Below, piece after piece: positions 1 through 64,000 of a stretch of DNA of 64,000 bases. Made by a program: the position numbers and the translations under genes. The notes beneath the pieces are model-generated. The model did no database searches. It saw nothing but the letters and a program-made list of their open reading frames with translations, and was not told the DNA's origin. The stretch is from the NCBI RefSeq assembly GCF_020991365.1, contig NZ_JAJLRA010000010.1, positions 124,001 through 188,000 on the forward strand, given 5' to 3'. Every line of letters starts with the position of its first letter. Position 1 is the first letter of the stretch. The stretch comes from Streptacidiphilus sp. ASG 303. GTDB taxonomy: Bacteria > Actinomycetota > Actinomycetes > Streptomycetales > Streptomycetaceae.

Positions 1-99
1 GGCCCTGCCCGGACGGGGACCGGATCGCGGCCCGTCACCGCCCCTCCGCCGGGGCCCTCGGAACACGGCCGCCCGGGACACGGCCGCCCGGGACGCCCG

Positions 100-1095
100 T
101 CACGCCGGCGGGCGGGGTACACCGGCGGCCCGGGCTGCGAGCGCGTAGGCGGTGAGGCCGACGGCGAGGCCCGCGCCGGCGCCGAAACAGGCGGTGGGGA
201 CGGCGTCGGCGGGGGTCGCGCCGGGCGGGGCCTGGGCGGCCCAGCGCAGCAGGCGGTGCGCCGTGCCCGCCGCGGTGGAGGCGGCGAGGAGGCCGAGCGC
301 CGCCCGGCGCGCCAGGGGCGGCAGGCGGAGCGGTGCGCGGCGCGGCGGCGCGGGGCGTGCCTGCGGGCGGGATCCGGGGCGGGTCACGGGGCGCACGGCG
401 GTGCGGGTGGCCGTCCGGGCGGGCGGGGCGGCGCCGGCGGGCGTACCGGCGTCGGAGCGCGTGCCCGGCCGCGCGGCGGCGGGCCCGGACGGCGGTACCG
501 GTCCGGCGTCCGCGGCTGCGCCCGGCCCCGCGCCCGGCCCGGGGAGGGCGGCGCGCAGGGCGCGGACCGAGGACGCGGCGAGCCAGACCAGCGCCACGGC
601 GGAGCTGCCGTACTGGAGCACGTGGTGCAGGGGCTGTCCGACGACCGTCTCGTTGAGGACCGGGAACAGCCGCACGCCCGCCCGGCCGTGGTGGGTGAAG
701 GCGTCCCAGCCGACGTGGGTGGCCGCGCCGACGGCGGCGGAGAGCGCGAACCAGCCTGCGTCGGCCGGGCAGAGGCCGTCGCGCCGGGGGGCCGTCAGGT
801 CGTGGGCGGCGGCGGCCCAGCGGTCGGGCAGCAGGGCGACGAGGGGCTCGCGGAGCAGGCCGTGCCAGGCGGCGGCGAGCCCGGCGGTGACCGCCACGTC
901 CAGGGTGGGGACGGCCCAGGGGCGGTGGGTGGCGGCGCCCCAGGCGAAGGCGCCGGGGAGCAGCGAGTCGGCGAAGTACGGCACGTCGGGGGCCATGGAC
1001 CCGGCGACCAGCGCGGAGGCGACCAGCACACCGCGGGACCGTCCGCGCCGCAGGAAGGGCAGGACGGCGGCGGGGTGGCTGAGGGTGAACGGCAC
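100..1095 (-). CDS. DUF4184 family membrane protein
   Basis: A 331-residue protein starting at a GTG preceded by an AGGA ribosome site about 8 nt upstream. The N-terminus PFTLSHPAAVLPF, a following hydrophobic stretch with MAPDVPYF, and later histidine/aspartate patches such as HVGWDAFTHHG are typical of the DUF4184 family of actinobacterial membrane proteins, whose function is unknown. The His/Asp pattern recalls metal-dependent membrane hydrolases, but that is only a suggestion. Hydrophobic segments recur to the C-terminus, separated near residues 200-270 by a long Pro/Ala/Arg-rich linker that is probably disordered. It lies alone, downstream of the kinase-Nudix gene on the same strand with a 172-bp gap. 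Confidence 0.85.
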   Translation of the reverse strand: MPFTLSHPAAVLPFLRRGRSRGVLVASALVAGSMAPDVPYFADSLLPGAFAWGAATHRPWAVPTLDVAVTAGLAAAWHGLLREPLVALLPDRWAAAAHDLTAPRRDGLCPADAGWFALSAAVGAATHVGWDAFTHHGRAGVRLFPVLNETVVGQPLHHVLQYGSSAVALVWLAASSVRALRAALPGPGAGPGAAADAGPVPPSGPAAARPGTRSDAGTPAGAAPPARTATRTAVRPVTRPGSRPQARPAPPRRAPLRLPPLARRAALGLLAASTAAGTAHRLLRWAAQAPPGATPADAVPTACFGAGAGLAVGLTAYALAARAAGVPRPPA

Positions 1096-1267
1096 GCGGC
1101 CATCCTGCCGGACGGCGCGGGCCGCCGCGAGCGGTGTCCGGCAGGGTCGGAGGGGCGGCGGGCCGCCCGGGTGGCGGGTCGGAGGGGTGGCGGGCCGACG
1201 GGGTGGCGGATCAGAGGCTGGAGGGCCTGCAGCCCGGCGGCGCCGTGCGGCCGCGGGCCCGCCCGGC

Positions 1268-2386
1268 TCACCCCTCGGCGACGGCCTCGGCCGCCCCCTC
1301 CCCCACCGGGACGCCCGCCTCCAGCGCCAGCACCTCGCCGGTGGCGCGGGCGCGGAGCGCCGCCGCGAGCCGGAGGAGCTTGCCCGGGGCGAGGAGGGAC
1401 CCGGCCTCCTCCAGGGTGACGAACCGCCAGCCCCGCAGCTCCTCGGCGGGCAGCCGCAGCCGGGCGCGTCCGGCCGCGTCCAGCCGGCCGCCGTCGTAGA
1501 CCAGGCGCACGCCGCCGTGCCGGGGGCCGGTGTGGGGCTCCCAGTCGACGACGAGGAGGCGCAGGGTCCGCTGGTCGAGGTCCGTGCCGAGCTCCTCGGC
1601 GGCCTCGCGGACCCCGGCGAGGGTGGGCGCCTCGCCGCGTTCGACCACACCGCCGGGGAACTCCCAGCCGGGCTTGTAGACGGGGTCGACGAGGAGCACG
1701 CGGTCCTGCTCGTCGAAGAGCAGCACGGCGGCGGCGACGGTGTCGGTCTCGGGGACGGGGGTCTGGACGATGGGCCGCCGTCCGGCACCGTCGCGGACGA
1801 GGGCGGCGATCCGCTCGGCGGTGGCACGCGGGGTGAGGCCGGTGGTGTCGACGACGGCGGCGTCGGCGGTGAGCCAGGACAGGGCCGCCCGGTACTCCGC
1901 GAGGTGCTCCGCGACGCCGGCGGGGGACCGCGGCGGGGACGGGGGGCAGGACGGTGCGGGCCCGGAGGGGGGTCCGCCGGGCAGGGGGCCGGGCTGCCGG
2001 GCGCGTGCCTCGGCACTGGCCTCGGCGCGGGCGCGCAGAACCGTTTCGTCGGCATGCAGCAGCACATGGTGGACCGGGATGCGCCGGGAGGCGAGCGCGC
2101 CGAAGACCTCGTCGCGCTGGTCCTGCCGCAGCAGCGTCATCGGCACCACGAGCGGCCCGGGGACCTCGGCGAGGAGCGCCGCGGCCACCTCGGGGACGAG
2201 CAGCCGCCACGACGGCAGGTCGCGGACGTCGGCGACGCCCGCCGTGCGGTGCCCCGGCAGCACCGCGAGCAGGCCCGACCCGACGAGCTCCGGGTCGAAG
2301 AGCACGCTGCCGGGGAGCAGCGCGGTGAGTTCCCTGCAGGCGCCGGTCTTGCCAGCGCCGAAGGTCCCGTTGACCCAGACGATCAC
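1268..2386 (-). CDS. Kinase-like P-loop domain fused to Nudix hydrolase
   Basis: A 372-residue two-domain protein. The N-terminal half begins almost at once with a beta strand and Walker A loop, VNGTFGAGKT (residues 5-14), as in AAA/TmrB-like small-molecule kinases. The C-terminal half (from about residue 205) is a Nudix domain whose box GVVERGE...REAAEELG matches G-x5-E-x7-RE-x2-EE-x-G. A Pro/Gly-rich linker joins them. Nudix domains hydrolyse nucleoside-diphosphate-linked compounds and the kinase half would phosphorylate a small molecule, but neither substrate can be told. The start is GTG with AGGGGG 5 nt upstream. The fusion suggests two linked steps on one metabolite, or a repair and salvage role. 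Confidence 0.87.
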   Translation of the reverse strand: MIVWVNGTFGAGKTGACRELTALLPGSVLFDPELVGSGLLAVLPGHRTAGVADVRDLPSWRLLVPEVAAALLAEVPGPLVVPMTLLRQDQRDEVFGALASRRIPVHHVLLHADETVLRARAEASAEARARQPGPLPGGPPSGPAPSCPPSPPRSPAGVAEHLAEYRAALSWLTADAAVVDTTGLTPRATAERIAALVRDGAGRRPIVQTPVPETDTVAAAVLLFDEQDRVLLVDPVYKPGWEFPGGVVERGEAPTLAGVREAAEELGTDLDQRTLRLLVVDWEPHTGPRHGGVRLVYDGGRLDAAGRARLRLPAEELRGWRFVTLEEAGSLLAPGKLLRLAAALRARATGEVLALEAGVPVGEGAAEAVAEG

Positions 2387-2625
2387 GCAGCCCCCTGCGG
2401 TCGGCCCGTCCGGCCCGGGCCCGCCCCCTCGGGCGGCCCTTCCGGCTCCGCGTCCGGCCGCGCGCGCAGGCGCGGCCGGCGGTTCGAGGTGCTTCGAGGT
2501 GCTCGGCGGCGGTCGTGCACCGCCCCCTGCTCTTCATTACCCGCCCGCCCCCGCCTCCCACGCCTGCGGCGGCCCACCGGCTCGCGCGGGCGCGTCCGGG
2601 GGCGTCCGGGCGCCGGGCCGGGGGG

Positions 2626-3672
2626 TCAGCCGGGGGCGGCGGCCGTCCGCAGGCCGAGGGCGCCCAGGACGGCGGCGGCCGCGCCCACCAGTCCGGCGTC
2701 GTTGCCGAGCAGCGCGGGCCGCACCTCCAGGTGCCGGACGAACGGCAGCACCGCGTACTCGGCCAGCCGCTCGCGCAGCGGGGCGAAGAGCACCTCGCCC
2801 GCCTGGGCGACGCCGCCGCCGACCACCGCCACGTCGACCTCCACGAGGGTCGCGGTGGCGGCGATGCCGGCGGCCAGGGCCCGGGCGGCGCGGTCGAAGG
2901 CCGCGAGCGCCACCGGGTCGCCGGTCCGCGCGGCGGCGGCGACGGCCGCCGCGGTGGCGTCGGCCCCCGCGGGCCGCCAGCCGTCCCGCAGGGCGCGCCG
3001 GGCGATGGCGGTGCCGCTGGCGATGCCCTCGACGCAGCCGCGGGCGCCGCACGGGCAGGGCTCGCCGTCGAGGTCCACGCTGATGTGCCCGATGTGGCCC
3101 GCGTTGCCGCTGGGGCCGGTGTGGAGGGCGCCGCCGAGGACGAGGCCGCCGCCGACGCCGGTGGAGACCACCATGCAGAGCGCGTTGTCGTGGCCGCGGG
3201 CCGCGCCCTGCCAGTGCTCGGCGGCGGTCATGGCGACGCCGTCGCCGACGAGCACCACCGGCAGGCCGCCGCAGGCGGGGTGGCGGCGCACCCGCTCGAC
3301 GAGCGGGAAGTCCCGCCAGCCGCCGATGTTGACCGGGCTGACGGTACCGCGGGCGGCGTCGACCGGGCCCGCGCTGCCGATGCCGACGCCGCGGACCCGC
3401 TCCCAGCCGGGGGCGGCGGCCAGGTCCTCCAGGACCTCGGCGACGGCGCCCATGACGGCCTCGCCGGGCCCGGTGGCGGGGGTGGGGCGCCGGGAGCGGG
3501 CGACGAGCGCGCCGCGGAGGTCGACCAGCGCGCCGGCGATCTTGGTGCCGCCGATGTCGAGGGCGGCGACCAGGCCGCCCCCGCCGTCCCGGCCGCCGGG
3601 GGCGTCCCCCGCGGCCGGGCCGGCCGGGGTGGTGGCGGGACCCGCTGCGGTCCCGGTGCGCTCCGTCTGCAT
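2626..3672 (-). CDS. ROK family sugar kinase (glucokinase-like)
   Basis: A 348-residue cytoplasmic kinase of the ROK family. After a Gly/Ala-rich leader of about 35 residues comes the phosphate loop DIGGTK. The ROK signature with zinc-binding cysteines, CPCGARGCVEG, follows, together with the substrate motif GNAGHIGH (the conserved ExGH glutamate position is A-G-H here). The family phosphorylates glucose, N-acetylglucosamine, N-acetylmannosamine or allose; the substrate cannot be assigned. The start ATG (3672) has AGGAGG about 11 nt upstream. It is divergent from a LacI-type repressor at 3925, so a sugar-responsive pair sharing the 252-bp regulatory region is likely. Confidence 0.9.
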   Translation of the reverse strand: MQTERTGTAAGPATTPAGPAAGDAPGGRDGGGGLVAALDIGGTKIAGALVDLRGALVARSRRPTPATGPGEAVMGAVAEVLEDLAAAPGWERVRGVGIGSAGPVDAARGTVSPVNIGGWRDFPLVERVRRHPACGGLPVVLVGDGVAMTAAEHWQGAARGHDNALCMVVSTGVGGGLVLGGALHTGPSGNAGHIGHISVDLDGEPCPCGARGCVEGIASGTAIARRALRDGWRPAGADATAAAVAAAARTGDPVALAAFDRAARALAAGIAATATLVEVDVAVVGGGVAQAGEVLFAPLRERLAEYAVLPFVRHLEVRPALLGNDAGLVGAAAAVLGALGLRTAAAPG

Positions 3673-3716
3673 CCGCTCGCTCGCCTCCTGGTACGGCACG
3701 TCCCCGAACGGCACGC

Positions 3717-3746
3717 CCCGTACGGGACTCACCCGTACGGGACTCA
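3717..3746. repeat. Two 15-bp direct repeats, each with a 10-bp palindrome
   Basis: Positions 3717-3731 and 3732-3746 are identical copies of CCCGTACGGGACTCA, each starting with the palindrome CCCGTACGGG. They lie between the ROK kinase start and the LacI gene, just upstream of the ROK ribosome site. They could be tandem binding sites for a regulator of the kinase, or simple slippage. Confidence 0.6.
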
Positions 3747-3832
3747 CCCGCACGGCGCCGCCGGGCGGACCGGTCCCGGCGGCCGGCCGCCGCGGCGCTC
3801 CGCCGCCGACCGGTGTAATGTTCCGCATCCCT

Positions 3833-3844
3833 GACAACGTTGTC
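3833..3844. promoter_or_regulatory. LacI-type operator, GACAACGTTGTC
   Basis: A perfect 12-bp palindrome centred on CG (AACGTT core), the usual architecture of LacI/GalR operators. It sits 81 bp before the LacI-type gene start and 161 bp before the ROK kinase start, in their shared divergent region, so it is the natural autoregulatory site for the repressor encoded at 3925. Confidence 0.65.
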
Positions 3845-3924
3845 CAGTCCGTGGCGCCGCGGCCGCCGGATCCGTACGATCGTCGGACCCCCGCGTCCCA
3901 CGGGGGCCGCCGAGGAGGAGCGCC

Positions 3925-4989
3925 GTGCCGAGCCAGCCGCAGGCCACCCCGGGCACCGACGGCCGCGCCGCGCCGCCGCGGCGCTACGGCCACCGGCCCA
4001 CCATGAAGGACGTGGCGGCCCGCGCCGGGGTCGCCCTCAAGACGGTCTCCCGGGTGGTCAACGGGGAGCCGGGGGTCACCGCGGACACCGCCGAGCGGGT
4101 CCAGGACGCCATCACCGCGCTGGGCTTCCGGCGCAACGACAGCGCCCGCATCCTGCGCAAGGGGCGCACGGCCAGCGTGGGACTGGTGCTGGAGGACATC
4201 GCCGACCCGTTCTCCTCCGCCCTCAGCCGCGCCGTGGAGGAGGTCGCACGGCTGCACGGCTCGCTGCTGTTCACCGGCTCCAGCGACGAGGACCCGGCGC
4301 GGGAGGAGGAGCTGGCGCTGGCGTTCTGCGCCCGCCGGGTGGACGGCCTCGTCGTCGTCCCGGCGGCGGGAGCCGACCACCGCTACCTGGCGCCCGAGGT
4401 GCACGCGGGGATCGCCGCGGTCTTCGTCGACCGGCCGCCGGCCGGCCTGGAGGCCGACACCGTGCTCACCGCCAACGCCGCCGGCGCCCGCGCGGGGACG
4501 GCCCACCTGATCCGGCAGGGCCACCGGCGGATCGCCTTCCTCGGCGACTCGCCCGGCATCCACACGGCGGAGGAGCGGCTGCGCGGCTACCGGGAGGCGA
4601 TGGCGGAGGCCGGACTGCCGGTGGACCCGTCCTGGGTGTCCATGGGGCCGACCGGCCCGGACCGGGTCGGCGCGGCGCTCGCCGCCGCCCTGGCCGGGCC
4701 CGCACCGGCGACCGCGCTCCTCACCGGCAACAACCGGGCGACCCTGGCCGCGGTCCGGCGGCTGCGCGCCCTGGACCGGCCGGTGGCACTGGTCGGCTTC
4801 GACGACCTGGAGTTCGCCGACCTGCTCTCCCCCGGCCTGACCGTGGTCGCCCAGGACCCGGCCGGCCTCGGCCGCGCCGCCGCCCGGCTGCTCTTCTCCC
4901 GCCTCGAGGGCGAGACCGGCCCGGCCCGGCTGGTGGAGCTCCCGACCCGCCTGGTCGTCCGCGGGTCCGGCGAGGTCCCCCCGGCCTGA
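3925..4989 (+). CDS. LacI family transcriptional regulator
   Basis: A 354-residue sugar-responsive repressor. The LacI helix-turn-helix is MKDVAARAGVALKTVSRVVNGE (residues about 27-48, given here from the start of the helix), followed by the hinge helix and a periplasmic-binding-protein-like effector domain with VGLVLEDIADPF and, near the end, VALVGFDDLEFAD. A 25-residue Pro/Ala-rich extension precedes the HTH. The start is GTG with GAGGAGGA 5 nt upstream. It is divergent from a ROK kinase and has an AACGTT-centred palindrome in the intergenic region, so autoregulation and control of the kinase are inferred. The effector sugar is not identifiable. Confidence 0.93.
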   Translation: MPSQPQATPGTDGRAAPPRRYGHRPTMKDVAARAGVALKTVSRVVNGEPGVTADTAERVQDAITALGFRRNDSARILRKGRTASVGLVLEDIADPFSSALSRAVEEVARLHGSLLFTGSSDEDPAREEELALAFCARRVDGLVVVPAAGADHRYLAPEVHAGIAAVFVDRPPAGLEADTVLTANAAGARAGTAHLIRQGHRRIAFLGDSPGIHTAEERLRGYREAMAEAGLPVDPSWVSMGPTGPDRVGAALAAALAGPAPATALLTGNNRATLAAVRRLRALDRPVALVGFDDLEFADLLSPGLTVVAQDPAGLGRAAARLLFSRLEGETGPARLVELPTRLVVRGSGEVPPA

Positions 4990-4991
4990 CC

Positions 4992-5046
4992 GGGACGGCC
5001 GGGCGGGGACGGCCGGGCGGGGACGGCCGGGCGGGGACTCCGGGCG
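4992..5046. repeat. Four tandem ~14-bp repeats between convergent genes
   Basis: Three exact copies of GGGACGGCCGGGCG (4992-5033) and one degenerate copy follow the LacI-type stop and precede the acyl-CoA synthetase stop on the other strand. No clear hairpin is formed; it looks like a slippage-generated spacer. Confidence 0.6.
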
Positions 5047-5054
5047 GGGGCGGG

Positions 5055-6485
5055 TCAGCCCCCGGCGAGGAGCTGCTTCTTGAGGACCTTGCCCATGGCG
5101 TTGCGCGGCAGGTCGTCGACGAGGACGACGCGGCGCGGCCGCTTGTGCACCGAGAGCCGGTCGGCGACGAAGGCGGAGAGCTGGTCCCCGGTGACCGCGC
5201 CGTCGGCGACGACGTAGGCGACGACGGCCTGGCCGAGGTCGGCGTCGGGGGCGCCGACGACCGCGGCGTCGGCCACCGCCGGGTGGTCGCGCAGGGCCGC
5301 CTCCACCTCCCCGGCCCCGATCCTGAACCCGCCGCTCTTGATGAGGTCGACCGAGGCGCGTCCCACGATGCGGTGGAAGCCGTCGGGGCCGACGACGGCC
5401 ACGTCGCCGGTGCGGAACCAGCCGTCGCCCGTCCACGCGTCGGCGTCCGCGTCGGGGCGGTTCAGGTAGCCCTCGAAGAGGGTGGCGCCGCGGACCTGGA
5501 GCTCGCCGACGGCCTCGCCGTCGTGCGGCACGGGCGTGCCGTCCTCGGCCGTGAGCCGGGTCTCCACGCCGTCCAGGGGCAGTCCGACGCTGCCGGGACG
5601 CCGCTCGCCCGCGGCCCGGGCGGAGACCGTGATCAGGGTCTCGGTCATCCCGTACCGCTCGACCGGGAGGTGCCCGGTCAGCGCCCGCAGCCGCTCGAAG
5701 ACGGGCACCGGCAGCGGGGCGCTCCCGGAGACCAGCAGACGGGCCCCGGCGAGGGCGCGGGCGGCCGGCGCGTCGGCGGCCAGGCGCGACCAGACGGTGG
5801 GGACGCCGAAGTACAGGCTGCCGCCGGCCGCGGCGTAGGCGGCCGGGGCCGGCCGCCCGGTGTGGACGAGGCGGGAGCCGGTGCGCAGCGCTCCCAGGAC
5901 GCCGAGGACGAGCCCGTGCACGTGGAAGAGCGGCAGGCCGTGGACGAGGGTGTCCCCGGCGGTCCAGTCCCAGGCGGCGGCGAGGGCGTCCAGGTCGGCG
6001 GCGACGGCCCGCCGGCCGAGGACGGCGCCCTTGGGGGCGCCGGTGGTGCCGGAGGTGTAGAGCACGAACGCGGGCGCCGCCGGGTCGGGCTCGGGGTGGG
6101 TGGCGGCGGAGCGCGCGGCGGGGTCGACGGGCAGGACGGGGACGGCGGTGCCGTCGGGCGCCTCCTCGCCCGCGCCGACGGCCAGCAGGGCGGCGCCGGA
6201 GTCGCCGAGGATGTGGTCGCGCTCCTTGGGGCCGGCGTCGGGCGGCAGCGGCACCACGGGGACGCCCGCCAGCAGCCCGCCGACGACGGCGGTGACGGTG
6301 GCGGCGGTGGGGCGGGCCAGGACGGCGAGGGCGGGCGCGCCGGCGACCCGGTCGGCGACGGCGGTCGCCGCCGCGAGCAGCCGCTCCCGGGAGAGGGGCG
6401 TGCCGTCGATCCGGAGCGCGTCCGGGGCGTCCGGGGCGGCGCCGGGTCCGCTGTGCAGTGCCGTGAGCAGCCGGGTCGTCGGCAT
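5055..6485 (-). CDS. Acyl-CoA synthetase, MatB (malonyl-CoA synthetase)-like
   Basis: A 476-residue ANL-superfamily ligase that would activate a carboxylic acid with ATP and CoA. Visible motifs in order are the P-loop YTSGTTGAPKG, the FHVHGL segment, ERYGMTET (A5), FRTGDVA (A7) and the C-terminal lysine region NAMGKVLKK. The short length, the LPLFHVHGLVLG block and the SARAAGERRPGSVG segment match actinomycete malonyl/methylmalonyl-CoA synthetases (MatB) better than long-chain ligases; the exact substrate is inferred. The chosen ATG has GGAGGG 7 nt upstream. An in-frame upstream start at 6566 is less likely. Lying downstream of etfBA on the same strand, it fits a role in acyl-CoA metabolism. 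Confidence 0.88.
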   Translation of the reverse strand: MPTTRLLTALHSGPGAAPDAPDALRIDGTPLSRERLLAAATAVADRVAGAPALAVLARPTAATVTAVVGGLLAGVPVVPLPPDAGPKERDHILGDSGAALLAVGAGEEAPDGTAVPVLPVDPAARSAATHPEPDPAAPAFVLYTSGTTGAPKGAVLGRRAVAADLDALAAAWDWTAGDTLVHGLPLFHVHGLVLGVLGALRTGSRLVHTGRPAPAAYAAAGGSLYFGVPTVWSRLAADAPAARALAGARLLVSGSAPLPVPVFERLRALTGHLPVERYGMTETLITVSARAAGERRPGSVGLPLDGVETRLTAEDGTPVPHDGEAVGELQVRGATLFEGYLNRPDADADAWTGDGWFRTGDVAVVGPDGFHRIVGRASVDLIKSGGFRIGAGEVEAALRDHPAVADAAVVGAPDADLGQAVVAYVVADGAVTGDQLSAFVADRLSVHKRPRRVVLVDDLPRNAMGKVLKKQLLAGG

Positions 6486-6646
6486 CCGGGTCCCTCCGTG
6501 TGCGCCGTGGGGCCGTGCCGGGAGGTCCGGCGGGCCGTGCGGAGACCCTACGCCCCCGTGCCGCACGCCTGGTGTGCTCCCCCGGGCCCGCCACGGGGCC
6601 CGGGTGCGGGACGGCAGCGGGCGCGGGACGGCCCCGGACGCACCGC

Positions 6647-6678
6647 GGGCCCCGGCCGCGGGGAGCGGTCCGGGGCCC
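6647..6678 (-). terminator. Possible stem-loop after etfA
   Basis: GGGCCCCGG (6647-6655) pairs with CCGGGGCCC (6670-6678) across a 14-nt loop, just past the etfA stop codon. There is no T-run, as is usual in streptomycetes. Confidence 0.45.
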
Positions 6679-6699
6679 GGCGGGGCGCCTGTGCGGGGC

Positions 6700-7668
6700 T
6701 CAGCCCTTGCGGGCCTTCACCTCGGCGGTGAGCTGCGGCAGCACCGCGAAGAGGTCGCCGACGACGCCGAAGTCGACCAGGTCGAAGATCGGGGCCTCGG
6801 GGTCCTTGTTGACCGCGACGATCGTCTTGGAGGTCTGCATGCCGGCCCGGTGCTGGATGGCGCCGGAGATGCCATTGGCGACGTACAGCTGCGGCGAGAC
6901 CTGCTTGCCGGTCTGGCCCACCTGGTTGGTGTGCGGGTACCAGCCGGCGTCGACGGCGGCGCGGGAGGCGCCGACGGCCGCGCCGAGCGCGTCGGCCAGC
7001 TCCTCGACCACGCCGAAGCCGTCGGCGGCGCCGACGCCGCGGCCGCCGGAGACCACGATGGCGGCCTCGGTCAGCTCGGGGCGGCCGGTCGAGACGCGCG
7101 GGGTGCGCGAGACGACCCTGGTGCCGGTGGCGGTGGCGGAGAACTGCACCTCCACCTGCTCCACCGCGCCGGCGGCCGGGGCGGCCTCCGGGGAGGTGGC
7201 GTTCGGCTTGACGGTGATGACCGGGGTGCCCGTGGACACCCGGGAGTTCACCTGGAAGGACGCGGCGAAGACCGACTGGGTCGCCACCGGGCCGGAGTCG
7301 CCGGCCTGGAGGTCGACGGCGTCGGTGATGATGCCGGAGCCGAGGCGCAGCGCGGTGCGGGCCGCGATCTCCTTGCCCTCGCCGGACGAGGTGACCAGGA
7401 CCGCGGCCGCCCCGGCGGCCTTGGCGACCTGGGTCAGCGCGTCGACCTTGGGCACCACGAGGTAGTCGGCGAACTCGGCGCCGTCGGCGACGTACACCTT
7501 GGCGGCGCCGTACTCGCCGGCCTTGGCGGCGATGTCGGCGGCGGCGGCGCCGGCGCCGAGGACGACCGCGGAGGGCTCGCCGATGCGGCGGGCCAGCGTC
7601 AGCAGCTCCAGGGCCGGCTTGCGGATCTGGCCGTCCACATGGTCGACCAGGACGAGGATCTCACCCAT
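6700..7668 (-). CDS. etfA: Electron transfer flavoprotein, alpha subunit
   Basis: A 322-residue protein matching ETF alpha. The N-terminal nucleotide-fold domain begins MGEILVLVDH. The C-terminal FAD-binding domain carries VVSGGRGVG, GASRAAVDAGW, GQTGKQVSPQLYVANGISGAIQH and IVAVNKDPEAPIF, the conserved flavin-contact blocks. With EtfB it accepts electrons from acyl-CoA and other dehydrogenases and passes them to the quinone pool through ETF dehydrogenase. It lies 39 bp downstream of etfB in the usual etfB-etfA order and has GGAG upstream of ATG 7668. Length is normal for the family. Confidence 0.97.
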   Translation of the reverse strand: MGEILVLVDHVDGQIRKPALELLTLARRIGEPSAVVLGAGAAAADIAAKAGEYGAAKVYVADGAEFADYLVVPKVDALTQVAKAAGAAAVLVTSSGEGKEIAARTALRLGSGIITDAVDLQAGDSGPVATQSVFAASFQVNSRVSTGTPVITVKPNATSPEAAPAAGAVEQVEVQFSATATGTRVVSRTPRVSTGRPELTEAAIVVSGGRGVGAADGFGVVEELADALGAAVGASRAAVDAGWYPHTNQVGQTGKQVSPQLYVANGISGAIQHRAGMQTSKTIVAVNKDPEAPIFDLVDFGVVGDLFAVLPQLTAEVKARKG

Positions 7669-7707
7669 TGCTCTTGTCTCCAGAAAGGATGTCGTGGTCG
7701 GGACGGA

Positions 7708-8493
7708 TCAGACGAACTTCTGCGCGGCCAGGAACTCCGCGAGCTGCTTCCCGCCCTCGCCCTCGTCCTTGACGATGGTGCCCGCCTGGCGCGGCGGCCG
7801 GGCGGTGATGGCGTCGACGGCGGTCCAGGCGCCGGCCAGGCCGACCTCGTCGGCCTCGATGCCGAGGTCGTCCAGGTCGTAGGACTGCACCGGCTTCTTC
7901 TTGGCGGCCATGATGCCCTTGAAGGACGGGTAGCGGGCCTCGCCGGACTGGTCGGTGACCGACACGACGGCCGGGAGGGCGGCCTCGAGCTCCTCGGTGG
8001 CGGCGTCGCCGTCGCGGCGGCCCCTGACGGTGCCGTTCTCGACGGAGACCTCGGACAGGAGGGTGACCTGCGGGACGCCCAGGCGCTCGGCGAGCAGGGC
8101 CGGGAGGACGCCCATGGTGCCGTCGGTGGAGGCCATGCCGCAGACGACCAGGTCGTAGCCGGTCTTCTCCAGGGCCTTGGCCAGGATGGCGGAGGTGCCG
8201 AGGGCGTCGGTGCCGTGGATGTCGTCGTCGTTGACGTGGACGGCCTTGTCGGCACCCATGGACAGCGCCTTGCGCAGGGCGTCCTTGGCGTCGTCGGGGC
8301 CCACGGTCAGGACGGTCACCTCGGCGTCGCCGGAGGCCTCGGCGATGCGGAGCGCCTGCTCCACGCCGTACTCGTCCAGTTCCGACAGGAGTCCGTCCAC
8401 GGACTCACGGTCGGTGGTGGTGTCGTCCGCGAAGCGCCGGTCGCCGGTCGCATCGGGCACGTACTTCACACAGACAACGATCCTCAAGCTCAC
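7708..8493 (-). CDS. etfB: Electron transfer flavoprotein, beta subunit
   Basis: A 261-residue ETF beta subunit starting at GTG: MSLRIVVCVKYVPD is the typical N-terminus, and the AMP-binding signature region LVVCGMASTDGTMGVLPALLAERLG is intact. The subunit binds AMP and docks on EtfA to form the soluble electron carrier for fatty-acid and amino-acid oxidation. The gene is first in an etfB-etfA operon. Its upstream region (8494-8864) holds two copies of a 14-bp palindrome, described separately, that probably control it. Confidence 0.97.
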   Translation of the reverse strand: MSLRIVVCVKYVPDATGDRRFADDTTTDRESVDGLLSELDEYGVEQALRIAEASGDAEVTVLTVGPDDAKDALRKALSMGADKAVHVNDDDIHGTDALGTSAILAKALEKTGYDLVVCGMASTDGTMGVLPALLAERLGVPQVTLLSEVSVENGTVRGRRDGDAATEELEAALPAVVSVTDQSGEARYPSFKGIMAAKKKPVQSYDLDDLGIEADEVGLAGAWTAVDAITARPPRQAGTIVKDEGEGGKQLAEFLAAQKFV

Positions 8494-8864
8494 GGCCTGT
8501 CTCCTGTACTGGTCACGTCCGGCGGGTGCGGAGTGCGTCGCACTCCCGGCAGCATACTCGCCAGTAGCTCACGGGGGCTACTCGCCAGTAGCTTACGCTC
8601 CGCACTCCCTCCTGTTGCCGCTCCGGCCTCGCCGGAACTGTGATGTCCGTCGTAGTCGGGGTGCCGGGCTCCGCCGCTCATCCTTCCCCACCCGGGGCCA
8701 TCCGTCACCCTGCGTGGCGGACCCGCGGCTGTGACGTTGCCCGCACGGCGGAAGGACGGCGGCGCGGCGGACGGGCGGCGGCGCTGCGGCGGACGCGGCC
8801 GCGCAGGGCCGACCGGGGCGGCCGCGCGGCCCGGCGGCCCGGCCGCCGGGCCCGGTCGCGGGTC
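8494..8864. other. 371-bp intergenic region upstream of etfB
   Basis: No credible gene is seen. It carries the etfB regulatory DNA: a near-palindrome GGAGTGCGTCGCACTCC at 8530-8546, odd-centred, and the doubled CTACTCGCCAGTAG-type elements at 8554-8593. Beyond about 8640 the DNA is featureless GC-rich spacer leading into the thioredoxin gene's 3' end. Confidence 0.6.
8555..8593. promoter_or_regulatory. Doubled palindromic operator upstream of etfB
   Basis: TACTCGCCAGTAGCT occurs at 8555-8569 and 8579-8593, 24 bp apart. Each copy centres on (C)TACT-CGCC-AGTAG, with inverted arms ACT/AGT extending to CTACT/AGTAG in the second copy. Position 60-100 bp before the etfB start and two-turn spacing suggest two dimers of a TetR-like regulator of acyl-CoA oxidation. 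The regulator is not in the window as far as can be told. Confidence 0.6.
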
Positions 8865-9245
8865 TCAGAGCGCAGCGCCCAGGGCGGCGATCACGTCCGC
8901 CCGCCGCGGCTGCCCCTCGGCCCGGCGCACCTCCCGGCCCGCGGCGTCCAGCACCAGGACGGTCGGGGTGCGCTCGACGCCGGCCGCGCGCACCAGCTCC
9001 AGCCGGGACTCCGCGTCGACCTCCACGTGGACCACACCGGGGACCATGGCGGCGACGTCGGCCAGCACCCGGCGGGTGGCGGCGCACGGCCGGCAGAAGG
9101 CGCTGGAGAACTGCACCAGCGTCGCCCGCTCCCCCAGCGGCGCACCGAGCACGTCCGCCACCGGACACGCTCCCCCGGCGCGCTCCGGCGCCCCTCCGCG
9201 GCCGTGCGCGCCGCCGCCCTCCCGCACGGGGTCCTGCTCCCGCAT
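8865..9245 (-). CDS. Small thioredoxin-family protein
   Basis: A 126-residue thioredoxin-fold protein. The active site is FSSAFCRPCAATR (CxxC as CRPC), followed by the conserved cis-proline context VERTPTVLVLDAAG. The first 35 residues are hydrophilic and Gly/Arg-rich, with no signal peptide, so it is probably cytoplasmic. It should act as a thiol-disulfide reductase. ATG 9245 has GGGAGGA upstream. It stands divergent from the acyltransferase gene at 9560 and on the same strand as etfBA, but a 371-bp gap argues against one operon. Confidence 0.88.
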   Translation of the reverse strand: MREQDPVREGGGAHGRGGAPERAGGACPVADVLGAPLGERATLVQFSSAFCRPCAATRRVLADVAAMVPGVVHVEVDAESRLELVRAAGVERTPTVLVLDAAGREVRRAEGQPRRADVIAALGAAL

Positions 9246-9559
9246 CCCGCGTCCTCCCTCAGCACCACGCCGGACCACGCAGCACCCCGCCGCGCCGTCC
9301 CGGCGCCGGGCCGCCGGCCGGCCCGCACACCAGCATGCGGCAGGGCGCGGACGGCCCCCCGGACGGGTTCCCGCAGGCGGTGTGACGACTATCTCCGCCT
9401 CCCGCAGTGCACCGCAGGTGACACAGGCCACCCCTTCGGGGCACGATCGTGGCTGTATCGCCCGCCGGCGCCGGGACGAGCCTGCCGCTCCGGCCGGCCG
9501 CCCCGTACGCCGCGGGCACCGCCGGACCGGGCGAGAGCCCGTGGGAAGTAGGGCTGACC
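9246..9559. other. 314-bp divergent intergenic region
   Basis: This lies between the thioredoxin and acyltransferase starts. An open frame in phase with the acyltransferase extends back to a GTG at 9449, but its residues are low-complexity Pro/Ala/Gly and the conserved domain begins only after 9560, so I treat it as leader. No convincing -10/-35 pair or hairpin was identified. Confidence 0.5.
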
Positions 9560-10339
9560 GTGGCCGAGTTCGTGTACCCGCCCGTGATCGGAGCCGCTCG
9601 CACGGCCTTCCGCGCACTGGATCTGCGCATCGAGGTGGAGGGCGCCCACCACGTGCCGGAGCGGGGCGGCGCCGTGCTCGTCAGCAACCACGTCAGCTAC
9701 CTGGACTTCCTCTTCGCCGGCCTGGGCGCCTGGAAGTCGGCCCGCCGCCGCACCCGGTTCATGGCCAAGGACGACGTCTTCCGCCACCGGATCTCCGGGC
9801 CGCTGATGCGCGGCATGCGCCACATCCCGGTGGACCGGACGGACGGTCAGCCCGCCTACGACGCCGCCGTGCGGGCGCTGCGCGCGGGCGAGGTCGTCGG
9901 GGTGTTCCCCGAGGCGACGATCAGCCGCTCGTTCACGCTGAAGAAGTTCAAGACCGGCGCCGCCCGGATGGCCGCCGACGCCGACGTGCCGCTGCTGCCG
10001 ATGGTGCTCTGGGGCACCCAGCGGCTGTGGACCAAGGACCGGCCGAAGAACCTGACCCGCCGCCACACCCCGGTCACCATCGAGATCGGCGAGCCGATCC
10101 ACCTCACCCCGGAGGACCGGCCGGTGATGGTGACCCGGCGCCTGCGCCAGGCCATGTCCGAGCTCCTGGACCGCGCGCAGCGGACCTACCCGGACCAGCC
10201 CTCGGGCCCGGACGACACCTGGTGGCTCCCGGCCCACCTGGGCGGCTCCGCGCCGACCCTGGAGGCAGCCGAGGCCGAGGACGAGAAGGAGTCGCAGGAG
10301 CGCGCCGCCCGCCGCGCCGCCCGCGACGCGGCCAGCTGA
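9560..10339 (+). CDS. PlsC-type lysophospholipid acyltransferase
   Basis: A 259-residue 1-acyl-glycerol-3-phosphate acyltransferase-like enzyme. The catalytic HxxxxD is NHVSYLDF near residue 48, the glycerol-phosphate motif is the FPEATISRSF block, and further acyltransferase motifs are RHIPVDR and LPMVLWGTQR. It would transfer an acyl chain to a lysophospholipid at the membrane face. The C-terminus ends in a charged Glu/Arg tail. The start is placed at GTG 9560 because the homologous region begins there (AEFVYPPVIGAART); an in-frame start at 9449 is possible. It is convergent with the threonine aldolase operon and separated by a strong terminator. Confidence 0.9.
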   Translation: MAEFVYPPVIGAARTAFRALDLRIEVEGAHHVPERGGAVLVSNHVSYLDFLFAGLGAWKSARRRTRFMAKDDVFRHRISGPLMRGMRHIPVDRTDGQPAYDAAVRALRAGEVVGVFPEATISRSFTLKKFKTGAARMAADADVPLLPMVLWGTQRLWTKDRPKNLTRRHTPVTIEIGEPIHLTPEDRPVMVTRRLRQAMSELLDRAQRTYPDQPSGPDDTWWLPAHLGGSAPTLEAAEAEDEKESQERAARRAARDAAS

Positions 10340-10353
10340 CGGGCGGCCGCACG

Positions 10354-10409
10354 GCACACGGCTCCGGCCCGCACCCCCGGCGAGGGGGGTGCGGGCCGGA
10401 GCCGTGTGC
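10354..10409. terminator. Bidirectional terminator, 25-bp perfect stem
   Basis: Positions 10354-10378 and 10385-10409 are perfectly complementary around a 6-nt loop. The hairpin lies exactly between convergent genes (acyltransferase and threonine aldolase), so it should stop transcription from both sides. Confidence 0.9.
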
Positions 10410-10424
10410 GGGAGGGGCCGCGGG

Positions 10425-11522
10425 TCAGGCGCGGCCCATCTCCTCCGCGATCGCGGCGGCGAAGGCGTCGATGTCGTCCTCGGTGGTGTCGAAGGCGGCC
10501 ATCCAGCGGACCTCGCCGGTGTGCTCGTCCCAGAAGTAGAAGCGGTAGCGCTTCTGCAGCCGCTCGCTGACCTCGCGGGGCAGCAGCGCGAAGACGGCGT
10601 TGGCCTGCACCGGGCGGACGACCTCCACGCCCTCGATCCCGCGCACGGCGGCCTCCAGGCGCTTCGCCATGGCGTTGGCGTGGGAGGCGTTGCGCAGCCA
10701 CAGGTCGCCGCCGAGCAGCGCCTCGAACTGCACGGAGAGGAACCGCATCTTCGAGGCGAGCTGCATGGACGTCTTGCGGAGGTACGTCAGGCCCTGCACC
10801 CGGTCGGGGTTCAGCACCACGACGACCTCGCCGAGGAGCAGGCCGTTCTTGGTGCCGCCGTAGGAGAGCACGTCCACGCCCGCGTCGGTGGTGAAGGCCC
10901 GCAGCGGCAGCCCCAGGGTGGCGGCCGCGTTGGCCAGCCGGGAGCCGTCGACGTGGACCAGCATGCCGCGCTCGTGGGCGTGGTCGCAGATCGCCCGGAT
11001 CTCCTCGGCGGTGTAGCAGGTGCCGAGCTCGGTGCTCTGGGTGATCGAGACCGCGAGCGGCTGCGCCCGGTGCTCGTCGCCCCAGCCCCACGCCTGGCGG
11101 TCGATGAGCTCGGGGGTGAGCTTGCCGTCGGGGGTGGGGACGGTCAGCAGCTTGATGCCGGCCATCTTCTCGGGGGCCCCGCCCTCGTCCACGTTGACGT
11201 GGGCGGTCTCGGCGGCCACCACCGCGCCCCAGCGGGGCAGCAGGGCCTGGAGGGCGACGACGTTGGCGCCGGTCCCGTTGAAGACCGGGAACGCCTGCGC
11301 GCGGTCGCCGAAGTGGCGGCGGAAGACCTCCTGGAGGTGCACGGTGTAGTCGTCCTCGCCGTAGGCGACCTGGTGGCCGCCGTTGGCGAGCGCGAGGGCG
11401 GCCAGGACCTCCGGGTGCACGCCGGCGTAGTTGTCGCTGGCGAAGCCCCGCACGGAGGGGTCGTGGCGGCGGACCGCGTCGGTGGCGGTCGGGAAGGTGC
11501 CGGTCGTGGAGGTGTCGGTCAT
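10425..11522 (-). CDS. Low-specificity threonine aldolase (PLP)
   Basis: A 365-residue beta-eliminating-lyase/threonine aldolase: fold-type I PLP enzyme cleaving threonine or allo-threonine to glycine and acetaldehyde. Seen are FASDNYAGVHPEV, GTGANVVAL, the cofactor-stacking aspartate in LVHVDGSRLANA (D192) and the Schiff-base lysine in LSYGGTKNG (K225). Length is normal. ATG 11522 overlaps the SDR stop by 4 bp (ATGA); a GTG at 11537 is in frame but the overlap favours the ATG. It is the last gene of a three-gene operon with an SDR and DUF6421. Confidence 0.94.
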   Translation of the reverse strand: MTDTSTTGTFPTATDAVRRHDPSVRGFASDNYAGVHPEVLAALALANGGHQVAYGEDDYTVHLQEVFRRHFGDRAQAFPVFNGTGANVVALQALLPRWGAVVAAETAHVNVDEGGAPEKMAGIKLLTVPTPDGKLTPELIDRQAWGWGDEHRAQPLAVSITQSTELGTCYTAEEIRAICDHAHERGMLVHVDGSRLANAAATLGLPLRAFTTDAGVDVLSYGGTKNGLLLGEVVVVLNPDRVQGLTYLRKTSMQLASKMRFLSVQFEALLGGDLWLRNASHANAMAKRLEAAVRGIEGVEVVRPVQANAVFALLPREVSERLQKRYRFYFWDEHTGEVRWMAAFDTTEDDIDAFAAAIAEEMGRA

Positions 11523-12280
11523 CGCGGCGTCAGCCACAGGTGCTGTCCATTCAGTTCGTCGGCGGGCCGGTCCCAGAGCCCGGCCAGGGTCCCGGCCAGG
11601 TCCGCGGTGTCCGTGAAGCCCGCGAAGGTCGCTTCCGGGCGCTGCCGCCGCATCTCCTCGGTGACCAGCGCCTTGATGACCAGGATCGCAGCCGCCGCGG
11701 TGGGCGCGGCGCCCTCCCCGGGCACCTCCTTGGTGAAGGAGGCGGCGAGGGAGAGCGTCCAGGCCTCGCTCGCGGCCTTGGCGGCCGCGTAGGCGGCGCC
11801 GCCCGCGGTGGGGCGGTGCGCGGCGGTGGCCGAGACCATGGCGAACCGGCCGGCCGGGCTGCGCAGCAGCGCCGGCTGGAAGGCGAGGGTGGTGTGCTGG
11901 AGGGTCCGCACCACGCGGTCGTGGAGGAAGTCCCAGTCGTCGAGGTCGGTGTCGGAGAAGCGCTTGGAGCCGCGCCAGCCGCCGACGAGGTGGAACAGGC
12001 CGTCCACCCCGCCGTGCTCCGCCTCGATGTGGTCGGCCCAGTCGCGGGCGGCCTGCGGGTCGAGCAGGTCGACCATCTGGCCGCTGACCCGGGCGCCGGG
12101 GACGGCGGAGCGCACCGCGTCCAGGGCGGCGTCGAGGCGGGGGGCGTCGGTGCCGGCGGCGACCACGGTGGCGCCGTCGGCGGCCAGGCGGTGCAGGGCG
12201 GCGCGCCCGGCGGGGCCGGTGGCCCCGGCGACGGCGACGGTGCGGCCCCGGAGGGGGCCGTCGGGGGCGGTGGCGGTCAC
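11519..12280 (-). CDS. Short-chain dehydrogenase/reductase (SDR)
   Basis: A 253-residue Rossmann-fold oxidoreductase. The dinucleotide loop VAGATGPAGRA is near residue 17, the catalytic serine region is AMVSATAAH, and the Tyr-x3-Lys is AAYAAAKAASE, so it is likely active. The substrate is unknown. The start GTG overlaps the upstream DUF6421 stop by 4 bp and its own stop overlaps the threonine aldolase ATG by 4 bp, so the three proteins are translationally coupled and probably act in one process. Confidence 0.92.
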   Translation of the reverse strand: MTATAPDGPLRGRTVAVAGATGPAGRAALHRLAADGATVVAAGTDAPRLDAALDAVRSAVPGARVSGQMVDLLDPQAARDWADHIEAEHGGVDGLFHLVGGWRGSKRFSDTDLDDWDFLHDRVVRTLQHTTLAFQPALLRSPAGRFAMVSATAAHRPTAGGAAYAAAKAASEAWTLSLAASFTKEVPGEGAAPTAAAAILVIKALVTEEMRRQRPEATFAGFTDTADLAGTLAGLWDRPADELNGQHLWLTPR

Positions 12281-13650
12281 GCGGCGGCCTCCGTGCGGTC
12301 GGCGCCGGTGATGCCGCGGGTGGCGGCGATCACGTCGCGCAGCTTCTTGGCGAGGGCCTCGTAGAACATGGAGAGCGGGAACTCGTCCGGCAGCACCGCG
12401 TCGCAGAGCGCCTTGTTGAGGGCCTTGCCGTCCGCCCGGTCGAAGGGCAGCGCGTCGGCGCCCTTGGCCCAGGTGGAGGCCGGGTGCGGGGTGAGGTAGC
12501 GGGAGACCAGCCCGTAGGCGGCGAGCCAGTGGGCGGTCTTGGGCCGGTCGATGCCCTCGCGGTACAGGGTCTCGATCTCGGCGCAGAGGGCGTTGGTGAC
12601 CTCGGCGACGCGGTCCCAGTCGATCCGCAGCCGGTTGTCGGTCCAGCGCAGCGCGTCGTGCTTGTGCAGGTACGCGAAGAGCAGCTGGCCGCCCAGGCCG
12701 TCGTAGTTGCGGACCCGGTCGCCGGTGACGGGGAAGCGGAAGAGGCGGTCGAAGAGGATCGCGTACTGGACGTGGCGGCCCTGCTCGTAGCCCTCGGCCT
12801 CCAGACGCACGGCCTCCTTGAAGGCGGTGAGGTCGCAGCGGAGCTCCTCCAGCCCGTACATCCAGAACGGGCTGCGCTGCTTGATCATGAAGGGGTCGAA
12901 CGGCAGGTCGCCGTGGCTGTGGGTGCGGTCGTGGACCAGGTCCCACAGGACGAAGGTCTGCTGGGCGAGCTCCTGGTCGGCGACGAGGCGCTCCGCGTCG
13001 GCGGGGATGTCCAGGCCGAGGATCTCGACGGCGGCGCCGGAGACGGCGCGGAAGCGGGCGGCCTCGCGGTCGCAGAAGATGCCGCCCCAGGTGAAGCGCT
13101 CCGGGGCCTCGCGCACGGCGACGGTCTCGGGGAAGAGCACCGCGGAGTTGGTGTCGTAGCCCGAGGTGAAGTCGGTGAAGGTGATCGGCACGAACATGGG
13201 GTTGTCGAAGCGGGTGCGCTCCAGCTCGGCCAGCCAGTCGGGCCACACCACGCGCAGCAGGACCGCCTCCAGGTTGCGGTCCGGGTTGCCGTTCTGGGTG
13301 TACATGGGGAACAGCACCAGGTGCTCCAGCCCGTCCACCCGCTGGTCGGCGGGCCGGAAGGCGAGCAGCGAGTCGAGGAAGTCCGGCACGGCGTAGCCGG
13401 AGTCGGCCCAGCGGCGCAGGTCCTTGGCGACGGCCTCCAGGTACGCCTCGTCGTGCGGGAAGCGCGGGGCCAGGTCGGTGAGGGCGTCGAGGACGGTGTC
13501 GAGGAGGGCGTCCACCCCGGCGCGGTCGGCGGCCGCGAGGTCGATGGAGCCGTCCTTCGCCTGGAGGGGGCGTATCGCCTCGACGGCGCCCTTGAGGCGC
13601 AGCCAGGCCGGGTCGTCGACGGGAGCGGTCTTCGGCGAAAGATTATTCAT
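12277..13650 (-). CDS. DUF6421 family protein
   Basis: A 457-residue soluble protein of the actinobacterial DUF6421 family, whose function is not established. It is rich in aromatic and charged residues and contains His/Asp/Glu clusters such as VHDRTHSHGDLPFDPF and RYLTPHPASTWAKG that could bind metal, but no recognised catalytic motif is seen. ATG 13650 has GGGGAAGAG just upstream and a good promoter about 40 bp further. It heads the DUF6421-SDR-threonine aldolase operon, linked to the SDR by a GTGA overlap, which implies a shared small-molecule pathway. Confidence 0.9.
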   Translation of the reverse strand: MNNLSPKTAPVDDPAWLRLKGAVEAIRPLQAKDGSIDLAAADRAGVDALLDTVLDALTDLAPRFPHDEAYLEAVAKDLRRWADSGYAVPDFLDSLLAFRPADQRVDGLEHLVLFPMYTQNGNPDRNLEAVLLRVVWPDWLAELERTRFDNPMFVPITFTDFTSGYDTNSAVLFPETVAVREAPERFTWGGIFCDREAARFRAVSGAAVEILGLDIPADAERLVADQELAQQTFVLWDLVHDRTHSHGDLPFDPFMIKQRSPFWMYGLEELRCDLTAFKEAVRLEAEGYEQGRHVQYAILFDRLFRFPVTGDRVRNYDGLGGQLLFAYLHKHDALRWTDNRLRIDWDRVAEVTNALCAEIETLYREGIDRPKTAHWLAAYGLVSRYLTPHPASTWAKGADALPFDRADGKALNKALCDAVLPDEFPLSMFYEALAKKLRDVIAATRGITGADRTEAAA

Positions 13651-13688
13651 CTCTTCCCCACCTGGAGTGAAATAACTGGAGCATGGAC

Positions 13689-13717
13689 ACGATATGCGCG
13701 GAGCTTCTTTCGTTCAA
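13689..13717 (-). promoter_or_regulatory. Promoter of the DUF6421 operon
   Basis: On the minus strand, TTGAAC (13717-13712) and TATCGT (13694-13689) are spaced by 17 bp, close to the vegetative SigHrdB consensus. Transcription would start near 13682, giving a leader of about 30 nt before ATG 13650. The local DNA is AT-richer than its surroundings. Confidence 0.65.
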
Positions 13718-13807
13718 GGGGAGACCGACCGCAGGAACAGTGGCGGTGGCCACCTGCTCCCACTGTGCGGCGCGGGGGCGTGCGCGGCACGCGGGGCGCA
13801 TGCGGAA

Positions 13808-13855
13808 GGCCCCCCGGCCGGGCCCGAGGGAGCTCTCGGGCCCGGCCGGGGGGCC
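13808..13855 (-). terminator. Terminator downstream of efeU, 21-bp stem
   Basis: Positions 13808-13828 and 13835-13855 are fully complementary with a 6-nt loop. The hairpin follows the efeU stop by about 40 bp and would end the efeOBU transcript before it reads into the DUF6421 promoter. Confidence 0.85.
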
Positions 13856-13891
13856 GGGGGTGCCGCGGGTGCCGGACGGTGCCGGGGCGGT

Positions 13892-14803
13892 TCAGCCGTT
13901 GGCGGCGGGGGCGTCGGCGGCGGCGGGGCCGGCGGCCCGGGCGGGCGCGTCCGCGGCGGGGGCGTCGGCGGCCGGGGCGGCCTGCTGCGGGCGCGGCGCG
14001 GGGGCCGCCGCGGGCCTGCGGAGGAAGAACGCCATCGTCGGGACCAGGTAGAGCGCCCAGACGGCCGCCTGGAGCGCCGTCGGGTCCGGCTGGAAGTTGA
14101 GGACACCCTTGAGGAGGGTGCCGTACCAGCTGTCCGGCGGGATCGTGGAGCTGACGTCGAAGAGCGTGCTGTGCAGGCCCGGCAGCCAGCCGGCCTCCTG
14201 CAGGTCGTGGAAGCCGTACGCGAGCACGCCCGCGGCCACGACGACCAGCATGGCGCCGGTCCAGGTGAAGAACTTCGCCAGGTTGATCCGCAGGGCGCCG
14301 CGGTAGAAGAGCCAGCCGAGCACGGCGGCGGTCAGCAGGCCCAGCACCGCGCCGACCAGCGGCCGCACGCCGTCGTCGGTGGCCTGCACGGCCGTCCAGA
14401 TGAAGAGCGAGGTCTCCAGCCCCTCGCGGCCCACCGCGAGGAAGGCGGTGGCGACCAGGGCGAAGGTGCCCATGGCGAGGGCCGCGTCCAGCCGGCCGTG
14501 GAGCTCGGCCTTCAGGTGGCGGGCGGTGCGCCGCATCCAGAAGACCATCCAGGTGACCAGGCCGACCGCGACCACCGACAGGGTGCCGCCGAGCGCCTCC
14601 TGCGCCTCGAACGTGAGCGAGGAGGAGCCGAACTGCAGGACCGCGCCGAAGGCCATGGAGACCAGGACGGCCGCCGCGACGCCGGTCCACACCGGCGCCA
14701 GCCGGTCGCGGCGGCCGGTCTTCACCAGGTAGGCGATCAGGATGCAGACGACCAGGCTGGCCTCGAGGCCTTCGCGCAGGCCGATCAGGTAGTTGCCGAA
14801 CAC
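13892..14803 (-). CDS. efeU: FTR1-family iron permease EfeU
   Basis: A 303-residue polytopic membrane permease of the OFeT/FTR1 family. Two copies of the iron-binding REGLE motif are seen, one in LREGLEASLVV near the N-terminus and one in VGREGLETSLF, each inside a membrane helix as the family requires. About seven hydrophobic segments follow, then an Ala/Pro-rich cytoplasmic tail of about 40 residues. It should import iron delivered by EfeO and EfeB. The start is GTG with AGGAG upstream. It is last in the operon efeO-efeB-efeU, 62 bp after efeB. Confidence 0.94.
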   Translation of the reverse strand: MFGNYLIGLREGLEASLVVCILIAYLVKTGRRDRLAPVWTGVAAAVLVSMAFGAVLQFGSSSLTFEAQEALGGTLSVVAVGLVTWMVFWMRRTARHLKAELHGRLDAALAMGTFALVATAFLAVGREGLETSLFIWTAVQATDDGVRPLVGAVLGLLTAAVLGWLFYRGALRINLAKFFTWTGAMLVVVAAGVLAYGFHDLQEAGWLPGLHSTLFDVSSTIPPDSWYGTLLKGVLNFQPDPTALQAAVWALYLVPTMAFFLRRPAAAPAPRPQQAAPAADAPAADAPARAAGPAAADAPAANG

Positions 14804-14865
14804 CGGGGCTCCTGGGGAGGGGACGGGCAGGGACGGGGACGGGGGACGGGCAGGCGGCGGACGGG

Positions 14866-16155
14866 TCAGCCGAGGAGGGCCTGGCCCCACCACTCGCCGG
14901 GCTTGCGCACGCCGGGCGGGCACGCGAAGTGCGCCGAGCCGACGTGCTGGATGTACTCGTTGAGGGCGTCGTGCGCCGCCAGCCGCCGCTGGAGCGGGAC
15001 GAACGCCCTGCGGGTGTCGCGCTGGTACGCGAGGAAGAAGAGTCCGGCGTCGAGGCGGCCGAGGCCGTCCGTGCCGTCGGTGAAGGAGTAGCCGCGGCGC
15101 AGGATCATCAGGCCGCCGTTGCTGTCGGGGTGGGCGAGGCGCACGTGGGAGTCGGCCGGCATCGCGGACAGGTCCGGGGCGTCGTGCTCGCGGCGCCGCC
15201 CGTACGGGGCGCCCTCGCCCTTGGTGCGGCCGAAGACGTCCTCCTGCTCCTTGAGCGAGGAGCGGTCCCAGGTCTCGATGTGCATCCGGATGCGCCGCGC
15301 CACCAGGTACGAGCCGCCGTCCATCCAGGCGGGGCCGTCGCCCGGCGCCGCCCAGACGTGGTCGGCCAGGGCCTTCGCGTCGGTGCCGGCGACGTTGTGG
15401 GTGCCGTCCTTGAAGCCCATGAGGTTGCGCGGGGTCTGCGCCTCGGGGGTGGTGGAGGAGGTCTTGCCGAAGCCCAGCTGGGACCAGCGGACCGAGACGG
15501 TGCCCATGCCGATGCGGGCCAGGTTGCGGATGGCGTGCACCGCCACCTGCGGGTCGTCGGCGCACGCCTGCACGCAGAGGTCGCCGCCGCTGCGGGCCGG
15601 GTCGAGGCTGTCGCCGGGGAAGTGCGGCAGGTCGACCAGCGCCTCGGGCCGCCGGGCCCTGATGCCGAAGCGGTCCTTCCCGTCCTTCTCGAAGAGGGTG
15701 GGGCCGAAGCCCACGGTGAGGGTGAGCCGCGAGGCGGGCAGGCCGAGGGCCTCGCCGGTGTCGTCCGGCGGCGCCTCCGCGAGCCCGTCGACGGCGCCGC
15801 CGCCGACCTCCCGGCCGGCCGTCATCGCGGCGGCGGCCCGGGTCCACCGCTGCAGCATCGCGACCAGGGCGGCCCGGTCGTCCGTGGTGACGTCGAAGGC
15901 GGCGAAGTGCAGCCGGTCCTGGACCGGGGTGGCGATGCCGGCCTGGTGCTCGCCGTGGAAGGGGACGGTGCCGGCGGAGGCGGCCGGGGCGGGGGCGTCG
16001 CCGCCCCGCGCGGCGGCCGCGACCGTGCCGGCGCCGGCCGCGCCCAGCGCGACGCCGGCGCCGGCCCAGCCGATGACGGCGCGGCGGCTCGGCCGGGGGG
16101 CGTCTCGGCCCGGGGCGCCGGCGGGGTCGGCGGCGGGTGCCTGCGGGGCGTCCAT
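14866..16155 (-). CDS. efeB: Dye-decolorising (DyP) heme peroxidase EfeB, Tat-exported
   Basis: A 429-residue DyP-type peroxidase. The N-terminus has a twin-arginine signal, SRRAVIGWAGAGVALG (residues 23-38), so the protein is exported folded with heme. The family signature GxxDG appears as MGFKDGTHN, and the later heme-pocket segment RGYSFTDGTDGLGRLDAGLFFLAYQ is intact. In the EfeUOB system it is thought to oxidise ferrous iron, or act on heme, at the cell surface for uptake by EfeU. It is the middle gene of the operon, 83 bp after efeO. Confidence 0.95.
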   Translation of the reverse strand: MDAPQAPAADPAGAPGRDAPRPSRRAVIGWAGAGVALGAAGAGTVAAAARGGDAPAPAASAGTVPFHGEHQAGIATPVQDRLHFAAFDVTTDDRAALVAMLQRWTRAAAAMTAGREVGGGAVDGLAEAPPDDTGEALGLPASRLTLTVGFGPTLFEKDGKDRFGIRARRPEALVDLPHFPGDSLDPARSGGDLCVQACADDPQVAVHAIRNLARIGMGTVSVRWSQLGFGKTSSTTPEAQTPRNLMGFKDGTHNVAGTDAKALADHVWAAPGDGPAWMDGGSYLVARRIRMHIETWDRSSLKEQEDVFGRTKGEGAPYGRRREHDAPDLSAMPADSHVRLAHPDSNGGLMILRRGYSFTDGTDGLGRLDAGLFFLAYQRDTRRAFVPLQRRLAAHDALNEYIQHVGSAHFACPPGVRKPGEWWGQALLG

Positions 16156-16238
16156 GGCGGCGGTGGCCTCTCTGGTCCGGGGCGCGCGGTGCGCGGCGGC
16201 GGGGGGTGCGGCGGGTCGGCGGCGGGGGCGGGGCGCGG

Positions 16239-17375
16239 TCAGCGGGCGACGGCGGAGGCGAGCCGGGAGAGCGGCTCGGCCAGGGCGTTCACCGCGTCGG
16301 AGAACTGCTTGCGCTCCTGCTGGGTGACCTTGTCGTAGGAGCGGTAGCCGTCGCCCTGCCGGTAGCCGGCGAGCAGGGAGCGCAGCGTCGCGAACTCGCG
16401 GTCCAGGGTCGCGGCGAGCTGCGGGTCCTTCGCGGCGGCGACCGGCTTCAGCAGCTCGTACGCCTTCTGCGCGCCCTCGACGTTGCCGTTGACGTCGTAC
16501 AGGTCGGTGTGGCTGTAGCGGTCCTCCTCACCGGTGACCTTGCCGGTGGCGACCTCGTCCAGCAGCTCCTTGGCGCCGTTGGCCATGCTGGTGGCGGTGA
16601 TGTCGGCCTTGCCGACGCGGGCGCGCCAGTCCTGGACGTCGGCGACGAGCCGGTCCGCGAGGGCCTTCTCCTCGGCGCCGGCCTTCCCGTCCTTCCAGAG
16701 CGCCTTCTCCAGGCGGTGCCAGCCGGTCCACTGCTGGCCGGGCTCCAGGCCGTCCTCGCGCAGGTCGGTCTTCGGGTCGATGTCGCCGAAGGACTCGGCC
16801 ACCGGCTCGGTGCGCTCCCAGCCGACCCGGGAGGGCGCGTACAGCGCCTTGGCCTTCGCCACGTCGCCCGCCTTCACCGCGTCGGCGAAGGCGCGGACCG
16901 CCGGGACGCTCAGGTCGGCCTGCTGCTGCACGTACGCGCGGTAGGCGGCGACGGCGGAGGCCAGCCGCGGGTCGGCCTGGGCGGCGGCGCCTGCCGCGCC
17001 GGTCACGGTGACCTTCTGGCGGATGCCGTCGCCCTTCATGCCGGGCTTGCAGGCGATCTCGTAGGTGCCGGCGGCGAGCTGGGCGGTGACCACGGCCCGG
17101 GTGCCGGGGCCGATGTTCTCCCGCTCGGCGACGATGCGGTCGCCCGGGCCGTAGACGTACACCTCGGTGACCTTGGAGCCGGTGTTGTGGACCGCCAGGT
17201 CCACCGGGCCGGCGGGGAAGGAGGTCCGCGAGACCTTGCAGGCGCTGTCGCCCGCGTCGACCGCCACGGCGTCGTCGGAGGACGAGGACGCCTTTTTCTC
17301 CGCGCACCCGGCGACGGCGGTGCACATCGCGGCGAGGGCGAGCACGGAGACTGCGGTCAGGCGGCGGGCGGGCAT
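16239..17375 (-). CDS. efeO: Iron uptake lipoprotein EfeO (cupredoxin + M75 imelysin domain)
   Basis: A 378-residue lipoprotein: signal peptide with lipobox VAGC at Cys24. Then comes a cupredoxin-like domain (about residues 40-125) with conserved cysteines at SACKVS and EIACKPG, then a peptidase-M75/imelysin-like domain bearing the metal motif HxxE in TGWHRLEKALW. In EfeUOB systems this periplasmic-type partner binds iron and hands it to EfeU. ATG 17375 is the first codon. An iron-box-like palindrome lies 63-81 bp upstream, so regulation by an iron repressor of the DmdR/IdeR type is likely. Confidence 0.95.
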   Translation of the reverse strand: MPARRLTAVSVLALAAMCTAVAGCAEKKASSSSDDAVAVDAGDSACKVSRTSFPAGPVDLAVHNTGSKVTEVYVYGPGDRIVAERENIGPGTRAVVTAQLAAGTYEIACKPGMKGDGIRQKVTVTGAAGAAAQADPRLASAVAAYRAYVQQQADLSVPAVRAFADAVKAGDVAKAKALYAPSRVGWERTEPVAESFGDIDPKTDLREDGLEPGQQWTGWHRLEKALWKDGKAGAEEKALADRLVADVQDWRARVGKADITATSMANGAKELLDEVATGKVTGEEDRYSHTDLYDVNGNVEGAQKAYELLKPVAAAKDPQLAATLDREFATLRSLLAGYRQGDGYRSYDKVTQQERKQFSDAVNALAEPLSRLASAVAR

Positions 17376-17437
17376 GCGGGCTCCCGGGCTAGGTCGGCCG
17401 TCCGGCCGCGCGGCCGAACAAGGAAGGCAGTCCTAAG

Positions 17438-17456
17438 TTATATGAGGCTTACCTGA
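17438..17456. promoter_or_regulatory. Iron box (DmdR/IdeR-type operator)
   Basis: The 19-mer TTATATGAGGCTTACCTGA matches the streptomycete iron box TTAGGTTAGGCTCACCTAA at 14 of 19 positions, with the AGGCT-ACC core intact. It sits in the efeO/cation-transporter divergent region, 63 bp before efeO and 121 bp before the transporter start. The surrounding bases are unusually AT-rich. Confidence 0.7.
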
Positions 17457-17576
17457 GTGCATCCCCCCGGGTGGGTGATCCTCGCCACGCACAGGGCGCG
17501 CCAGCCCCCGTCGCGCCCCCTGCGCGCCCCCTGCGGTGCAGGCATGCGCGGACGCCCCCAGGGGCAGACGCGGCCC

Positions 17577-18713
17577 GTGGCGGACAACGAGCAGGAGCGC
17601 GAGAGCTCCCACGGGCAGGGGACGGAACCGGGCCGGGGAGGGCACGGCCGGGAGGGACAGGGCCGGGAGGGGCAGGACCAGGAGGGACAGGGCCGGGGGA
17701 AGTCCGGGGACGGCGAGACCCGGGGGACGGTCCTGGTGGCCCTGCTGGCCAACGTGGTGATCGCGGTCGCCAAGGTGGTGGGCGGTGTGATCGCGCACTC
17801 CCCCGCGCTGCTGTCGGAGGCCGCCCACTCGGTCGCCGACAGCCTCAACGAGGTCTTCCTGCTGGCGGCGGTGAAGCGCAGCCGGCGCAGGCCGGACGCG
17901 CGCCACCCCTTCGGCTACGGCAAGGAGCGCTACTTCTGGTCGATGCTCGCCGCCGTGGGCATCTTCGTCACCGGCGGCTGCTTCTCCTTCTACCAGGGCA
18001 TGCACGCGCTGCTGAACCCCGGCTCCGAGGAGACCGGCGCCTACGCGGTGGTCTACGTGGTGCTGGCGGTCTCCCTGGTGGCCGAGGGGACCTCGCTGGC
18101 CAAGGCGGTCCTCCAGGTCCGCCGGGCGGCGCGGGAGCACGGCCGCGGCTTCCTCACCGAGGTCCGCGAGGGCGACGACCCGACCGTGCGGACCGTCCTG
18201 GCGGAGGACTCCACCGCCGTGCTCGGCGTGGTCCTCGCCGTCGTCGGCGTCGTGCTGCACGAGGTCACCGGCAGCTCCGCCTGGGAGGCCGCCGCATCGC
18301 TGGCCATCGCCGTGCTGCTGATGTACGTCGCCTACCGGCTGGGCCGGGACGCCAAGGACCTCCTGGTGGGCGAGGCCGTCAAGCCCGGCCTCCAGCAGGA
18401 GGCGCACCGCTTCCTGGACGCACAGCCGGAGATCGACACCGTCACGCAGCTGCTCACGATGCAGCTGGGGATGGACTCGGCGCTGCTGGCGGCACGGGTG
18501 GACCTGCGGGCGGGTCTGGACAGCGAGCAGGTGGAGGAGGTCGCGGTGCGGATCAAGCGGGAGCTGCGCGAGCAGTGCCCCGGGTTCGAGCAGGTCTTCC
18601 TCGACATCACGGACGCCGACCACGCCGAGCGCAAGCGCGCCGAGCGGCGGCGGGAGGACCTCGACCGGGCCGTGGCGCGCAGCGCGGGCGGGGAGGCCGA
18701 CGCGGGGGCCTGA
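17577..18713 (+). CDS. Cation diffusion facilitator (CDF) transporter
   Basis: A 378-residue inner-membrane metal/proton antiporter of the CDF family. After a hydrophilic leader containing GREGQ/DQEGQ repeats there are six hydrophobic helices, with metal-site residues in SEAAHSVADSLNE and in AEDSTAVLGV, and the cytoplasmic motif HPFGYGKERYFW. The C-terminal cytoplasmic domain is about 90 residues long. It would export Zn, Fe or Mn. I chose GTG 17577 because upstream in-frame codons (ATG 17544, ATG 17457) add only low-complexity residues; AGGGG precedes it. It is divergent from efeO across an iron box, which hints at iron-linked control. Confidence 0.9.
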   Translation: MADNEQERESSHGQGTEPGRGGHGREGQGREGQDQEGQGRGKSGDGETRGTVLVALLANVVIAVAKVVGGVIAHSPALLSEAAHSVADSLNEVFLLAAVKRSRRRPDARHPFGYGKERYFWSMLAAVGIFVTGGCFSFYQGMHALLNPGSEETGAYAVVYVVLAVSLVAEGTSLAKAVLQVRRAAREHGRGFLTEVREGDDPTVRTVLAEDSTAVLGVVLAVVGVVLHEVTGSSAWEAAASLAIAVLLMYVAYRLGRDAKDLLVGEAVKPGLQQEAHRFLDAQPEIDTVTQLLTMQLGMDSALLAARVDLRAGLDSEQVEEVAVRIKRELREQCPGFEQVFLDITDADHAERKRAERRREDLDRAVARSAGGEADAGA

Positions 18714-18761
18714 CGGGCACAGCCGGGGGCTGACCCGCGGACGGCGGGGTCTGCGGGCGGA

Positions 18762-18802
18762 CGGCGGGCGGACGGCGGGGAGGACCCGCCGTCCGCCCGT
18801 CG
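18762..18802. terminator. Bidirectional terminator between convergent genes
   Basis: 18762-18779 pairs with 18785-18802 over 18 bp with one mismatch and a 5-nt loop. It lies between the CDF gene and the convergent GNAT gene. Confidence 0.75.
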
Positions 18803-18871
18803 GCGTGTGCGGAGGGGGCGGCGGGGGGCGGCGGGGGGCCGGGTGCGGGGCCGCACGGCCCCGGGGGACGG

Positions 18872-19414
18872 TCAGGCGAGGGGCTTGACCAGGCGCTCGA
18901 AGCGCAGGTCGGGCCGCCGGGGGACGCCGAACCGCTCGTCCCCGTACGGGAACGGCAGGATCTCGCCCGTGCGGCGGTAGCCGCGGCGCTCGTACCAGGC
19001 GATGAGGTCCTCGCGCTGGACGATGACCGTCATCTCCATCACGGCGGCGCCCCACTCCCCGCGGGCGATCCGCTCGGCCTCGGCCAGCACCGCGCGGCCG
19101 ATGCCGCCGCCCTGGCGGTCGGGGCGCACCGAGAACATCCCGAAGTAGGCCGACGTGCCGCGCCGCTCCAGCAGGCAGCAGGCCAGCAGCTCGCCGTCCC
19201 GCTCCACGGCGAGCAGGCGGCCGCCCTCGGCGGTGACGGCCTCGGCCACGCCCTGCGGGTCGGTGCGCTGGCCGCCGAGCAGGTGGGCCTCGGTGGTCCA
19301 GCCCCCGGCGCCCTCGTCGCGGTAGGCGGACTCCACCAGGGCGACCACGGCGGGCACGTCCGCCAGGCCGGCGGTGCGGAAGGCCAGCGGGGATGCGGAG
19401 TCGGCGGTCTGCAC
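18872..19414 (-). CDS. GNAT family N-acetyltransferase
   Basis: A 180-residue acetyl-CoA-dependent transferase. The acetyl-CoA pyrophosphate loop is VRPDRQGGGIGRAVL (Q/RxxGxG/A type), followed by the terminal motif EDLIAWYERRGYRRTGE. The start GTG has GAGAGGAA 6-8 nt upstream. The substrate is unknown. It stands alone, convergent with the CDF transporter, and no neighbour suggests a function. Confidence 0.9.
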   Translation of the reverse strand: MQTADSASPLAFRTAGLADVPAVVALVESAYRDEGAGGWTTEAHLLGGQRTDPQGVAEAVTAEGGRLLAVERDGELLACCLLERRGTSAYFGMFSVRPDRQGGGIGRAVLAEAERIARGEWGAAVMEMTVIVQREDLIAWYERRGYRRTGEILPFPYGDERFGVPRRPDLRFERLVKPLA

Positions 19415-19854
19415 GGTTCGGTTCCTCTCTGGGTCCGGCGGGACGCCGCACGGGCGGGGGCCCGGGGGCGTTCCGGGGCCCGAGGGTACCCGTGCGGGAG
19501 CGGGCCGCCGCAGGCGGGCGCGCCGGGGGCGGGCGCGCCGGGGGCGGGCCTCCCGGGGCCGGGCGCGGGCCGGACCGTGCCGGGCCGGGCCGGGCCGGGC
19601 CGGGCCGGGGTCGCGGGTGGGCCGGGGTCGCGGGTGGGCCGGGGGCGGGCCGTCCCCGCACCGGCGGTCAGGCACCGGCGGTCCGGCCTCGGGGCGCCGC
19701 ACCGGGGGTCCCGCAGGAGGGGCCGGGCGGGGCCGGTCCGCCCCCGGCCCGCACCGTGCGGTACACCCGTGCGCCCCCTCGCGCGCCCTGCTGGCGCGGC
19801 GCCCGGCCCGCGACCGTGGGGAGTGATCACCGCCGCCGACCGGAGGGGACGCGG
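19415..19854. other. 440-bp gene-free GC-repeat region
   Basis: This lies between the divergent GNAT and DUF5134 genes. It contains a GGGCC pentamer run at 19580-19609 and then two copies of a 17-bp unit GGGGTCGCGGGTGGGCC. No coding region with homology is evident; the DNA is low-complexity and may mark a slippage-prone spacer or a G-rich structure. Confidence 0.55.
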
Positions 19855-20514
19855 ATGCACGGGGCCCCTCTTCTCGGCTGGCTGCTCGCGGCGCTCACGG
19901 GTGCCGCGGGCCTCAACTGTCTGGTGCGGCTGTGCACGGGCGCGGCGCGGGGCGGCTGCGCCCCCGGCGCGGCCGCCGCGGGGCCCGCCGCCCCTCCCGG
20001 TCGGGCAGGGGACCGGGAGTCGGACGCCGCGGAGGCCCTGATGGGCCTCGGCATGGCGGCGATGGCGCTGCCGCCCGCCCGGCACGCCGGACTGCCGCCG
20101 GCCGCCTGGGCGGCGGCCTTCGGCCTGGTCGCGGCCTGGTTCGCCACCGCCGCGCTGCGCCGGGCGCGGGTCCGGGAGCGTGCGCACCGGCTGCACCACG
20201 CGGTGGGCGCCGGCGCGATGGTGTACACGGCGGCGGCGATGGCGGGGGGCGCCGGCCACGGTGCGGCCCACGCCGTCCACACCGCCCACCCCGGGACGGC
20301 CGGGGGGCCGCCGCTCCCGCTGCTGGGAGGACTCCTGCTGCTCTACTTCGGCGGGTACGCGCTCTGGGCGGGCGGGCGGCTGCTGCGTCCGGCGGTCGCA
20401 GCCGGCGCCCCGGCGGTCCCGGGGGGCGCCCCGGCGGCGCACGCGCCGGGGCTCGCGGGGGCGTGCAGGCTGGTGATGGGGATCGGCATGTTCGCCATGC
20501 TCCTCACCGGATGA
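19855..20514 (+). CDS. DUF5134 domain-containing membrane protein
   Basis: A 219-residue integral membrane protein with about five hydrophobic segments. Scattered histidines (GAGHG/HAVHTAHPG and RAHRLHHAVG) and the stretch LMGLGMAAMALP match the actinobacterial DUF5134 family, of unknown role. The His/Met content would suit metal binding (copper?), which is speculation. ATG 19855 has GGAGGGG 5 nt upstream. It precedes an M56 metallopeptidase on the same strand with a 230-bp gap. Confidence 0.85.
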   Translation: MHGAPLLGWLLAALTGAAGLNCLVRLCTGAARGGCAPGAAAAGPAAPPGRAGDRESDAAEALMGLGMAAMALPPARHAGLPPAAWAAAFGLVAAWFATAALRRARVRERAHRLHHAVGAGAMVYTAAAMAGGAGHGAAHAVHTAHPGTAGGPPLPLLGGLLLLYFGGYALWAGGRLLRPAVAAGAPAVPGGAPAAHAPGLAGACRLVMGIGMFAMLLTG

Positions 20515-20744
20515 GCCTGACCGGCCGGGCGGGCCGTACGCGCCGGCCGGACCCGCGCGGGCGCCGGGGCGGACGGCGGGCACGGCGGCTCCGGGGCGGG
20601 TCCGCACCCCGCGGGGACCCGTGCGGCGCACGGCGCCGTGTCCTTGGTCACGCCTCGCCGGAAGCCGTTCCACGGGGGCGCCGCTGCGCCTAGGTTGGAG
20701 CCGCGCGCACCGTCGCGCGCCGACCCCACCGGGAGACCGCTGCC

Positions 20745-21695
20745 ATGACAGCCCTGCTCGGCCTGATGCTGCTCTGCCTCCTGCTGTCCACGGCGATGCC
20801 CCGGCTGCTGGTACGGGCGACGTGGCCGGAGCGGGAACCGGTGCTGGCGCTCGGCGTGTGGCAGTGCCTGGTCGTCTCGGTGCTGCTCTGCTGCGGACTG
20901 GGACTGGTGCTGGCGGCCTCGGCGGCCGTGCCCGCCGTACGGGAGGCCCTGTTCCGGTCGGCGCCGCGTCAGGTCGTCGACGCCTACGGCTTCGCGGACG
21001 CCGGGCTCTGGGGCGCGGCGGCCGCGCTGCTGCTGGCGTACGGGGGGCTGCACACCGCGGTGGCGCTGGCCCGCGAGGTGCGGGCGGCCCGGGCCGCGCG
21101 CAGCCTGCGCCAGGCCGAGCTGGCCCGGCTCGCCCCCGACCTGCCCCCGGGTGCGGGAGCGGGAGGGGACGGCGCGCGGGAGCGGCTGGTGGTGCTGGAG
21201 AGCCTGCAGCCGGAGGCGTGGTCGCTGCCCGGCCCGGCGGCCCGGCTGGTGGTGACCACGGGGGCGCTGCGCCGGCTGAGCGACCGCGAGCTGGCGGCGG
21301 TCCTGGACCACGAGCGGGGCCACGTGCGGGCGCGCCACCACTGGCTGCTGCAGTGCGGCGAGGCGCTGGCGGCGGGCTTCCCCGGGGTGGCGGTGTTCGC
21401 CGCCTTCCGGGACGAGGTGGGCCGCCTGGTGGAGCTGGCCGCGGACGACGCCGCCTCCCGCCGTCACGGCCGGCTGGCCACCGCGCTGGCCCTGGTCGAG
21501 CTGAACTCCGGGCGCGGCGTCTTCGGCACGTGCCCGGCGCAGCGGGCCGAGGTGCCGCGGCGGGTGGACCGGCTGCTGGCGGGCGAGCCGCGGCTGCCGG
21601 TGCGCCACCGGGTGCGGCTGACGGCGGCCGGGCTGACGGCGCTGGCCGTCCCGCTGCTGCTGGCGCTGGCGCCGGGGCTGCACGCCCTGCTCTGA
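20745..21695 (+). CDS. M56 family membrane metallopeptidase
   Basis: A 316-residue BlaR1/MecR1-type peptidase. There are hydrophobic segments at the N-terminus (residues 1-20 and 33-58), around 85-100 and at the C-terminus. The cytoplasmic zinc site is HERGH (HExxH) with the downstream glutamate in VELAADDAASRR, so it should be catalytic. Such proteins usually cleave a BlaI/MecI repressor; no BlaI gene is adjacent here, where DUF5134 takes that place. ATG 20745 follows GGGAGA. Confidence 0.92.
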   Translation: MTALLGLMLLCLLLSTAMPRLLVRATWPEREPVLALGVWQCLVVSVLLCCGLGLVLAASAAVPAVREALFRSAPRQVVDAYGFADAGLWGAAAALLLAYGGLHTAVALAREVRAARAARSLRQAELARLAPDLPPGAGAGGDGARERLVVLESLQPEAWSLPGPAARLVVTTGALRRLSDRELAAVLDHERGHVRARHHWLLQCGEALAAGFPGVAVFAAFRDEVGRLVELAADDAASRRHGRLATALALVELNSGRGVFGTCPAQRAEVPRRVDRLLAGEPRLPVRHRVRLTAAGLTALAVPLLLALAPGLHALL

Positions 21696-21951
21696 CGGCG
21701 GGGACCGGAGCGGGACGGCGCGGCCCCGGGCGGGACGGCGCGGACCGGAGCGGTGCGGCGCGGCCCCGGGCCGGACGGGCCGCGCACCGGCGGGCGACGG
21801 ACCCGTGGGCGGGGCGCCACGCGGGCCGGACCTGCCGGTCCCGGCGACACGGACCTGTGGCGCCGTCAGTCCGGGTTACCCTTCCGGCAGGTGTCCTCCA
21901 GCCGCCCGCCGGCCGACGGCCGCGCCGGGCGTTCGTACGGGTGATTCGTCC

Positions 21952-22869
21952 GTGGTCGTCTTCGTTCTCGGTGTCGGCGCGGCCTGCTGCCTCGGCCTCG
22001 GCTTCGTCCTCCAGCAGCATGCGGCGCAGCGCGCGTCGCGCGCCGACTTCCTCTCCTGGCGGCTCCTCCTGCACCTGGTGCGCGACGGCGAGTGGCTCCT
22101 CGGCATCGCCTTCATGATCGGCGGTCAGGCGCTGAGCGCGACGGCGCTGGACCGCGGCGAGGTGTCGCTGGTGGAACCGCTGCTGGCGACCAGCCTGCTC
22201 TTCGCCATGGCGCTCGCCCGGGCGCTCACCCGGCAGAGCCTGGGGCGCTCCGGGTGGGGCGGGGTGCTGCTGCTCGCGGCGGGGGTGGCGGTGTTCATCG
22301 TGGCGGGCCGCCCCCGCGGGGGCGGGACGGAGGCCGGGGCGCTGCGGCACTGGCTGGTCTTCGGGGTGGTGGCGGGCCTGGCGCTGCTGCTCGTGGGCAC
22401 GGCCCGGCGGATGCCGCTGCTCGCCGAGGCCACGCCGCTGGCCCTCGCCGCGGGCCTGCTGTACGGGGTGCAGGACGCCCTCACCCGGACCACCGCCCAG
22501 GAGATCGGCGCGCACGGCGTGGCGGCGGCGCTGCGCGCCTGGGAGCCGTACGCGGTGGCGGCGATCGGTGTGGTGGGCCTGATCCTGGTGCAGAGCGCCT
22601 TCGAGGCGGCGCCGCTGCGGATGTCGCTGCCCGCGCTGACCGCGGCGCAGCCGCTGGCGGGCATCGCCTGCGGGGTCGGGTTCCTGGGCGACCGGCTGCG
22701 CCTCACACCCGGGGCGATGGCGTGGGAGGCGGCGGGGCTGCTCGGCATCGTGCTGGGGGTGGTGGTGATCGGCCGCCACCCGGCGCTGCCGGACGCCTGC
22801 CCGCAGGAGCCGGGCGGCGTCCCGCTGCCGGAGCCGATGGAGGAGGCGGAGGGCCGCCGCCCCGGCTGA
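21952..22869 (+). CDS. DMT-superfamily transporter (NIPA/EamA-like)
   Basis: A 305-residue protein with about nine to ten membrane helices in two similar halves. The N-terminal block GVGAACCLGLGFVLQQHAAQRA and a conserved SLVEPLLATSLLFAM segment resemble bacterial DMT transporters related to the NIPA magnesium transporters. The substrate is unknown. The start GTG 21952 opens the first helix; no clear ribosome site is seen, so a leaderless or weakly initiated message is possible. The hydrophilic C-terminal tail is acidic. A 256-bp repeat-containing spacer separates it from the M56 gene. Confidence 0.87.
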   Translation: MVVFVLGVGAACCLGLGFVLQQHAAQRASRADFLSWRLLLHLVRDGEWLLGIAFMIGGQALSATALDRGEVSLVEPLLATSLLFAMALARALTRQSLGRSGWGGVLLLAAGVAVFIVAGRPRGGGTEAGALRHWLVFGVVAGLALLLVGTARRMPLLAEATPLALAAGLLYGVQDALTRTTAQEIGAHGVAAALRAWEPYAVAAIGVVGLILVQSAFEAAPLRMSLPALTAAQPLAGIACGVGFLGDRLRLTPGAMAWEAAGLLGIVLGVVVIGRHPALPDACPQEPGGVPLPEPMEEAEGRRPG

Positions 22870-22954
22870 CCGGCCCGGGGTCCCCGGGGGTGACCAGGGC
22901 CGGTGCGGGGCAGGGGGCCGGTCCGGGGCGGCGGGGGCCGGGTGCGGCCCGGGG

Positions 22955-23356
22955 TCAGGGGGACGTGAGGGTGCGGGCCAGGACCTCGCGCTGGGTGGGG
23001 AGCGCCTCGCGGTGGCGGGCGCGGCCCTCGGGGGTGAGGGAGACGTAGACGCCGCGGCGGTCGGCGCTGCACAGGGCGCGCTGGACGAGGCCGTCCCGCT
23101 CCAGGCGGCCGAGGAGCCGGGACAGGGCGCTCTGGCTGAGGTGGACGGCGCCGGACAGCTCCTGGACGCGGAGCTTCTCGCTGCCGCCGCCCGCGCTCTC
23201 GGCGAGGCGGTCCAGGACCTCGAAGTCGCTCATGCCGAGGCCGTGGCGGTCGTTCAGCTCACGGTCGAGGGCGCAGGCGGTGGCGGCGTGGCGGGCGAGC
23301 AGGCCGCGCCACTCCTCGACGAGCGTCCGCTCGGCGGCGGGGTCCAGGTCGGGCAT
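22955..23356 (-). CDS. MarR family transcriptional regulator
   Basis: A 133-residue winged-helix repressor/activator. The HTH and wing read VHLSQSALSRLLGRLERDGLVQR...DRRGVYVSLTPEGRARH, the canonical MarR DNA-binding region. It binds as a dimer and typically responds to small aromatic or oxidising compounds. ATG 23356 probably starts a leaderless message: a TAGCAT -10 box ends 7 bp upstream. A TGCATGCATGTGCACA element overlies the -35 position and belongs to the palindrome family of the adjacent WhiJ-like locus. Confidence 0.92.
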   Translation of the reverse strand: MPDLDPAAERTLVEEWRGLLARHAATACALDRELNDRHGLGMSDFEVLDRLAESAGGGSEKLRVQELSGAVHLSQSALSRLLGRLERDGLVQRALCSADRRGVYVSLTPEGRARHREALPTQREVLARTLTSP

Positions 23357-23362
23357 CGCGCC

Positions 23363-23400
23363 ATGCTAACAGCGCCGCCGGAATGCATGCATGTGCACAG
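23363..23400 (-). promoter_or_regulatory. Leaderless promoter of marR-type gene with TGCA operator
   Basis: On the minus strand, TAGCAT (23368-23363) is a fitting -10 box. Transcription would start at the A of ATG 23356. The sequence ATGCATGCATGTGCACAG (23383-23400) covers the -35 position and contains overlapping TGCA palindromes followed by GCACAGG, shared with the promoters at 24542 and 25975. Confidence 0.55.
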
Positions 23401-23572
23401 GAACAGGCGGGGCGGCCCGCGGACCGCCCCGGGGTGGCGGGCGGTCCGGCGTGCGGCGGGAGGCGCGGCCCGCAGGCCGGGACCCGCGGCGCACGGAGCA
23501 CCCCGCCGTTCCGGCGGTCCACCGCCCGGGCGCCGGACCGCCCACGCGCCGGAGGGCACGCGGCGGCCGGCC

Positions 23573-23605
23573 GCCGGCGGGGCGGCGGACCGCCGCCCCG
23601 CCGGC
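23573..23605 (-). terminator. Terminator after the WhiJ-like gene
   Basis: GCCGGCGGGGCGGCGG (23573-23588) is complementary to 23590-23605. With a realistic 5-7-nt loop the stem is about 13 bp. It sits directly after the stop codon at 23610. Confidence 0.7.
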
Positions 23606-23609
23606 CGGG

Positions 23610-24476
23610 TCAGCCTTCGGCGAGGATCGACCGCAGCAGGTCCGTGGTCTGCTCCGGCGTCAGGCTGTCGACGCAGAGCCGCTCCATCACCTGGACGTAG
23701 CAGTCGACGTCGTCGCGCTTGTCGAGGTAGAGCGCGCTGGTGAGCTGCTCCAGGTAGACGACGTCGGCCAGGTCCTGCTCGGGGAAGCGCAGGATGGTGA
23801 AGGCGCCGCTCTCCGCCGCGTGGCAGCCGAACCGGAACGGCATCACCTGGAGCACCACGTTGGGCTGCTCGGCGATGTCGATCAGGTGCTGCACCTGCCC
23901 CCGCATCACCTCCGGCCCGCCGACCGGGCGGCGGAGCGCCGCCTCGTCGACGACGGCCCACAGCCGGGGCGAGTCGCCGCCGGCCAGGAGCTTCTGGCGG
24001 CGCATCCGCAGGCCGACGCGGCGCTCGATCTCCTCCTCGCCGATGGCGGGCCTGGCGAGGCCGAAGACCGCCCGCGCGTACTCCTCGCTCTGCAGCAGGC
24101 CGGGGACGAACTGCAGCTCGTAGGTGCGGATCAGCGCCGCGGACTCCTCGAGGCCGACGTACGTCTGGAACCAGCCGGGCAGGACGTCGCTGAAGCTGTG
24201 CCACCAGCCGGACTTGTTGGCCTCCCGGACGAGTCCGAGCAGCGCCTCCCGCTCGGCCTCGTCGTCCACGCCGTACAGGCTGAGCAGGTCGGCGACGTCC
24301 CGCTCCTTGAAGCTGACACGTCCGAGCTCCATGCGACTGATCTTGGACTCGGAGGCCCGGATCGTGTAGCCCGCGTCCTCGCGGGTGATGCCCCGGCCCT
24401 CGCGGAGCCGTCGCAGCTGGGAGCCGAGGAGGATCCGGCGCACCATCGAGCCGCCCCCCGGCTGAACTGTGGTCAT
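23610..24476 (-). CDS. WhiJ/Scr1-like XRE regulator with DUF5753 domain
   Basis: A 288-residue transcription factor. The N-terminal XRE helix-turn-helix spans about residues 15-70 (LGSQLRRLREGRGITREDAG...SESKISRMELG), and the rest is the DUF5753 domain, with the family blocks ESAALIRTYELQFVPGLLQSEEYARA and VVLQVMPF. This is the streptomycete WhiJ/Scr1 architecture linked to development and antibiotic control. ATG 24476 has GGAGGTAAG upstream. It lies beside an RsbW-like ATPase (divergent) and a DUF397 gene, the classic partner set; DUF397 proteins are thought to antagonise their cognate XRE protein. Confidence 0.93.
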   Translation of the reverse strand: MTTVQPGGGSMVRRILLGSQLRRLREGRGITREDAGYTIRASESKISRMELGRVSFKERDVADLLSLYGVDDEAEREALLGLVREANKSGWWHSFSDVLPGWFQTYVGLEESAALIRTYELQFVPGLLQSEEYARAVFGLARPAIGEEEIERRVGLRMRRQKLLAGGDSPRLWAVVDEAALRRPVGGPEVMRGQVQHLIDIAEQPNVVLQVMPFRFGCHAAESGAFTILRFPEQDLADVVYLEQLTSALYLDKRDDVDCYVQVMERLCVDSLTPEQTTDLLRSILAEG

Positions 24477-24880
24477 GCGGTCTTACCTCCACCCGACGAA
24501 AACAGGGCACAGTCTGCCACTGTCCGGCTCCGAACGGTGCCCGCACAGGCATGCGGATCTCTGGGAATTCTTGCGCATGCAGAACCTGATGCACGTGCAT
24601 CCGTTGCTCGCATATGCCATTCGCACTCCTGCACGTGAATCGACCCTTGCATCTGCCGTGAGCAGAGAGGACCATGGTGCACGTGCACATGCACACCCAC
24701 TGGCAACCCCGCGGGGACCGCATCACCCCACGCGAGGCAGCGTCAGCCGTCCGAAGCGCCACCGTGCATCCGGCCGGCGGCGTCCTGCGCGCGCGGACGC
24801 CCCGGCCGACCGAGTCGGAGGTGTCCCGCATGACCCCGGCGGGTCCCGCTGTGTCAAGTCCCTTATGGGAGGAGCTGTTC
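24477..24880. other. 404-bp divergent regulatory region of the WhiJ-like locus
   Basis: AT-richer than its surroundings and dense in TGCA/GTGC elements (see next entry). An in-frame ATG at 24674 would translate one palindrome as MVHVHMHTH, which is not protein-like, so the region is regulatory. Alternative ATPase starts lie at 24830 and 24881. Confidence 0.6.
24542..24688. promoter_or_regulatory. Cluster of TGCACGTGCA-type palindromes
   Basis: In 147 bp: GCACAGGCATGC (24542-24553), the perfect 12-bp palindrome ATGCACGTGCAT (24589-24600), the half-degenerate TGCACGTGAA (24630-24639), and a second perfect palindrome GTGCACGTGCAC (24677-24688), followed by ATGCACAC. The region is shared by the divergent WhiJ-like and ATPase genes. 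These are the likely binding sites of the WhiJ-like protein. Confidence 0.65.
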
Positions 24881-25411
24881 ATGGGCGCCGCTCCGGCGGT
24901 CACGGCCGATCCGGACGTGGTCACGTGCACGCTCACGCCGCGCTACGAGTCGGTGGGGACGGCCCGCGACTTCACCCGGAGCTCGCTCCAGCGCTGGGGG
25001 CTCGGCGAACTCTTCGACGACGTCGCCCTGGTGGCGTCCGAACTGGTGACCAACGCCCTGCGGCACGCCCTGCGGCTGCGGGCCGCCGAGGCCGCCGCCC
25101 ACCTCCCGCAGCAGGCACGGCAGGGAGCCGACGGGCACCTGCCCATCCGGATCAGCCTGGTGCACCGCGCCCCGCAGGTGGTGTGCGCGGTGAGCGACCC
25201 CAGCAGCGCGGGCCCCGTGACGCGGGAGGCCGACTACATCGCGGAGTCGGGCCGGGGGCTGCACCTGGTCGACTCCTTCAGCCGGTCCTGGGGATGGCAC
25301 CCGCTGGCCGGGGCGGGGAAGGTGGTCTGGGCGCTGTTCGAGGCCCACGAGGCCCCGGCGCAGGGCGGTTTCGGCATGCAGGACCACTCCGGCCGGCACC
25401 GCCGGCCCTGA
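24881..25411 (+). CDS. RsbW-like ATP-binding protein (HATPase_c)
   Basis: A 176-residue single-domain GHKL ATPase of the serine-kinase/anti-sigma type. The N box is VASELVTNALRHAL, the G1 region AVSDPSSAGPV and the G2 box SGRGLHLVDSF. Such streptomycete proteins bind sigma or anti-anti-sigma factors or sit beside WhiJ/DUF397 pairs with unknown targets. GGGAGGAG lies 6 nt before ATG 24881; ATG 24830 with GGAGG 8 nt upstream is an equally good start and would add 17 residues. No sigma-factor gene is nearby. Confidence 0.9.
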   Translation: MGAAPAVTADPDVVTCTLTPRYESVGTARDFTRSSLQRWGLGELFDDVALVASELVTNALRHALRLRAAEAAAHLPQQARQGADGHLPIRISLVHRAPQVVCAVSDPSSAGPVTREADYIAESGRGLHLVDSFSRSWGWHPLAGAGKVVWALFEAHEAPAQGGFGMQDHSGRHRRP

Positions 25412-25593
25412 TGCGGCGGCCCCGGACGCGCCGGGCCCCGGCACGGCGCGTCCGGACCCGGACCCGGACCCGCGGCGGGCCCCGCGGCGCCCGGCCCTCG
25501 CCGTACGCGGCGGCGGCCGCCCTCCGCGGACCGGGCGCCGGAGACGGCGGCGGCCGCCGCCGGAGCACCCGGCGGCGGCCGCACGACCCGCAC

Positions 25594-25830
25594 TCAGCCC
25601 ACCAGGTGGTCGAACTCCCCGTCCTTGGCGCCCAGCAGCAGCGCCTCGATCTCCGCGCGCGTGTAGATGAGGGCGGGCCCCTCGGGGAAGCGGGAGTTGC
25701 GCACGGCGACGTCGCCGCCGGGCAGTCTCGCCAGTTCCACGCAGTTCCCCTGGGAATTGCTGTGCCGGCTCTTCTGCCAGACCACGTCACGGATCTCCGC
25801 GGCCGCCATGCCGTTGTACGTGTGGCCCAT
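25594..25830 (-). CDS. DUF397 protein (WhiJ/Scr1 partner)
   Basis: A 78-residue protein. The DUF397 core WQKSRHSNSQGNCVELARL...VAVRNSRFPEGPALIYTRAEIEALL is complete. Small DUF397 proteins pair with DUF5753 XRE regulators in streptomycetes and behave as their antagonists or co-factors. It is separated from the WhiJ-like gene only by the ATPase gene. ATG 25830 has GGAG 8 nt upstream. The leader is about 110 nt and the promoter is overlaid by a 20-bp perfect palindrome. Confidence 0.93.
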   Translation of the reverse strand: MGHTYNGMAAAEIRDVVWQKSRHSNSQGNCVELARLPGGDVAVRNSRFPEGPALIYTRAEIEALLLGAKDGEFDHLVG

Positions 25831-25948
25831 AGAAAGCTCCCGGAATGCGGTTCCTGCGCGTGACGCCGTACTCCTCGGCGTCGCGGCCGTGCGACCGGCA
25901 GGCTCCGCCCGCCTTGCGGGAGATCGGGCACCCGCCTCACTGGACGTG

Positions 25949-26008
25949 ATGATAGCCGCTGTGCACGTGCATCCGCACAGGCAATTGCCTGTGCACGTTA
26001 GTGTGCAT
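25949..26008 (-). promoter_or_regulatory. DUF397 promoter with overlapping palindromic operators
   Basis: On the minus strand a TATCAT -10 box (25954-25949) is preceded by TGCACGTGCA (25962-25971) in the spacer. At the -35 position lies the perfect 20-bp palindrome GCACAGGCAATTGCCTGTGC (25975-25994). A further TGCACGTTAGTGTGCA (25992-26007) follows. This arrangement is that of a repressor occluding RNA polymerase. Confidence 0.65.
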
Positions 26009-26573
26009 CCCGTGACGAAAAGCCCACAGGACAAGCGGATTGACGTTTCGTAAGCGGACATACCAGAGCGGAATCCGCCGCTCCGCGGCCACACTCCGTG
26101 CACGGCCCGTGGGCGCAGGGTGCGAGGGGCGGGCGGGAGGGCCGAGGGCGCGGCACACGGAACGTCACCGGCGCACGGTGTGACTCTGGTCACCCGGACC
26201 CCGCAGGGCCGCGCGCGGGACGGGGCGGCGGCGGGCGGCACCGAGCGGCGGCCGGTGCACCACCTCCCCGCCCCTCCCCCTCCCCCTCTTGCCTCCCCCC
26301 GCCGCCCCTTCTCCTCCGCCGGCACCGGGCCCCGGAACCTCCGGCTCCGGGGCCGGCGCGGCCCGGCGGCCCCGGCAGCGCGCCGGACACCCCGTACGGG
26401 TGAGTGACAGCAGGTCATCGCGGGGACGGGGACGCTCCGAAGGGGACCGTGAAGCAGGCAAGGCCGACCGGCGATCGACTGTTTCGGACCCTTTTCGACC
26501 GCCTGTCCCACTTGTCCCCGCCTGTGGCACGCCGGTTGCGGGAGCCCGCTGCCGCAGCATCACCCGAATGACC

Positions 26574-26579
26574 TACGAT
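26574..26579 (+). promoter_or_regulatory. -10 box TACGAT, leaderless start
   Basis: TACGAT fits the TAnnnT -10 pattern and ends 8 bp before ATG 26588, so the transcript would begin at or next to the start codon. No Shine-Dalgarno is present, consistent with leaderless translation. No clear -35 is seen. Confidence 0.5.
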
Positions 26580-26587
26580 CGGTCGCC

Positions 26588-27457
26588 ATGAGCTCTGCCG
26601 CCACCCCGGGCACCCCGCTGCCCGTCCGTACTCCCGGCTCCCCCGCCCGGGGACGCCACCGCCGCCCGGAGCGTCCCGAGATACCCGAGGGCGCACCGGC
26701 GCTGCTGCTCGCCGTGCCGTCCGCCGACAGCGCCGAGGCCCGGTTCGTCGCCGACGAGATCGTCTCCATCGTGCGGGGCGAGCAGCCCGGCATCGACGTC
26801 ACCGCCGCGTACCTGGCGACCGCCGAGGGCTCCGAGGGCTCCGGCGTGTCCGAGCTGCTGGCGAAGGCCGCCGCCGCGGGCCTGCCGGCCCCGGTCGTGG
26901 TGCCGCTGCTCCCCGGCCCGCACCAGGACGCGCTCGCGGCCCTGCACGGGGCCGCGGCCGAGACCGGCGCGGTGGTGACCGACGCGCTCGGCCCGCACCC
27001 GCTGCTGGCCGAGGCCGTGCACGTGCGCCTGTCCGAGGCGGGGCTGGCCCGCGCGGACCGCGCGCGCCTGTTCACCATCAACACCGCCGCCGACGGCGTG
27101 GTCCTGGCCGTGGCGGGCGGCGAGGAGGCCGCCCAGGCCGCCGGGATCACGGGCGTGCTGCTCGCGGCGCGGCTCGCCGTCCCGGTGGTGGCCGCGGCGC
27201 TGGACGTGCCCGGTTCGGTGCAGGCCGCCGCCGCCCACCTGCGGGAGACGGGCGTGTCGCGTCCCGCGCTGGCGCCGTTCGTCGTCGGCCCGGAGGTCGA
27301 CGCGGAGCTGGTGGCGTCGGTGGCCGAGGAGGCGGACTGCCCGGCGGCGGCGCCGCTGGGCGCGTACCCGGCCATCGGCCGGCTGGTCGTCTCGGCCTAC
27401 CTCTCGGCGCTGGGCGTGTCCCAGGGGCAGCCGGACCGGCCGGTCCCGGCGTTCTGA
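26588..27457 (+). CDS. CbiX/sirohydrochlorin chelatase-like protein, catalytic His missing
   Basis: A 289-residue protein with the fold pattern of CbiX/SirB metal chelatases: an initial strand ALLLAVPSADS, the VVVPLLPGPHQD loop, then TDALGPHPLLAEAV, and a similar second half. Active enzymes have GHGSRDP after the first strand. Here that place reads VPSAD and the second half has no equivalent either, so only the PHQD histidine remains. It is unlikely to insert cobalt or iron into sirohydrochlorin in the usual way and may have a binding or regulatory role. The first 30 residues are basic and Pro-rich. It is expressed alone, apparently leaderless. Confidence 0.85.
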   Translation: MSSAATPGTPLPVRTPGSPARGRHRRPERPEIPEGAPALLLAVPSADSAEARFVADEIVSIVRGEQPGIDVTAAYLATAEGSEGSGVSELLAKAAAAGLPAPVVVPLLPGPHQDALAALHGAAAETGAVVTDALGPHPLLAEAVHVRLSEAGLARADRARLFTINTAADGVVLAVAGGEEAAQAAGITGVLLAARLAVPVVAAALDVPGSVQAAAAHLRETGVSRPALAPFVVGPEVDAELVASVAEEADCPAAAPLGAYPAIGRLVVSAYLSALGVSQGQPDRPVPAF

Positions 27458-27510
27458 CGGACCGCGTCCGGCGGTCCCGGCCCGGGCCGCCGGAGGCGTC
27501 GCCGAGCCGT

Positions 27511-27549
27511 GCGGAGGCCGTCCGCGGGGTTCCCGCGGACGGCCTCCGC
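27511..27549. terminator. Bidirectional terminator, 18-bp stem
   Basis: 27511-27528 is perfectly complementary to 27532-27549 around a 3-nt loop. It sits between the convergent CbiX-like and G8-domain genes. Confidence 0.88.
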
Positions 27550-27620
27550 GTCGTGCCCGGCGCCCGCCGGACGGCCCGCCCCCGGACCTGCGGGCGGCGG
27601 CGCTCCCGGCCTGGTCCGGC

Positions 27621-29861
27621 TCAGGCCCCGAGGCGCGCCGTGCGGGCGGCGGCGCCGGCGAGCCGGACCGCCGGGGTGACCGGGGGCCGGGCCGGGGCGG
27701 ACACGGCGGCGGGCCGGGTGGCGGCGTTCCAGGCGGGCACGGCCGTGCCCGCGGCGCCCCGGTCAAGGACGGTGACGGCGCCGCCCCCGACCGGGCGGAA
27801 GACGACGCTGCGGGGGGCGGGGGCCTCCGGGTCCAGCCACAGCTCGTTGCCGCCGAAGGAGCAGTCCAGCACCTCCACGTTGTCGGGCGCCCCGTCCCGG
27901 GTCGCCCGGAGGCCCACGCCGGCCCGGCGGTAGCCGGTGAAGCGGCACCGGCCGAGGGTGACCGGACCGCCCGCGAGCTGGTGCTTCGCGGTGGCGACGG
28001 CGAAGTCGGACATCCCGGCGGCGTCGACCAGGATGCCCTCGAAGAGGGTGCCGCGGCCGCGCCCCAGGGAGTGGACGGCGATGCCGCCGGCCGCGTTGCC
28101 GTGGAGCACGCACGTGCGGTACGTGAAGTCGTTGAGGTAGGCGCCGTGCTCGATGCCCCAGCCGCCGTTGTGGTAGGCGACGAAGTCGCTGACCACGTGG
28201 CGGCGTGAGGTGTTGAGCCAGACGAAGACGCCGTCCTCGAGGTTGTTGTGGGCCAGGCACCGCTCGAAGGTCCAGACGCCCTCGCCCCCCTCCGGCCACT
28301 CGTAGCCGGAGGCGCCCTCGGCGCCCTGGACGCCCACGGCGACGCAGTCCAGCGCCCTGCTGCCGTGTCCGGCGCCGAGGCTGAAGCCGGTCAGCCGGTA
28401 GGCGCGGAAGCCCGGCTCCCTCCGGGTGCGGGAGGCCACGCACGACTGGTACAGGATGTCGTCGGAGGGGCCCTGGGGGGTGCGGGTGTCCGGGGCGCCG
28501 TCCCACCAGTAGGCGTCCTCCTGGGTGTCGTGGCTGACGCAGCTGCGGAAGGTGATGCCGTGGCTGCCGTGCGGGACGAAGGCGTGGTTGCCCGCGTCCC
28601 GGACGACGACGCCCTCCACGGTGGTGCCGCGGCTCGTGTCGCCCAGCAGGTGGAAGTGGAGCGCGTACCGGCCGAGGACGGGCTCGGTGACCGGCGCGGT
28701 GCCCTGCGGCGACTCCCAGGTCTCCCCGGTGGCGCGGCGCGGGCCGAGCCAGCGCAGCGCGGCGTGCCGCACGTCCTGGCGGCGGGAGCTGGTGAGGTGG
28801 ACGTGGGCCCGGCCGTCAGGGGTGCCCTCGACGCGGACGTTGCGGGTGAGGTTGAGGACCTCCGCGCCGAGCGGCGCACCGCCGCCCGGGGCGACCCGGG
28901 GGTGGGCGTGCCGCAGCGGCGCGGCGAGGGTGACGGTGCGTCCGCTGACGGACCGCACGGTGCACAGGTCGTACGCGGTGGAGAACCCGTCGCCGGTGGG
29001 CGGCGCGGTCGGGGTCACCGCGAGCTCGTCGCCGGGCCGCCAGCCCTCGGGGGGCGCGGTGAGGACGACCGTGCGGTCGCCCGGCCGCAGGTCGGAGGCG
29101 GCCCGCACCCAGGCGGTCCTGACGGCGCCGTCCAGGCGCAGGTAGCCCTCACCGGTGACCCACAGGCCGGTGTCGCCCTCGACGACGCCCATGCCGCCGC
29201 CGCGCAGACGGCCCTCGTCGATGCCGGTGAACCGCAGGGTGTGGACGGCGGCCGCGTCGGCGGGCGCCAGGGCGAGGGTGCCGTGGACGACGACGCTGCC
29301 GGCGGCGGTGAGGGTGACCGAGCGGTCGGGGCGGGCGACGAGGGCGCCGCCGGGTTCGACGACCAGTCCGGCGACGGCGGCGTCGGTGTCGAGCACGACG
29401 TGGTCGCGGACGCGGACGGTGTCGCGGGGGCCGGGGACGCGGCCGCCCCAGCCCGCCGGATCGGACCAGGGGCGGCCGCCGCGGGCGTCCGCGGGCGGCG
29501 GGGGCGGCACTGCGGAGGCGCCGGGGCGGGCGGGGTGCGGACCGGGGTGCGCGGAGGGCGCGGGTCCGGCCGCCCGCGCCCCGTGCGGGCTGCCGTCGGC
29601 GAGCGTGCGGCGCAGCAGCTCCCCGCCGCCGGCCGCGGTGGCGAGGACGGCTCCGGCCGCCGCCCAGCGCAGCGCGGTGCGCCGCGGCGGCCCGCCTCCC
29701 GGGCCGTCCGTCGCGGGCCGGCGCTCCCCCGGTGCGGCCTCGCCCGGCTGCGGCCCCCCGGCCCGCTCCGGACCCTCCCGGCCATCTCGGCCCTTCGGTT
29801 GCTCCGGCGGCTCCGGCTGCTCCGTCGGCCGCCGACCCGGCGGGTTCTGGTCCCGGCCCAT
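27621..29861 (-). CDS. Exported G8-domain / right-handed beta-helix protein
   Basis: A 746-residue secreted protein. Residues 1-58 are polar and Pro/Glu-rich, then PPRRTALRWAAAGAVLATAA (about 58-77) looks like a Tat or membrane-anchor signal, followed by a Pro-rich linker. A G8 domain, DPAGWGGRVPGPRDTVRVRDHVVLDTDAAV, gives way to a long parallel beta-helix, with repeats such as VVVRDAGNHAFVPHGSHGITFRSCVSH. This is the arrangement of CEMIP/TMEM2-type and other G8 carbohydrate-acting proteins. The substrate is unknown; an extracellular glycan is a reasonable guess. ATG 29861 has a GGGGGGA site. It is monocistronic, flanked by terminators. Confidence 0.88.
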   Translation of the reverse strand: MGRDQNPPGRRPTEQPEPPEQPKGRDGREGPERAGGPQPGEAAPGERRPATDGPGGGPPRRTALRWAAAGAVLATAAGGGELLRRTLADGSPHGARAAGPAPSAHPGPHPARPGASAVPPPPPADARGGRPWSDPAGWGGRVPGPRDTVRVRDHVVLDTDAAVAGLVVEPGGALVARPDRSVTLTAAGSVVVHGTLALAPADAAAVHTLRFTGIDEGRLRGGGMGVVEGDTGLWVTGEGYLRLDGAVRTAWVRAASDLRPGDRTVVLTAPPEGWRPGDELAVTPTAPPTGDGFSTAYDLCTVRSVSGRTVTLAAPLRHAHPRVAPGGGAPLGAEVLNLTRNVRVEGTPDGRAHVHLTSSRRQDVRHAALRWLGPRRATGETWESPQGTAPVTEPVLGRYALHFHLLGDTSRGTTVEGVVVRDAGNHAFVPHGSHGITFRSCVSHDTQEDAYWWDGAPDTRTPQGPSDDILYQSCVASRTRREPGFRAYRLTGFSLGAGHGSRALDCVAVGVQGAEGASGYEWPEGGEGVWTFERCLAHNNLEDGVFVWLNTSRRHVVSDFVAYHNGGWGIEHGAYLNDFTYRTCVLHGNAAGGIAVHSLGRGRGTLFEGILVDAAGMSDFAVATAKHQLAGGPVTLGRCRFTGYRRAGVGLRATRDGAPDNVEVLDCSFGGNELWLDPEAPAPRSVVFRPVGGGAVTVLDRGAAGTAVPAWNAATRPAAVSAPARPPVTPAVRLAGAAARTARLGA

Positions 29862-29889
29862 GCTGCGTCCCCCCAGACGACTGCGCTCC

Positions 29890-29903
29890 AGCTGGCGCCA
29901 GCT
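29890..29903. promoter_or_regulatory. Palindrome AGCTGGCGCCAGCT upstream of G8 gene
   Basis: A perfect 14-bp inverted repeat 29 bp before the G8 gene start, in the expected promoter region. It is a candidate operator. Confidence 0.5.
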
Positions 29904-29983
29904 TAGGCAGAGGGCCGCGGCCGGTGCCGCCGTTTGTCCGGAACCGTCCGTACGACGGCCGTCGGCGCACGGGTGCGGACACA

Positions 29984-30028
29984 CCCGCGCCCCCGGGCGT
30001 CCGGCGTGCGGACGCCCGGGGGCGCGGG
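29984..30028 (-). terminator. Terminator of the mal/lacI operon, 20-bp stem
   Basis: 29984-30003 pairs perfectly with 30009-30028 around GCGTG. It lies downstream of the LacI-type stop and before the G8-gene promoter. Confidence 0.88.
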
Positions 30029-30120
30029 CGGGTGGTGCGGTACCGGCGGCTGCCGGTGGCGGGCGGTCGGCCCGGGCCGGGCCGGCCGCCCCTCGGGGCG
30101 TGCCGTCGGCTTCGACGGCC

Positions 30121-30222
30121 CGGCGTTCCCGGCGGACCGGCGTTCCCGACAAGCCGCCATTCCCGGCGGACCGGCGTTCCCGACGGACCGTCAATCCCGT
30201 TGGGCCGTCAGTCCCGGCGGGC
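30121..30222. repeat. Six tandem 17-bp units (minisatellite)
   Basis: Units begin at 30121, 30138, 30155, 30172, 30189 and 30206, with consensus CGGCGTTCCCGGCGGAC; TTCCCG or ATCCCG is conserved in every copy except the last, which has GTCCCG. The array runs into the LacI gene and covers its stop codon. It is too short, regular and degenerate to be a CRISPR. Confidence 0.8.
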
Positions 30223-31260
30223 CGGGGCCGCCGCGGTGGAGCCGCGGACGACCAGCTCGGGCTCGAAGACGAACTCGGCGCGCTGCGCCGGGTTCCCCCC
30301 GACCTCCTCCAGCAGGGCGTCCACGGCCGCGGTGGCCATGGCCTCCACGGGCTGGCGGATGGTGGTGAGCGGCGGCTCGGTGAAGGCGATCAGCGGCGAG
30401 TCGTCGAAGCCGACCACCGAGACGTCCTGCGGCACGGTCAGACCGCGCTGCCGGACGGCCCGGATCGCGCCGAGCGCCATCATGTCGCTCCCGCACACGA
30501 TGGCGGTGCAGCCCTGGTCCAGCAGCGCTCCGGCGGCCGCGTGGCCGCCCTCGACGCTGAACAGGGTGTGCCGCACCCGCGCGTCCGCCTCCTCGGGGGT
30601 GCACCCGAGGATGTCGCGGAGCGCCGCGGTGAAGCCCTCGATCTTCCGCAGGACCGGCACGTACCGGCGCTGGCCGACCGCGAGGCCGATCCGCTCGTGG
30701 CCCAGCTCGACGAGGTGCTGGACGGCCATCCGCATGGCCGCCCGGTCGTCGGGCGAGACGAACGGCGCGGAGATCCGCTCGTTGTAGCCGTTGATCAGTA
30801 CGAACGGCACCTGACGGCCCGACAGCTTGGCGTAGCGGTCGGGGTCGGAGGTGGTGTCCGCGTGCAGGCCCGAGACGAAGACGATGCCGGAGACACCGCG
30901 CTCCACCAGCATGTCGACCAGCTCGTCCTCGGTGGACCCGCCGGGCGTCTGGGTGCACAGCACGGGCGTGTACCCGTGCCGGCTGAGGACCTGCTCGATC
31001 ACCTGGGCCAGGGCAGGGAAGATCGGGTTGCTGAGCTCAGGGGTGATCAGCCCGATGAGGCCGGCGCTGCGCTGCCGCAGGCGCACCGGCCGCTCGTAGC
31101 CGAGCACGTCGAGAGCGGCGAGCACCGTCTGCCTGGTGGCAGCCGACACCCCCGCCTTGCCGTTGAGGACGCGTGAGACGGTGGCTTCGCTTACCCCCGC
31201 CTGCGCCGCGATGTCCGCCAGTCGCGCCGTAGTCACAGCTCCTGAGCCTATTGCACCCAT
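30208..31260 (-). CDS. malR: LacI family regulator, MalR-like
   Basis: A 350-residue repressor. The HTH TTARLADIAAQAGVSEATVSRVLNGK matches streptomycete MalR, followed by the effector domain (GLIGLITPELSNPIFP...VVGFDDSPLIAFTEPPLTTIRQP). It should repress the maltose genes until maltodextrin appears. It begins 1 bp after the stop of the GH13 gene (ATG 31260) or at GTG 31236, where the homologous N-terminus starts; coupling favours 31260. Its 3' end overlaps a 17-bp repeat array. In the known S. coelicolor arrangement malR is divergent from malE, whereas here it closes the operon. The name is by similarity. Confidence 0.85.
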   Translation of the reverse strand: MGAIGSGAVTTARLADIAAQAGVSEATVSRVLNGKAGVSAATRQTVLAALDVLGYERPVRLRQRSAGLIGLITPELSNPIFPALAQVIEQVLSRHGYTPVLCTQTPGGSTEDELVDMLVERGVSGIVFVSGLHADTTSDPDRYAKLSGRQVPFVLINGYNERISAPFVSPDDRAAMRMAVQHLVELGHERIGLAVGQRRYVPVLRKIEGFTAALRDILGCTPEEADARVRHTLFSVEGGHAAAGALLDQGCTAIVCGSDMMALGAIRAVRQRGLTVPQDVSVVGFDDSPLIAFTEPPLTTIRQPVEAMATAAVDALLEEVGGNPAQRAEFVFEPELVVRGSTAAAPARRD

Positions 31261-31261
31261 G

Positions 31262-32989
31262 TCAGACGGCCCACCAGACCGTGCAGTCCGACGGCAGCTC
31301 GACGGCGCCGTCGACGACCTCGGCCTGGGCGGACGACAGCAGGACCCGGCCCGGGGCCGGGATGCGGACGGCCTCGGCGGTGAGGTTGACGGTGCAGGCG
31401 AAGGAGCCCTCGGCGGTGTCGCGGCGGAACGCCAGGACGCCCTCGGGCAGGCCGTCGACCCAGGTCACCGCGGTGCCGGCGCCCAGCGCGGGGTGCTCGC
31501 GGCGGACCGCGAGCGCGCTGCGGTACATCTCCAGGGTGGAGTTCGGGTCACCGGTCTGGGCCTCGACGCTCAGCTCGGCCCACTCGGCCGGCTGGGGCAG
31601 CCAGCTCGCGCCGCCCTCGGGGCCGAAGCCGTAGGGGGCCTCGGTGCCGGACCACGGGATCGGCACGCGGCAGCCGTCGCGGAAGCCGTCCTGGCCGGCG
31701 CCGCGGAAGAACGCCGGGTCCTGGCGGGCCTCGTCGGGCAGGTCGGTGACGTCCGGCAGGCCGAGCTCCTCGCCCTGGTAGACGTAGGCGGAGCCGGGCA
31801 GGGCCAGCATCAGCAGGGAGGCGGCGCGGGCGCGGCGGAGGCCGAGCGCGCGGTCGCCGGGGGTGCGGAGCTGGGTGCCGAGGCCCGGCTCGTTGGCGAA
31901 GCGGGTGGCGTGCCGGGTCACGTCGTGGTTGGAGAGGACCCAGGTGGCCGGGGCGCCGACCGGGCGCATGGCGTCGAGCGAGACGTCGATGACCTCGCGC
32001 AGGGCGGCGGCGTCCCAGTCGGTGCCCAGGTACTGGAAGTTGAAGGCCTGGTGGAGCTCGTCGGGGCGCACGTAGTTGGCGGTGCGGGCGACGGTGGGGG
32101 TCCAGGCCTCGGCGACGCCGATGCGCTCGCCCGGGTACTCGTCGAGGATCTTGCGCCACTCGCGGTAGATCGCGTGGACGCCGTCCTGGTCGAAGAAGGG
32201 CATGACGTCGTTGCCGAGCAGCTTGAGCTGGTCGTGGCCGCCGATGTCGGGCAGGCCGGCGGCCTTGACCATGCCGTGGGCGACGTCGATGCGGAAGCCG
32301 TCGACGCCCATGTCGAGCCAGAAGCGCAGGATGGAGCGGAACTCGTCGGCGACGGCCCGGTTCTCCCAGTTGAAGTCGGGCTGCTGGGGGGCGAAGAGGT
32401 GGAGGTACCACTCGCCGGGGGTGCCGTCCGGGTTGTTCGTACGCGTCCAGGCGGGCCCGCCGAAGATCGACTCCCAGTCGTTCGGGGGCAGCTCGCCGTC
32501 CTCGCCCTTGCCGGGGCGGAAGTGGTAGCGCTCCCGCAGCGGCGAGCCGGGGCCCTCGCGCAGCGCGCGCTTGAACCACTCGTGCTGGTCGGAGGAGTGG
32601 TTGGGCACCAGGTCGACGATGACGCGCAGGCCCAGGCCGTGGGCGTCGCGGATCAGCGCGTCGGCGTCGTGCAGGTCGCCGAACATCGGGTCGATGGCGC
32701 GGTAGTCGGCGACGTCGTAGCCGGCGTCGGCCTGCGGGGAGGCGTAGAAGGGGGAGAGCCAGACCGCGTCGACGCCGAGGGCGCGCAGGTACGGCAGGCG
32801 CGAGCGGATGCCGGGCAGGTCGCCCATCCCGTCGCCGTCGGAGTCGGCGAAGCTGCGCGGGTACACCTGGTAGATGACCGCGTCCCGCCACCAGCCTCTG
32901 GGCTCGGCTGCGGACGCGGCGGCCGCACCGGGGGCGGTGTCGGCGGCGGGGGCAACGGGCCGGGAGGCGTCGGTCAGGTACTGGGTCAT
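31262..32989 (-). CDS. aglA: GH13 alpha-glucosidase
   Basis: A 575-residue cytoplasmic glycoside hydrolase family 13 enzyme. The catalytic nucleophile is Asp235 (GFRIDVAH), the acid/base Glu294 (VAEAW) and the third acid Asp356 (LSNHDVTRHATR); the region DLVPNHSSDQHEWF is also conserved. It would release glucose from maltose and maltodextrins imported by MalEFG. ATG 32989 has GAGGGA 8 nt upstream. It is fourth in the operon, 128 bp after malG behind a stem-loop, and is directly followed by the LacI-type gene. The first 30 residues are Ala/Pro-rich without a signal peptide. Confidence 0.93.
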   Translation of the reverse strand: MTQYLTDASRPVAPAADTAPGAAAASAAEPRGWWRDAVIYQVYPRSFADSDGDGMGDLPGIRSRLPYLRALGVDAVWLSPFYASPQADAGYDVADYRAIDPMFGDLHDADALIRDAHGLGLRVIVDLVPNHSSDQHEWFKRALREGPGSPLRERYHFRPGKGEDGELPPNDWESIFGGPAWTRTNNPDGTPGEWYLHLFAPQQPDFNWENRAVADEFRSILRFWLDMGVDGFRIDVAHGMVKAAGLPDIGGHDQLKLLGNDVMPFFDQDGVHAIYREWRKILDEYPGERIGVAEAWTPTVARTANYVRPDELHQAFNFQYLGTDWDAAALREVIDVSLDAMRPVGAPATWVLSNHDVTRHATRFANEPGLGTQLRTPGDRALGLRRARAASLLMLALPGSAYVYQGEELGLPDVTDLPDEARQDPAFFRGAGQDGFRDGCRVPIPWSGTEAPYGFGPEGGASWLPQPAEWAELSVEAQTGDPNSTLEMYRSALAVRREHPALGAGTAVTWVDGLPEGVLAFRRDTAEGSFACTVNLTAEAVRIPAPGRVLLSSAQAEVVDGAVELPSDCTVWWAV

Positions 32990-33071
32990 GGCGGATCCCT
33001 CAGGGACTCGGTGTCGTCCCGCCGGTCCGGGCGTGGGCCGGCGGTGCGCAGCGTGGGGAGGTGGAGCGGGT

Positions 33072-33113
33072 GCGGGCGGGGCGCCGGGCGCAGGCGGACG
33101 GCGCCCCGCCCGC
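33072..33113 (-). other. Stem-loop between malG and the glucosidase gene
   Basis: GCGGGCGGGGCGCCG (33072-33086) pairs with 33099-33113 over 15 bp with a 12-nt loop. It lies inside an operon, so it probably attenuates transcription or protects the upstream mRNA. Confidence 0.65.
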
Positions 33114-33117
33114 GGGG

Positions 33118-34041
33118 TCAGGACTTGGAGGCGCCGGCGGTGAGGCCGGTGACCAGGTGGCGCTGGACGAGGTAGAAGAACAGCGCCGCCGGGAGGGCGA
33201 TCATCACCGAGGTGGCCGCCATCAGGTTCCACTGGGCGTCGTGCTCGCTGACGAAGGTCTGCAGGCCGACCGCGAGGGTGTACTTCTCGCTGGAGAGGAG
33301 GAACTGGGTGGCGTAGGCGACCTCGCCCCACGCGGTGAGGAACGAGTAGAAGGCGGCCACGGCCAGGCCGGGGCGCGCCAGCGGGAGGACCAGCTTCCAG
33401 AAGGTGCCGAAGGGGCTGAGCCCGTCGACCCGGCCGGCCTCGTCGATCTCGACCGGGATGGTGTCGAAGTAGCCCTTCATCAGCCACGCGCAGTAGGGGA
33501 TCGCGGTGGTGAGGTAGACGATGACCAGGCCCTGGTAGGTGTCCAGGAGGTCCAGGCTCGCCAGGATGTTGTAGAGCGGCACGATGAGGATCGCGACCGG
33601 GAACATCTGGGTGATGAGGAAGGTCCACATCAGCGGCCGGTGGCCGGGGAACTTCATGCGGGACACCGCGTAGCCGGCGCTGGCCGAGAGCAGCACGCCG
33701 ATGAGGGTGGCCGACAGGGCGATGAGGACCGAGTTCCCGAACCACTTCAGGAAGTCGGTGTTCTGCAGCACGTCGGTGTAGTTGCTGAAGCTGATCTTGC
33801 CGGCGATCTTGTCCGGGTGGAGGTAGTCGCTCTTGTCCGGGCCCAGCGAGACGTAGACGATCCAGGCGACCGGGAAGAAGGCCACCAGGCTGGCGATGCC
33901 CAGCAGGGTGTGCAGCAGGGCGGTCTGGCCCCTGCTGCGCTGGCCGCGTCCGCGGTGGCGGCGCGGCTTGGCGGTGCCGGCGGTGGGGACCGGCTCGTGG
34001 TCGGGGGCTCCCGTCACCGGGAGGTCTGCGGTGGTGCTCAT
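33118..34041 (-). CDS. malG: Maltose ABC transporter permease MalG
   Basis: A 307-residue inner-membrane permease of the maltose/maltodextrin importer with six hydrophobic helices after a basic N-terminal tail. The EAA loop that contacts the ATPase is present as EIDEAGRVDGLSPFGTFWKLVLPLARPG. ATG 34041 is 43 bp after malF. No ATPase gene is in the cluster; in streptomycetes the shared MsiK ATPase energises such importers, which is the likely partner. Confidence 0.95.
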   Translation of the reverse strand: MSTTADLPVTGAPDHEPVPTAGTAKPRRHRGRGQRSRGQTALLHTLLGIASLVAFFPVAWIVYVSLGPDKSDYLHPDKIAGKISFSNYTDVLQNTDFLKWFGNSVLIALSATLIGVLLSASAGYAVSRMKFPGHRPLMWTFLITQMFPVAILIVPLYNILASLDLLDTYQGLVIVYLTTAIPYCAWLMKGYFDTIPVEIDEAGRVDGLSPFGTFWKLVLPLARPGLAVAAFYSFLTAWGEVAYATQFLLSSEKYTLAVGLQTFVSEHDAQWNLMAATSVMIALPAALFFYLVQRHLVTGLTAGASKS

Positions 34042-34084
34042 GGCTTCTCCTGCCCTCTCTCTTGCGTCGCGACGGTCGCGCCCG

Positions 34085-35095
34085 TCAGCCGTTGGCCAGT
34101 TCGTTGCGCTTCAGCCACCGCTGGTAGAAGGAGGCGAAGACGATCAGCATGGAGAGGATGATCACGCCGTAGGCGGCGGACTCGGCGTAGTCGCGCGGCT
34201 GCTGGCCGAAGCCCAGGCGGTAGGACCAGGTGACCAGGATCTGCGCGTCCGGGGCGCCGGACTGGCCGAAGAGCAGGAAGATCACGTTGAACTGGTTGAA
34301 GGTCCAGATGATGCCGAGCAGGATCACCGTGCTGCTGACGGAGCGCAGGCCGGGCAGGGTGACGTGCCGGAACCGCTGCCAGGGGGTGGCGCCGTCGGTC
34401 TCGGCGGCCTCGTAGAGCTCGGCCGGGATCGCCTGGAGGCCGCCCAGCAGGGAGACCATCATGAAGGGGACGCCGACCCAGGTGTTGACGAGGATCGCGG
34501 AGACCTTCTGCCAGAACGGGTCGGTGAGCCAGGCCTGGGTCGGCAGGTGCAACCAGTCGAGCGCCGAGTTCACGATGCCGCCGTCGTCGGCCAGCATGAG
34601 CCGCCAGGAGAAGATCGTGACGAAGGTCGGGACGGCCCACGGCAGGATCAGCATCATGCGGTAGAAGGTGCGGCCCCGCAGGTTGTCGCGGTTGAGCAGC
34701 AGGGCGAGGCCCAGGCCGATGCCGTAGTGCAGGCCGACGCAGACCGCGGTCCAGACGATGGTCCACACGAAGTGGGACCAGAAGCGGTCGTAGGAGCCGT
34801 CCCCGAAGAGGATGTCCTTGTAGTTGTCGAAGCCCACCCAGCTGAACGAGTCGGGGATGTGGTTGACCCCGATGGTCCGGCCGACGTTGAGGCTGTTGGC
34901 GTTGGTCAGCGACAGGTAGATGCCGCGGCCCAGGGGGTAGAGCACCAGCGCGCCGATCACCAGCACGACCGGGGCGACCATCGCCCAGGCGTACCAGTTC
35001 CGGTTGTACGACTGCCGTATACGGCTGACGAGGCCGGGTCGCGACGCGCGGTCGCTGCGGCCTCCGGGGCTTCCACCCTGGACGGCGACGGTCAT
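34085..35095 (-). CDS. malF: Maltose ABC transporter permease MalF
   Basis: A 336-residue permease with six hydrophobic helices. The EAA motif is ELYEAAETDGATPWQRFRHVTLPGLR. It pairs with MalG to form the membrane channel. ATG 35095 is preferred (AAAGG upstream) over a GTG three codons earlier at 35104. A 141-bp gap with two stem-loops separates it from malE, a layout that lets the binding protein be made in excess. Confidence 0.95.
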   Translation of the reverse strand: MTVAVQGGSPGGRSDRASRPGLVSRIRQSYNRNWYAWAMVAPVVLVIGALVLYPLGRGIYLSLTNANSLNVGRTIGVNHIPDSFSWVGFDNYKDILFGDGSYDRFWSHFVWTIVWTAVCVGLHYGIGLGLALLLNRDNLRGRTFYRMMLILPWAVPTFVTIFSWRLMLADDGGIVNSALDWLHLPTQAWLTDPFWQKVSAILVNTWVGVPFMMVSLLGGLQAIPAELYEAAETDGATPWQRFRHVTLPGLRSVSSTVILLGIIWTFNQFNVIFLLFGQSGAPDAQILVTWSYRLGFGQQPRDYAESAAYGVIILSMLIVFASFYQRWLKRNELANG

Positions 35096-35155
35096 CTTCG
35101 ACACCTTTTCGAGAGGTTCGCAGATCGGGCTGCGGGGGGCTGTGCGGGAGGGCCT

Positions 35156-35230
35156 CCCCGGTGCGGGCCCGCACCGGGGACGCCACAGGGGCCGCCCGGC
35201 CCGCCCCGTGCGGGGCGGGCCGGGCGGCCC
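35156..35230 (-). other. Two stem-loops between malE and malF
   Basis: A 24-bp perfect palindrome spans 35156-35179 and a second stem pairs 35189-35207 with 35212-35230 (19 bp, GTGC loop). Such structures after a binding-protein gene commonly stabilise its mRNA and reduce read-through to the permeases. Confidence 0.75.
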
Positions 35231-35236
35231 TGGGGA

Positions 35237-36520
35237 TTACTTGGAGAAGCCGGGGAGGAGCTTCTGGTAGTCGGCCGCCGTGGCGTCGAGGCCGGCCTGG
35301 GTGCTCTCGCCACCGGAGAGGATCTTGTTGTAGTTGGTGGCGAGGGAGGCGAAGAGCGAGCTGTACTCGGGCAGCTCCGGCCGCGGCTGGGCGACGCTCA
35401 GGACGGCCTGGTAGCCGGCGACGCCCGGGGCGGCCTTGACCTCGGCGGTGTAGGCGGAGGCGCGGGTCGGCAGGGTGCCGTTCTTCACCGCGATCTTGGC
35501 CTGGGTCTCGGCGGAGGTCATCCAGCCGATGAACTTCTCCGAGGCCTCCAGGTGGGCCTTGTCGGAGCCCGCGTAGGCGACCAGGTTGTGACCGCCGGTC
35601 GGGGCGCCGGCCTTGCCGGTGGAGCCGGCCGGGACCGGGGCGATGCCCAGGTTGTCCTTGTTGGTGAAGGCGGAGCCCTTGAAGATGTTGGTGAGCTCCC
35701 ACGGGCCCTGGACGATCATCGCGGTCTTGCCGCTGTTGAAGGCGTCCTGCATGTGGGCGTAGCCGTCGGCGGTGATGTCCAGCTTGGTGACGCCGGAGGT
35801 GGCCAGGATCGACTTCGCGGTGTCGATGGCCTTGACGGCCTGCGGCGAGTTGACCGTGATCTTCTTGTTGGCGGCGTCGACCATGTTGGTGCCCTCGCCG
35901 TACATGAAGGGCAGCGCGTAGTAGGCGTCGGCGCGGAGGGTGAAGCCGTCGACGCCGGCCTTCTTCTTGATCTGGGCGGCGTCGGTCTTCAGCTCGTCCC
36001 AGGTGGCGGGGGCCTTGGCGATGCCGGCCTTCTTGAGGATGTCCTTGTTGTACAGCAGGGCCAGGGTGTCGGTGACCAGCGGGGCGCCGTAGGTCTTGCC
36101 GTCGAACTTGGCCTGCTCCAGGAGGCTGGGCTGGAAGTCGGCGCGGTTGTCCAGGGCGGCGGTGTCGTCCAGCGGGGCCAGGAAGCCGGCCTTGGCGAAG
36201 GCGGCGGTCCAGCCGACCTCGGAGCGGAAGACGTCCGGAGCGCCCTTGCTGCCGGCGGCGGTCTGGAACTTGTTCTGCGCCTGGTCGAACGGGACGTTGA
36301 CGTACTTGACCGTGATCTTCGGGTTGGCCTGCTCGAATTCCTTGATCAGGGCCTCGTAGGTCGGCTTCTCGTTGGTGGCGTTGGAGGTGTCCCACCAGGT
36401 GATGGTGACCGGACCGGAGGCCGCCTTGTCCGAACCGCTGCCGCCGCCGCTGCTGCTGCAGGCCGCCATCGAGACCGCGAGGGCCGCGACAAGTGCGGAG
36501 GCCGCAATACCACGCCGCAT
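35237..36520 (-). CDS. malE: Maltose/maltodextrin-binding lipoprotein MalE
   Basis: A 427-residue extracellular solute-binding lipoprotein. The signal peptide ends in the lipobox SMAAC, with Cys21 as the lipid anchor, followed by a Ser/Gly linker and the two-lobe binding domain (VTITWWDTSNATNEKPTYEALI...). It delivers maltose-type sugars to MalFG. ATG 36520 has TAGGAG 6 nt upstream; an in-frame start at 36664 lies inside the operator and is unlikely. It is the first gene of the operon and is preceded by a CTTGCAG-type MalR site. Confidence 0.95.
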   Translation of the reverse strand: MRRGIAASALVAALAVSMAACSSSGGGSGSDKAASGPVTITWWDTSNATNEKPTYEALIKEFEQANPKITVKYVNVPFDQAQNKFQTAAGSKGAPDVFRSEVGWTAAFAKAGFLAPLDDTAALDNRADFQPSLLEQAKFDGKTYGAPLVTDTLALLYNKDILKKAGIAKAPATWDELKTDAAQIKKKAGVDGFTLRADAYYALPFMYGEGTNMVDAANKKITVNSPQAVKAIDTAKSILATSGVTKLDITADGYAHMQDAFNSGKTAMIVQGPWELTNIFKGSAFTNKDNLGIAPVPAGSTGKAGAPTGGHNLVAYAGSDKAHLEASEKFIGWMTSAETQAKIAVKNGTLPTRASAYTAEVKAAPGVAGYQAVLSVAQPRPELPEYSSLFASLATNYNKILSGGESTQAGLDATAADYQKLLPGFSK

Positions 36521-36653
36521 GAGAACTCCTAGAAGGGTGGGTGCCCGAGAGGGTCGGGACACCGCATAATGGCTGTCCCGGGGGTCCGACTGCGCCGTTG
36601 CGGCCGTCGGGCTTGGGGAGGAACGTAACAGCGGCGTGAGCAGCTCGGAAAGT

Positions 36654-36676
36654 CCTTGCAGCAAGTTTCTGCAAGG
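36654..36676. promoter_or_regulatory. MalR operator upstream of malE
   Basis: CCTTGCAG (36654-36661) and CTGCAAGG (36669-36676) form a perfect inverted repeat around CAAGTTT, and CTTGC-A-GCAAG is nested at its left side. CTTGCAG-type elements are the known MalR targets at the S. coelicolor malE promoter. The position, about 134 bp before malE, fits a site just upstream of the -35 region. Confidence 0.78.
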
Positions 36677-36744
36677 ATATGCGATTCGTTACGCCCGCGT
36701 GTCCTGCCGGTTGCGGTAACGCGACCGCCGCCCCCCGGCCTTCC

Positions 36745-36773
36745 TTGACAGGCGTGACCGGCGCCACTGTCAT
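36745..36773 (+). promoter_or_regulatory. Promoter for hmgA
   Basis: TTGACA (36745-36750) is a perfect -35 box; TGTCAT (36768-36773) lies 17 bp downstream and is a weak -10 match. Transcription would begin near 36780, leaving a leader of about 50 nt to GTG 36831. Confidence 0.45.
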
Positions 36774-36830
36774 GAGAACTGCCGTCCCGACCCCGGACGG
36801 CAGGCCGCGACAGTCGCTCAGGAGGCGCAG

Positions 36831-38108
36831 GTGGCGTACTACCGGACCCTCGGCACGGTGCCGCCCAAAAGGCACACCCAGTTCCGACGGGACGACGGAG
36901 GGCTCTACTTCGAGGAGCTGATGGGCGAGGAGGGCTTCTCCTCCGACTCCTCCCTCCTCTACCACCGCCACATCCCCTCCGCGCTGGTCGACAGCCGTGT
37001 GTGGCAGCTCACCGAGGCCAAGGCGGAGCCGAACCATCCGCTGAAGCCCTTCCACTTCCGGCTGCACTCCCTCTTCCCCGGGGAGTCCTGGCGGCAGGCC
37101 GACCCGGTCACCGACCGGCGGGTGGTGCTCGGCAACGCCGACGTGCGCATCGCCTACGTCGCCGCCGGCCGCCCCTCCCCCCTCTACCGCAACGCCATCG
37201 GCGACGAGTGCGTGTACGTGGAGTCCGGCACGGGCCGTGTCGACACCGTCTTCGGGTCGATCGAGGTCGGCGACGGCGACTACGTCGTCCTCCCCCGCGC
37301 CACCACCCACCGCTGGGTGCCCGCCGGGGACGCCCCGCTGCGGCTGTACGCGATCGAGGCCAACAGCCACGTCACGCCGCCGAAGCGCTACCTCTCCCGC
37401 TTCGGGCAGCTGCTGGAGCACGCCCCCTACTGCGAGCGGGACCTGCGCGGACCGTCCGGACCGCTGCTGGAGGAGGGCGAGGACGTCGAGGTGCACGTCA
37501 AGCACCGCGCGTCCGGCGGCGACGGCGTGGCCGGCACCGTGATGGTGCTGCCGCACCACCCCTTCGACGTGGTGGGCTGGGACGGCTGCCTCTACCCGTA
37601 CGCCCTCAACATCCGCGACTACGAGCCGATCACCGGGCGCATCCACCAGCCGCCGCCGGCGCACCAGGTCTTCGAGGGCGCGGGCTTCGTGGTCTGCAAC
37701 TTCGTCCCCCGCAAGGTGGACTACCACCCGCTCTCCATCCCCGTCCCCTACTACCACTCCAACGTGGACAGCGACGAGGTGATGTTCTACTGCGGCGGCG
37801 ACTACGAGGCCCGCAAGGGCTCCGGCATCGGCCAGGGCTCGGTCTCGCTGCACCCCGGCGGCCACACCCACGGCCCGCAGCCCGGCGCCTACGAGCGCTC
37901 CATCGGCGCGGAGTTCTTCGACGAGCTGGCCGTGATGGTCGACACCTTCCGCCCGCTGGAGATCGCCGAGGGCGGCCGGGCGGCCGACGACGGGCGGTAC
38001 GCGTGGAGCTGGAGCGGCCGCGGGCCGCAGGGGCCGCTGGGCCCGCAGGACGTGCAGGACGTGCAGGACGTGCAGGGCGCTCCGGGGACGCCGGGCGGTG
38101 CCGGGTGA
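36831..38108 (+). CDS. hmgA: Homogentisate 1,2-dioxygenase
   Basis: A 425-residue cupin-fold iron dioxygenase opening the ring of homogentisate to maleylacetoacetate in tyrosine/phenylalanine catabolism. Seen are the conserved N-terminus, PLYRNAIGDECVYVESG, and the iron-site regions PYYHSNVDSDEVMFY and LHPGGHTHGPQPG. GTG 36831 has GGAGGCG 7 nt upstream. The C-terminal 35 residues are an unrelated Gly/Pro/Gln tail with DVQ repeated three times. Its stop overlaps the fahA start by 4 bp, so the two enzymes are co-translated. Confidence 0.93.
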   Translation: MAYYRTLGTVPPKRHTQFRRDDGGLYFEELMGEEGFSSDSSLLYHRHIPSALVDSRVWQLTEAKAEPNHPLKPFHFRLHSLFPGESWRQADPVTDRRVVLGNADVRIAYVAAGRPSPLYRNAIGDECVYVESGTGRVDTVFGSIEVGDGDYVVLPRATTHRWVPAGDAPLRLYAIEANSHVTPPKRYLSRFGQLLEHAPYCERDLRGPSGPLLEEGEDVEVHVKHRASGGDGVAGTVMVLPHHPFDVVGWDGCLYPYALNIRDYEPITGRIHQPPPAHQVFEGAGFVVCNFVPRKVDYHPLSIPVPYYHSNVDSDEVMFYCGGDYEARKGSGIGQGSVSLHPGGHTHGPQPGAYERSIGAEFFDELAVMVDTFRPLEIAEGGRAADDGRYAWSWSGRGPQGPLGPQDVQDVQDVQGAPGTPGGAG

Positions 38109-39316
38109 CGGCGCCGCGCAGCTGGGTCCCCGTGCCGGAGGGCTCGCCCTTCCCGGTGCAGAACCTCCCCTACGGCGTCTTCACCCCGCCCGGCGGCACC
38201 CCCCGGGTCGGCGTGGCGATCGGCGGCCACGTGCTCGACGCCTCCGCGGTGTGGGCGGGCACCCCGCTCGGCGCCGACCTGGCCACCGGCTCCCTCAACC
38301 GCTTCCTGCGCCGCGGCCCCGGCGAGTGGGCCTACGTCCGCCGCCGGATCACCGAGCTGCTCACCGGGGAGGAGCAGCGCCGGTTCGCCGAGGCCCACCT
38401 GTACCCGCTGGACCGGGTGCGGCTGCACCTGCCGTTCGAGGTGGCGGACTACGTCGACTTCTACGCCTCCGAGGAGCACGCCTCCAACGTGGGCCGGATC
38501 TTCCGGCCCGACGGCGAGCCGCTGCTGCCCAACTGGCGCCACCTGCCCGTGGGCTACCACGGCCGGGCGGGGACCGTCGTGGTCTCCGGCACGGGGGTGC
38601 GGCGGCCCGCCGGGCAGCGGTCCGGCCCCGGCGGCGCGCCGCTCTTCGGCCCGACGGAGCGGCTGGACGTCGAGGCGGAGGTCGGCTTCGTGGTCGGGGC
38701 GCCCTCCCGGCTCGGCGAGCCGGTGCCGGTCGGCGCCTTCGCCGACCACGTCTTCGGGGCGGTGCTGGTGAACGACTGGTCCGCCCGCGACATCCAGTCC
38801 TGGGAGTACCGGCCGCTCGGGCCGTTCCTCGGCAAGTCCTTCGCCACGTCGGTGTCGCCCTGGGTGGTGCCGCTCGCCGCGCTGGAGCACGCCCGCGTCC
38901 CCGTGCCGCCCCAGGACCCGGCCCCGCTGCCGTACCTGGAGGAGAAGGAGCCCTGGGGGCTGGACCTGGCCCTGGAGGTGCGGCTGAACGGCGCGGTGGT
39001 CTCCCGGCCGCCGTTCCGCGGCACGTACTGGTCGCCCGCGCAGATGCTGGCCCACATGACGGTGAACGGCGCCTCGCTGCGCACCGGCGACCTGTACGCC
39101 TCGGGCACCGTCTCGGGCCGCCTGCCGGAGGAGCGCGGCTCGCTGATCGAGCTGACCTGGAACGGGCGCGAGCCGCTGCGGCTGCCGGACGGCACGGAGC
39201 GGACCTTCCTGGAGGACGGCGACACGGTCGTGATGAGCGCGACCGCGCCCGGCGCCGACGGGGTGCGGATCGGCTTCGGCGAGGTGGCCGGGACGGTGCT
39301 GCCCGGCCCGTCCTGA
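38105..39316 (+). CDS. fahA: Fumarylacetoacetase
   Basis: A 403-residue hydrolase that splits fumarylacetoacetate to fumarate and acetoacetate, the last step of tyrosine degradation. The metal-site and catalytic segments DFYASEEHASNVGRIF, LPVGYHGRAGTVV, EVGFVVG and LVNDWSARDIQSWEY are all present. It starts at a GTG overlapping the hmgA stop (GTGA). The maleylacetoacetate isomerase that normally works between the two is not in the window. Confidence 0.95.
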   Translation: MTAPRSWVPVPEGSPFPVQNLPYGVFTPPGGTPRVGVAIGGHVLDASAVWAGTPLGADLATGSLNRFLRRGPGEWAYVRRRITELLTGEEQRRFAEAHLYPLDRVRLHLPFEVADYVDFYASEEHASNVGRIFRPDGEPLLPNWRHLPVGYHGRAGTVVVSGTGVRRPAGQRSGPGGAPLFGPTERLDVEAEVGFVVGAPSRLGEPVPVGAFADHVFGAVLVNDWSARDIQSWEYRPLGPFLGKSFATSVSPWVVPLAALEHARVPVPPQDPAPLPYLEEKEPWGLDLALEVRLNGAVVSRPPFRGTYWSPAQMLAHMTVNGASLRTGDLYASGTVSGRLPEERGSLIELTWNGREPLRLPDGTERTFLEDGDTVVMSATAPGADGVRIGFGEVAGTVLPGPS

Positions 39317-39424
39317 GGCACCGGGCGGCCCGGCCCCCGTCCGCAGGCCCGTCCGCGCCCGCCGCGCCCGTCCGCGCCGCGGGGCGCGGACGGGCGGGGG
39401 CCGGTCCCGCCGTACCCTGACGCC

Positions 39425-39835
39425 ATGACGACTGACGACGGCGCCGCGGCGCTGGACCGGCTCGGGGCGGGGAAGTACCTGCTGGTCACCACCTACAAGA
39501 AGGACGGCTCCACCGTGCCCACCCCCGTGTGGGTGGTGCGGGACGGCGACGCGCTCGGGGTGTGGACCGCGGCGGACTCCTGGAAGGTGAAGCGCATCCG
39601 CAACCGGGCGGACGTGCTGGTCGCGCCCTGCGACGTCCGCGGCGGGCGCCAGGGGGAGGACGTCCCGGCGACCGCCGAGCTCCTGGACGCGGACGGCACC
39701 GAGCGCTACCGCGCCCTGCTGGCACGCAAGTACGGGCTGCTGGGGCGGCTGACGATGCTGGGCAGCCGGCTGCGGCGCGGCCGGGCCGGCACGGTGGGCA
39801 TCCGCATCACCCTGCGGGAGCCCCGGACCCCCTGA
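39425..39835 (+). CDS. PPOX-class flavin/F420-dependent oxidoreductase
   Basis: A 136-residue split-barrel protein. The pattern YLLVTTYKKDGSTVPTPVWVVRDGDALGVWTAADSWKVKRIRNRADV is that of small FMN- or F420-binding reductases. The electron acceptor or substrate is unknown. It sits after fahA on the same strand with a 108-bp gap and is followed by a bidirectional terminator shared with egtD. Confidence 0.88.
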   Translation: MTTDDGAAALDRLGAGKYLLVTTYKKDGSTVPTPVWVVRDGDALGVWTAADSWKVKRIRNRADVLVAPCDVRGGRQGEDVPATAELLDADGTERYRALLARKYGLLGRLTMLGSRLRRGRAGTVGIRITLREPRTP

Positions 39836-39900
39836 CGGCCGGTCGAACCGGCCGGGCCGGCCGGGCCGACCGGTTCGGTCCAACCGGCCGGGCCGGCCGG

Positions 39901-39934
39901 ACCGGGGGCGCCGCGGCACGGCGGCGCCCCCGGT
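39901..39934. terminator. Bidirectional terminator, 14-bp stem
   Basis: ACCGGGGGCGCCGC (39901-39914) pairs perfectly with 39921-39934, loop GGCACG. It lies between convergent PPOX-class and egtD genes. Confidence 0.85.
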
Positions 39935-39943
39935 GACGGAGCG

Positions 39944-40966
39944 TCAGGAATCGCCGCCCGGGGCCGCGGCGTCCCGGGCGGCGCCGTCGCGGTCGGCGGG
40001 GGTGGCCAGCGAGAGGCCGAAGCGCTCCTCCGGGTCGGTCCACCAGTGGACCAGCTCCAGTCCGGCGGCGGCGAGTTCGGCGGTGATGCCGCGGCGGCGG
40101 AACTTCGCGGAGACCTCGGTGCGGAGCTCCTCGCCCTCGGCGAAGGGGACGGCCAGGTCCAGGTCGCGGATCTTGACGGTCTGCTCGCGGAGGGAGCGCA
40201 GCCGCATCTCGATCCACTCGTTCGCGGCGTTCCAGTGGGCGACGTGCGCGAAGGCGTCGGGGTCGAAGTCCGCGTCGAGCCCGCGGTTGACGACGTGCAG
40301 GACGTTCCGGTCGAACGCGGCGGTGACACCGGCCGCGTCGTCGTAGGCGGCGACCAGGACGGCCGGGTCCTTCACCAGGTCGGTGCCGACGAGGAGGGAG
40401 TCGCCCGGCTCCAGCTCCCGCCGCAGGGCGGCGAGGAAGGCGGCCCGCTCGTCGGGGAGCAGGTTGCCGAGGGTGCCGCCGAGGAAGGCGACGAGGCGGG
40501 GGCCGCGGGTCGGCGGGAGCGCCAGGGTCGCGGTGAAGTCGGAGACCAGGGCGTGCACGGCGAGGCCGGGGTACTCGGCGGCCAGGGCGTCGCCCGCCTC
40601 CCGCAGGGCGCTCTCGCTGACGTCGACGGGGACGTAGGACTCCAGGGTGCCGAGGTCGCGCAGCGCGTCCAGCAGCAGCCGGGTCTTCTCGGAGGAGCCG
40701 GAGCCCAGCTCGACCAGGGTGCGGGCCCGGGTGGCCGCGGCGGCCTCGGCGGCGCGGGCGGTGAGGATGGCCCGCTCGGCGCGGGTGGGGTAGTACTCGG
40801 GCAGCCGGGTGATCTGCTCGAAGAGCTCGCTGCCGCGGGCGTCGTAGAACCACTTGGGCGGGAGCCACTTCGGATCCGCCGTCAGCCCGGTGCGCACGTC
40901 GTGGCGGAGGGCGGCGTCGAAGTGGTCGGCGGGCAGCAGGCGGGTGAGGTCGAACGGTGCGGCCAT
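39944..40966 (-). CDS. egtD: L-histidine N-alpha-methyltransferase EgtD
   Basis: A 340-residue SAM-dependent enzyme that trimethylates histidine to hercynine, the first step of ergothioneine synthesis. The SAM loop is [16 protein letters not shown]; histidine-site regions FLGGTLGN and TEVSAKF are conserved (the family uses an Asn and an E-x-S in these places). ATG 40966 has GAGGAGG 7 nt upstream. It is the last gene of egtA-egtB-egtC-egtD, 91 bp after egtC. Confidence 0.95.
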
Positions 40967-41057
40967 GGCGGGGCCTCCTCTCACGGGAAGGGTGGGGTGC
41001 CGTCGGGGTCGGGCGGCGGTGCGCGCCGGCCGGGGCGGGACGGCCGGCGCGGGCCGG

Positions 41058-41810
41058 TCAGCCCGGCGGTCCCGCCAGGGGGCGGACGGTGACGGCGTCG
41101 GCGGTCGCGAGCAGCAGCGACCCGTCGGGGACGGCGGTCCAGCCGGGCAGGTCGTCGCCCGGCTCGGAGGCGACCAGGGCGCAGCGGCCCGGCTCCAGGC
41201 GGTGGAAGAGGGTGTCGCCCCAGGTGGTGGCGGCGATGGCGGTGCCGTCGGTGAGGAGCAGGTTGAGGCGGGCGTCGCCGCGGGCGGCGACGTCGGCGAC
41301 GGTCGCGGCGAGGGCGTCGCCGGGCGCGGCGCCGTCCCGCAGCCGCCGCAGGACCAGGGCCCAGACCAGCGCGGAGTCGCAGCGGGCCTCCATGGAGAGG
41401 AGGTCGGCGGGCGGCAGGGCGGCGGCCAGGTCGGCGAAGGCGGCGGGCCAGCCGGGCAGGGCGCCGTTGTGGCTGAAGAGCCAGCGGTCGGCGGCGTAGG
41501 GGGCGGCGGCGGCCTCGCCGGGGGCGCAGCCGTCGGTGGCGGAGCGCACGGCGGCGAGCAGGGCGCGGGTCCGCACGACCCGGGAGAGGTCGGCGAAGGA
41601 CGGGTCGGCCCAGATCGGTCCGGAGCGGCGGTAGCGGGCGGGCACGGGGTCGCCGTCGGCGTACCAGCCGATGCCGAAGCCGTCGGCGTTGACGGTGCCG
41701 TACTTCTGCATGCGCGGCGCCCAGGACTGCTGGTGGAGCCCGTACGGGGGCGCGGTGACCAGGTCGCGGACCGCCCGGGGCTCGCCGACGTAGGCGAGGT
41801 GGCGGCACAT
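41058..41810 (-). CDS. egtC: Gamma-glutamyl hercynylcysteine sulfoxide amidohydrolase EgtC
   Basis: A 250-residue class-II glutamine amidotransferase-fold hydrolase that removes the glutamyl group from the EgtB product. The N-terminal nucleophile is Cys2 (MCRHLAYVG), and [10 protein letters not shown] and [11 protein letters not shown] are the conserved substrate-pocket blocks. Its ATG overlaps the egtB stop by one base (TGATG), so translation is coupled. Confidence 0.94.
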
Positions 41811-43288
41811 CAGGCGGCCCCGGGGGCGGTGCGGCCGGCGGTGCGGGGCTCGGCGTCGCGGGCGGTGCGGAAGCCGGAGAAGATCTGGCGCCGCACCGGG
41901 TGGTCCCAGTTGCGGAAGGTGCCCCGGCAGGCCACCGGCGCGACCCCGAAGGAGCCGCCGCGCAGCACCCGGTAGTCGCCGCCGAAGAAGACCTCGGAGT
42001 ACTCGCGGTAGGGCCAGGCGCGGAAGCCGGGGTAGGGCGTGAAGCGGCTGGAGGTCCACTCCCAGACGTCGCCGATCAGCTGGCGGGCGCCGTGCGGGGA
42101 GGCGCCGGCGGGGTGGCTGCCGGCGGGGGCGGGCCGCAGGTGGCGCTGGCCGAGGTTGGCGTGCTCGGGGGTGGGGTCGGCGTCGCCCCACGGGTAGCGG
42201 CGGGAGCGTCCGGTGGCGGGGTCGTGGCGGGCCGCCTTCTCCCACTCGGCCTCGGTGGGCAGGCGGCGCCCGGCCCAGCGGGCGTACGCGTCGGCCTCGT
42301 ACCAGCAGACGTGCACGACCGGCTCGTCCGCGGGGACCTCCTCGGTGCGGCCGAAGCGGCGGCGCAGCCAGGTCGCGCCGTCGCGGGTCCAGAAGAGGGG
42401 GGCGGTGAGGCCGGCCCGCTGCCGGTGGTCCCACCCCTCCGGGGTCCACCAGCGGGGGTCGTCGTAGCCGCCGTCGGCGACGAACCGCTGGTAGGCGCCG
42501 TTGGTGACCGGGACGGTGTCCAGGTGGAAGGCGGGGACGTGCACGGTGTGGGCGGGGCGCTCGTTGTCCAGCGCCCAGGGCTCGGTGGAGGTGCCCATGG
42601 TGAAGTCGCCGCCGGGGACGAGCACCTCGGCGGGGAGCGCGGCGGCGTCGGCGGGCGCGGGGGGCGGCGCCGGGTCGTCGAGGACGGGCGGGCCCTGGCG
42701 GAGCTGGTGGGTGATCAGCATGGTCTCGTCGTGCTGCTGCTCGTGCTGGGCGACCATGCCGAAGGCGAAGCCGCCGCGCAGCAGCGGGTCGCCGTCCAGG
42801 GCGGCGGCCTCCAGGACGTCGAGGACCCGGCCGCGGACGTCGTGGGCGTAGGCGCGGGCCTCGGCGGGCGGCAGCAGCGGCAGGGAGGGGCGTTCGGCGC
42901 GGGGGTGCTCGAAGGCGTCGTAGAGGGAGTCGATGCCGGGGAGCAGGGGGTCGCGGCCGCCGACGGTGCGCAGCAGCCAGAGCTCCTCCTGGTTGCCGAT
43001 GTGGGCGAGGTCCCAGACCAGGGGCGACATCAGCGGCGAGTGCTGGGCGGTGAGGTCGCGGTCGTCGACGCTGCCGGTGAGGACCGCGGTGCGGGCGCGG
43101 GCGGCGAGCAGTTCGGCGGCGATGCGCTCGCGCAGCGCCTCGGCGGGCAGCGCCTCGGGGCGCGGGGGCCCGGCGGGGAGGGAGGCGCGGGCGGCGTCCG
43201 TCGCGGCCTCCGTCGCGCCGCCCGGGGCGGTGCCCGGCCGGGTGCCCGACGGCGTGCCCGACGGCGTGTTCGGCTCGGTGTTCAGCAC
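41810..43288 (-). CDS. egtB: Hercynylcysteine sulfoxide synthase EgtB
   Basis: A 492-residue non-heme iron enzyme joining hercynine to gamma-glutamylcysteine with O2. The N-terminal DinB-like domain holds the iron histidines in WDLAHIGN and [10 protein letters not shown]. The C-terminal FGE-sulfatase domain has [29 protein letters not shown] and RVLRGGSFG. The first 45 residues are a Thr/Pro/Gly-rich leader with PSGTPSGT repeats. GTG 43288 overlaps the egtA 3' end by 7 bp. The use of gamma-glutamylcysteine is inferred from the presence of egtA and egtC. Confidence 0.95.
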
Positions 43289-44655
43289 GGGGCGGTCTCC
43301 TGCGTCGTCGCGGTGTCGGTGCCGGGGCCCCGCCGGGAGCGGCCGGCCAGGGCGTCCAGCTGGTCGTCGGCGGGACATCGCCCGGCGGCGGTGTAGCGGT
43401 CGGCGAAGGCGGCGAGGGCGTTCCGCACCGCGGGCGGGGCGTCCAGCCGGGGCAGCGCGCCGTCGGCGGCGGCGAAGCAGGCGAGGGCGGCGCGGCGCAG
43501 CGCGGGGTCGGCGACGGCGTGGGTGGAGGCCCTGGTCCACAGGGAGCCCCGGGGGGCCGGGAGGTCCCGGTCGGGGTCGCCGAGGGGCTCCAGGGCCGCG
43601 AGGGCGGCGTCGGCGGCGCGGGGGTCGTCCAGCAGGGCGGTGACCAGCGCGGTGGGGACGAGCCAGCCGTCGCCGGGCTGGGCGTCGATCATGCGCAGTT
43701 CGAAGTGCCCCTGGGGCCGCACGGGCGGGAAGAGGGTGGTGAGGTGGTAGCCGAGGTCGTCCAGGGTGGGCGGCCGCTCCCCCGCGCCGCGCAGCCAGTC
43801 GCGGAAGGTGAGGCCGCTCGGGGCGGTCCAGGGCCGGCCGCCGGGACGGCGCACGCAGAGCAGTTCGGCGTCGAGGGCGGCGCGGGCCCAGGCGGCGCGG
43901 GGGTCGCCGGCCAGCGGGGCAGGGGCGAGGGTGTGGGTGGGCTCCATCCGCTCCCACACGGCCTGGCGGGTGGAACGGCGGCCGGTGGGCCGCCCGTCCA
44001 GCAGCGGGGAGTTGGCGAAGGCCGCCACCAGGACGGGCCCGAGGAGGTGCAGCAGCCGCCAGCGGTCGCGGAAGCCGTGCGGCCCGGGTCCGTCGGTGCC
44101 CGCGTCCACGCAGACCTGCACGGAGGCGCTGGCGCACATCATGACCCGGCCCCAGGGGCCTCCGCGTCCGAAGAACTCCGCCATGGCGGCGTACCGGGGG
44201 GCGCGGACCACCATGCGGCGGCCGCGCGGGTGGGGGTCGGTGCCGGTGCCGGCGAGGTTCAGGCCGCGGGCGGCGAAGGCGCCGCGGAGGACGGCGAGGT
44301 CGCGCAGCACGGTCTCGGCGCAGTCGGCGAGGGATTCGGCGGGCGGGGAGCTGAGCTCGACCTGCCCGCCGGGTTCGCGGGTGAGGAGGGAGCCCCCGGG
44401 GAGGGCGGGGGGTCCGGGCCGGAGGCCGAGGGCCTCGACGGCGGCGTCGGTGCGGGCCGGGTCCACGGGGGCGGCGGCGTCGCGGGCGTCCTGGACGATC
44501 CACTCCAGTTCGACGCCGACCCGGCGCGGCGGACCGATCTTGAAGCAGACGCTGGCGACGTACGCCTCGGCCTGCGACTCGGTCAGCGGGGTCACGGTGG
44601 GCGGTGCCTGCGGCGGCCCGGCGTCGGTCTGTATCGGGGGGCGTACGGGTTTCAC
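43282..44655 (-). CDS. egtA: Gamma-glutamylcysteine synthetase-like ligase EgtA
   Basis: A 457-residue glutamate-cysteine ligase homologue making gamma-glutamylcysteine for EgtB. The ligase signature GVELEW lies near residue 50; later conserved segments are [27 protein letters not shown] and [17 protein letters not shown] 44655 is chosen because GGTGA precedes it at 5 nt; GTG 44664 is possible. It starts the egtABCD run, 131 bp after a PLP lyase gene on the same strand. Confidence 0.93.
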
Positions 44656-44786
44656 TCGGCTCACCGTCCCTCGGTCTTGCGGCCCGGGGCTCACTGCCCA
44701 GTCTGCACCGAAGCATGCCCGCGCGGCGGCAAACCGCCGCGGCGCCGAGGTGTCTGCGCAGGTCGGGGCGGTGTGGGCGGCGGGGT

Positions 44787-46022
44787 TCAGGACTGCGCCG
44801 GACGGGTGAGGCGGTCGAGCGCCGTCGCGAGGAGCGGGCGGGGCAGCGCGTAGTTCAGCCGCAGGAAGCCGGGGGCGCCGAAGTCCGCACCGTCCTGGAG
44901 GCCGAGTCCGCGCTCCTCCAGCAGCAGCCGGCAGGCCCCGGCGGCGGGCAGGCCCAGCGCGGCGGCGTCCAGCCAGAGCAGGTAGGAGGCCTGCGGCGGG
45001 GAGGGCACGGCGCCCGGGGCGGCCCGGCGCAGGGCGTCCAGGGCGAGGTCGCGGCTGCCGGCCAGGTACCCGAGCAGGCCGTCCAGCCACGGCCCGCCGT
45101 GCTCCAGGGCGGCGTTCTGCACCAGTTGGGCCGTCAGGCCGCCCTCCCACAGGCCGTATCCGGCCATCGCCTCCCGCAGGCGCTCCCGCAGCACGGGGTC
45201 GGGGACGAGGGCGAAGGCGCTGGGGAGGCCCGTGGTGTTGAAGGTCTTGCCCACGGAGTTGAGCGTGACGACGGAGGGGGCGAGGTCGCCGGCGGCGTCC
45301 ACCGCGACGGGGTGGGACACGCCGGGGTGGACCAGGTCGGAGTGGACCTCGTCGGAGACCAGCACCCCGCCCGCGTCGGCCGCCGCCTCGGCCAGCGACC
45401 GCACGGCGGAGCGCGGCCACACCCGGGCGGTGGGGTTGTGCGGGCTGCTGAGCAGGACGGCGGACAGCGGGCGGCCCGCGAACCCCCCGACGGGCAGGCG
45501 GTAGCCGTCCGCCTCCAGGGCCAGCGGCACCTCCTCGTACGGCAGCCCGGCCGCCCGGCAGGTGGGGGCGAAGCCGCCGTACTCGGGCACCGGGGCCAGC
45601 ACCGGTCCGCCGCGGCCCGCGGCGCGCAGCACCTCCAGGAGCAGGCGGACGGCGGTGCGCGGGCCGAAGGGCAGCAGCAGCACCCAGTCGGGGTCGACGG
45701 CGGCGCCGTGGCGGGCCCGGTACCAGGCGGCGACCAGGTCGCGGCCGCGCGGGTCGCAGACGGTGTAGCCCCAGGCGCGGTGCGCGGCGCGGGAGGCCAG
45801 GGCCTCGGCGACGGCGGGCGGGCCGGGGAGGTCCATGTCGGCGAGGCCCAGCGCGATCCGGCCGGGGCGGCCGTCGGCACCGGCGGCGGCCCACTTGCTG
45901 CTGCCGGTGCCGGAGCGGTCGAAGGGGAGGTCGAAGCCGGTGGGCGGCGCGTCGGTGGGCGGGCCGGCGGTGCGCCGGTCGTCGGTGGGCCGGTCGTCGG
46001 TGGGCCGGTCGTCGGTGTCCAG
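44787..46022 (-). CDS. PatB/MalY-type PLP C-S lyase, no canonical start codon
   Basis: A fold-type I PLP enzyme. Cofactor residues are seen in [12 protein letters not shown] (Asn), [10 protein letters not shown] (Asp) and [14 protein letters not shown] (Schiff-base Lys), matching cystathionine beta-lyase PatB/MalY and related aminotransferases. The first ATG (45836) falls inside the conserved ALGLADMD motif. The frame runs upstream through [15 protein letters not shown], the family N-terminus, to a stop at about 46063 without ATG, GTG or TTG. A CTG at 46022 with GGAGG 4 nt upstream is the best start (411 residues); a frameshift to the GTG at 46033 is the alternative. The next gene on this strand is egtA, so it may supply the EgtE C-S lyase step of ergothioneine synthesis. 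Confidence 0.82.
45975..46019. repeat. Three 15-bp tandem repeats (PTDDR) in lyase N-terminus
   Basis: Units CCGGTCGTCGGTGGG start at 45975 and 45990, and a degenerate copy starts at 46005. On the minus strand they encode PTDDR repeats just after the proposed CTG start. Being a multiple of three, copy changes keep the frame. Confidence 0.8.
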
Positions 46023-46294
46023 GGCTCCTCCACGGGGTCGCGCGGGCGGGCGTCCCTCTCCCTACCCGCGCGACCGGACCGCGACGCCGGCGGCGGACGG
46101 TGGGCGGCGGCGCCGGGGCGGGGCGGGGCCGGTACGGGCGGGCGGGCGGGCGGAGGCGGTCTGGTCCGGCGGGCGGGCGTCGGCTAGCGTCGTCCCGCCC
46201 CCGGCCGGAGCCGCCGCGGGCGCCCGCCCGACCGCGGGCCCGCCCGTGGACCGGAGGGGCCCGCGGGTCCCGTCCGCACCCTCCTGGAGTCCCC

Positions 46295-47167
46295 GTGCGC
46301 GCCGACCTCGTCTCCCCCGACCGCCTCGTGCTCGGCGAGAGCCCCCGCTGGGACGCGGCGGCCGGGCGCCTCCGCTGGGTCGGCATCGAGGACCGCGCGG
46401 TGCTGTGGCTGGACCCGGCGACCGGGAAGTCCGGCCGCACGGACCTGGACACCATGCCCGGCACCCTGGCCCCGTACGACGGCGACCGGGTGCTGCTGGC
46501 CACCGACCGGGGCTTCGAGGTGCTGGACACGGCCTCCGGCCGCCTCGGACCGGTCGCCGCGGCGGAGGCCGACCGGCCCGACCGCCGGATGAACGACGGG
46601 GCGTGCGACCCGTACGGGCGGATGCTGGCCGGGACGACGGCGCTCTCCGGCACGCCGGAGCCGGGCCCGCTGTACCGGCTGGAGACCGGCGGCGGTGCGC
46701 CGCGCGCGGTGCCGGTGCTCGACGGGCTGCTCGTCCCGAACGGCCTGGCGTGGCCGGAGCCGGACCGGCTCTGGCACATCGACAGCCCGACCCGGCGGAT
46801 CGGCCTCCACGTCTATCCCGAGCACGGGCCGGTGGGCCCGCTCGTCCGCAGCATCGACACCTCGGACCTTTCCGGCGACCCCGACGGCATGGCGCTGGAC
46901 GCCGAGGGCAACCTGTGGGTGGCGTTCTGGGGCGGTTCGGCGGTGCGCTGCCTCGCGCCGGACGGGCGGGTGCTGGAGACGGTGGAGCTGCCGGTGCCGC
47001 AGGTGACGAGCGTGGCCTTCGGCGGCGACGCCCTGGACACGCTGTGGATCACCACCGCCGCCCGCGGCACCGACCCGGACGACCCGGCCCCGCACGGCGC
47101 GCTCTTCCGCTGCGACGCCCCGGTCCGCGGCCTCCCGGCCGTGCCCTGGGCCGGGCCGTCCGCCTGA
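46295..47167 (+). CDS. SMP-30/gluconolactonase family protein
   Basis: A 290-residue six-bladed beta-propeller. The metal ligands of the family are seen at LGESPRWD (Glu), RRMNDGACDPYGRM (Asn), LVPNGLAWPEPD (Asn) and GDPDGMALD (Asp). Family members are lactonases for sugar acids such as gluconolactone or regucalcin-like proteins; the substrate is unclear. GTG 46295 has TGGAG 5 nt upstream. It stands alone, divergent from the PLP lyase, so a link to thiols is not implied. Confidence 0.92.
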   Translation: MRADLVSPDRLVLGESPRWDAAAGRLRWVGIEDRAVLWLDPATGKSGRTDLDTMPGTLAPYDGDRVLLATDRGFEVLDTASGRLGPVAAAEADRPDRRMNDGACDPYGRMLAGTTALSGTPEPGPLYRLETGGGAPRAVPVLDGLLVPNGLAWPEPDRLWHIDSPTRRIGLHVYPEHGPVGPLVRSIDTSDLSGDPDGMALDAEGNLWVAFWGGSAVRCLAPDGRVLETVELPVPQVTSVAFGGDALDTLWITTAARGTDPDDPAPHGALFRCDAPVRGLPAVPWAGPSA

Positions 47168-47212
47168 CGCCCGCCCCTGCACCGCCGGTCCGCGTCGCGT
47201 CGGCCGCGTCCC

Positions 47213-47256
47213 GGACGGGCGGCGGCCCCGCCCGTCCCCGTCGCGGGACGGGGCCG
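47213..47256. terminator. Probable bidirectional terminator
   Basis: GGACGGGC (47213-47220) pairs with GCCCGTCC (47230-47237), and an alternative CGGCCCCG/CGGGGCCG stem overlaps it to 47256. It lies between the convergent SMP-30 and LuxR-type genes. Confidence 0.6.
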
Positions 47257-47275
47257 CCGGAGCGGCCCCGCCGGC

Positions 47276-50215
47276 TCACCCGCCGTCGCGCGGGTCCTCC
47301 GGCGGCAGGCCCAGCGCCGAAGGCAGGCCCTCCCGCCCGGTGCCCAGCTTGCGGTGGACGGCCGCGAGCAGCCGGTCGACGATCCGCACCCCCGTGCCCA
47401 GCTCCACCGCTATCCGGTCGGACGGCACGCCGCGCACCGCCAGCTCCGCGGCCCTGCGCTCCCGGTCCGTCAGCGCCTCGGCGCCGAGCATGTACAGGCC
47501 GCGCGGGCGCAGCCCGGCCGCGGAGAGCTCCCCCGCGGCCCGCGCCGCCAGCGCCTCGGCCCCGCACTGGTTGGCCAGCTGCACGCCGTGGCGCAGCTGC
47601 TCGGCGGCGTCCGAGGCGCGCCCCACCCGGCGCAGGGCGGCGCCGTGGTCGACGAGGGCGAGGGCGTACTCGTACGCGGACGGGGAGCAGCCCAGCCGGG
47701 CGACGGCCAGTTCCAGCATCGCCTCGGACTCGTCGGGGCTCTCGGCGACGGCGGCGCCCATCCGCAGGGCCTGGCCGACGGCGGTGCCGGTGCCGTAGCG
47801 CTCCGCGTCGCGGACCGCGTCCCGGGCGAGGGAGCGGGCGCGGGCGGGGTCGTCGCCGGCCACGGCGAGGGCGAGGAGGGACCGCCAGGGCGACCAGACC
47901 GGGTTGCGCCAGCCGCGGGCGTCGAGGCGGGCGCCGACCGCGGAGAGCTCGGCGGCGGCCTCCTCGGTGCGGCCGTGGGCGAGCAGCAGCCTGCTGTGGA
48001 GGGTGGGCGCGTCCGGCAGCAGCAGGGCCGCGGGGTAGGGCGGGCCGAAACGGTACTGCTCGGCGAGGGCCATGGCCTCGTCCGCCCGGCCGCGGGCCAG
48101 GAGCGTCTCGATGAGGACGCCGACGGCGTCCCACTGCAGGGGGACGCCCCGGCCCAGGCGTTCGGCCGTGCGCAGGCTGCTGCGCAGGAAGTCCTCCGCC
48201 TCGCTCAGGCGGCCGCCGCGGAAGCGCACCAGGCCGAGCAGGAAGTAGGCGAAGCCCAGGTGGGACCCGCTCCACCCGGCGACCTCGAACTCCCGCACCG
48301 CGTCGCCGAACAGCTCCTCGGCGAGGTCCAGCCGGTCGGTGTAGGTGCAGGTCATGCCGAGCATGGTGGGGACCTCGAAGCCCCAGGTGCGGTTGGTCCA
48401 GCCCAGCTCGGCGGGCAGCCTCCCGGCGTCGAGCGCCCGGTCCACCAGGGCCTGGGCCTCCGCCGCGGGCTCGCCGCGCAGGGTGAGGTCCCAGGCGCGC
48501 AGCACGTGCACGACGCGGGCGGCGGCGTCGTCGCGGCCGTCGAGCTCCCCGGCGAGGTCGGCGAGCTGCCGGGAGCGGTCCGCCCGGCCGCGGTCGTCGG
48601 TCTGCAGCGCGGACCAGATGAAGCGCCCCGCGAGGAGCCGGGTGCGGGCGGGGCCCGGCGGGGTGCGGGCCGCCTCGGCGGCGAGCACGCCGACGGCCTC
48701 GTCCAGCCGGTCCAGGTGGCCGAGGGCCTGGGCCAGGCGCAGCGCCGCGTTCTCCCGCCGGGAGGAGGTCAGGCCGGGCCGGGCGAGGGCGGCGGTCAGG
48801 TGGTTGACGGTGACGGCGGGCTGGGTGAGCAGGGTGGCGCAGCCCAGTTCGTACTGCACGTCGGCGCGGTCGCCGTCGGCGGGCGGCTCGGCCAGGGCCC
48901 GCTCCAGGCAGCGGCGGGCGGCGTCGGGGGCGCCGACGGCGACGTGCTCGCGGGCCGCCTCGCGGAGGACCTCGACGAGGTCGTCGTCGCCGTCGGGGTG
49001 GACCTCCAGCAGGTGGCGGGCGGCGACGGCGACGCCGAGGCCCGCGTCGCGCACGGCCTGGGCGGCGACGCCGTGCATCGCGGTGCGGGCGGCCGGCGGG
49101 ACGGCCCGGTAGACGGCGGTGGCGATCAGAGGGTGGACGAACTCCAGGACGGGCCCGCCCTTGATGACGCGGGCCTCCCGCAGCCGCTCGGCGGCCTGCC
49201 CGGCCTCGGCCGGGTCCATGGCGGCGAGCCGGGCGGCCAGCGGCGCGGGGGTGCCGTCGCCGAGGACGGCGGCGGCCCAGGCGTAGCGGAGGGTCTCCGG
49301 GCCGAGCTTCTCCAGCTCGGCGACGAGTCCGGCGCCGCGCACCGCGGCGCCCAGGTCCCGCAGGAGCTCCGCGCTGTCCGCGGTGGGGGCGATCCCGCGC
49401 TCCTCGGCCCGGGCGAGCAGCTCCACCGCCTCGTACGGGTTGCCGGCGGTGACGGTCCAGCACTCACGGCAGAAGGCGTCGTCGGCGTCGCGCCCGAGGG
49501 TGGCGCGCACCAGTTCCGCCACCGCGGCGGGGCCGAGCGGGCGCAGGACGAGGGGGCGTCCGGCGCCGTCCTCGACCAGCCGCGGGAAGGGGTCCTCCCG
49601 GGGGAGGTCGTCGGGCCGGTGGGCGAGGACCAGCAGGACCGGGAGCTCGCGGACGCGCTGCCGGAACGACGCGAGCCACCCCGCCGACTCCGGGTCGGCC
49701 CAGTGCAGGTCGTCGACCACCAGCACCAGCGGGCTCCCGGGCCGCGCCAGGCGGGTGAAGACCTGGTCCAGGCCGTCGCGGACGCCCTGCGGGTCGGCCA
49801 GGGCCCCGTCGGGCGGCGCGAACAGACCGGCGGCCGGGCCCGTGATCCCGTACCAGAGGCCGAAGAGCTCGCGCTGCTGCGCCTCGCTGCGGCCGACGAG
49901 GACCGGCTGCAGCAGCTGCCTGACGACGTGGAAGGGGAGGGAGCGCTGCTGCTCGCCGCCGCGGGCGAAGAGCACCCGGCAGTCCCCGCGCGCGGAGGCG
50001 ATGCGGCGGACCTCGGTGAGGAGGGCGGTCTTGCCCGTGCCGGCGGACCCGCTGACGAGCAGCGTCCCGCCCGGCCGGCCGCCGCCCGCGGCGGCGCGGC
50101 GGCAGAGGTCGTCGACGGCGCGCTCGGCGGCCGCGACCTCCTGTTCGCGCTCCAGCAGCACGGCCGGGGCCCCGCCCTCGGGCCCCGGGCCCCGGTTGTC
50201 GTCCCGATCGGTCAC
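47276..50215 (-). CDS. Large LuxR family (LAL) transcriptional regulator
   Basis: A 979-residue LAL-type regulator. The N-terminal AAA/STAND ATPase has Walker A GSAGTGKTALL (about residues 55-65) and Walker B LVLVVDDLHWAD. A long TPR-like helical region follows, and a LuxR HTH ends the protein (LTDRERRAAELAVRGVPSDRIAVELG...). The HTH is atypical: the usual S-x-R/K-T-V segment reads TGVRIVDRLLAAVHRKLG. GTG 50215 has GAGAGG 5-6 nt upstream. It is divergent from the terpene synthase gene, so it is the natural pathway activator, in the manner of other LAL proteins beside biosynthetic genes. Confidence 0.93.
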   Translation of the reverse strand: MTDRDDNRGPGPEGGAPAVLLEREQEVAAAERAVDDLCRRAAAGGGRPGGTLLVSGSAGTGKTALLTEVRRIASARGDCRVLFARGGEQQRSLPFHVVRQLLQPVLVGRSEAQQRELFGLWYGITGPAAGLFAPPDGALADPQGVRDGLDQVFTRLARPGSPLVLVVDDLHWADPESAGWLASFRQRVRELPVLLVLAHRPDDLPREDPFPRLVEDGAGRPLVLRPLGPAAVAELVRATLGRDADDAFCRECWTVTAGNPYEAVELLARAEERGIAPTADSAELLRDLGAAVRGAGLVAELEKLGPETLRYAWAAAVLGDGTPAPLAARLAAMDPAEAGQAAERLREARVIKGGPVLEFVHPLIATAVYRAVPPAARTAMHGVAAQAVRDAGLGVAVAARHLLEVHPDGDDDLVEVLREAAREHVAVGAPDAARRCLERALAEPPADGDRADVQYELGCATLLTQPAVTVNHLTAALARPGLTSSRRENAALRLAQALGHLDRLDEAVGVLAAEAARTPPGPARTRLLAGRFIWSALQTDDRGRADRSRQLADLAGELDGRDDAAARVVHVLRAWDLTLRGEPAAEAQALVDRALDAGRLPAELGWTNRTWGFEVPTMLGMTCTYTDRLDLAEELFGDAVREFEVAGWSGSHLGFAYFLLGLVRFRGGRLSEAEDFLRSSLRTAERLGRGVPLQWDAVGVLIETLLARGRADEAMALAEQYRFGPPYPAALLLPDAPTLHSRLLLAHGRTEEAAAELSAVGARLDARGWRNPVWSPWRSLLALAVAGDDPARARSLARDAVRDAERYGTGTAVGQALRMGAAVAESPDESEAMLELAVARLGCSPSAYEYALALVDHGAALRRVGRASDAAEQLRHGVQLANQCGAEALAARAAGELSAAGLRPRGLYMLGAEALTDRERRAAELAVRGVPSDRIAVELGTGVRIVDRLLAAVHRKLGTGREGLPSALGLPPEDPRDGG

Positions 50216-50527
50216 GGCCGGCCTCTCTGTGTCGTCTGCGCCGCCGACATGACTTCCCGTCACGAGGCTATCCGGTGGCGGCCGGGTCCGGGGGCGCATC
50301 GGCCGCGCGGAACCGGACAGGTTGGCCGGGAAGGGTGTTTACCGCTGAGGTCTCCGGAACGAGGATCACCGTGAGGCGACCCCGCGCGCAGTCCGGCCGT
50401 GCGCCCCCGCACCCCGGCATGCGCCGTCCCGGAGGAGGAGACGCCGTGCCCCCACCGGTGGGCGGCCGTGCGCCGCAGAGGCCTCCGGCGCCGTCGAGGC
50501 GACTGGACGAAGAATCCGGAGAAGACC
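50216..50527. other. 312-bp divergent LuxR / terpene synthase region
   Basis: It carries a 12-bp palindrome CCCACCGGTGGG (50451-50462). An open frame in phase with the terpene synthase reaches back to 50399, but its residues are Arg-rich and not conserved, so I treat it as leader. No promoter boxes are clear. Confidence 0.55.
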
Positions 50528-51565
50528 GTGGAACTCACCCTCCCGCTGCCCGAATTCCCCTTCCCTTCCGTGATCAGCCCGTACGCCGCGCAGGCCGAGG
50601 AGCACCTGCGGGGCTGGGCCCGCAGCAGGCGCATCGTCGCCCCCGGGGCGGCCGCCGACGCCTTCGACTCCATGCTCTTCGGCCGGTTCGCGGCCCGCGT
50701 CTACGCGGACGCGGAGTACGGGCGGCTGCTCACCCTCGCCGACTGGACCGGCTGGATCTTCGCCTTCGACGACCTCCTGGACGACACGCCGGAGGGGCGT
50801 GACGCGGAGTTCGTGGAGCGCGTCATCGCCTGCATGGAGCCGGTCTGCCGCGGGCGGCGGACCCTCCGCAGACCCCCGGCCCCCAGCCGCGAGGTGGCCC
50901 GTTCCCGCGACGCGCTGGCCCGGCTGCGGCGGCGGATCACCCGGGCCATGCCCGCGGAGTGGAACGCGCGGTTCACCCGCAACGTCGTCGACTTCCTGCA
51001 CTCCTACCGCCGCCAGGCCTCGGTGAACGGGTCGCGCGCGGTGCTGGACGAGGCCGCGTACAGCGCCCACCGGTCGTCGACGGTCGCGATGTACACGGGG
51101 GCGGACCTCATCGAGTACGGCACCGGCCGCCCGGTGCCCGAGCACCTGCTGGCCCGCCCGGAGGTGGCGGCCCTGCGGGAGTCCGCGGTCAACGCCATCG
51201 GCTGGACCAACGACCTCTTCTCGGCGCCCAAGGAGATCTCGGTGGGCGACCTGTGCAACTACGTGACCGTCCTCCACCGGCAGCTCGGCGTGCCCCTGGA
51301 GGAGGCCGCCCGGGAGGTGGTAATGCGGATCGACGCCGAGGTGAAACGGTTCTGTGAGGCGGCCGCGGCGGTCCGCGACCTCTGCCGGGGCCTGCCGGAC
51401 GACCAGGCCCGGGCGCTGCTCGGCACGGTCGACGGACTGGGGCACTGGATGGCGGGCCACGCCGCCTGGTCGCGGGAGACCGGCCGGTACCGCTCCCACG
51501 CCGTGCCCGACGGGCGGGAGCTGCTGGAGGCGACCGGCCGGGCCCCGGGCGGGCCGCACGCCTGA
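50528..51565 (+). CDS. Class I terpene synthase
   Basis: A 345-residue terpene cyclase with a complete active site. The aspartate-rich motif is DDLLD at 81-85, the NSE triad N228, S232 and E236 (NDLFSAPKE), the pyrophosphate sensor Arg182 and the terminal RY pair 320-321. It therefore binds Mg2+ and a farnesyl- or related diphosphate; sesquiterpene is the most likely class by size. GTG 50528 follows GGAGAAG at 5 nt. The product cannot be predicted. Neighbours (LuxR regulator, alcohol dehydrogenase, methyltransferase, MFS exporter) could form a small cluster. Confidence 0.93.
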   Translation: MELTLPLPEFPFPSVISPYAAQAEEHLRGWARSRRIVAPGAAADAFDSMLFGRFAARVYADAEYGRLLTLADWTGWIFAFDDLLDDTPEGRDAEFVERVIACMEPVCRGRRTLRRPPAPSREVARSRDALARLRRRITRAMPAEWNARFTRNVVDFLHSYRRQASVNGSRAVLDEAAYSAHRSSTVAMYTGADLIEYGTGRPVPEHLLARPEVAALRESAVNAIGWTNDLFSAPKEISVGDLCNYVTVLHRQLGVPLEEAAREVVMRIDAEVKRFCEAAAAVRDLCRGLPDDQARALLGTVDGLGHWMAGHAAWSRETGRYRSHAVPDGRELLEATGRAPGGPHA

Positions 51566-51714
51566 CGGTGCGGGCGCGGGTCCGGGCCGCGGCAGGCCGG
51601 ACCCGCCCGGCCCGGGCGCGGTTCCGGGGGACGGCCCGGGTCCGGGTACGGGCGCGGTACGGGCGCCGGTCCGGATGCGGGTCCGGGCGCGGTACGGGCG
51701 GTCCCCGGTGGGGT

Positions 51715-52872
51715 TCAGGCCGGGCCGGGGACGAGCACCGCGGCGCCGGTGACCCGGTCCGCCGCGAGGTCGGCCAGCACCCGGTCGGCCTCGGCCATCG
51801 GGCGGCGGGTCACGTGCACCTGCGGGCGCAGCCGGGCCGCCTCGGCGAGGTAGGCCCGGCCGTCCGCCCGGGTGTTCGCGGTGACGCTGCGCAGCGTCCG
51901 CTCCTGGAAGAGGTGGTCGGCGTACCGCAGCGGCGGGATGTCGCTCAGGTGGATGCCGGCCACCGCCAGCGTGCCGCCGCGGTCCAGGGCGGCGAGGGCG
52001 GTCGGCACCAGGTCGCCGACGGGGGCGAAGAGGATCGCCGCGTCCAGCGGCTCGGGCGGCGCGTCGTAGGCGCCGCCCGCCGAGGCCGCGCCCAGGTCCA
52101 GGGCGAGCCGCCGGGCCTCCTCGGAGCGGGTGAGCACGTGGACGACCGCGCCGCGGGCGGTCGCCAGCTGGGTCGTCAGGTGGGCCGACGCGCCGTACCC
52201 GTACACGCCCAGGCGGCCGCCGCGGGGCAGCCGGGCCCGCTCCAGCGCGCGGTACCCGATGATGCCCGCGCAGAGCAGCGGGGCGATCTCCTCGTCGGCC
52301 CAGCCCCGCCACGCGGGGGCGTCCTCGGGCAGCCGGTAGGCGTAGCGGGCGTCGGCGAGGAGGTGGCCGGCGTAGCCGCCGTGGACGTCCCAGCCGGTGT
52401 AGCGGGAGTGCGGGCAGAGGTTCTCGCGTCCGCTGCGGCACCAGGGGCAGTGCCCGCAGGTGCCGGCCAGCCAGGCGACGCCCACCCGGTCGCCCGGGGC
52501 GAAGCCCTCCGCGTCACCGGCGAAGCCCTCCGGGTCACCGGCGAAGCCCTCGAGGTCGTCGGCGGAGCCCTCCGGGTCACCGGCGGAGCCGTCCGGGGCG
52601 GTGCCGGGCCCCTCCGCGCCAGGACCGGCCGCCAGGACCCGGCCCACCACCTCGTGGCCGGGCGTGCAGCGCGGCAGGTGCGGTACCAGGTCGCCCTCGG
52701 CGAGGTGCAGGTCGGTGCGGCAGACGCCGCAGGCGGAGACCTCGACGAGCAGCTGGTGGGGCCCCGGGGGCGGGAGCTCCCGCTCGACCCGGCGCAGCGG
52801 GCCGTCCGCGGCGGGGCCGGGCCGGTCCACGACCCAGGCCGTGGTGGTCGTCGGCTGGTGTGCTGTCGGCAC
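51715..52872 (-). CDS. Zinc-dependent alcohol dehydrogenase with acidic repeat insert
   Basis: A 385-residue MDR-type dehydrogenase. The catalytic zinc cysteine is in [18 protein letters not shown], followed by [13 protein letters not shown]. The structural zinc cysteines are in [17 protein letters not shown], and the NAD(P) fold has [17 protein letters not shown]. In the loop before [10 protein letters not shown] there is an insert of five 7-residue units of the GDPEGFA type (about residues 91-125), absent from related enzymes as far as I know. GTG 52872 follows GGGAGGAG at 7 nt. It is convergent with the terpene synthase. Confidence 0.92.
52499..52603 (-). repeat. Five in-frame 21-bp repeats within the dehydrogenase
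   Basis: Units start at 52499, 52520, 52541, 52562 and 52583 (the last degenerate); the typical unit is GCGAAGCCCTCCGGGTCACCG, encoding a GDPEGFA-type heptapeptide. The repeat length is a multiple of three, so the gene stays open whatever the copy number. Confidence 0.85.
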
Positions 52873-53081
52873 GGTCGGACTCCTCCCGCGGTGGCCCCTC
52901 GACGCTACCGCCGCCCGCGGCCCGGCGCAGGGCGTGACCGGCGGGGCACGCGGCACTGCGGGGCGGGCCGCGGGGTGCGGGCTGCGGGATGGGGGCTGCG
53001 GGCTGCGGAAAGGGCGGGGAGGGCGGGGGGCCGCGGACAGGGCGGCGGGCGGGGACGGACCGCGGGCATAGGGTGCGGGCC

Positions 53082-53813
53082 ATGCTGGACTACGACACCG
53101 AGGCCGACCGCTACGACGCGAGCCGGGGCGGGGTGCCGCGCGCCGGGGCCGCCGCGCGGGCGGTCCTGGGGCTGCTGCCGCCGGACGTCCGCACCCTCCT
53201 CGACGTCGGCTGCGGCACCGGCCTGGTCAGCGCCCGGATCTCCCGGCCGGGCCTGCGGGTGGCGGGCGCGGACGCCTCCCCCGGCATGCTCCGGCTGGCG
53301 GCGGCCCGCCTGGGCGGGGCGGTGGTGCTGGCGGACGCCCGGCGCCTCCCGTTCGCCGACGGCACCCTGGACGCGGTGAGCGCCGTCTGGCTGCTGCACC
53401 TGCTGCCCGACGCCGCACCGGTGGTCGCCGAGTGCGCCCGGGTGCTGCGGCCGGGCGGGGTGCTGGTCGCGACCGTCGACAAGGACGCATCGCACGACGT
53501 GGGCAGCGACATCGACGCGCTGCTCGCGCCCTTCCGGCGGCCGGACGCGTCCGACGGACGCGCCCTGGTGGCCGGGCACGCCGCACGGCACGGGCTGCGG
53601 CCCTGCGGCGGGGCGTCCTTCACCGGGCACGGCCAGGGGCGGTCGCCGCGGTCGGCCGCCGCCGGACTGGCGCACGGCGCCTACCCGTCCGCGATCCGGG
53701 TGACGGAGCGTCAGGCCGCCTCCCTCGCGGCGTCGCTGGCCGCGCTGCCCGACCAGGACCGCCCCCGGCCGGATCCCGTGTACCGCCTGGTGGCACTCCG
53801 CAAGGACGTCTGA
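53082..53813 (+). CDS. Class I SAM-dependent methyltransferase
   Basis: A 243-residue methyltransferase. SAM motif I is [15 protein letters not shown], with the acidic residue in [10 protein letters not shown] and post-[23 protein letters not shown]. It belongs to the ubiquinone/menaquinone-type (UbiE-like) group, but the acceptor is not evident. ATG 53082 has a weak site, GGTGCGGG. It lies between the dehydrogenase and an MFS exporter in the terpene synthase neighbourhood, and could methylate a product or a lipid. Confidence 0.88.
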
Positions 53814-53827
53814 GCCCGGCGGTCCGG

Positions 53828-55174
53828 TCAGCCCGGCAGGGCGGCCGCCGGGACGGCGGCCGGGACGGTGTCCGGGCGGGTGCGCACCGCCCAGCGGGCG
53901 GCCGGGCCGGTGGCGAGCCCGGCGCCGAGGAAGAGGAGTCCCAGCAGCAGCCAGCCGGACGTGCCCCCCTCCACCACGAGTCCGGTGAGGAGCGGCGGCC
54001 CGAGCGTCCGCGCGACGGCGACCCCGCTGCCGTAGAAGCCCTGGTACTGGCCCTGCCGGTGGTCGGGGGCGAGGCAGGAGCCCAGCTCCCACCCGCCGGC
54101 GGACTGCACCGTCTCGCCCGCGGTCAGCAGGGCGACGCCCACGAGCAGCAGCGCCACGGCCGTCGGGGCAGGAACGGCGCCGCCGGAGAGCGCGAGGACG
54201 ACGCACGAGGCCGGCACCAGCAGGCCGGACCGCCGGACGGCCCGGACGGCGGCGGCCGGTCCGCGGACGCCCCGTGCGGCCCGCACCTGGAAGAGCACCA
54301 CCCCCAGGGTGTTGAGGACCAGCAGCGCGGACCCGGTCCAGGGCGGTGCGGCGGTCCGCTGCACGGTCCAGAGCGGGAGGGCGAGGCTGAGCAGCGGCAT
54401 CCGCAGCAGCATCAGGGCGTTGAGGAGGGTGAGCAGGGCGTACGGCCGGTCGCGCAGCACCGCGAGGGCCGGACCGCCGCCGGGCGCGGGCGGGGCTGCC
54501 GGGACGGCGGGCACCCGCAGCAGCAGGGCGGCACAGGCCAGGAAGGCGGCCGCGTCGAGGGCGAGCGCCCCCAGGAACGCCTGGCGGGTGCCGAGGTGCA
54601 GGGCCACTCCTCCGAGGGCCGCGCCCGCGGCGAGTCCGGCGTTGCCGCAGGACTGCAGCCGGGCCCGCACGGCGGTGCGCCGGTCGGGGCCGACCAGCCC
54701 CGCCAGCAGGGCCTGGCGGGCAGCGGCCAGGCCGCACTGGCCGGACGCGTAGAGGCAGGCGACCGCCAGGAACGGAGGGAAGGAGCGGACGAGGAGGAGG
54801 GCGCCGAGGGCGCCGGCAGTCGCGAGGGCGAGCAGGGCGGAGGTGCCGCGCGGCCCGTGCCGGTCGGCGAGGTGCCCCAGCGGGATGCCCGCCAGGGTGC
54901 CGACGGCCCAGGAGAGGCCGAGGCCGAGGCCGATGAGGGCCGGGGAGAGGCCCGCGACGCGGACGAGGAAGAGGGCGGAGCAGACGAGGTAGGCGCCGTC
55001 GCCGACGGAGTTGGCCGTCTGGGCGAGCGCGAGCCCCCGCTCCGGACGGGCGGGTCGGCCGGGGCCGCCGGGACGGGCAGGACCGCCGGGACGGGCGGGG
55101 CGCGACAGGCGCTCAGGGCGGCAGGTCCGGGAGGTCCGGGGAGTCCGGAGGGTCCGGGGGGTCCGGCTGGGCAT
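53828..55174 (-). CDS. MFS transporter
   Basis: A 448-residue major facilitator with about 12 hydrophobic segments and the typical loop GIPLGHLADRHGPRGT between helices 2 and 3. Before the first helix lie about 45 residues made largely of R-T-P/P-A-R tripeptides, coded by short tandem repeats. ATG 55174 has GAGGAG 4 nt upstream; in-frame codons up to 55327 add only low-complexity residues. It is convergent with the methyltransferase (14 bp apart). The substrate may be a small hydrophobic compound. Confidence 0.88.
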   Translation of the reverse strand: MPSRTPRTLRTPRTSRTCRPERLSRPARPGGPARPGGPGRPARPERGLALAQTANSVGDGAYLVCSALFLVRVAGLSPALIGLGLGLSWAVGTLAGIPLGHLADRHGPRGTSALLALATAGALGALLLVRSFPPFLAVACLYASGQCGLAAARQALLAGLVGPDRRTAVRARLQSCGNAGLAAGAALGGVALHLGTRQAFLGALALDAAAFLACAALLLRVPAVPAAPPAPGGGPALAVLRDRPYALLTLLNALMLLRMPLLSLALPLWTVQRTAAPPWTGSALLVLNTLGVVLFQVRAARGVRGPAAAVRAVRRSGLLVPASCVVLALSGGAVPAPTAVALLLVGVALLTAGETVQSAGGWELGSCLAPDHRQGQYQGFYGSGVAVARTLGPPLLTGLVVEGGTSGWLLLGLLFLGAGLATGPAARWAVRTRPDTVPAAVPAAALPG

Positions 55175-55313
55175 GCGGCTCCTCGGTCGTCCGGCGATGG
55201 GGAGGGGTGCGCCGCACCACCGTAGGGCGGGGAGGGCCGTCCGCCCAGGGCCGCTCCGCCGCCGTCCGCGTGGGCCACTTCGGCCCGCGGACGGCGGGCC
55301 CCGGGCACGCGCC

Positions 55314-55343
55314 GGGGCCCGCTCCACGCGTGGAGCGGGCCCC
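55314..55343 (-). terminator. Terminator, 30-bp perfect palindrome
   Basis: Positions 55314-55343 form a perfect palindrome centred on ACGCGT. It follows the stop of the DHA2 exporter (55385) on the minus strand. Confidence 0.88.
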
Positions 55344-55384
55344 GGACGGGAGGGGCGCGGCCGGGCCGCGCCGGTGGGCGTGCC

Positions 55385-56890
55385 TCAGTGGGCGACGACC
55401 GGGACGGGGACCTCGTCAGCGGCGCCCTTCCCGGAGGCGACCGCGGCGCCGCCGTCCTGGCGCCCGGTGGTGATGAAGGTGAAGGCGATGGCCGACGCGG
55501 TGGCCAGGATGCCGGCGGCCCACCCGATGGCGGTGGCGTAGCCGTGCACCGCGGCCTGGTTGACGAGCCGCAGGTCGCCGCCGTGGGAGGCCAGCCAGTG
55601 GGTGGTGGCGCTCGCCGCGACCGTGTTCAGCAGGGCGGTGCCGATGGAGCCGCCGACCTGCTGGGAGGTGTTGACCATGGCGGAGGCGACACCGGCGTCG
55701 CGGGGCTGGACGCCGTACGTCGCCAGGCTCATCGCCGGCATGAAGGAGGTGCCCATGCCGAGGCCGAGCATGAGCTCGGCGGGGAGGATCAGCCCCGCGT
55801 AGGGGCTGCCGACCTCCAGCCGGGTGAGGAGCAGCATGCCGAGCGCGGCCAGCAGGAAGCCGGGGCCCATGAGCAGGCGCGGGGGGACCCGGTTCATCAG
55901 GCGGGCGCCGATCTGGGTGGAGCCGGTGATCATGCCGGCGACCATCGGCAGGAAGGCCAGGCCGGTGACGACCGGGGAGTAGCCCTTGACGACCTGCAGG
56001 TAGTAGGTGAGGAAGAGGAAGAGGCCGAACATGCCGATGATGGCGAGGCCCAGCGAGAGGTACACGCCTGCGCGGTTGCGGTCGGTGACGACCCGCAGCG
56101 GGAGCAGCGGGGCCTTCACCCGGGCCTCCACGGCGACGAAGGCGGCCAGCAGGACGACCGCGGTCGCGAAGAGGCCGAGGGGGGCGGGGGCGGTCCAGCC
56201 GTCGCTCTCGACGCGGGTGAAGCCGTAGACCAGGGTGACCAGGCCGAGGGTGGCCAGGATGACGCCGGGGATGTCGAGGCGGTTGCGGTTGCGGCTGCCG
56301 GCGGGCTCGTGCACGACGGCGGCGGCGCCGAAGGCGGCCACGGCGGCGATCGGCACGTTGACGTAGAGCGCCCAGCGCCAGTTGAGGTACTCGGTGAGCA
56401 CGCCGCCGAGGATCAGGCCTAGCGCGCCGCCGCCGCCGGCGATGGCGCCGAAGACGCCGAACGCCTTGGCGCGCTCCTTGGCCTCGGTGAAGGTCACGGC
56501 GAGCAGGGACAGCGCGGCGGGGGCGAGCAGCGCGCCGAAGACGCCCTGGAGGGCGCGGGCGCCGAGGAGCATGCCGGTGTTCAGGGCGGCGCCGCCGAGG
56601 GCGGAGGCCCCGGCGAAGCCGATCAGGCCGGTGATGAAGACCCGCTTGCGGCCGGCGATGTCCGCGATGCGGCCGCCGAGCAGCAGCAGGCCGCCGAAGG
56701 CGAGGGTGTAGGCGGTGATCACCCACTGGCGGTTGCCGTCGGAGATGCCGAGGTCGTGCTGGGCGGAGGGCAGGGCGATGTTCACGATGGTGCCGTCGAG
56801 GACCACCATCAGCTGGGCGAGGGCAATGAAGACCAGGGCTGTCCAGCGCCTGGGGTGCGGGGCGGCCGTTTCCGGCATGGGGGTACTCAC
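55385..56890 (-). CDS. DHA2 (EmrB/QacA-type) MFS drug transporter
   Basis: A 501-residue 14-helix drug:proton antiporter. The hallmark LDGTIVNIALPSAQHDLG in the first helix, LLLLGGRIADIAGRKRVFI in the 2-3 loop and GAIAGGGGALGLILGGVL (antiporter motif C) are present. It should pump out toxic amphipaths or antibiotics. I start at GTG 56890; ATG 56878 is an alternative and neither has a good ribosome site. It is downstream of a TetR gene on the same strand, which probably represses it. Confidence 0.9.
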   Translation of the reverse strand: MSTPMPETAAPHPRRWTALVFIALAQLMVVLDGTIVNIALPSAQHDLGISDGNRQWVITAYTLAFGGLLLLGGRIADIAGRKRVFITGLIGFAGASALGGAALNTGMLLGARALQGVFGALLAPAALSLLAVTFTEAKERAKAFGVFGAIAGGGGALGLILGGVLTEYLNWRWALYVNVPIAAVAAFGAAAVVHEPAGSRNRNRLDIPGVILATLGLVTLVYGFTRVESDGWTAPAPLGLFATAVVLLAAFVAVEARVKAPLLPLRVVTDRNRAGVYLSLGLAIIGMFGLFLFLTYYLQVVKGYSPVVTGLAFLPMVAGMITGSTQIGARLMNRVPPRLLMGPGFLLAALGMLLLTRLEVGSPYAGLILPAELMLGLGMGTSFMPAMSLATYGVQPRDAGVASAMVNTSQQVGGSIGTALLNTVAASATTHWLASHGGDLRLVNQAAVHGYATAIGWAAGILATASAIAFTFITTGRQDGGAAVASGKGAADEVPVPVVAH

Positions 56891-56892
56891 AA

Positions 56893-56927
56893 TCGTCACG
56901 GGTCGGGCGGTCGTCACGGGTCGGGCG
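56893..56927. promoter_or_regulatory. Tandem 17-bp repeat upstream of exporter
   Basis: TCGTCACGGGTCGGGCG occurs at 56893-56909 and 56911-56927, 18 bp apart, immediately upstream of the exporter start. It is a possible regulator-binding pair. Confidence 0.5.
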
Positions 56928-57045
56928 TGCAGGATCGGACGCACGGGTGCGCCGTCCGGTCGGCGGACGGGCGCACCGGCGTGCCGGTGCGTACGGGTCG
57001 GGCTGCGGGTCGGTGCCGTTGCTCGGGGCCGCGGTGGCGGCTCGG

Positions 57046-57702
57046 TCAGCGGTACTCCCCCTGGAGCCTGCGGAGGTCTTCGAGGGTGGTGGCGGAGCCG
57101 GACAGCTCCGTGGGCCGGGGGGTGCCCAGCCCGTCGAGGAGCAGGTCGAGGTGGCGGTGGACGAAGCGGTCGGCGCCGCCGCAGCCGGTGCCCGGCAGCG
57201 GGCGTGCCAGCTGGGTGACGGCGACGATGACGTCCCCCGCGGCGATGTCGGGGCGCAGGTCGCCGGAGCGCCGGCCGGCGTCGATGATGTCCGAGACGGC
57301 GCGCTCCAGGCGGGTCCGGGCCGCGGCGAACTCGGGGTCCCGGGGGTCGACCCAGCCGGAGAGCAGCGGGCAGACGGCGCCGATGCGCTCGTCCGCCGCC
57401 GCGTGGACGAAGCGCCGCAGCGCCGCGAAGGCGGACGGCTCCTCGTCGCGGGCGGCCTCCGCCTGCTCGGCGGTGCGGACGAGGACGGAGAGGGTGACCG
57501 TGCGGATCAGCCCGCGCCGGTCGGGGAAGTGCCGGTACAGCGTGGCGTTGCCGATGCCGGCCCGGCGGGCGATCTCGTCCAGCGGGACGTCCGCGCCGTG
57601 CTCGACGAACGCCTCCCGGGCGGCAGCCGCGATCCGCGCACGGTTGCGGCAGGCGTCCGCCCTCATGCGGGCCCCCTGCTGCTCCACGGCGCCGACGCTC
57701 AT
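57046..57702 (-). CDS. TetR family transcriptional regulator
   Basis: A 218-residue repressor. The HTH is AAAREAFVEHGADVPLDEIARRAGIGNATLYRHFPDR, with the ligand domain beyond. It lies upstream of the DHA2 exporter on the same strand with 155 bp between them. Its own promoter region holds two inverted repeats AACCGGGGA-N5-TCCCCGGTT, so autoregulation is likely. ATG 57702 has GGAGGAG upstream. Confidence 0.93.
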   Translation of the reverse strand: MSVGAVEQQGARMRADACRNRARIAAAAREAFVEHGADVPLDEIARRAGIGNATLYRHFPDRRGLIRTVTLSVLVRTAEQAEAARDEEPSAFAALRRFVHAAADERIGAVCPLLSGWVDPRDPEFAAARTRLERAVSDIIDAGRRSGDLRPDIAAGDVIVAVTQLARPLPGTGCGGADRFVHRHLDLLLDGLGTPRPTELSGSATTLEDLRRLQGEYR

Positions 57703-57724
57703 CGGACTGCTCCTCCGGACGGTG

Positions 57725-57793
57725 AACCGGGGACTGCTTCCCCGGTTGCTCGCATGGGAAGAACGGGGAAGGACTCCCCGGTTATTTCACGGA
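57725..57793. promoter_or_regulatory. Two TetR-type operators
   Basis: AACCGGGGA-CTGCT-TCCCCGGTT (57725-57747) is a perfect inverted repeat. AACGGGGA-AGGAC-TCCCCGGTT (57772-57793) is the same with one base missing. They are upstream of the TetR start by 23 and 70 bp. Confidence 0.75.
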
Positions 57794-57796
57794 GCC

Positions 57797-57814
57797 GTGT
57801 GACGCGCGTCACAC
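57797..57814. promoter_or_regulatory. Crp-like palindrome GTGTGACGCGCGTCACAC
   Basis: A perfect 18-bp palindrome that contains TGTGA-N6-TCACA and also fits the S. coelicolor Crp pattern GTG-N6-GNCAC. It stands 95 bp before the TetR start. It could bring the exporter locus under cAMP-Crp control. Confidence 0.6.
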
Positions 57815-57928
57815 ACCCGGGGGGCGGCCTCCGGGACGGCCGGACGGAGCCGCACCGGGGAGGGGCCGCGCCCGGGCAGGGCCGCGTCCCGGCAGGGCAG
57901 TGTCCGGACGGGCAGTGTCCGGACGGGG

Positions 57929-58279
57929 TCACATGAGGCGGGCGCCGCGCTCGGCCTCGCGCAGCTCGTCGAGCAGGCCCTGCTGGCCGGCGAGCAGTTC
58001 GGTGAGGATCCGGCGGGCGGCGCGCAGCAGGTCGGCGACGTCGGCGCCGGCCAGCGAGTAGACGACCGTGGAGCCCTCGCGGGCGGAGACCACGATCCCC
58101 GAGCGGCGCAGCACCGCGAGCTGCTGGGAGAGGCTGGACGGCTCCGCCTCCAGGTCCGCCAGCAGGTCGCGGACGGGCTTCGGCCCCTCCTGGAGGAGCT
58201 CCAGGACGCGGATGCGGACGGGGTGGCCGAGCATCCGGAAGAACTCCGCCTTCGCCTGGTACAGCGGAACCCGTTGCAC
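57929..58279 (-). CDS. ArsR/SmtB family regulator
   Basis: A 116-residue winged helix-turn-helix. The HTH is VLELLQEGPKPVRDLLADLEAEPSSLSQQLAVLRRSGIV, with the wing REGSTVVYSL. The ELCVC-type metal motif of metal sensors is missing, so it likely senses something else or is constitutive. GTG 58279 has GGGGTGA 6 nt upstream. It has no obvious partner; the roadblock protein precedes it on the same strand. Confidence 0.9.
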   Translation of the reverse strand: MQRVPLYQAKAEFFRMLGHPVRIRVLELLQEGPKPVRDLLADLEAEPSSLSQQLAVLRRSGIVVSAREGSTVVYSLAGADVADLLRAARRILTELLAGQQGLLDELREAERGARLM

Positions 58280-58421
58280 TGCCGGTCACCCCTTTCCGGA
58301 CGCCGCCCCCTGTTTCCCGCGGTCGAAGGCTACGGGCGGGGGGCCCGATCTGCCGGGGAGTGAAGCATCCGGCGGATCGGGAATTGAAGAAGGCTTCAAC
58401 TTGTGGGCAAGAAAAAGGGGT

Positions 58422-58793
58422 TCAGAGTTCCAGGGCGTCGCAGACCTGGCGGGCGCGGTGCCGGGCCAGGGCCAGGTTGGCCCGCTTCCGGTCCAGGACC
58501 AGGTAGAGGAAGATCCCCTGGCTGCCCCGCTTGGTCAGCGGCCGGATCAGGTGGAACTGCCCGGAGAGCGTGATCAGCATGTCCTCGATGGTCTCGCCGC
58601 GCAGGTCCAGCAGCTCCATGGCGCGCATCTTGGCCCGCACCACGTCGGTGTTGCCGGCCGCGGCCACGTTGAGGTCGAGCTCGTCATTGCCGCCGAGCAC
58701 GCCCAGCGCCATACCGCTGCCGTAGTCGACCAGTGCGGTGCCCAGGGCACCGTCGATGGCCATGCACTCCTTGAGGGAGGTTTCCAGGTTCAT
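58422..58793 (-). CDS. Roadblock/LC7-type domain protein
   Basis: A 123-residue protein with the alternating hydrophobic pattern of Roadblock/LC7 (MglB-like) domains: LKECMAIDGALGTALVDYGSGMALGVLGG and GQFHLIRPLTKRGSQGIFLYLVLDRKRANL. In streptomycetes such proteins can regulate small Ras-like GTPases, but no GTPase gene is adjacent. It is an assignment by pattern, not by a catalytic motif. ATG 58793 is preceded by GGGGACG. Confidence 0.82.
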   Translation of the reverse strand: MNLETSLKECMAIDGALGTALVDYGSGMALGVLGGNDELDLNVAAAGNTDVVRAKMRAMELLDLRGETIEDMLITLSGQFHLIRPLTKRGSQGIFLYLVLDRKRANLALARHRARQVCDALEL

Positions 58794-59200
58794 GGCTGCG
58801 TCCCCTTCTTCGTCGGTCCCCGGCCCGTCGGGCGTGCGGCGGTCGGGCGTGCGGCGGTCCGGCCCGCGGACCGGTCGCGATCACGACGCTAGGGGCCGCC
58901 CGGGCGCGCCGGGACACTCGACCGCAACCGACCGGAAGAGGCCGCACAAGCGGAGGAAAGCGGAAGGAATGCGTGCCCGAACGGTCTTCCGGCGCCGGTC
59001 CCGGTCCTTCCTGACGCAGTGTCGGACATCCCGTGGCGCGACGGCCCCCCGCCGGAGGACCGCCTCGCGCGACGGCACGGGACCGCACGGGACCGGACGG
59101 CGCGCCGCGGACGGCGCGGACCCGCCACCGGCGGCGGACCGCCGTTTCCGCCCGGTGGACCCGGGGCAGACGCCGCACGACCTGAGAGGGGTGGAGAACC
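58794..59200. other. 407-bp divergent intergenic region
   Basis: It lies between the LC7-type and DUF1206 genes. A TAGCGT -10 candidate for the LC7-type gene is at 58886-58891, and a GTCGGGCGTGCGGCG repeat near 58828-58858 comes just before it. The remaining part is GC-rich with no supported gene. Confidence 0.5.
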
Positions 59201-60058
59201 GTGACGGCATCGGCAGCTGCATCGGAGGCGGGCCGGGAGGCCCGTTCGGCGGGACGGGAGGTGGCCGACAGCAAGGCCATGCGCATCGCCGCACGGGCGG
59301 GCTTCGCCGCCCGCGGCGTGGTGTACGTGCTCATCGGGGTGCTCGCGGTGCGGATCGCCTTCGGCGACTCGGGCGCCGAGGCGGACCGGCGCGGTGCGCT
59401 GGAGCAGGTGGCCCGCCAGCCCTTCGGCGAGTTCCTGCTCTGGGTGATCGGCCTGGCGTTCGTCGGGCTGGCGCTGTGGCGGCTCACCGAGGCCGTGTAC
59501 GGGCCCACCACCGGCTCGGGCGGCGGCGAGGGCAAGCGGACCGTCAAGCGCCTGACCGCGCTGGGCCGGGCCGTCTTCTACGGCGTGGTCGCGGCGGGCG
59601 TCTTCGGCCTGGTGCTCGGCTCGGGCGGCCCCCAGTCCAGCGACCACCAGTCCAAGGGCCTGAGCGCCCGGGCGATGGAGTGGCCGGGCGGCCGCTGGCT
59701 GGTCGGGGCCGTCGGGATCGGCTTCGTGGTGGCGGGCTGCTGGATCGCGGCGCGCGCCGCGATGCGGAAGTTCATGAAGAAGATGGAGACCGGCCGGATG
59801 AGCGCCAAGGAGGAGCGCGCCGTCAAGGTGCTCGGCGCCGCCGGCGGCGTCGCCCGGGGCGTGGTCTTCGCCACGGCGGGCGTCTTCGCGGTCGTGGCGG
59901 CCGTGCAGTTCGACCCGGACAAGGCCAAGGGCGTCGACGACACCCTGCGGTCCTTCACGCAGACCCCGGCCGGGCCGTGGCTGCTGGTCGTGGTCGCCGT
60001 GGGCCTGGTGCTCTTCGGCGTCTTCTCCTTCGCCTGCGCCCGCTGGCGCAAGGTCTGA
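59201..60058 (+). CDS. DUF1206 domain-containing membrane protein
   Basis: A 285-residue integral membrane protein made of three DUF1206 repeats. Each has a basic residue run and two helices (AARAGFAARGVVYVLIGVLAV, LGRAVFYGVVAAGVFGLVLG and AGGVARGVVFATAGVFAVVA), giving about six membrane segments. The function is unknown. GTG 59201 has GAGGGGTGGAG upstream. It ends 7 bp before the convergent GNAT gene. Confidence 0.93.
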   Translation: MTASAAASEAGREARSAGREVADSKAMRIAARAGFAARGVVYVLIGVLAVRIAFGDSGAEADRRGALEQVARQPFGEFLLWVIGLAFVGLALWRLTEAVYGPTTGSGGGEGKRTVKRLTALGRAVFYGVVAAGVFGLVLGSGGPQSSDHQSKGLSARAMEWPGGRWLVGAVGIGFVVAGCWIAARAAMRKFMKKMETGRMSAKEERAVKVLGAAGGVARGVVFATAGVFAVVAAVQFDPDKAKGVDDTLRSFTQTPAGPWLLVVVAVGLVLFGVFSFACARWRKV

Positions 60059-60065
60059 CGGGATC

Positions 60066-60650
60066 TCAGCAGCCGTCGGCGCGCCCGGCGGCGGACCCCT
60101 CCGGTCCGCCGCCGGGCGCGTCCGTGCGGGCGGCGAGGTCGAGGCGCCAGTCATTGCTGCGCATCGTGCGGCCGCTGCCGGGCGGGTACGGGAAGTCGCA
60201 CTCCCCCAGCAGGACGAAGCCCGCGCGGCGGCAGAGGGCGTTGGAGGCGGGGTTGTCCACGGAGGGGAAGGCGTGCAGGTACCGGTGGCGCCCCTCGGCC
60301 CGGGCCCGGTGGAGCACGGCGGCGACGGCGGCGGCCGCGACGCCCCGGCCCTGGTGGGACGGCAGGACGTTCCAGCCGCTCTCGTACACCGCCTCGCCGC
60401 GCCAGACCCGCGCCCAGTACCCGACGGTGCCGACCGCCTCGCCGCCGGGCAGGAGCACCCGGAACATGCGGCCGTCGAGCGCCCCGAGGTACCGGCGGTG
60501 GCGGGCGAGGACCTGCTCCTCGGTCTCCGGGCCGCCCACGTGCCGCTTCATCTCCGGCGTGTTGATCCGCCGCAGCAGCTCCAGGCCCTCCTCGGACCAG
60601 GGCTCGATCCGCACGCCCAGGGCGTTCTCCGGTGTCCTCACGCCGCTCAT
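60066..60650 (-). CDS. GNAT family N-acetyltransferase
   Basis: A 194-residue RimJ/RimL-like acetyltransferase. The acetyl-CoA loop is NVLPSHQGRGVAAAAVAAVL, with SVDNPASNALCRRAGFVLLGE as motif B. The substrate is unknown. It starts at ATG 60650. Its 3' end encodes a strong hairpin used as a terminator. Confidence 0.9.
   Translation of the reverse strand: MSGVRTPENALGVRIEPWSEEGLELLRRINTPEMKRHVGGPETEEQVLARHRRYLGALDGRMFRVLLPGGEAVGTVGYWARVWRGEAVYESGWNVLPSHQGRGVAAAAVAAVLHRARAEGRHRYLHAFPSVDNPASNALCRRAGFVLLGECDFPYPPGSGRTMRSNDWRLDLAARTDAPGGGPEGSAAGRADGC
60081..60119. terminator. 17-bp stem terminator inside the GNAT 3' end
   Basis: 60081-60097 pairs perfectly with 60103-60119, loop CCTCC. It falls in the last codons of the GNAT gene and just after the DUF1206 stop, so it serves the convergent pair. 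Confidence 0.8.
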
Positions 60651-60714
60651 CCTGGCAGGGCCGCCCGCCGTGCCGGAACCGCTTTTCCGCAGCCCCGGGA
60701 GGCGGCGCGCGGGT

Positions 60715-61914
60715 TCAGGCGCCCCCGCCCAGCAGGGCTCCGCGGTGCCGCGAGGCGAGGCGGAGCAGGGCGGCCCCGGCCGGCTGGACCGGTTCGCGGT
60801 CCAGGAGGCGCCCGACGGCCTCCGCGGTGAAGGGCAGGCCGACGGACCTGCCGGTGCCGTCCTCGGCGCCGACCCGGCGGCCCTCGGCGTTGACCGCGGC
60901 GAGCCGGGGGAAGACCCGGTCGAAGAAGGCGGCCTCCACGACGGCCACCGTCAGCAGGTCCACGGCGAAGGTCAGCGGGTCCGCCCCCAGGCCCAGCCAG
61001 TGCACGGAGAGGTCGCCGCGCCGCCGGCCCGCGCCGAGCTCCCGGTACAGGGGCCACGCGTCGTAGTCGAGGGGCGCGGCGGCGGTGCCGTGGTCCTCCG
61101 CGGCGCCGAGCAGCTCCTCGGCCAGTTCGCGCACGAGGCAGCGCCACAGGTCGAAGTCGTTGGCCTCGTTCCACGGGGCGTCGTGCGAGGGCTGGAACAT
61201 GCCGGCCGGCATCACCTGGTACAGGCCGCCGCCCGCGGCGACCTTGGCCGGGTCGCGCCAGTGCAGCACGAACTCCGCCGTCCCGGCCCGGCGGTCGTGG
61301 CGCAGCAGCAGGGTCGAGACGCCGGGCAGGGCGGGCCGCCGGGCCAGGTCGGTCGGGTCCCCGAGGGCGTCGCGGAAGGGCGTGCCCGGCACCTCGCCGA
61401 GGTCGGCGGCGGCGAGCTCGTGGGCGGCGGCCTCGTGGACGTCCAGGCCCTCGAAGTACCGGGCGCGGCCGAAGCCGAGCACCGGCGCCCCGCCCTCGTC
61501 GTCGACGGAGAGCAGGCGGTAGCAGGCGCGGTCCTCCAGGAGGCGGGGCCGGGCGAGGGCGGCCAGCGCGTCCGCGTAGGCGGCGTGGGGGGTTCCGTCG
61601 TCGCGCAGCGGCCGCAGCGGGTCCAGTTCGGGGCGCAGCCCGTGGACGGGCGGGGGCGGGGCGTCGGTGAGCGGGCGCAGCCGGACCCGCTCCAGCGGCA
61701 CGGGCGCGGCCGGGATCCAGTGCGGCCGGGCCAGCAGCGGCGCGGCGGGCCCGGGGGCGGCGCCGGCCGCGGCGAGCCGGGCGAGGCGGTGCCGGTGGGC
61801 GTCCAGGTGGCGGCGGACGCGCAGCCAGCGGGCGCGCGAGGCGGCGGGCACGCCGGGCGCCGGGGCGGCGGGCGTCACGGGCGGGCCGGACGGGCCGGGC
61901 GCGGGGGCGGTCAC
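60715..61914 (-). CDS. Nudix-related protein of unknown function
   Basis: A 399-residue protein with no family I can name with certainty. It has a Pro/Arg-rich N-terminus with paired His/Arg residues, then mixed alpha/beta sequence. The segment LWRCLVRELAEELLGAAE keeps the RE-x2-EE core of a Nudix box but lacks the preceding G-x5-E, so catalysis is doubtful. It may be a regulatory or degenerate Nudix protein. GTG 61914 overlaps the stop of the Nudix gene upstream by 4 bp, so the two are co-translated. Confidence 0.83.
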   Translation of the reverse strand: MTAPAPGPSGPPVTPAAPAPGVPAASRARWLRVRRHLDAHRHRLARLAAAGAAPGPAAPLLARPHWIPAAPVPLERVRLRPLTDAPPPPVHGLRPELDPLRPLRDDGTPHAAYADALAALARPRLLEDRACYRLLSVDDEGGAPVLGFGRARYFEGLDVHEAAAHELAAADLGEVPGTPFRDALGDPTDLARRPALPGVSTLLLRHDRRAGTAEFVLHWRDPAKVAAGGGLYQVMPAGMFQPSHDAPWNEANDFDLWRCLVRELAEELLGAAEDHGTAAAPLDYDAWPLYRELGAGRRRGDLSVHWLGLGADPLTFAVDLLTVAVVEAAFFDRVFPRLAAVNAEGRRVGAEDGTGRSVGLPFTAEAVGRLLDREPVQPAGAALLRLASRHRGALLGGGA

Positions 61915-62423
61915 CGGGCGGACCCGCCGGGCCCCTGGAGGGCGCCGATCCGGTGGAACAGCTCCGCGCCGAGGACCCGGACGTCCAGCGGCGTCTCCAC
62001 CCCGGGCAGCTCGGCGGCCGCCACCCAGTGCAGGGGGTGCCCGGCCTCCCCCACGGGACGGTCGGGCCGGTCGGCCACGGCGATGTAGTGGTGGTCGACG
62101 TGGACGTGCGGCGCGGGGCAGTACCGGTCCGCCCCCACCGGGATCTCCACCGTCCACCAGGGCGGCGGCACCGTCCGGTGCGGGTAGCCGTCCGGCAGCT
62201 CCCCCGGCGCGCCGTACCCGGGCGGGACGAGGAAGCGGGCGGACAGCCCGGTCTCCTCCACCACCTCCCGGACGGCGGCCTCGGCGGGGGTCTCGTCCGG
62301 CTCCACGTGGCCGCCGGGGACGAGCAGGCCGCCGAGGCGGGGGTGCTCGATCATGCCGAGCCGCCAGTCGCCGCCGACCCGGGCGAAGAGGTAGACGCTG
62401 GCGGTGGCGTGCTTGGCCGTCAT
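61911..62423 (-). CDS. Nudix hydrolase
   Basis: A 170-residue pyrophosphohydrolase. The Nudix box reads GGHVEPDETPAEAAVREVVEETGL, matching G-x5-E-x7-RE-x2-EE-x-G, with HVHVDHHYIAV further on. ATG 62423 follows GAGGA at 7 nt. It is divergent from a second Nudix gene and co-translated with the 399-residue partner. Confidence 0.93.
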   Translation of the reverse strand: MTAKHATASVYLFARVGGDWRLGMIEHPRLGGLLVPGGHVEPDETPAEAAVREVVEETGLSARFLVPPGYGAPGELPDGYPHRTVPPPWWTVEIPVGADRYCPAPHVHVDHHYIAVADRPDRPVGEAGHPLHWVAAAELPGVETPLDVRVLGAELFHRIGALQGPGGSAR

Positions 62424-62590
62424 GGGCGTCCTCGTCTCGGGCGGGGTCCCGGGCGGGGCACCCGGGGCGGGCACCCGGGCGGCGGGCGGGGTGCTCCGAC
62501 TCTTTCACGTCCCGCCGCACCCCGGCGGCGGGGGCCGCCCGGACGCGGACACGGGCCGCAGCGGTCCGCCCGTGTGCTTGGATGCGGGCC

Positions 62591-63109
62591 ATGACGACTG
62601 CGGACCCCTCCCTGGAAATCCTGGACATCGTCGACGAGCAGGACCGCGTGACGGGCACCGCGACACGCGGCGAGGTGTACGAGCGGCGGCTGACGCACCG
62701 CTGCGTGTTCGTGCTCTGCCGGGACGCCGAGGACCGGATCTTCGTCCACCGCCGCACCGCGGCCAAGCTCTTCTCCCCGCTGATGTACGACCTCTTCGTC
62801 GGCGGCGTCGTCGGCGCGGGCGAGACGTACGCGGAGGCGGCGGTCCGCGAGGCGGAGGAGGAGCTGGGCGTCTCGGGGATCAGGCCGCGGCACCTGTTCA
62901 AGTTCCTCTTCGAGACGCCGGAGCACTCCTGGTGGTGCGACGTCCACGAGGCGCGGTGGACCGGGCCGGTCGACCCGCAGGTGGAGGAGGTCGACTGGCA
63001 CGCCTTCCTCACCGAGGAGGAGGTGGGGCGGCGCCTCGCCGAGTGGCCCTTCGTGGCGGACGGGCTGGAGGCGTGGCGCCGCTACCGGGAGCTGCGGGAC
63101 CGCGGCTGA
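62591..63109 (+). CDS. Nudix hydrolase (YfcD/IDI-like)
   Basis: A 172-residue Nudix protein. The box is GGVVGAGETYAEAAVREAEEELGV. Around it, VYERRLTHRCVFVLC and FSPLMYDLFVGG resemble YfcD-like hydrolases and isopentenyl diphosphate isomerases, though the function here is unproven. It has no good ribosome site before ATG 62591. Its 3' end overlaps the convergent cytochrome gene by 28 bp. Confidence 0.9.
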   Translation: MTTADPSLEILDIVDEQDRVTGTATRGEVYERRLTHRCVFVLCRDAEDRIFVHRRTAAKLFSPLMYDLFVGGVVGAGETYAEAAVREAEEELGVSGIRPRHLFKFLFETPEHSWWCDVHEARWTGPVDPQVEEVDWHAFLTEEEVGRRLAEWPFVADGLEAWRRYRELRDRG

Positions 63110-63816
63110 TCCGGGGCGGGCCGCTCCGGCGCGTCCGGGGCGTCCCGCCCGGCCGCGGCCCGTTCCCGTGCGGCGCGTTCCCGTGCGGCCCAGAGCGGGT
63201 GCTCGCGGGCGGCCCAGCCGGGCGAGACCGTGCCGGTGCGCATGCCGAGGCGGGCCTCCGGGTCGCGCGAGGCCATCCACAGGTGGCCGGCGACCACCGC
63301 GGCCACGGCGAGCGCCAGCCAGTCGTGGACGAAGGTGGCGCCGGTCCGCCACACCAGCGGCGCCAGGTGCGGGAACCACATGAGCAGTCCGGTGCCGACC
63401 ATGACCAGGGCGGCGCCGGCCGTCCAGGAGGCGTAGAGCTTCTGCCCGGCGTTGAACTTGCCGGCCGGCCGCTCCCAGTGCCGCCGCAGGGCGGACCGCA
63501 GCCACTGCCGGTCGTGCGGGCCGAAGCGGTTGAGGAGCCGCAGGTCGGCGCGGAACGCCCGCGACGCCAGGCCCGCCAGGACGGGGAGCGGCAGCAGGAT
63601 CCCGGACCACTCGTGGACGGTGACCACCAGCCGCCGCCGGCCGACCAGCTCGGCCAGCGGCGGCAGGTAGAGGCAGGCGGCGGTCACCAGGCACAGGCCC
63701 ATCAGCGCCGCCGTGGAGCGGTGGACCCACCGCTCGGCGGCGGTGAACCGGCGCAGCCGCCCGCCGGGCGGCGCGGCGTCGGGCCCCGGCCCGGGGGCGT
63801 CAGGCTGTCGGGGCAT
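63082..63816 (-). CDS. Cytochrome b561-type membrane subunit
   Basis: A 244-residue heme-binding membrane protein of the cytochrome b/b6 (FdnI-like) type. It has four hydrophobic helices with histidines in AERWVHRSTAALMG, VTVHEWSGILLP and FVHDWLALAVAAVVAGHLWM that would hold two hemes. The C-terminal 50 residues are charged, low-complexity ARERAA-type sequence. ATG 63816 (or GTG 63822) overlaps the 3' end of the upstream oxidoreductase, so the two are co-translated: together they would move electrons between a molybdopterin enzyme and the quinone pool. Confidence 0.9.
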   Translation of the reverse strand: MPRQPDAPGPGPDAAPPGGRLRRFTAAERWVHRSTAALMGLCLVTAACLYLPPLAELVGRRRLVVTVHEWSGILLPLPVLAGLASRAFRADLRLLNRFGPHDRQWLRSALRRHWERPAGKFNAGQKLYASWTAGAALVMVGTGLLMWFPHLAPLVWRTGATFVHDWLALAVAAVVAGHLWMASRDPEARLGMRTGTVSPGWAAREHPLWAARERAARERAAAGRDAPDAPERPAPDQPRSRSSR

Positions 63817-64000
63817 CGTCACGTCCGTTCGACCGTCCCACCCAGGCGTCCACGTCGTAGCCGTACTGCTCCCAGTAGCCGGGCCGCACCCGGTCGGTCA
63901 CGGTGATGCCGGAGAGCCACTTCGCCGACTTGTAGAAGTACATCGGGGCCACGTAGAGGCGGACCGGGCCGCCGTGGGCGTGGCCGATGGCGGCGTCCTG
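63800..64000 (-). CDS. Molybdopterin-dependent oxidoreductase, C-terminal end (partial)
   Basis: The last 66 residues of a sulfite-oxidase-fold protein; the gene continues past the window. The visible part, GHAHGGPVRLYVAPMYFYKSAKWLSGI and YWEQYGYDVDAW, matches the C-terminal region of YedY/sulfite oxidase-type domains. It is co-translated with the cytochrome b subunit. The molybdenum-ligand region is not visible. Confidence 0.85.
   Translation of the reverse strand, partial: QDAAIGHAHGGPVRLYVAPMYFYKSAKWLSGITVTDRVRPGYWEQYGYDVDAWVGRSNGRDDAPTA

What the first reader, a model, noticed from the sequence alone, without database searches (positions are those of the whole stretch)
23383..26007. One palindromic operator family links WhiJ-like, ATPase, DUF397 and MarR genes
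TGCACGTGCA-type palindromes and a GCACAGG element recur only in the non-coding DNA of this 2.6-kb stretch: at 23383-23402 (MarR promoter), 24542-24688 (WhiJ-like/ATPase) and 25961-26007 (DUF397). Seen: two perfect 12-bp palindromes, one 20-bp palindrome and several degenerate copies. Known: DUF5753 XRE and DUF397 pairs occur as cognate sets. Inferred: the WhiJ-like protein binds this element, represses its partners and includes the MarR gene in its local regulon. I do not know of a published site of this form.
Basis: partly seen in the sequence, partly recalled or inferred. Interest (0 to 1): 0.75.

Follow-up and report, generated by a model that had tools for sequence, protein, structure and literature searches.

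The report
Private operator of a WhiJ-type gene cluster
A short palindromic DNA signal beside a WhiJ-type regulator, a partner ATPase gene and a small DUF397 gene is kept almost unchanged across many mycelial actinobacteria and is very probably that regulator's own binding site, whereas the similar signal at the nearby MarR gene looks like a separate MarR switch.

Summary
The core observation is real. TGCACGTGCA occurs three times in the 64-kb window, all in this cluster (0.01 expected). It lies upstream of XRE in 80 of 80 orthologous loci (the best 80 of 248 relatives) and 20 of 20 Streptomyces-type loci. Exact composites occur 69 times in 85 genomes, all at loci of this XRE family.

Rearranged loci show the targets. 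DUF397 genes with their own promoter carry the decamer (40 of 45, plus 20 of 20); those behind XRE do not (0 of 34). The decamer tracks the XRE recognition helix, though close paralogues share it.

MarR does not belong: its TGCA array, beside a divergent MFS gene where checked, persists in nine of nine examined genomes without a hit to this XRE. GCACAGG is not enriched. Binding and its sign are untested.

The parts
23610..24476 (-). XRE (HTH_31 + DUF5753) WhiJ-type regulator, 288 aa; NCBIfam NF058600 'Sco1979 family'
   Evidence: 80 orthologous loci at 70-95% identity
24830..25411 (+). HATPase_c_2 anti-sigma-like (AbaA-type) gene; start uncertain (24674 or 24830); TTA codon at residue 12 counted from 24830
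   Evidence: PF13581, 1.6e-11; TTA
25597..25830 (-). DUF397 (BldB-type) small protein, 78 aa, with its own upstream region
   Evidence: PF04149, 5.2e-19
24590..24599 (.). operator decamer TGCACGTGCA, centre of the 14-bp palindrome 24588-24601
   Evidence: decamer upstream of XRE in 80 of 80 orthologous loci
24607..24613 (-). ATGCGAG, third half-site of this composite copy (consensus ATGCAAG)
24630..24639 (.). degenerate decamer TGCACGTGAA, exactly 40 bp from the 24590 copy
   Evidence: seven g2/g5 genomes also have two decamers 40 bp apart at the ATPase gene
24646..24652 (-). ATGCAAG half-site; on the ATPase strand CTTGCAT, coinciding with a candidate -35 (TTGCAT 24647-24652)
24670..24675 (+). 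candidate -10 (GACCAT) of the ATPase gene, 17 nt from TTGCAT
   Evidence: comparative reading; inference, no start-site data
24678..24687 (.). operator decamer within GTGCACGTGCAC, just downstream of the candidate -10; a second, overlapping TGCACATGCA at 24684-24693
   Evidence: equivalent second decamer, 75-88 bp further from XRE, in the Kitasatospora/Streptacidiphilus-type loci except L049 and L053; not in the Actinomadura loci
25962..25971 (.). operator decamer of the DUF397 promoter, 7 nt from the candidate -10
   Evidence: 40 of 45 separate DUF397 genes carry the exact decamer within 300 nt, 44 of 45 TGCAnnTGCA
25949..25954 (-). candidate -10 TATCAT of the DUF397 gene
   Evidence: kept in most separate-DUF397 rows; inference
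23388..23397 (.). TGCATGTGCA upstream of marR: remnant of the marR/MFS array, judged NOT part of this regulon
22955..23356 (-). MarR-family gene, judged a separate system whose divergent MFS partner is missing here

Best explanation
TGCACGTGCA, usually within the composite TGCAAG-N6/7-TGCACGTGCA, is the operator of the linked WhiJ-type XRE/DUF5753 protein (NCBIfam Sco1979 family; probably the lineage of S. coelicolor SCO3421) and of its close paralogues. Shown by sequence comparison: the operator belongs to the promoter regions of the AbaA-like ATPase gene and of the DUF397 gene, follows those two genes through rearrangements, and tracks the XRE recognition helix. Inferred: the XRE binds it and sets expression of both partners, and the DUF397 protein modulates the XRE. 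Inferred with less confidence: the XRE acts both ways. From the copy just upstream of (and overlapping) the candidate ATPase -35 it probably activates or poises that gene, as WhiJ9 does iosA. At DUF397 the copy just before the -10 should occlude polymerase. In Kitasatospora and Peterkaempfera an extra copy next to the ATPase start would do the same. The regulon looks local. The MarR gene is not in it.
For: 80 of 80 orthologous loci (the best 80 of 248 relatives) and 20 of 20 Streptomyces-type loci have the decamer within 300 or 350 nt upstream of XRE. All 174 exact decamers in 822 kb of the 80 loci fall in windows upstream of XRE, ATPase, DUF397 or MarR that make up 10.8% of that DNA: 118 between XRE and ATPase, 45 at DUF397, 11 at MarR. 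Composite, allowing TGCARG and one G/T choice, in 99 of 100 loci. Genome-wide, 49 exact composites in 61 family genomes (reversed control 1): 38 within 600 nt upstream of XRE, 10 at 2.2-2.6 kb from the XRE start in two genera with another gene order, 1 seen in its own locus (one pair, G031 C57/C58, may be a duplicated contig). In 24 genomes of other families, 20 composites in 6 genomes, each within 481 nt upstream of a listed XRE, and 0 in the 14 genomes with no hit to this XRE (positions compared by hand). Separate DUF397: 40 of 45 plus 20 of 20 carry the decamer; DUF397 behind XRE: 0 of 34. Among 83 DUF5753 stretches: 8 of 9 at 59% identity or more have the decamer (5 are the window gene and orthologues, 3 of 4 true paralogues), 0 of 74 at 48% or less. 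Of 31 further rows, 30 from other families, 22 have it; of the 9 without, 8 have a helix departing from KISR[ML]E[LH]G or are distant, and L237 is the exception (helix pattern drawn up afterwards).
Against: No binding or expression data exist for this protein. The loci with the site form one related group, so motif and helix may share descent rather than contact. L237 has the helix but no decamer in the 1000 nt upstream. Five of 45 separate DUF397 genes lack the exact decamer. 21 of 61 family genomes, the window's own included, have no exact composite. Four genomes with a more distant XRE (53-65%) have no composite. The 0 of 34 for DUF397 behind XRE is partly expected, as the 300 nt scanned there are mostly XRE coding DNA. 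The only measured site of the family, that of WhiJ9, is a set of direct repeats, not a palindrome (PMC10294661). Promoter elements are read from conservation alone. In the 20 Streptomyces-type loci the DUF397 decamers lie further upstream of the TAT(C/G)AT box than in Kitasatospora, and the proposed ATPase -35/-10 pair fits Streptomycetaceae better than Actinomadura.
Confidence: 0.77

Rival explanations
1. One reading: the XRE also binds the marR site, so MarR belongs to its local regulon.
For: The marR array contains TGCAnnTGCA within 200 nt of marR in 28 of 34 linked loci, 11 of them with the exact decamer, and marR lies 2.7-3.6 kb from the XRE start there (5.6 kb in L026). In the window the two genes are neighbours.
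Against: The array (ACATGCAYRTGCATTCAATGCAAGTGCATTTAATGC type) lies between marR and a divergent gene that is MFS in the three loci tested (L016, L358, L359). In 20 Streptomyces-type genomes marR is on another contig or more than 2 Mb from XRE, yet 13 of 20 keep TGCAnnTGCA within 160 nt upstream of marR (7 do not). Nine of nine examined genomes without this XRE (E<=1e-40) keep the array, 4 with the exact decamer; the marR regions of five more such genomes were not fetched. No exact composite was found near marR in 61 + 24 genomes.
Confidence: 0.1
2. Another protein reads the decamer: the DUF397 protein itself, or a global regulator such as a Crp-, BldD- or AdpA-type factor (named from recall); XRE is only a neighbour.
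For: SCO4542-type proteins were described as very small DNA-binding proteins (passage of PMC4255298). No direct assay of this XRE exists.
Against: BldB did not bind DNA in ReDCaT or ChIP-seq (PMC10294661). Exact composites occur only at loci of this XRE family in 85 genomes, which does not fit a global regulator. The decamer tracks the XRE recognition helix.
Confidence: 0.12
3. The repeats act as RNA hairpins, terminators or modification sites rather than operators.
For: They are palindromic and one (24678) lies in a likely 5' leader.
Against: A 10-bp palindrome with no loop makes a poor RNA hairpin (general knowledge; not folded here). What is conserved is the position upstream of the two target genes.
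Confidence: 0.03

Closest known systems
S. venezuelae WhiJ9 - iosA - BldB9 locus (PMC10294661)
   Same: WhiJ-type XRE, a divergent effector gene and a DUF397 gene; XRE binds the shared intergenic region; BldB-type proteins are linked to the system
   Different: WhiJ9 reads three direct repeats CGNNCTCAAC and activates iosA; here the site is a TGCACGTGCA composite, the effector is an AbaA-like ATPase, and DUF397 has its own copy of the site
S. coelicolor SCO3421 (WhiJ paralogue) with AbaA-like SCO3423 and SCO3424 (PMC4255298, PMC6767563 passages)
   Same: [quoted passage not shown] SCO3424 is listed as similar to AbaA and BldB
   Different: No operator is described in the passages seen; orthology rests on conservation, the TTA codon and mid-chromosome position (inference), not on a direct comparison
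NCBIfam NF058600, Sco1979 family transcriptional regulator
   Same: The window XRE scores 419 bits against a cut-off of 350
   Different: A family name only; no binding site came with it
MarR-type self-operator between marR and a divergent MFS transporter
   Same: What the 23383-23402 site is best read as
   Different: Not the XRE operator; it merely shares TGCA half-sites

Membership tests
WhiJ/AbaA/BldB module | XRE HTH plus DUF5753 regulator gene | tested here: met
   PF13560 7.6e-16 and PF19054 5.3e-62
WhiJ/AbaA/BldB module | adjacent HATPase_c anti-sigma-like gene | tested here: met
   PF13581 1.6e-11
WhiJ/AbaA/BldB module | adjacent DUF397 gene | tested here: met
   PF04149 5.2e-19
WhiJ/AbaA/BldB module | XRE binds the cluster's intergenic DNA | not testable with these tools
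   only indirect: helix tracking; co-occurrence
Sco1979 family (NF058600) | score above the curated cut-off | tested here: met
   419 against 350 bits
SCO3421 orthologue | reciprocal best match in S. coelicolor | not tested
   no named S. coelicolor genome was fetched; position and TTA codon only suggest it
WhiJ9-type operator | direct repeats CGNNCTCAAC in the XRE-effector intergenic region | tested here: not met
   no match with up to 1 mismatch in 24477-24829 (108 matches elsewhere in the window, 64 expected)
MarR in the XRE regulon | marR site depends on presence of this XRE | tested here: not met
   array kept in nine of nine examined genomes without an XRE hit at E<=1e-40
Type II toxin-antitoxin (XRE-DUF397) | DUF397 is toxic and XRE neutralises it | not testable with these tools
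   the abstract of PMC10364602 reports that none of 14 S. coelicolor pairs behaved as a type II toxin-antitoxin

The most novel reading that the evidence does not exclude
WhiJ paralogues fall into address groups: the recognition helix sets the operator, modules of one helix group share an operator and can cross-regulate, and modules of other groups are insulated from them. TGCAAG-N6/7-TGCACGTGCA is the address of the oldest and most widespread group, kept across families, and its obligate targets are the ATPase and DUF397 genes rather than the regulator itself. In the window's genome two of the three DUF5753 loci carry this address, so they would form one small network. Where marR lies next door with a look-alike TGCA array, the two systems may compete for sites.
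Probability: 0.37. Interest if true: 0.7.

Novelty: new variant of a known kind. Interest (0 to 1): 0.5.

Why it matters
WhiJ/AbaA/BldB clusters are strongly multiplied in Streptomyces (24 whiJ paralogues in S. coelicolor by PMC4255298, passage), and that review says there was no information on WhiJ targets; the only mapped site I found in the held library is that of WhiJ9. A predicted operator for what is probably the most widely conserved paralogue, with its two targets and an account of how rearranged loci keep or lose it, turns 'what do these regulators bind, and which of them cross-talk' into a simple binding and reporter test. It also warns against adding MarR to the regulon.

Tried and rejected
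GCACAGG as a shared element: rejected (11 found, 14.3 expected; in 300-nt upstream regions it is in 3 of 80 XRE, 4 of 34 MarR and 27 of 79 DUF397 stretches, the last not split by gene order). The 20-bp palindrome 25975-25994 as a conserved operator: rejected (1 near copy in 80 loci, plus same-genus L354). MarR in the regulon: rejected as above. A regulon beyond the cluster: of the 12 other decamers in the own genome, ten lie in a GC3-rich ORF by a rough call, L014 is a paralogous DUF397-XRE locus, L013 may lie upstream of an AraC/GlxA-like gene (judged by eye), and L005 is in unassigned DNA; exact composites gave no locus outside the XRE family. A solved structure of the XRE or DUF397 protein: none by sequence. 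A conserved operator of the second paralogue class (six loci, L098 group): the alignment shows no TGCACGTGCA and no clear dyad. Variant operators in XREs with altered helices: only L317 has a suggestive palindrome, GATGCAACCGGTTGCATC; a single case, not used. WhiJ9-type repeats in the XRE-ATPase intergenic region: none. Structure prediction was not run because monomer models would not decide DNA binding.

Since close paralogues share the decamer, the novel reading no longer claims an address per module, and its odds went from 0.40 to 0.37 and those of the best explanation from 0.78 to 0.77. The composite's spacing was also mis-written and is now TGCAAG-N6/7-TGCACGTGCA.

Literature: the decamer is in 21 held papers, 20 listed, none of the listed titles about actinobacteria. 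No operator of this form was found through; the library lacks most subscription papers. Seen: PMC10294661 parts 1-4 of 7; PMC10364602 part 1 of 6 plus a word search; PMC6262351 word search only, no passage shown; PMC4255298, PMC6767563, PMC10771440 and PMC4848846 passages only; the rest, listings only. Ainsa et al. 2010 is known only through PMC4255298.
Full report
What is there. The stretch holds, on the minus strand, a MarR gene (22955-23356), an XRE/DUF5753 gene of 288 aa (23610-24476) and a DUF397 gene of 78 aa (25597-25830), and on the plus strand an HATPase_c_2 gene ending at 25411. XRE and ATPase are divergent; DUF397 faces the ATPase tail to tail and has its own upstream region. NCBIfam names the XRE 'Sco1979 family' (419 bits against a cut-off of 350). 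The ATPase has a TTA codon at residue 12, which fits the published remark that the antisigma-like gene next to SCO3421 nearly always carries TTA in Streptomycineae (PMC4255298, passage). I infer, but did not test, that this is the SCO3421/3423/3424 lineage.

The observation. TGCACGTGCA occurs at 24590, 24678 and 25962 and nowhere else in 64 kb (0.01 expected). The whole genome has 15. Ten of the other twelve fall in GC3-rich ORFs by a rough call, L005 does not, and L014 lies upstream of the DUF397-XRE pair of a paralogous locus. The third DUF5753 locus of the genome has none within 900 nt (L098). GCACAGG is not enriched (11 against 14.3 expected, 7 of the 11 outside the stretch), so that part of the observation falls.

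Conservation. One scan of the named genome collection gave 248 relatives of the XRE, of which the best 80 were kept (70-95% identity; Kitasatospora, Streptacidiphilus, Peterkaempfera, Actinomadura, Spirillospora, Streptantibioticus and records titled Streptomyces sp.). All 80 have the exact decamer within 300 nt upstream of XRE. So do 20 of 20 loci from Streptomyces-type genomes, within 350 nt. In 822 kb of the 80 loci there are 174 exact decamers; all 174 lie in windows upstream of XRE, ATPase, DUF397 or MarR that cover 10.8% of that DNA (118 between XRE and ATPase, 45 at DUF397, 11 at MarR). These loci are related by descent, so the counts are not independent.

Privacy. A search for exact TGCAAG-N6-8-TGCACGTGCA in 61 family genomes gave 49 matches (reversed control: 1). 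Thirty-eight lie within 600 nt upstream of an XRE, ten at 2.2-2.6 kb from the XRE start in two genera with another gene order, and one (G016) beside an XRE seen in its own locus L351. One pair (G031 C57/C58) may be a duplicated contig. Twenty-one of the 61 genomes, including the window's own, have no exact composite; in the window the two copies each differ by one base. In 24 genomes of other families, picked because they have a MarR hit, there are 20 matches in six genomes, each within 481 nt upstream of an XRE listed, and none in the 14 genomes without an XRE hit at E<=1e-40. Four genomes with a more distant XRE (53-65% identity) also have none.

Rearrangements as natural tests. (a) DUF397 with its own upstream region: 40 of 45 carry the exact decamer and 44 of 45 TGCAnnTGCA; Streptomyces-type 20 of 20. 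DUF397 directly behind XRE, as in Actinomadura: 0 of 34, though there the 300 nt scanned are mostly XRE coding DNA. One locus (L020, cut by its contig end) had no DUF397 hit. (b) In seven genomes of genera g2 and g5 the XRE is turned away from the ATPase. Every one keeps two decamers exactly 40 bp apart upstream of the ATPase gene and one upstream of DUF397, and none has a decamer in the 1756-2496 nt fetched upstream of XRE. So the operator belongs to the ATPase and DUF397 promoters; XRE autoregulation is optional.

Who binds it. Of 83 DUF5753 stretches from eight genomes, nine are at 59% identity or more to the window XRE and 74 at 48% or less. The decamer lies within 900 nt upstream in 8 of the nine and 0 of the 74. 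Five of the nine are the window gene and its orthologues; of the four true close paralogues three have the decamer (L096, L215, L228) and L237 does not. Fisher's P of 2e-10 ignores relatedness and includes the orthologues; for many of the 74 the script did not extract a helix. A further set of 31 rows, 30 from other families, has the decamer in 22, with up to four loci per genome. All 22 read KISR[ML]E[LH]G in the helix. The nine without are three KMSR types, two KICR types, L319 (MEGG), two distant ones, and L237 again. The helix pattern was drawn up after seeing the data. This is good circumstantial evidence that this group of XREs reads the decamer, but helix and site may also share descent. 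It also means that close paralogues share the operator: in the window's genome the L096 locus could cross-talk with this one.

MarR. In relatives marR lies next to a divergent gene, which is MFS in the three loci tested (L016, L358, L359), with an array of the type ACATGCAYRTGCATTCAATGCAAGTGCATTTAATGC between them. Of 34 linked loci, 28 have TGCAnnTGCA and 11 the exact decamer within 200 nt of marR. In 20 Streptomyces-type genomes marR is on another contig or more than 2 Mb from XRE, and 13 of 20 keep TGCAnnTGCA within 160 nt upstream of marR. Nine genomes without this XRE whose marR region was fetched (L200, L203, L205, L208-L213) all keep the array, four with the exact decamer (L200, L209, L210, L213); five more such genomes were not fetched. 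The simplest reading is MarR's own operator. In the window the MFS gene is gone, and so is the TetR gene seen in same-genus L354; only a remnant of the array remains. A shared use of the site by XRE and MarR is not excluded.

How it may work. At DUF397 the decamer ends 7 nt before a conserved TATCAT in Kitasatospora-type loci, a position expected to block polymerase. At the ATPase the composite's CTTGCAT doubles as a candidate -35, followed after about 17 nt by GACCAT-like boxes in Streptomycetaceae, which puts the palindrome about 48 nt upstream of the presumed start, a position open to activation. In Kitasatospora and Peterkaempfera an extra decamer lies just past the candidate -10. WhiJ9 activates iosA, and loss of BldB raises all five abaA paralogues (PMC10294661), so activation of the ATPase restrained by DUF397-type proteins is plausible. 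The sign is not shown here. WhiJ9's own repeat, CGNNCTCAAC, is absent from the XRE-ATPase intergenic region even with one mismatch.

Verdict. A real, deeply conserved operator, confined to loci of one XRE group, of a known kind of module, with a sequence I did not find in print within the held library. The MarR and GCACAGG parts of the finding do not hold.

Noticed in passing
window 23357-23609: Relatives have a divergent MFS gene, and same-genus L354 also a TetR gene, between marR and XRE; neither is seen in the window, leaving marR with a remnant of its array.
   Followed up: partly
window 24863-24865: TTA codon at residue 12 of the ATPase gene; a TTA codon is present in 35 of 35 Kitasatospora/Peterkaempfera-type, 19 of 20 Streptomyces-type, 5 of 6 other, 10 of 34 Actinomadura-type and 0 of 5 Streptacidiphilus loci (the frame was extended upstream to the first stop, so some may lie before the true start).
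   Followed up: partly
L013 1485-1525: TTGCATGCACGTGCAA palindrome just upstream of what looks, by eye, like a GlxA/AraC-type regulator gene in the own genome.
   Followed up: no
G000 compared with G011: The window's genome has only 3 DUF5753 genes, its same-genus relative G011 has 14.
   Followed up: no
L317, 159 nt upstream of XRE: A paralogue with KICR in the helix has GATGCAACCGGTTGCATC, the same GATGCA half-site with a longer spacer.
   Followed up: no
L100, L103, L104: Three further DUF397 genes in the own genome without a DUF5753 gene detected nearby; one may be the canonical bldB.
   Followed up: no
literature: SCO3424: SCO3424, similar to AbaA and BldB, is listed in the sigma-E (cell envelope stress) regulon of S. 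coelicolor (PMC6767563, one passage).
   Followed up: no

Follow-up and report, generated by a model that had tools for sequence, protein, structure and literature searches.

How can translation begin in a gene whose conserved N-terminus is preceded by no ordinary start codon? The window, that is, the whole 64,000-nt stretch of Streptacidiphilus DNA that was analyzed, contains such a gene for a PLP-dependent lyase. Its minus-strand reading frame spans 46061 to 44787 (424 codons) and closes with the TGA at 44787; between the TAG at 46064–46062 and the ATG at 45836 the frame contains no ATG, GTG or TTG. The earlier note had reported this lack of an ordinary start before an in-frame stop, with correct coordinates and frame. 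The near-cognate codons in frame upstream of ATG 45836 are CTG 46022, AAG 45896, ATC 45857 and CTG 45851, among which only the CTG at 46022–46020 is preceded by GGAGG. When the bases of the 141-nt open stretch are shuffled, 0.3% of the shuffles contain an in-frame CTG with GGAGG 4–10 nt upstream. The features of the start region and the gene are:

46062–46064, minus strand: in-frame stop TAG, the upstream limit of the lyase frame (from the ORF reading).
46027–46031, minus strand: Shine-Dalgarno sequence GGAGG, 4 nt upstream of the CTG and kept in the congener (from sequence and comparison).
46020–46022, minus strand: CTG, the proposed start codon; GTG at the homologous position of the congener (from sequence and comparison).
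45938–46017, minus strand: tandem repeat with a 15-bp unit, 5.3 copies and 87% matches, coding for a (PTDDR)n-like N-terminal extension.
45837–45926, minus strand: conserved N-terminal segment of the lyase (...GLAD), upstream of the first ATG (from orthologue comparison).
45834–45836, minus strand: first in-frame ATG, an internal Met of the ADMD motif with no Shine-Dalgarno sequence (from sequence and orthologues).
44787–46022, minus strand: PatB/MalY-type C-S lyase gene, 411 codons counted from the CTG (from the ORF and from profile and structure matches).

The tandem PTDDR repeats described earlier are real, but the repeat extends beyond the three exact PTDDR copies and occupies most of the interval between CTG 46022 and the conserved domain. 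The RNA around the lyase start shows no unusual structure (z = 0.76 and 0.60), with no indication of a structured control element.

The earlier suggestion that CTG 46022, with its GGAGG, could initiate gains support from G001, a species of the same genus with a closed genome and a lyase protein 80% identical to that of the window. The congener reads GGAGGAGCC-GTG-GAC where the window reads GGAGGAGCC-CTG-GAC; in a longer view, CATGCGGAGGAGCC-GTG-GAC in G001 stands against CCGTGGAGGAGCC-CTG-GAC in the window. Within this island of Shine-Dalgarno sequence and start codon 14 of 15 bases agree, a level reached in 3 of 20000 shuffles of the congener leader. The 4-nt spacing is short and counts against a CTG start, though the spacing in the congener is identical. 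Upstream of the island the two species do not align, nor do their extensions from start to domain, which at 33 codons in the window and 16 in the congener differ about twofold in length. The island was located by direct comparison, as MAFFT, run on the entire leader, aligned the start region wrongly. The CTG is seen in one genome only (one genome of the species); the congener has GTG, and the third species of the genus is without the gene. Other orthologues, each with a leader of its own, have an ATG, GTG or TTG before the domain, and the 5′ end of the lyase gene therefore evolves fast. The simplest account of this comparison is that an ancestral GTG start would have changed to CTG by one base in the lineage of the window, with the Shine-Dalgarno sequence and its spacing kept. 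The reverse direction, from CTG to GTG, is less simple because the ancestor would have to be CTG.

We favor, with a probability of roughly 0.7, the reading that this is an intact PatB/MalY-type C-S lyase gene, the first of an ergothioneine cluster, and that its start, ancestrally GTG, is now a rare but genuine CTG. The retained GGAGG, 4 nt from the CTG, would position the ribosome, and the initiator tRNA would read CTG as Met to yield a 411-residue protein with an N-terminal extension rich in (PTDDR)n. Use of the CTG as start is what the comparison suggests; initiation from it would probably be weaker than from GTG, and if the CTG is used the output of the lyase is probably lowered.

CUG start codons are allowed in NCBI translation table 11 and are known but rare in bacteria. 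Common gene finders ignore CTG starts, so that such starts are rarely annotated; here they would trim the N-terminus of an otherwise intact enzyme. In reconstructions across related genomes, one of 5,080 ancestral GUG starts had switched to CUG (PMC5622118). Taken together with the thousands of GTG genes in a genome, this rate makes one case per genome rare, yet not surprising. As in the rare bacterial CUG starts (PMC5622118), the CUG of the window has a Shine-Dalgarno sequence, is the sole start available and is one base from GUG; it differs from the described bacterial cases in that it is deduced from sequence comparison alone. No experimentally verified CTG start from actinobacteria, Streptomyces included, was found in the literature searched. 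The case is a well-argued example of an already known rare phenomenon, and its gene neighborhood is interesting.

Alternatively, the CTG may be a base-call or assembly error, the real sequence being GTG and the gene an ordinary one. The congener carries GTG at this position, the assembly is a draft of 200 contigs, and the site is very GC-rich and lies beside a tandem repeat. Nevertheless, a lone substitution at exactly the start base is, by rough reasoning, improbable in a consensus, and both the frame and the repeat are otherwise clean. We consider such an error unlikely; as a rough estimate, a real CTG appears likelier than an error at that exact base.

The mutation may also be real and largely silence the gene, in which case the start would be lost, translation would be negligible, and the gene would be a very young pseudogene. 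Among bacterial starts CUG has a share of 0.024%, and in E. coli it initiates very poorly, with expression at 0.86% of the AUG level (PMC11497404). A mycobacterial reporter carrying a Shine-Dalgarno sequence showed no enrichment of CTG among its starts (PMC4633059). Distant paralogues with about 30% identity are also present in the same genome. The state of the gene speaks against a silencing lesion. The frame has neither stop nor frameshift, and in the 170 columns where at least 90% of the outgroups agree the window and the congener have 4 private changes each, a weak argument as a recent loss leaves no trace. Between window and congener dN/dS is 0.41 for the N-terminus and 0.34 for the remainder, and both translations retain the PLP-lysine motif SVGKTFN. 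The gene thus looks intact and free of signs of decay, as far as sequence can tell for a lesion that may be recent, and silencing seems an improbable explanation. A CTG whose counterpart in a relative is GTG provides a clean natural experiment on CUG initiation in high-GC actinobacteria, hosts in which the mycobacterial reporter predicts that CUG should hardly work.

Translation could instead begin at ATG 45836, leaving the upstream segment untranslated. This is the first ordinary start and the choice expected of a gene finder, but it has no Shine-Dalgarno sequence in front of it, and the segment that it would leave out is conserved. The N-terminus of the lyase is conserved in 35 outgroup orthologues besides the congener, and against these and the congener the differences in the FDR...AD segment fall mainly on third codon positions (283, compared with 199 at first and 139 at second positions). 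This pooled count was used in place of dN/dS against single distant orthologues, which was noisy (0.19–0.88 over about 28 codons). Inclusion of the upstream segment raises the score against the PatB family TIGR04350 from 220.5 to 239.9 bits, a gain of 19 bits. The segment also belongs to the PatB fold: residue 3 of the solved PatB structure 6qp3 aligns to residue 5 of the query, which was translated from 45947. With a start at 45836 the fold would therefore lose its first thirty-odd residues. By comparison, then, the upstream segment is predicted to be translated. Orthologues do not all start at the equivalent of ATG 45836, as would be expected if it were the true start; they have upstream starts of their own, and in one (L080) the Met of ADMD that corresponds to Met45836 is replaced by a Leu encoded by CTG. 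The Met of ADMD therefore cannot be a general start and ATG 45836 is internal, which makes initiation there very unlikely.

The other route proposed earlier, initiation at GTG 46033 followed by a one-base ribosomal shift into the lyase frame, is scarcely credible: the GTG does exist, in a different frame that is open through the repeat, but canonical −1 slippery heptamers and runs of five identical bases are both absent, the GTG is not conserved (the congener reads GCGGAGG), and it is without a Shine-Dalgarno sequence of its own, the GGAGG falling after it.

The enzyme itself can also be placed. PF00155 is matched above its gathering score and the lysine motif SVGKTFN is present, which together mark a fold-type I PLP enzyme with its active-site lysine. 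The best of 43 matching families is TIGR04350, whose curated cut-off is missed (239.9 against 340 bits); the lyase is therefore named PatB-type and not a member of the family. Among solved structures 6qp3 matches best, along the entire protein and with the N-terminus included. The window lyase thus resembles PatB/MalY-type C-S lyases (TIGR04350; 6qp3) across its full length, N-terminus included, and departs from them in its score below the TIGR04350 cut-off, its variable N-terminal extension and its location in an ergothioneine cluster. The cluster comprises, after the lyase:

43282–44655, minus strand: egtA, above the NCBIfam cut-off.
41810–43288, minus strand: egtB, above the NCBIfam cut-off.
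41058–41810, minus strand: egtC, above the NCBIfam cut-off.
39944–40966, minus strand: egtD, above the NCBIfam cut-off.

The order lyase-egtA-egtB-egtC-egtD is contiguous on one strand (39944–46022), with the lyase first, and egtA adjoins the lyase in every orthologous locus examined. Since egtA, about 130 nt downstream of the lyase, starts at its own GTG, it need not suffer from a weak lyase start.

EgtE is the hercynylcysteine sulfoxide lyase known from mycobacteria. Like EgtE (TIGR04343), the window lyase is of the PLP-dependent C-S lyase type and is encoded alongside egtABCD, yet it belongs to a different family: a TIGR04343 search of its own genome did not list the window lyase and returned other loci only, none over the cut-off. 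A search of 200 Streptomycetaceae genomes found no TIGR04343 member over the cut-off. Of 395 sampled Streptomycetaceae relatives, 386 have EgtA and 34, confined to two genera, have a close lyase orthologue (E ≤ 1e-120). The third species of the genus (G002), whose assembly is fragmented into 800 contigs, is without a close lyase orthologue and without EgtA, which suggests that the ergothioneine cluster was lost there. It is plausible, from neighborhood and chemistry, that the PatB-type lyase acts in place of EgtE in Kitasatospora and in the genus of the window, where it would cleave hercynylcysteine sulfoxide. The papers ranked highest for EgtE and ergothioneine make no mention of PatB. The place of the lyase at the head of egtABCD makes it a candidate enzyme for the EgtE step that is missing in Kitasatospora-type bacteria. 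A stronger proposal, that the PatB-type lyase is the unrecognized EgtE of the clade and that its output in this species is held low by a CTG that was selected rather than accidental, is quite unlikely.

The 5′ end of the lyase gene has a further peculiarity in other genomes. A near-perfect palindrome (AACAGATGACAGATTTCGAAATCTGTCATCTGTT and variants) lies in frame at this end in many Kitasatospora-type genomes, at loci L029, L031, L032, L033, L034, L035, L042, L047, L071 and L078, and at L027 a similar palindromic element lies upstream of the lyase gene instead. The palindrome seems to supply the start codon and the first residues of the lyase, MTDDxFQRTDDRFRNLSSV, in the Kitasatospora-type loci, where the start taken is only the most plausible triplet, and it resembles a REP/MITE-type element inserted into coding sequence. 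A likeness between the (PTDDR)n extension and this Kitasatospora N-terminus was dropped as support, the latter being the repetitive element read in frame. The neighborhood upstream of the lyase varies as well: in the congener (L090:8383-9576) an aldose 1-epimerase gene lies between the lyase gene and an SMP-30/gluconolactonase gene, and the window (46100–46290) has no such epimerase gene, its SMP-30 gene lying immediately next to the lyase gene in divergent orientation.
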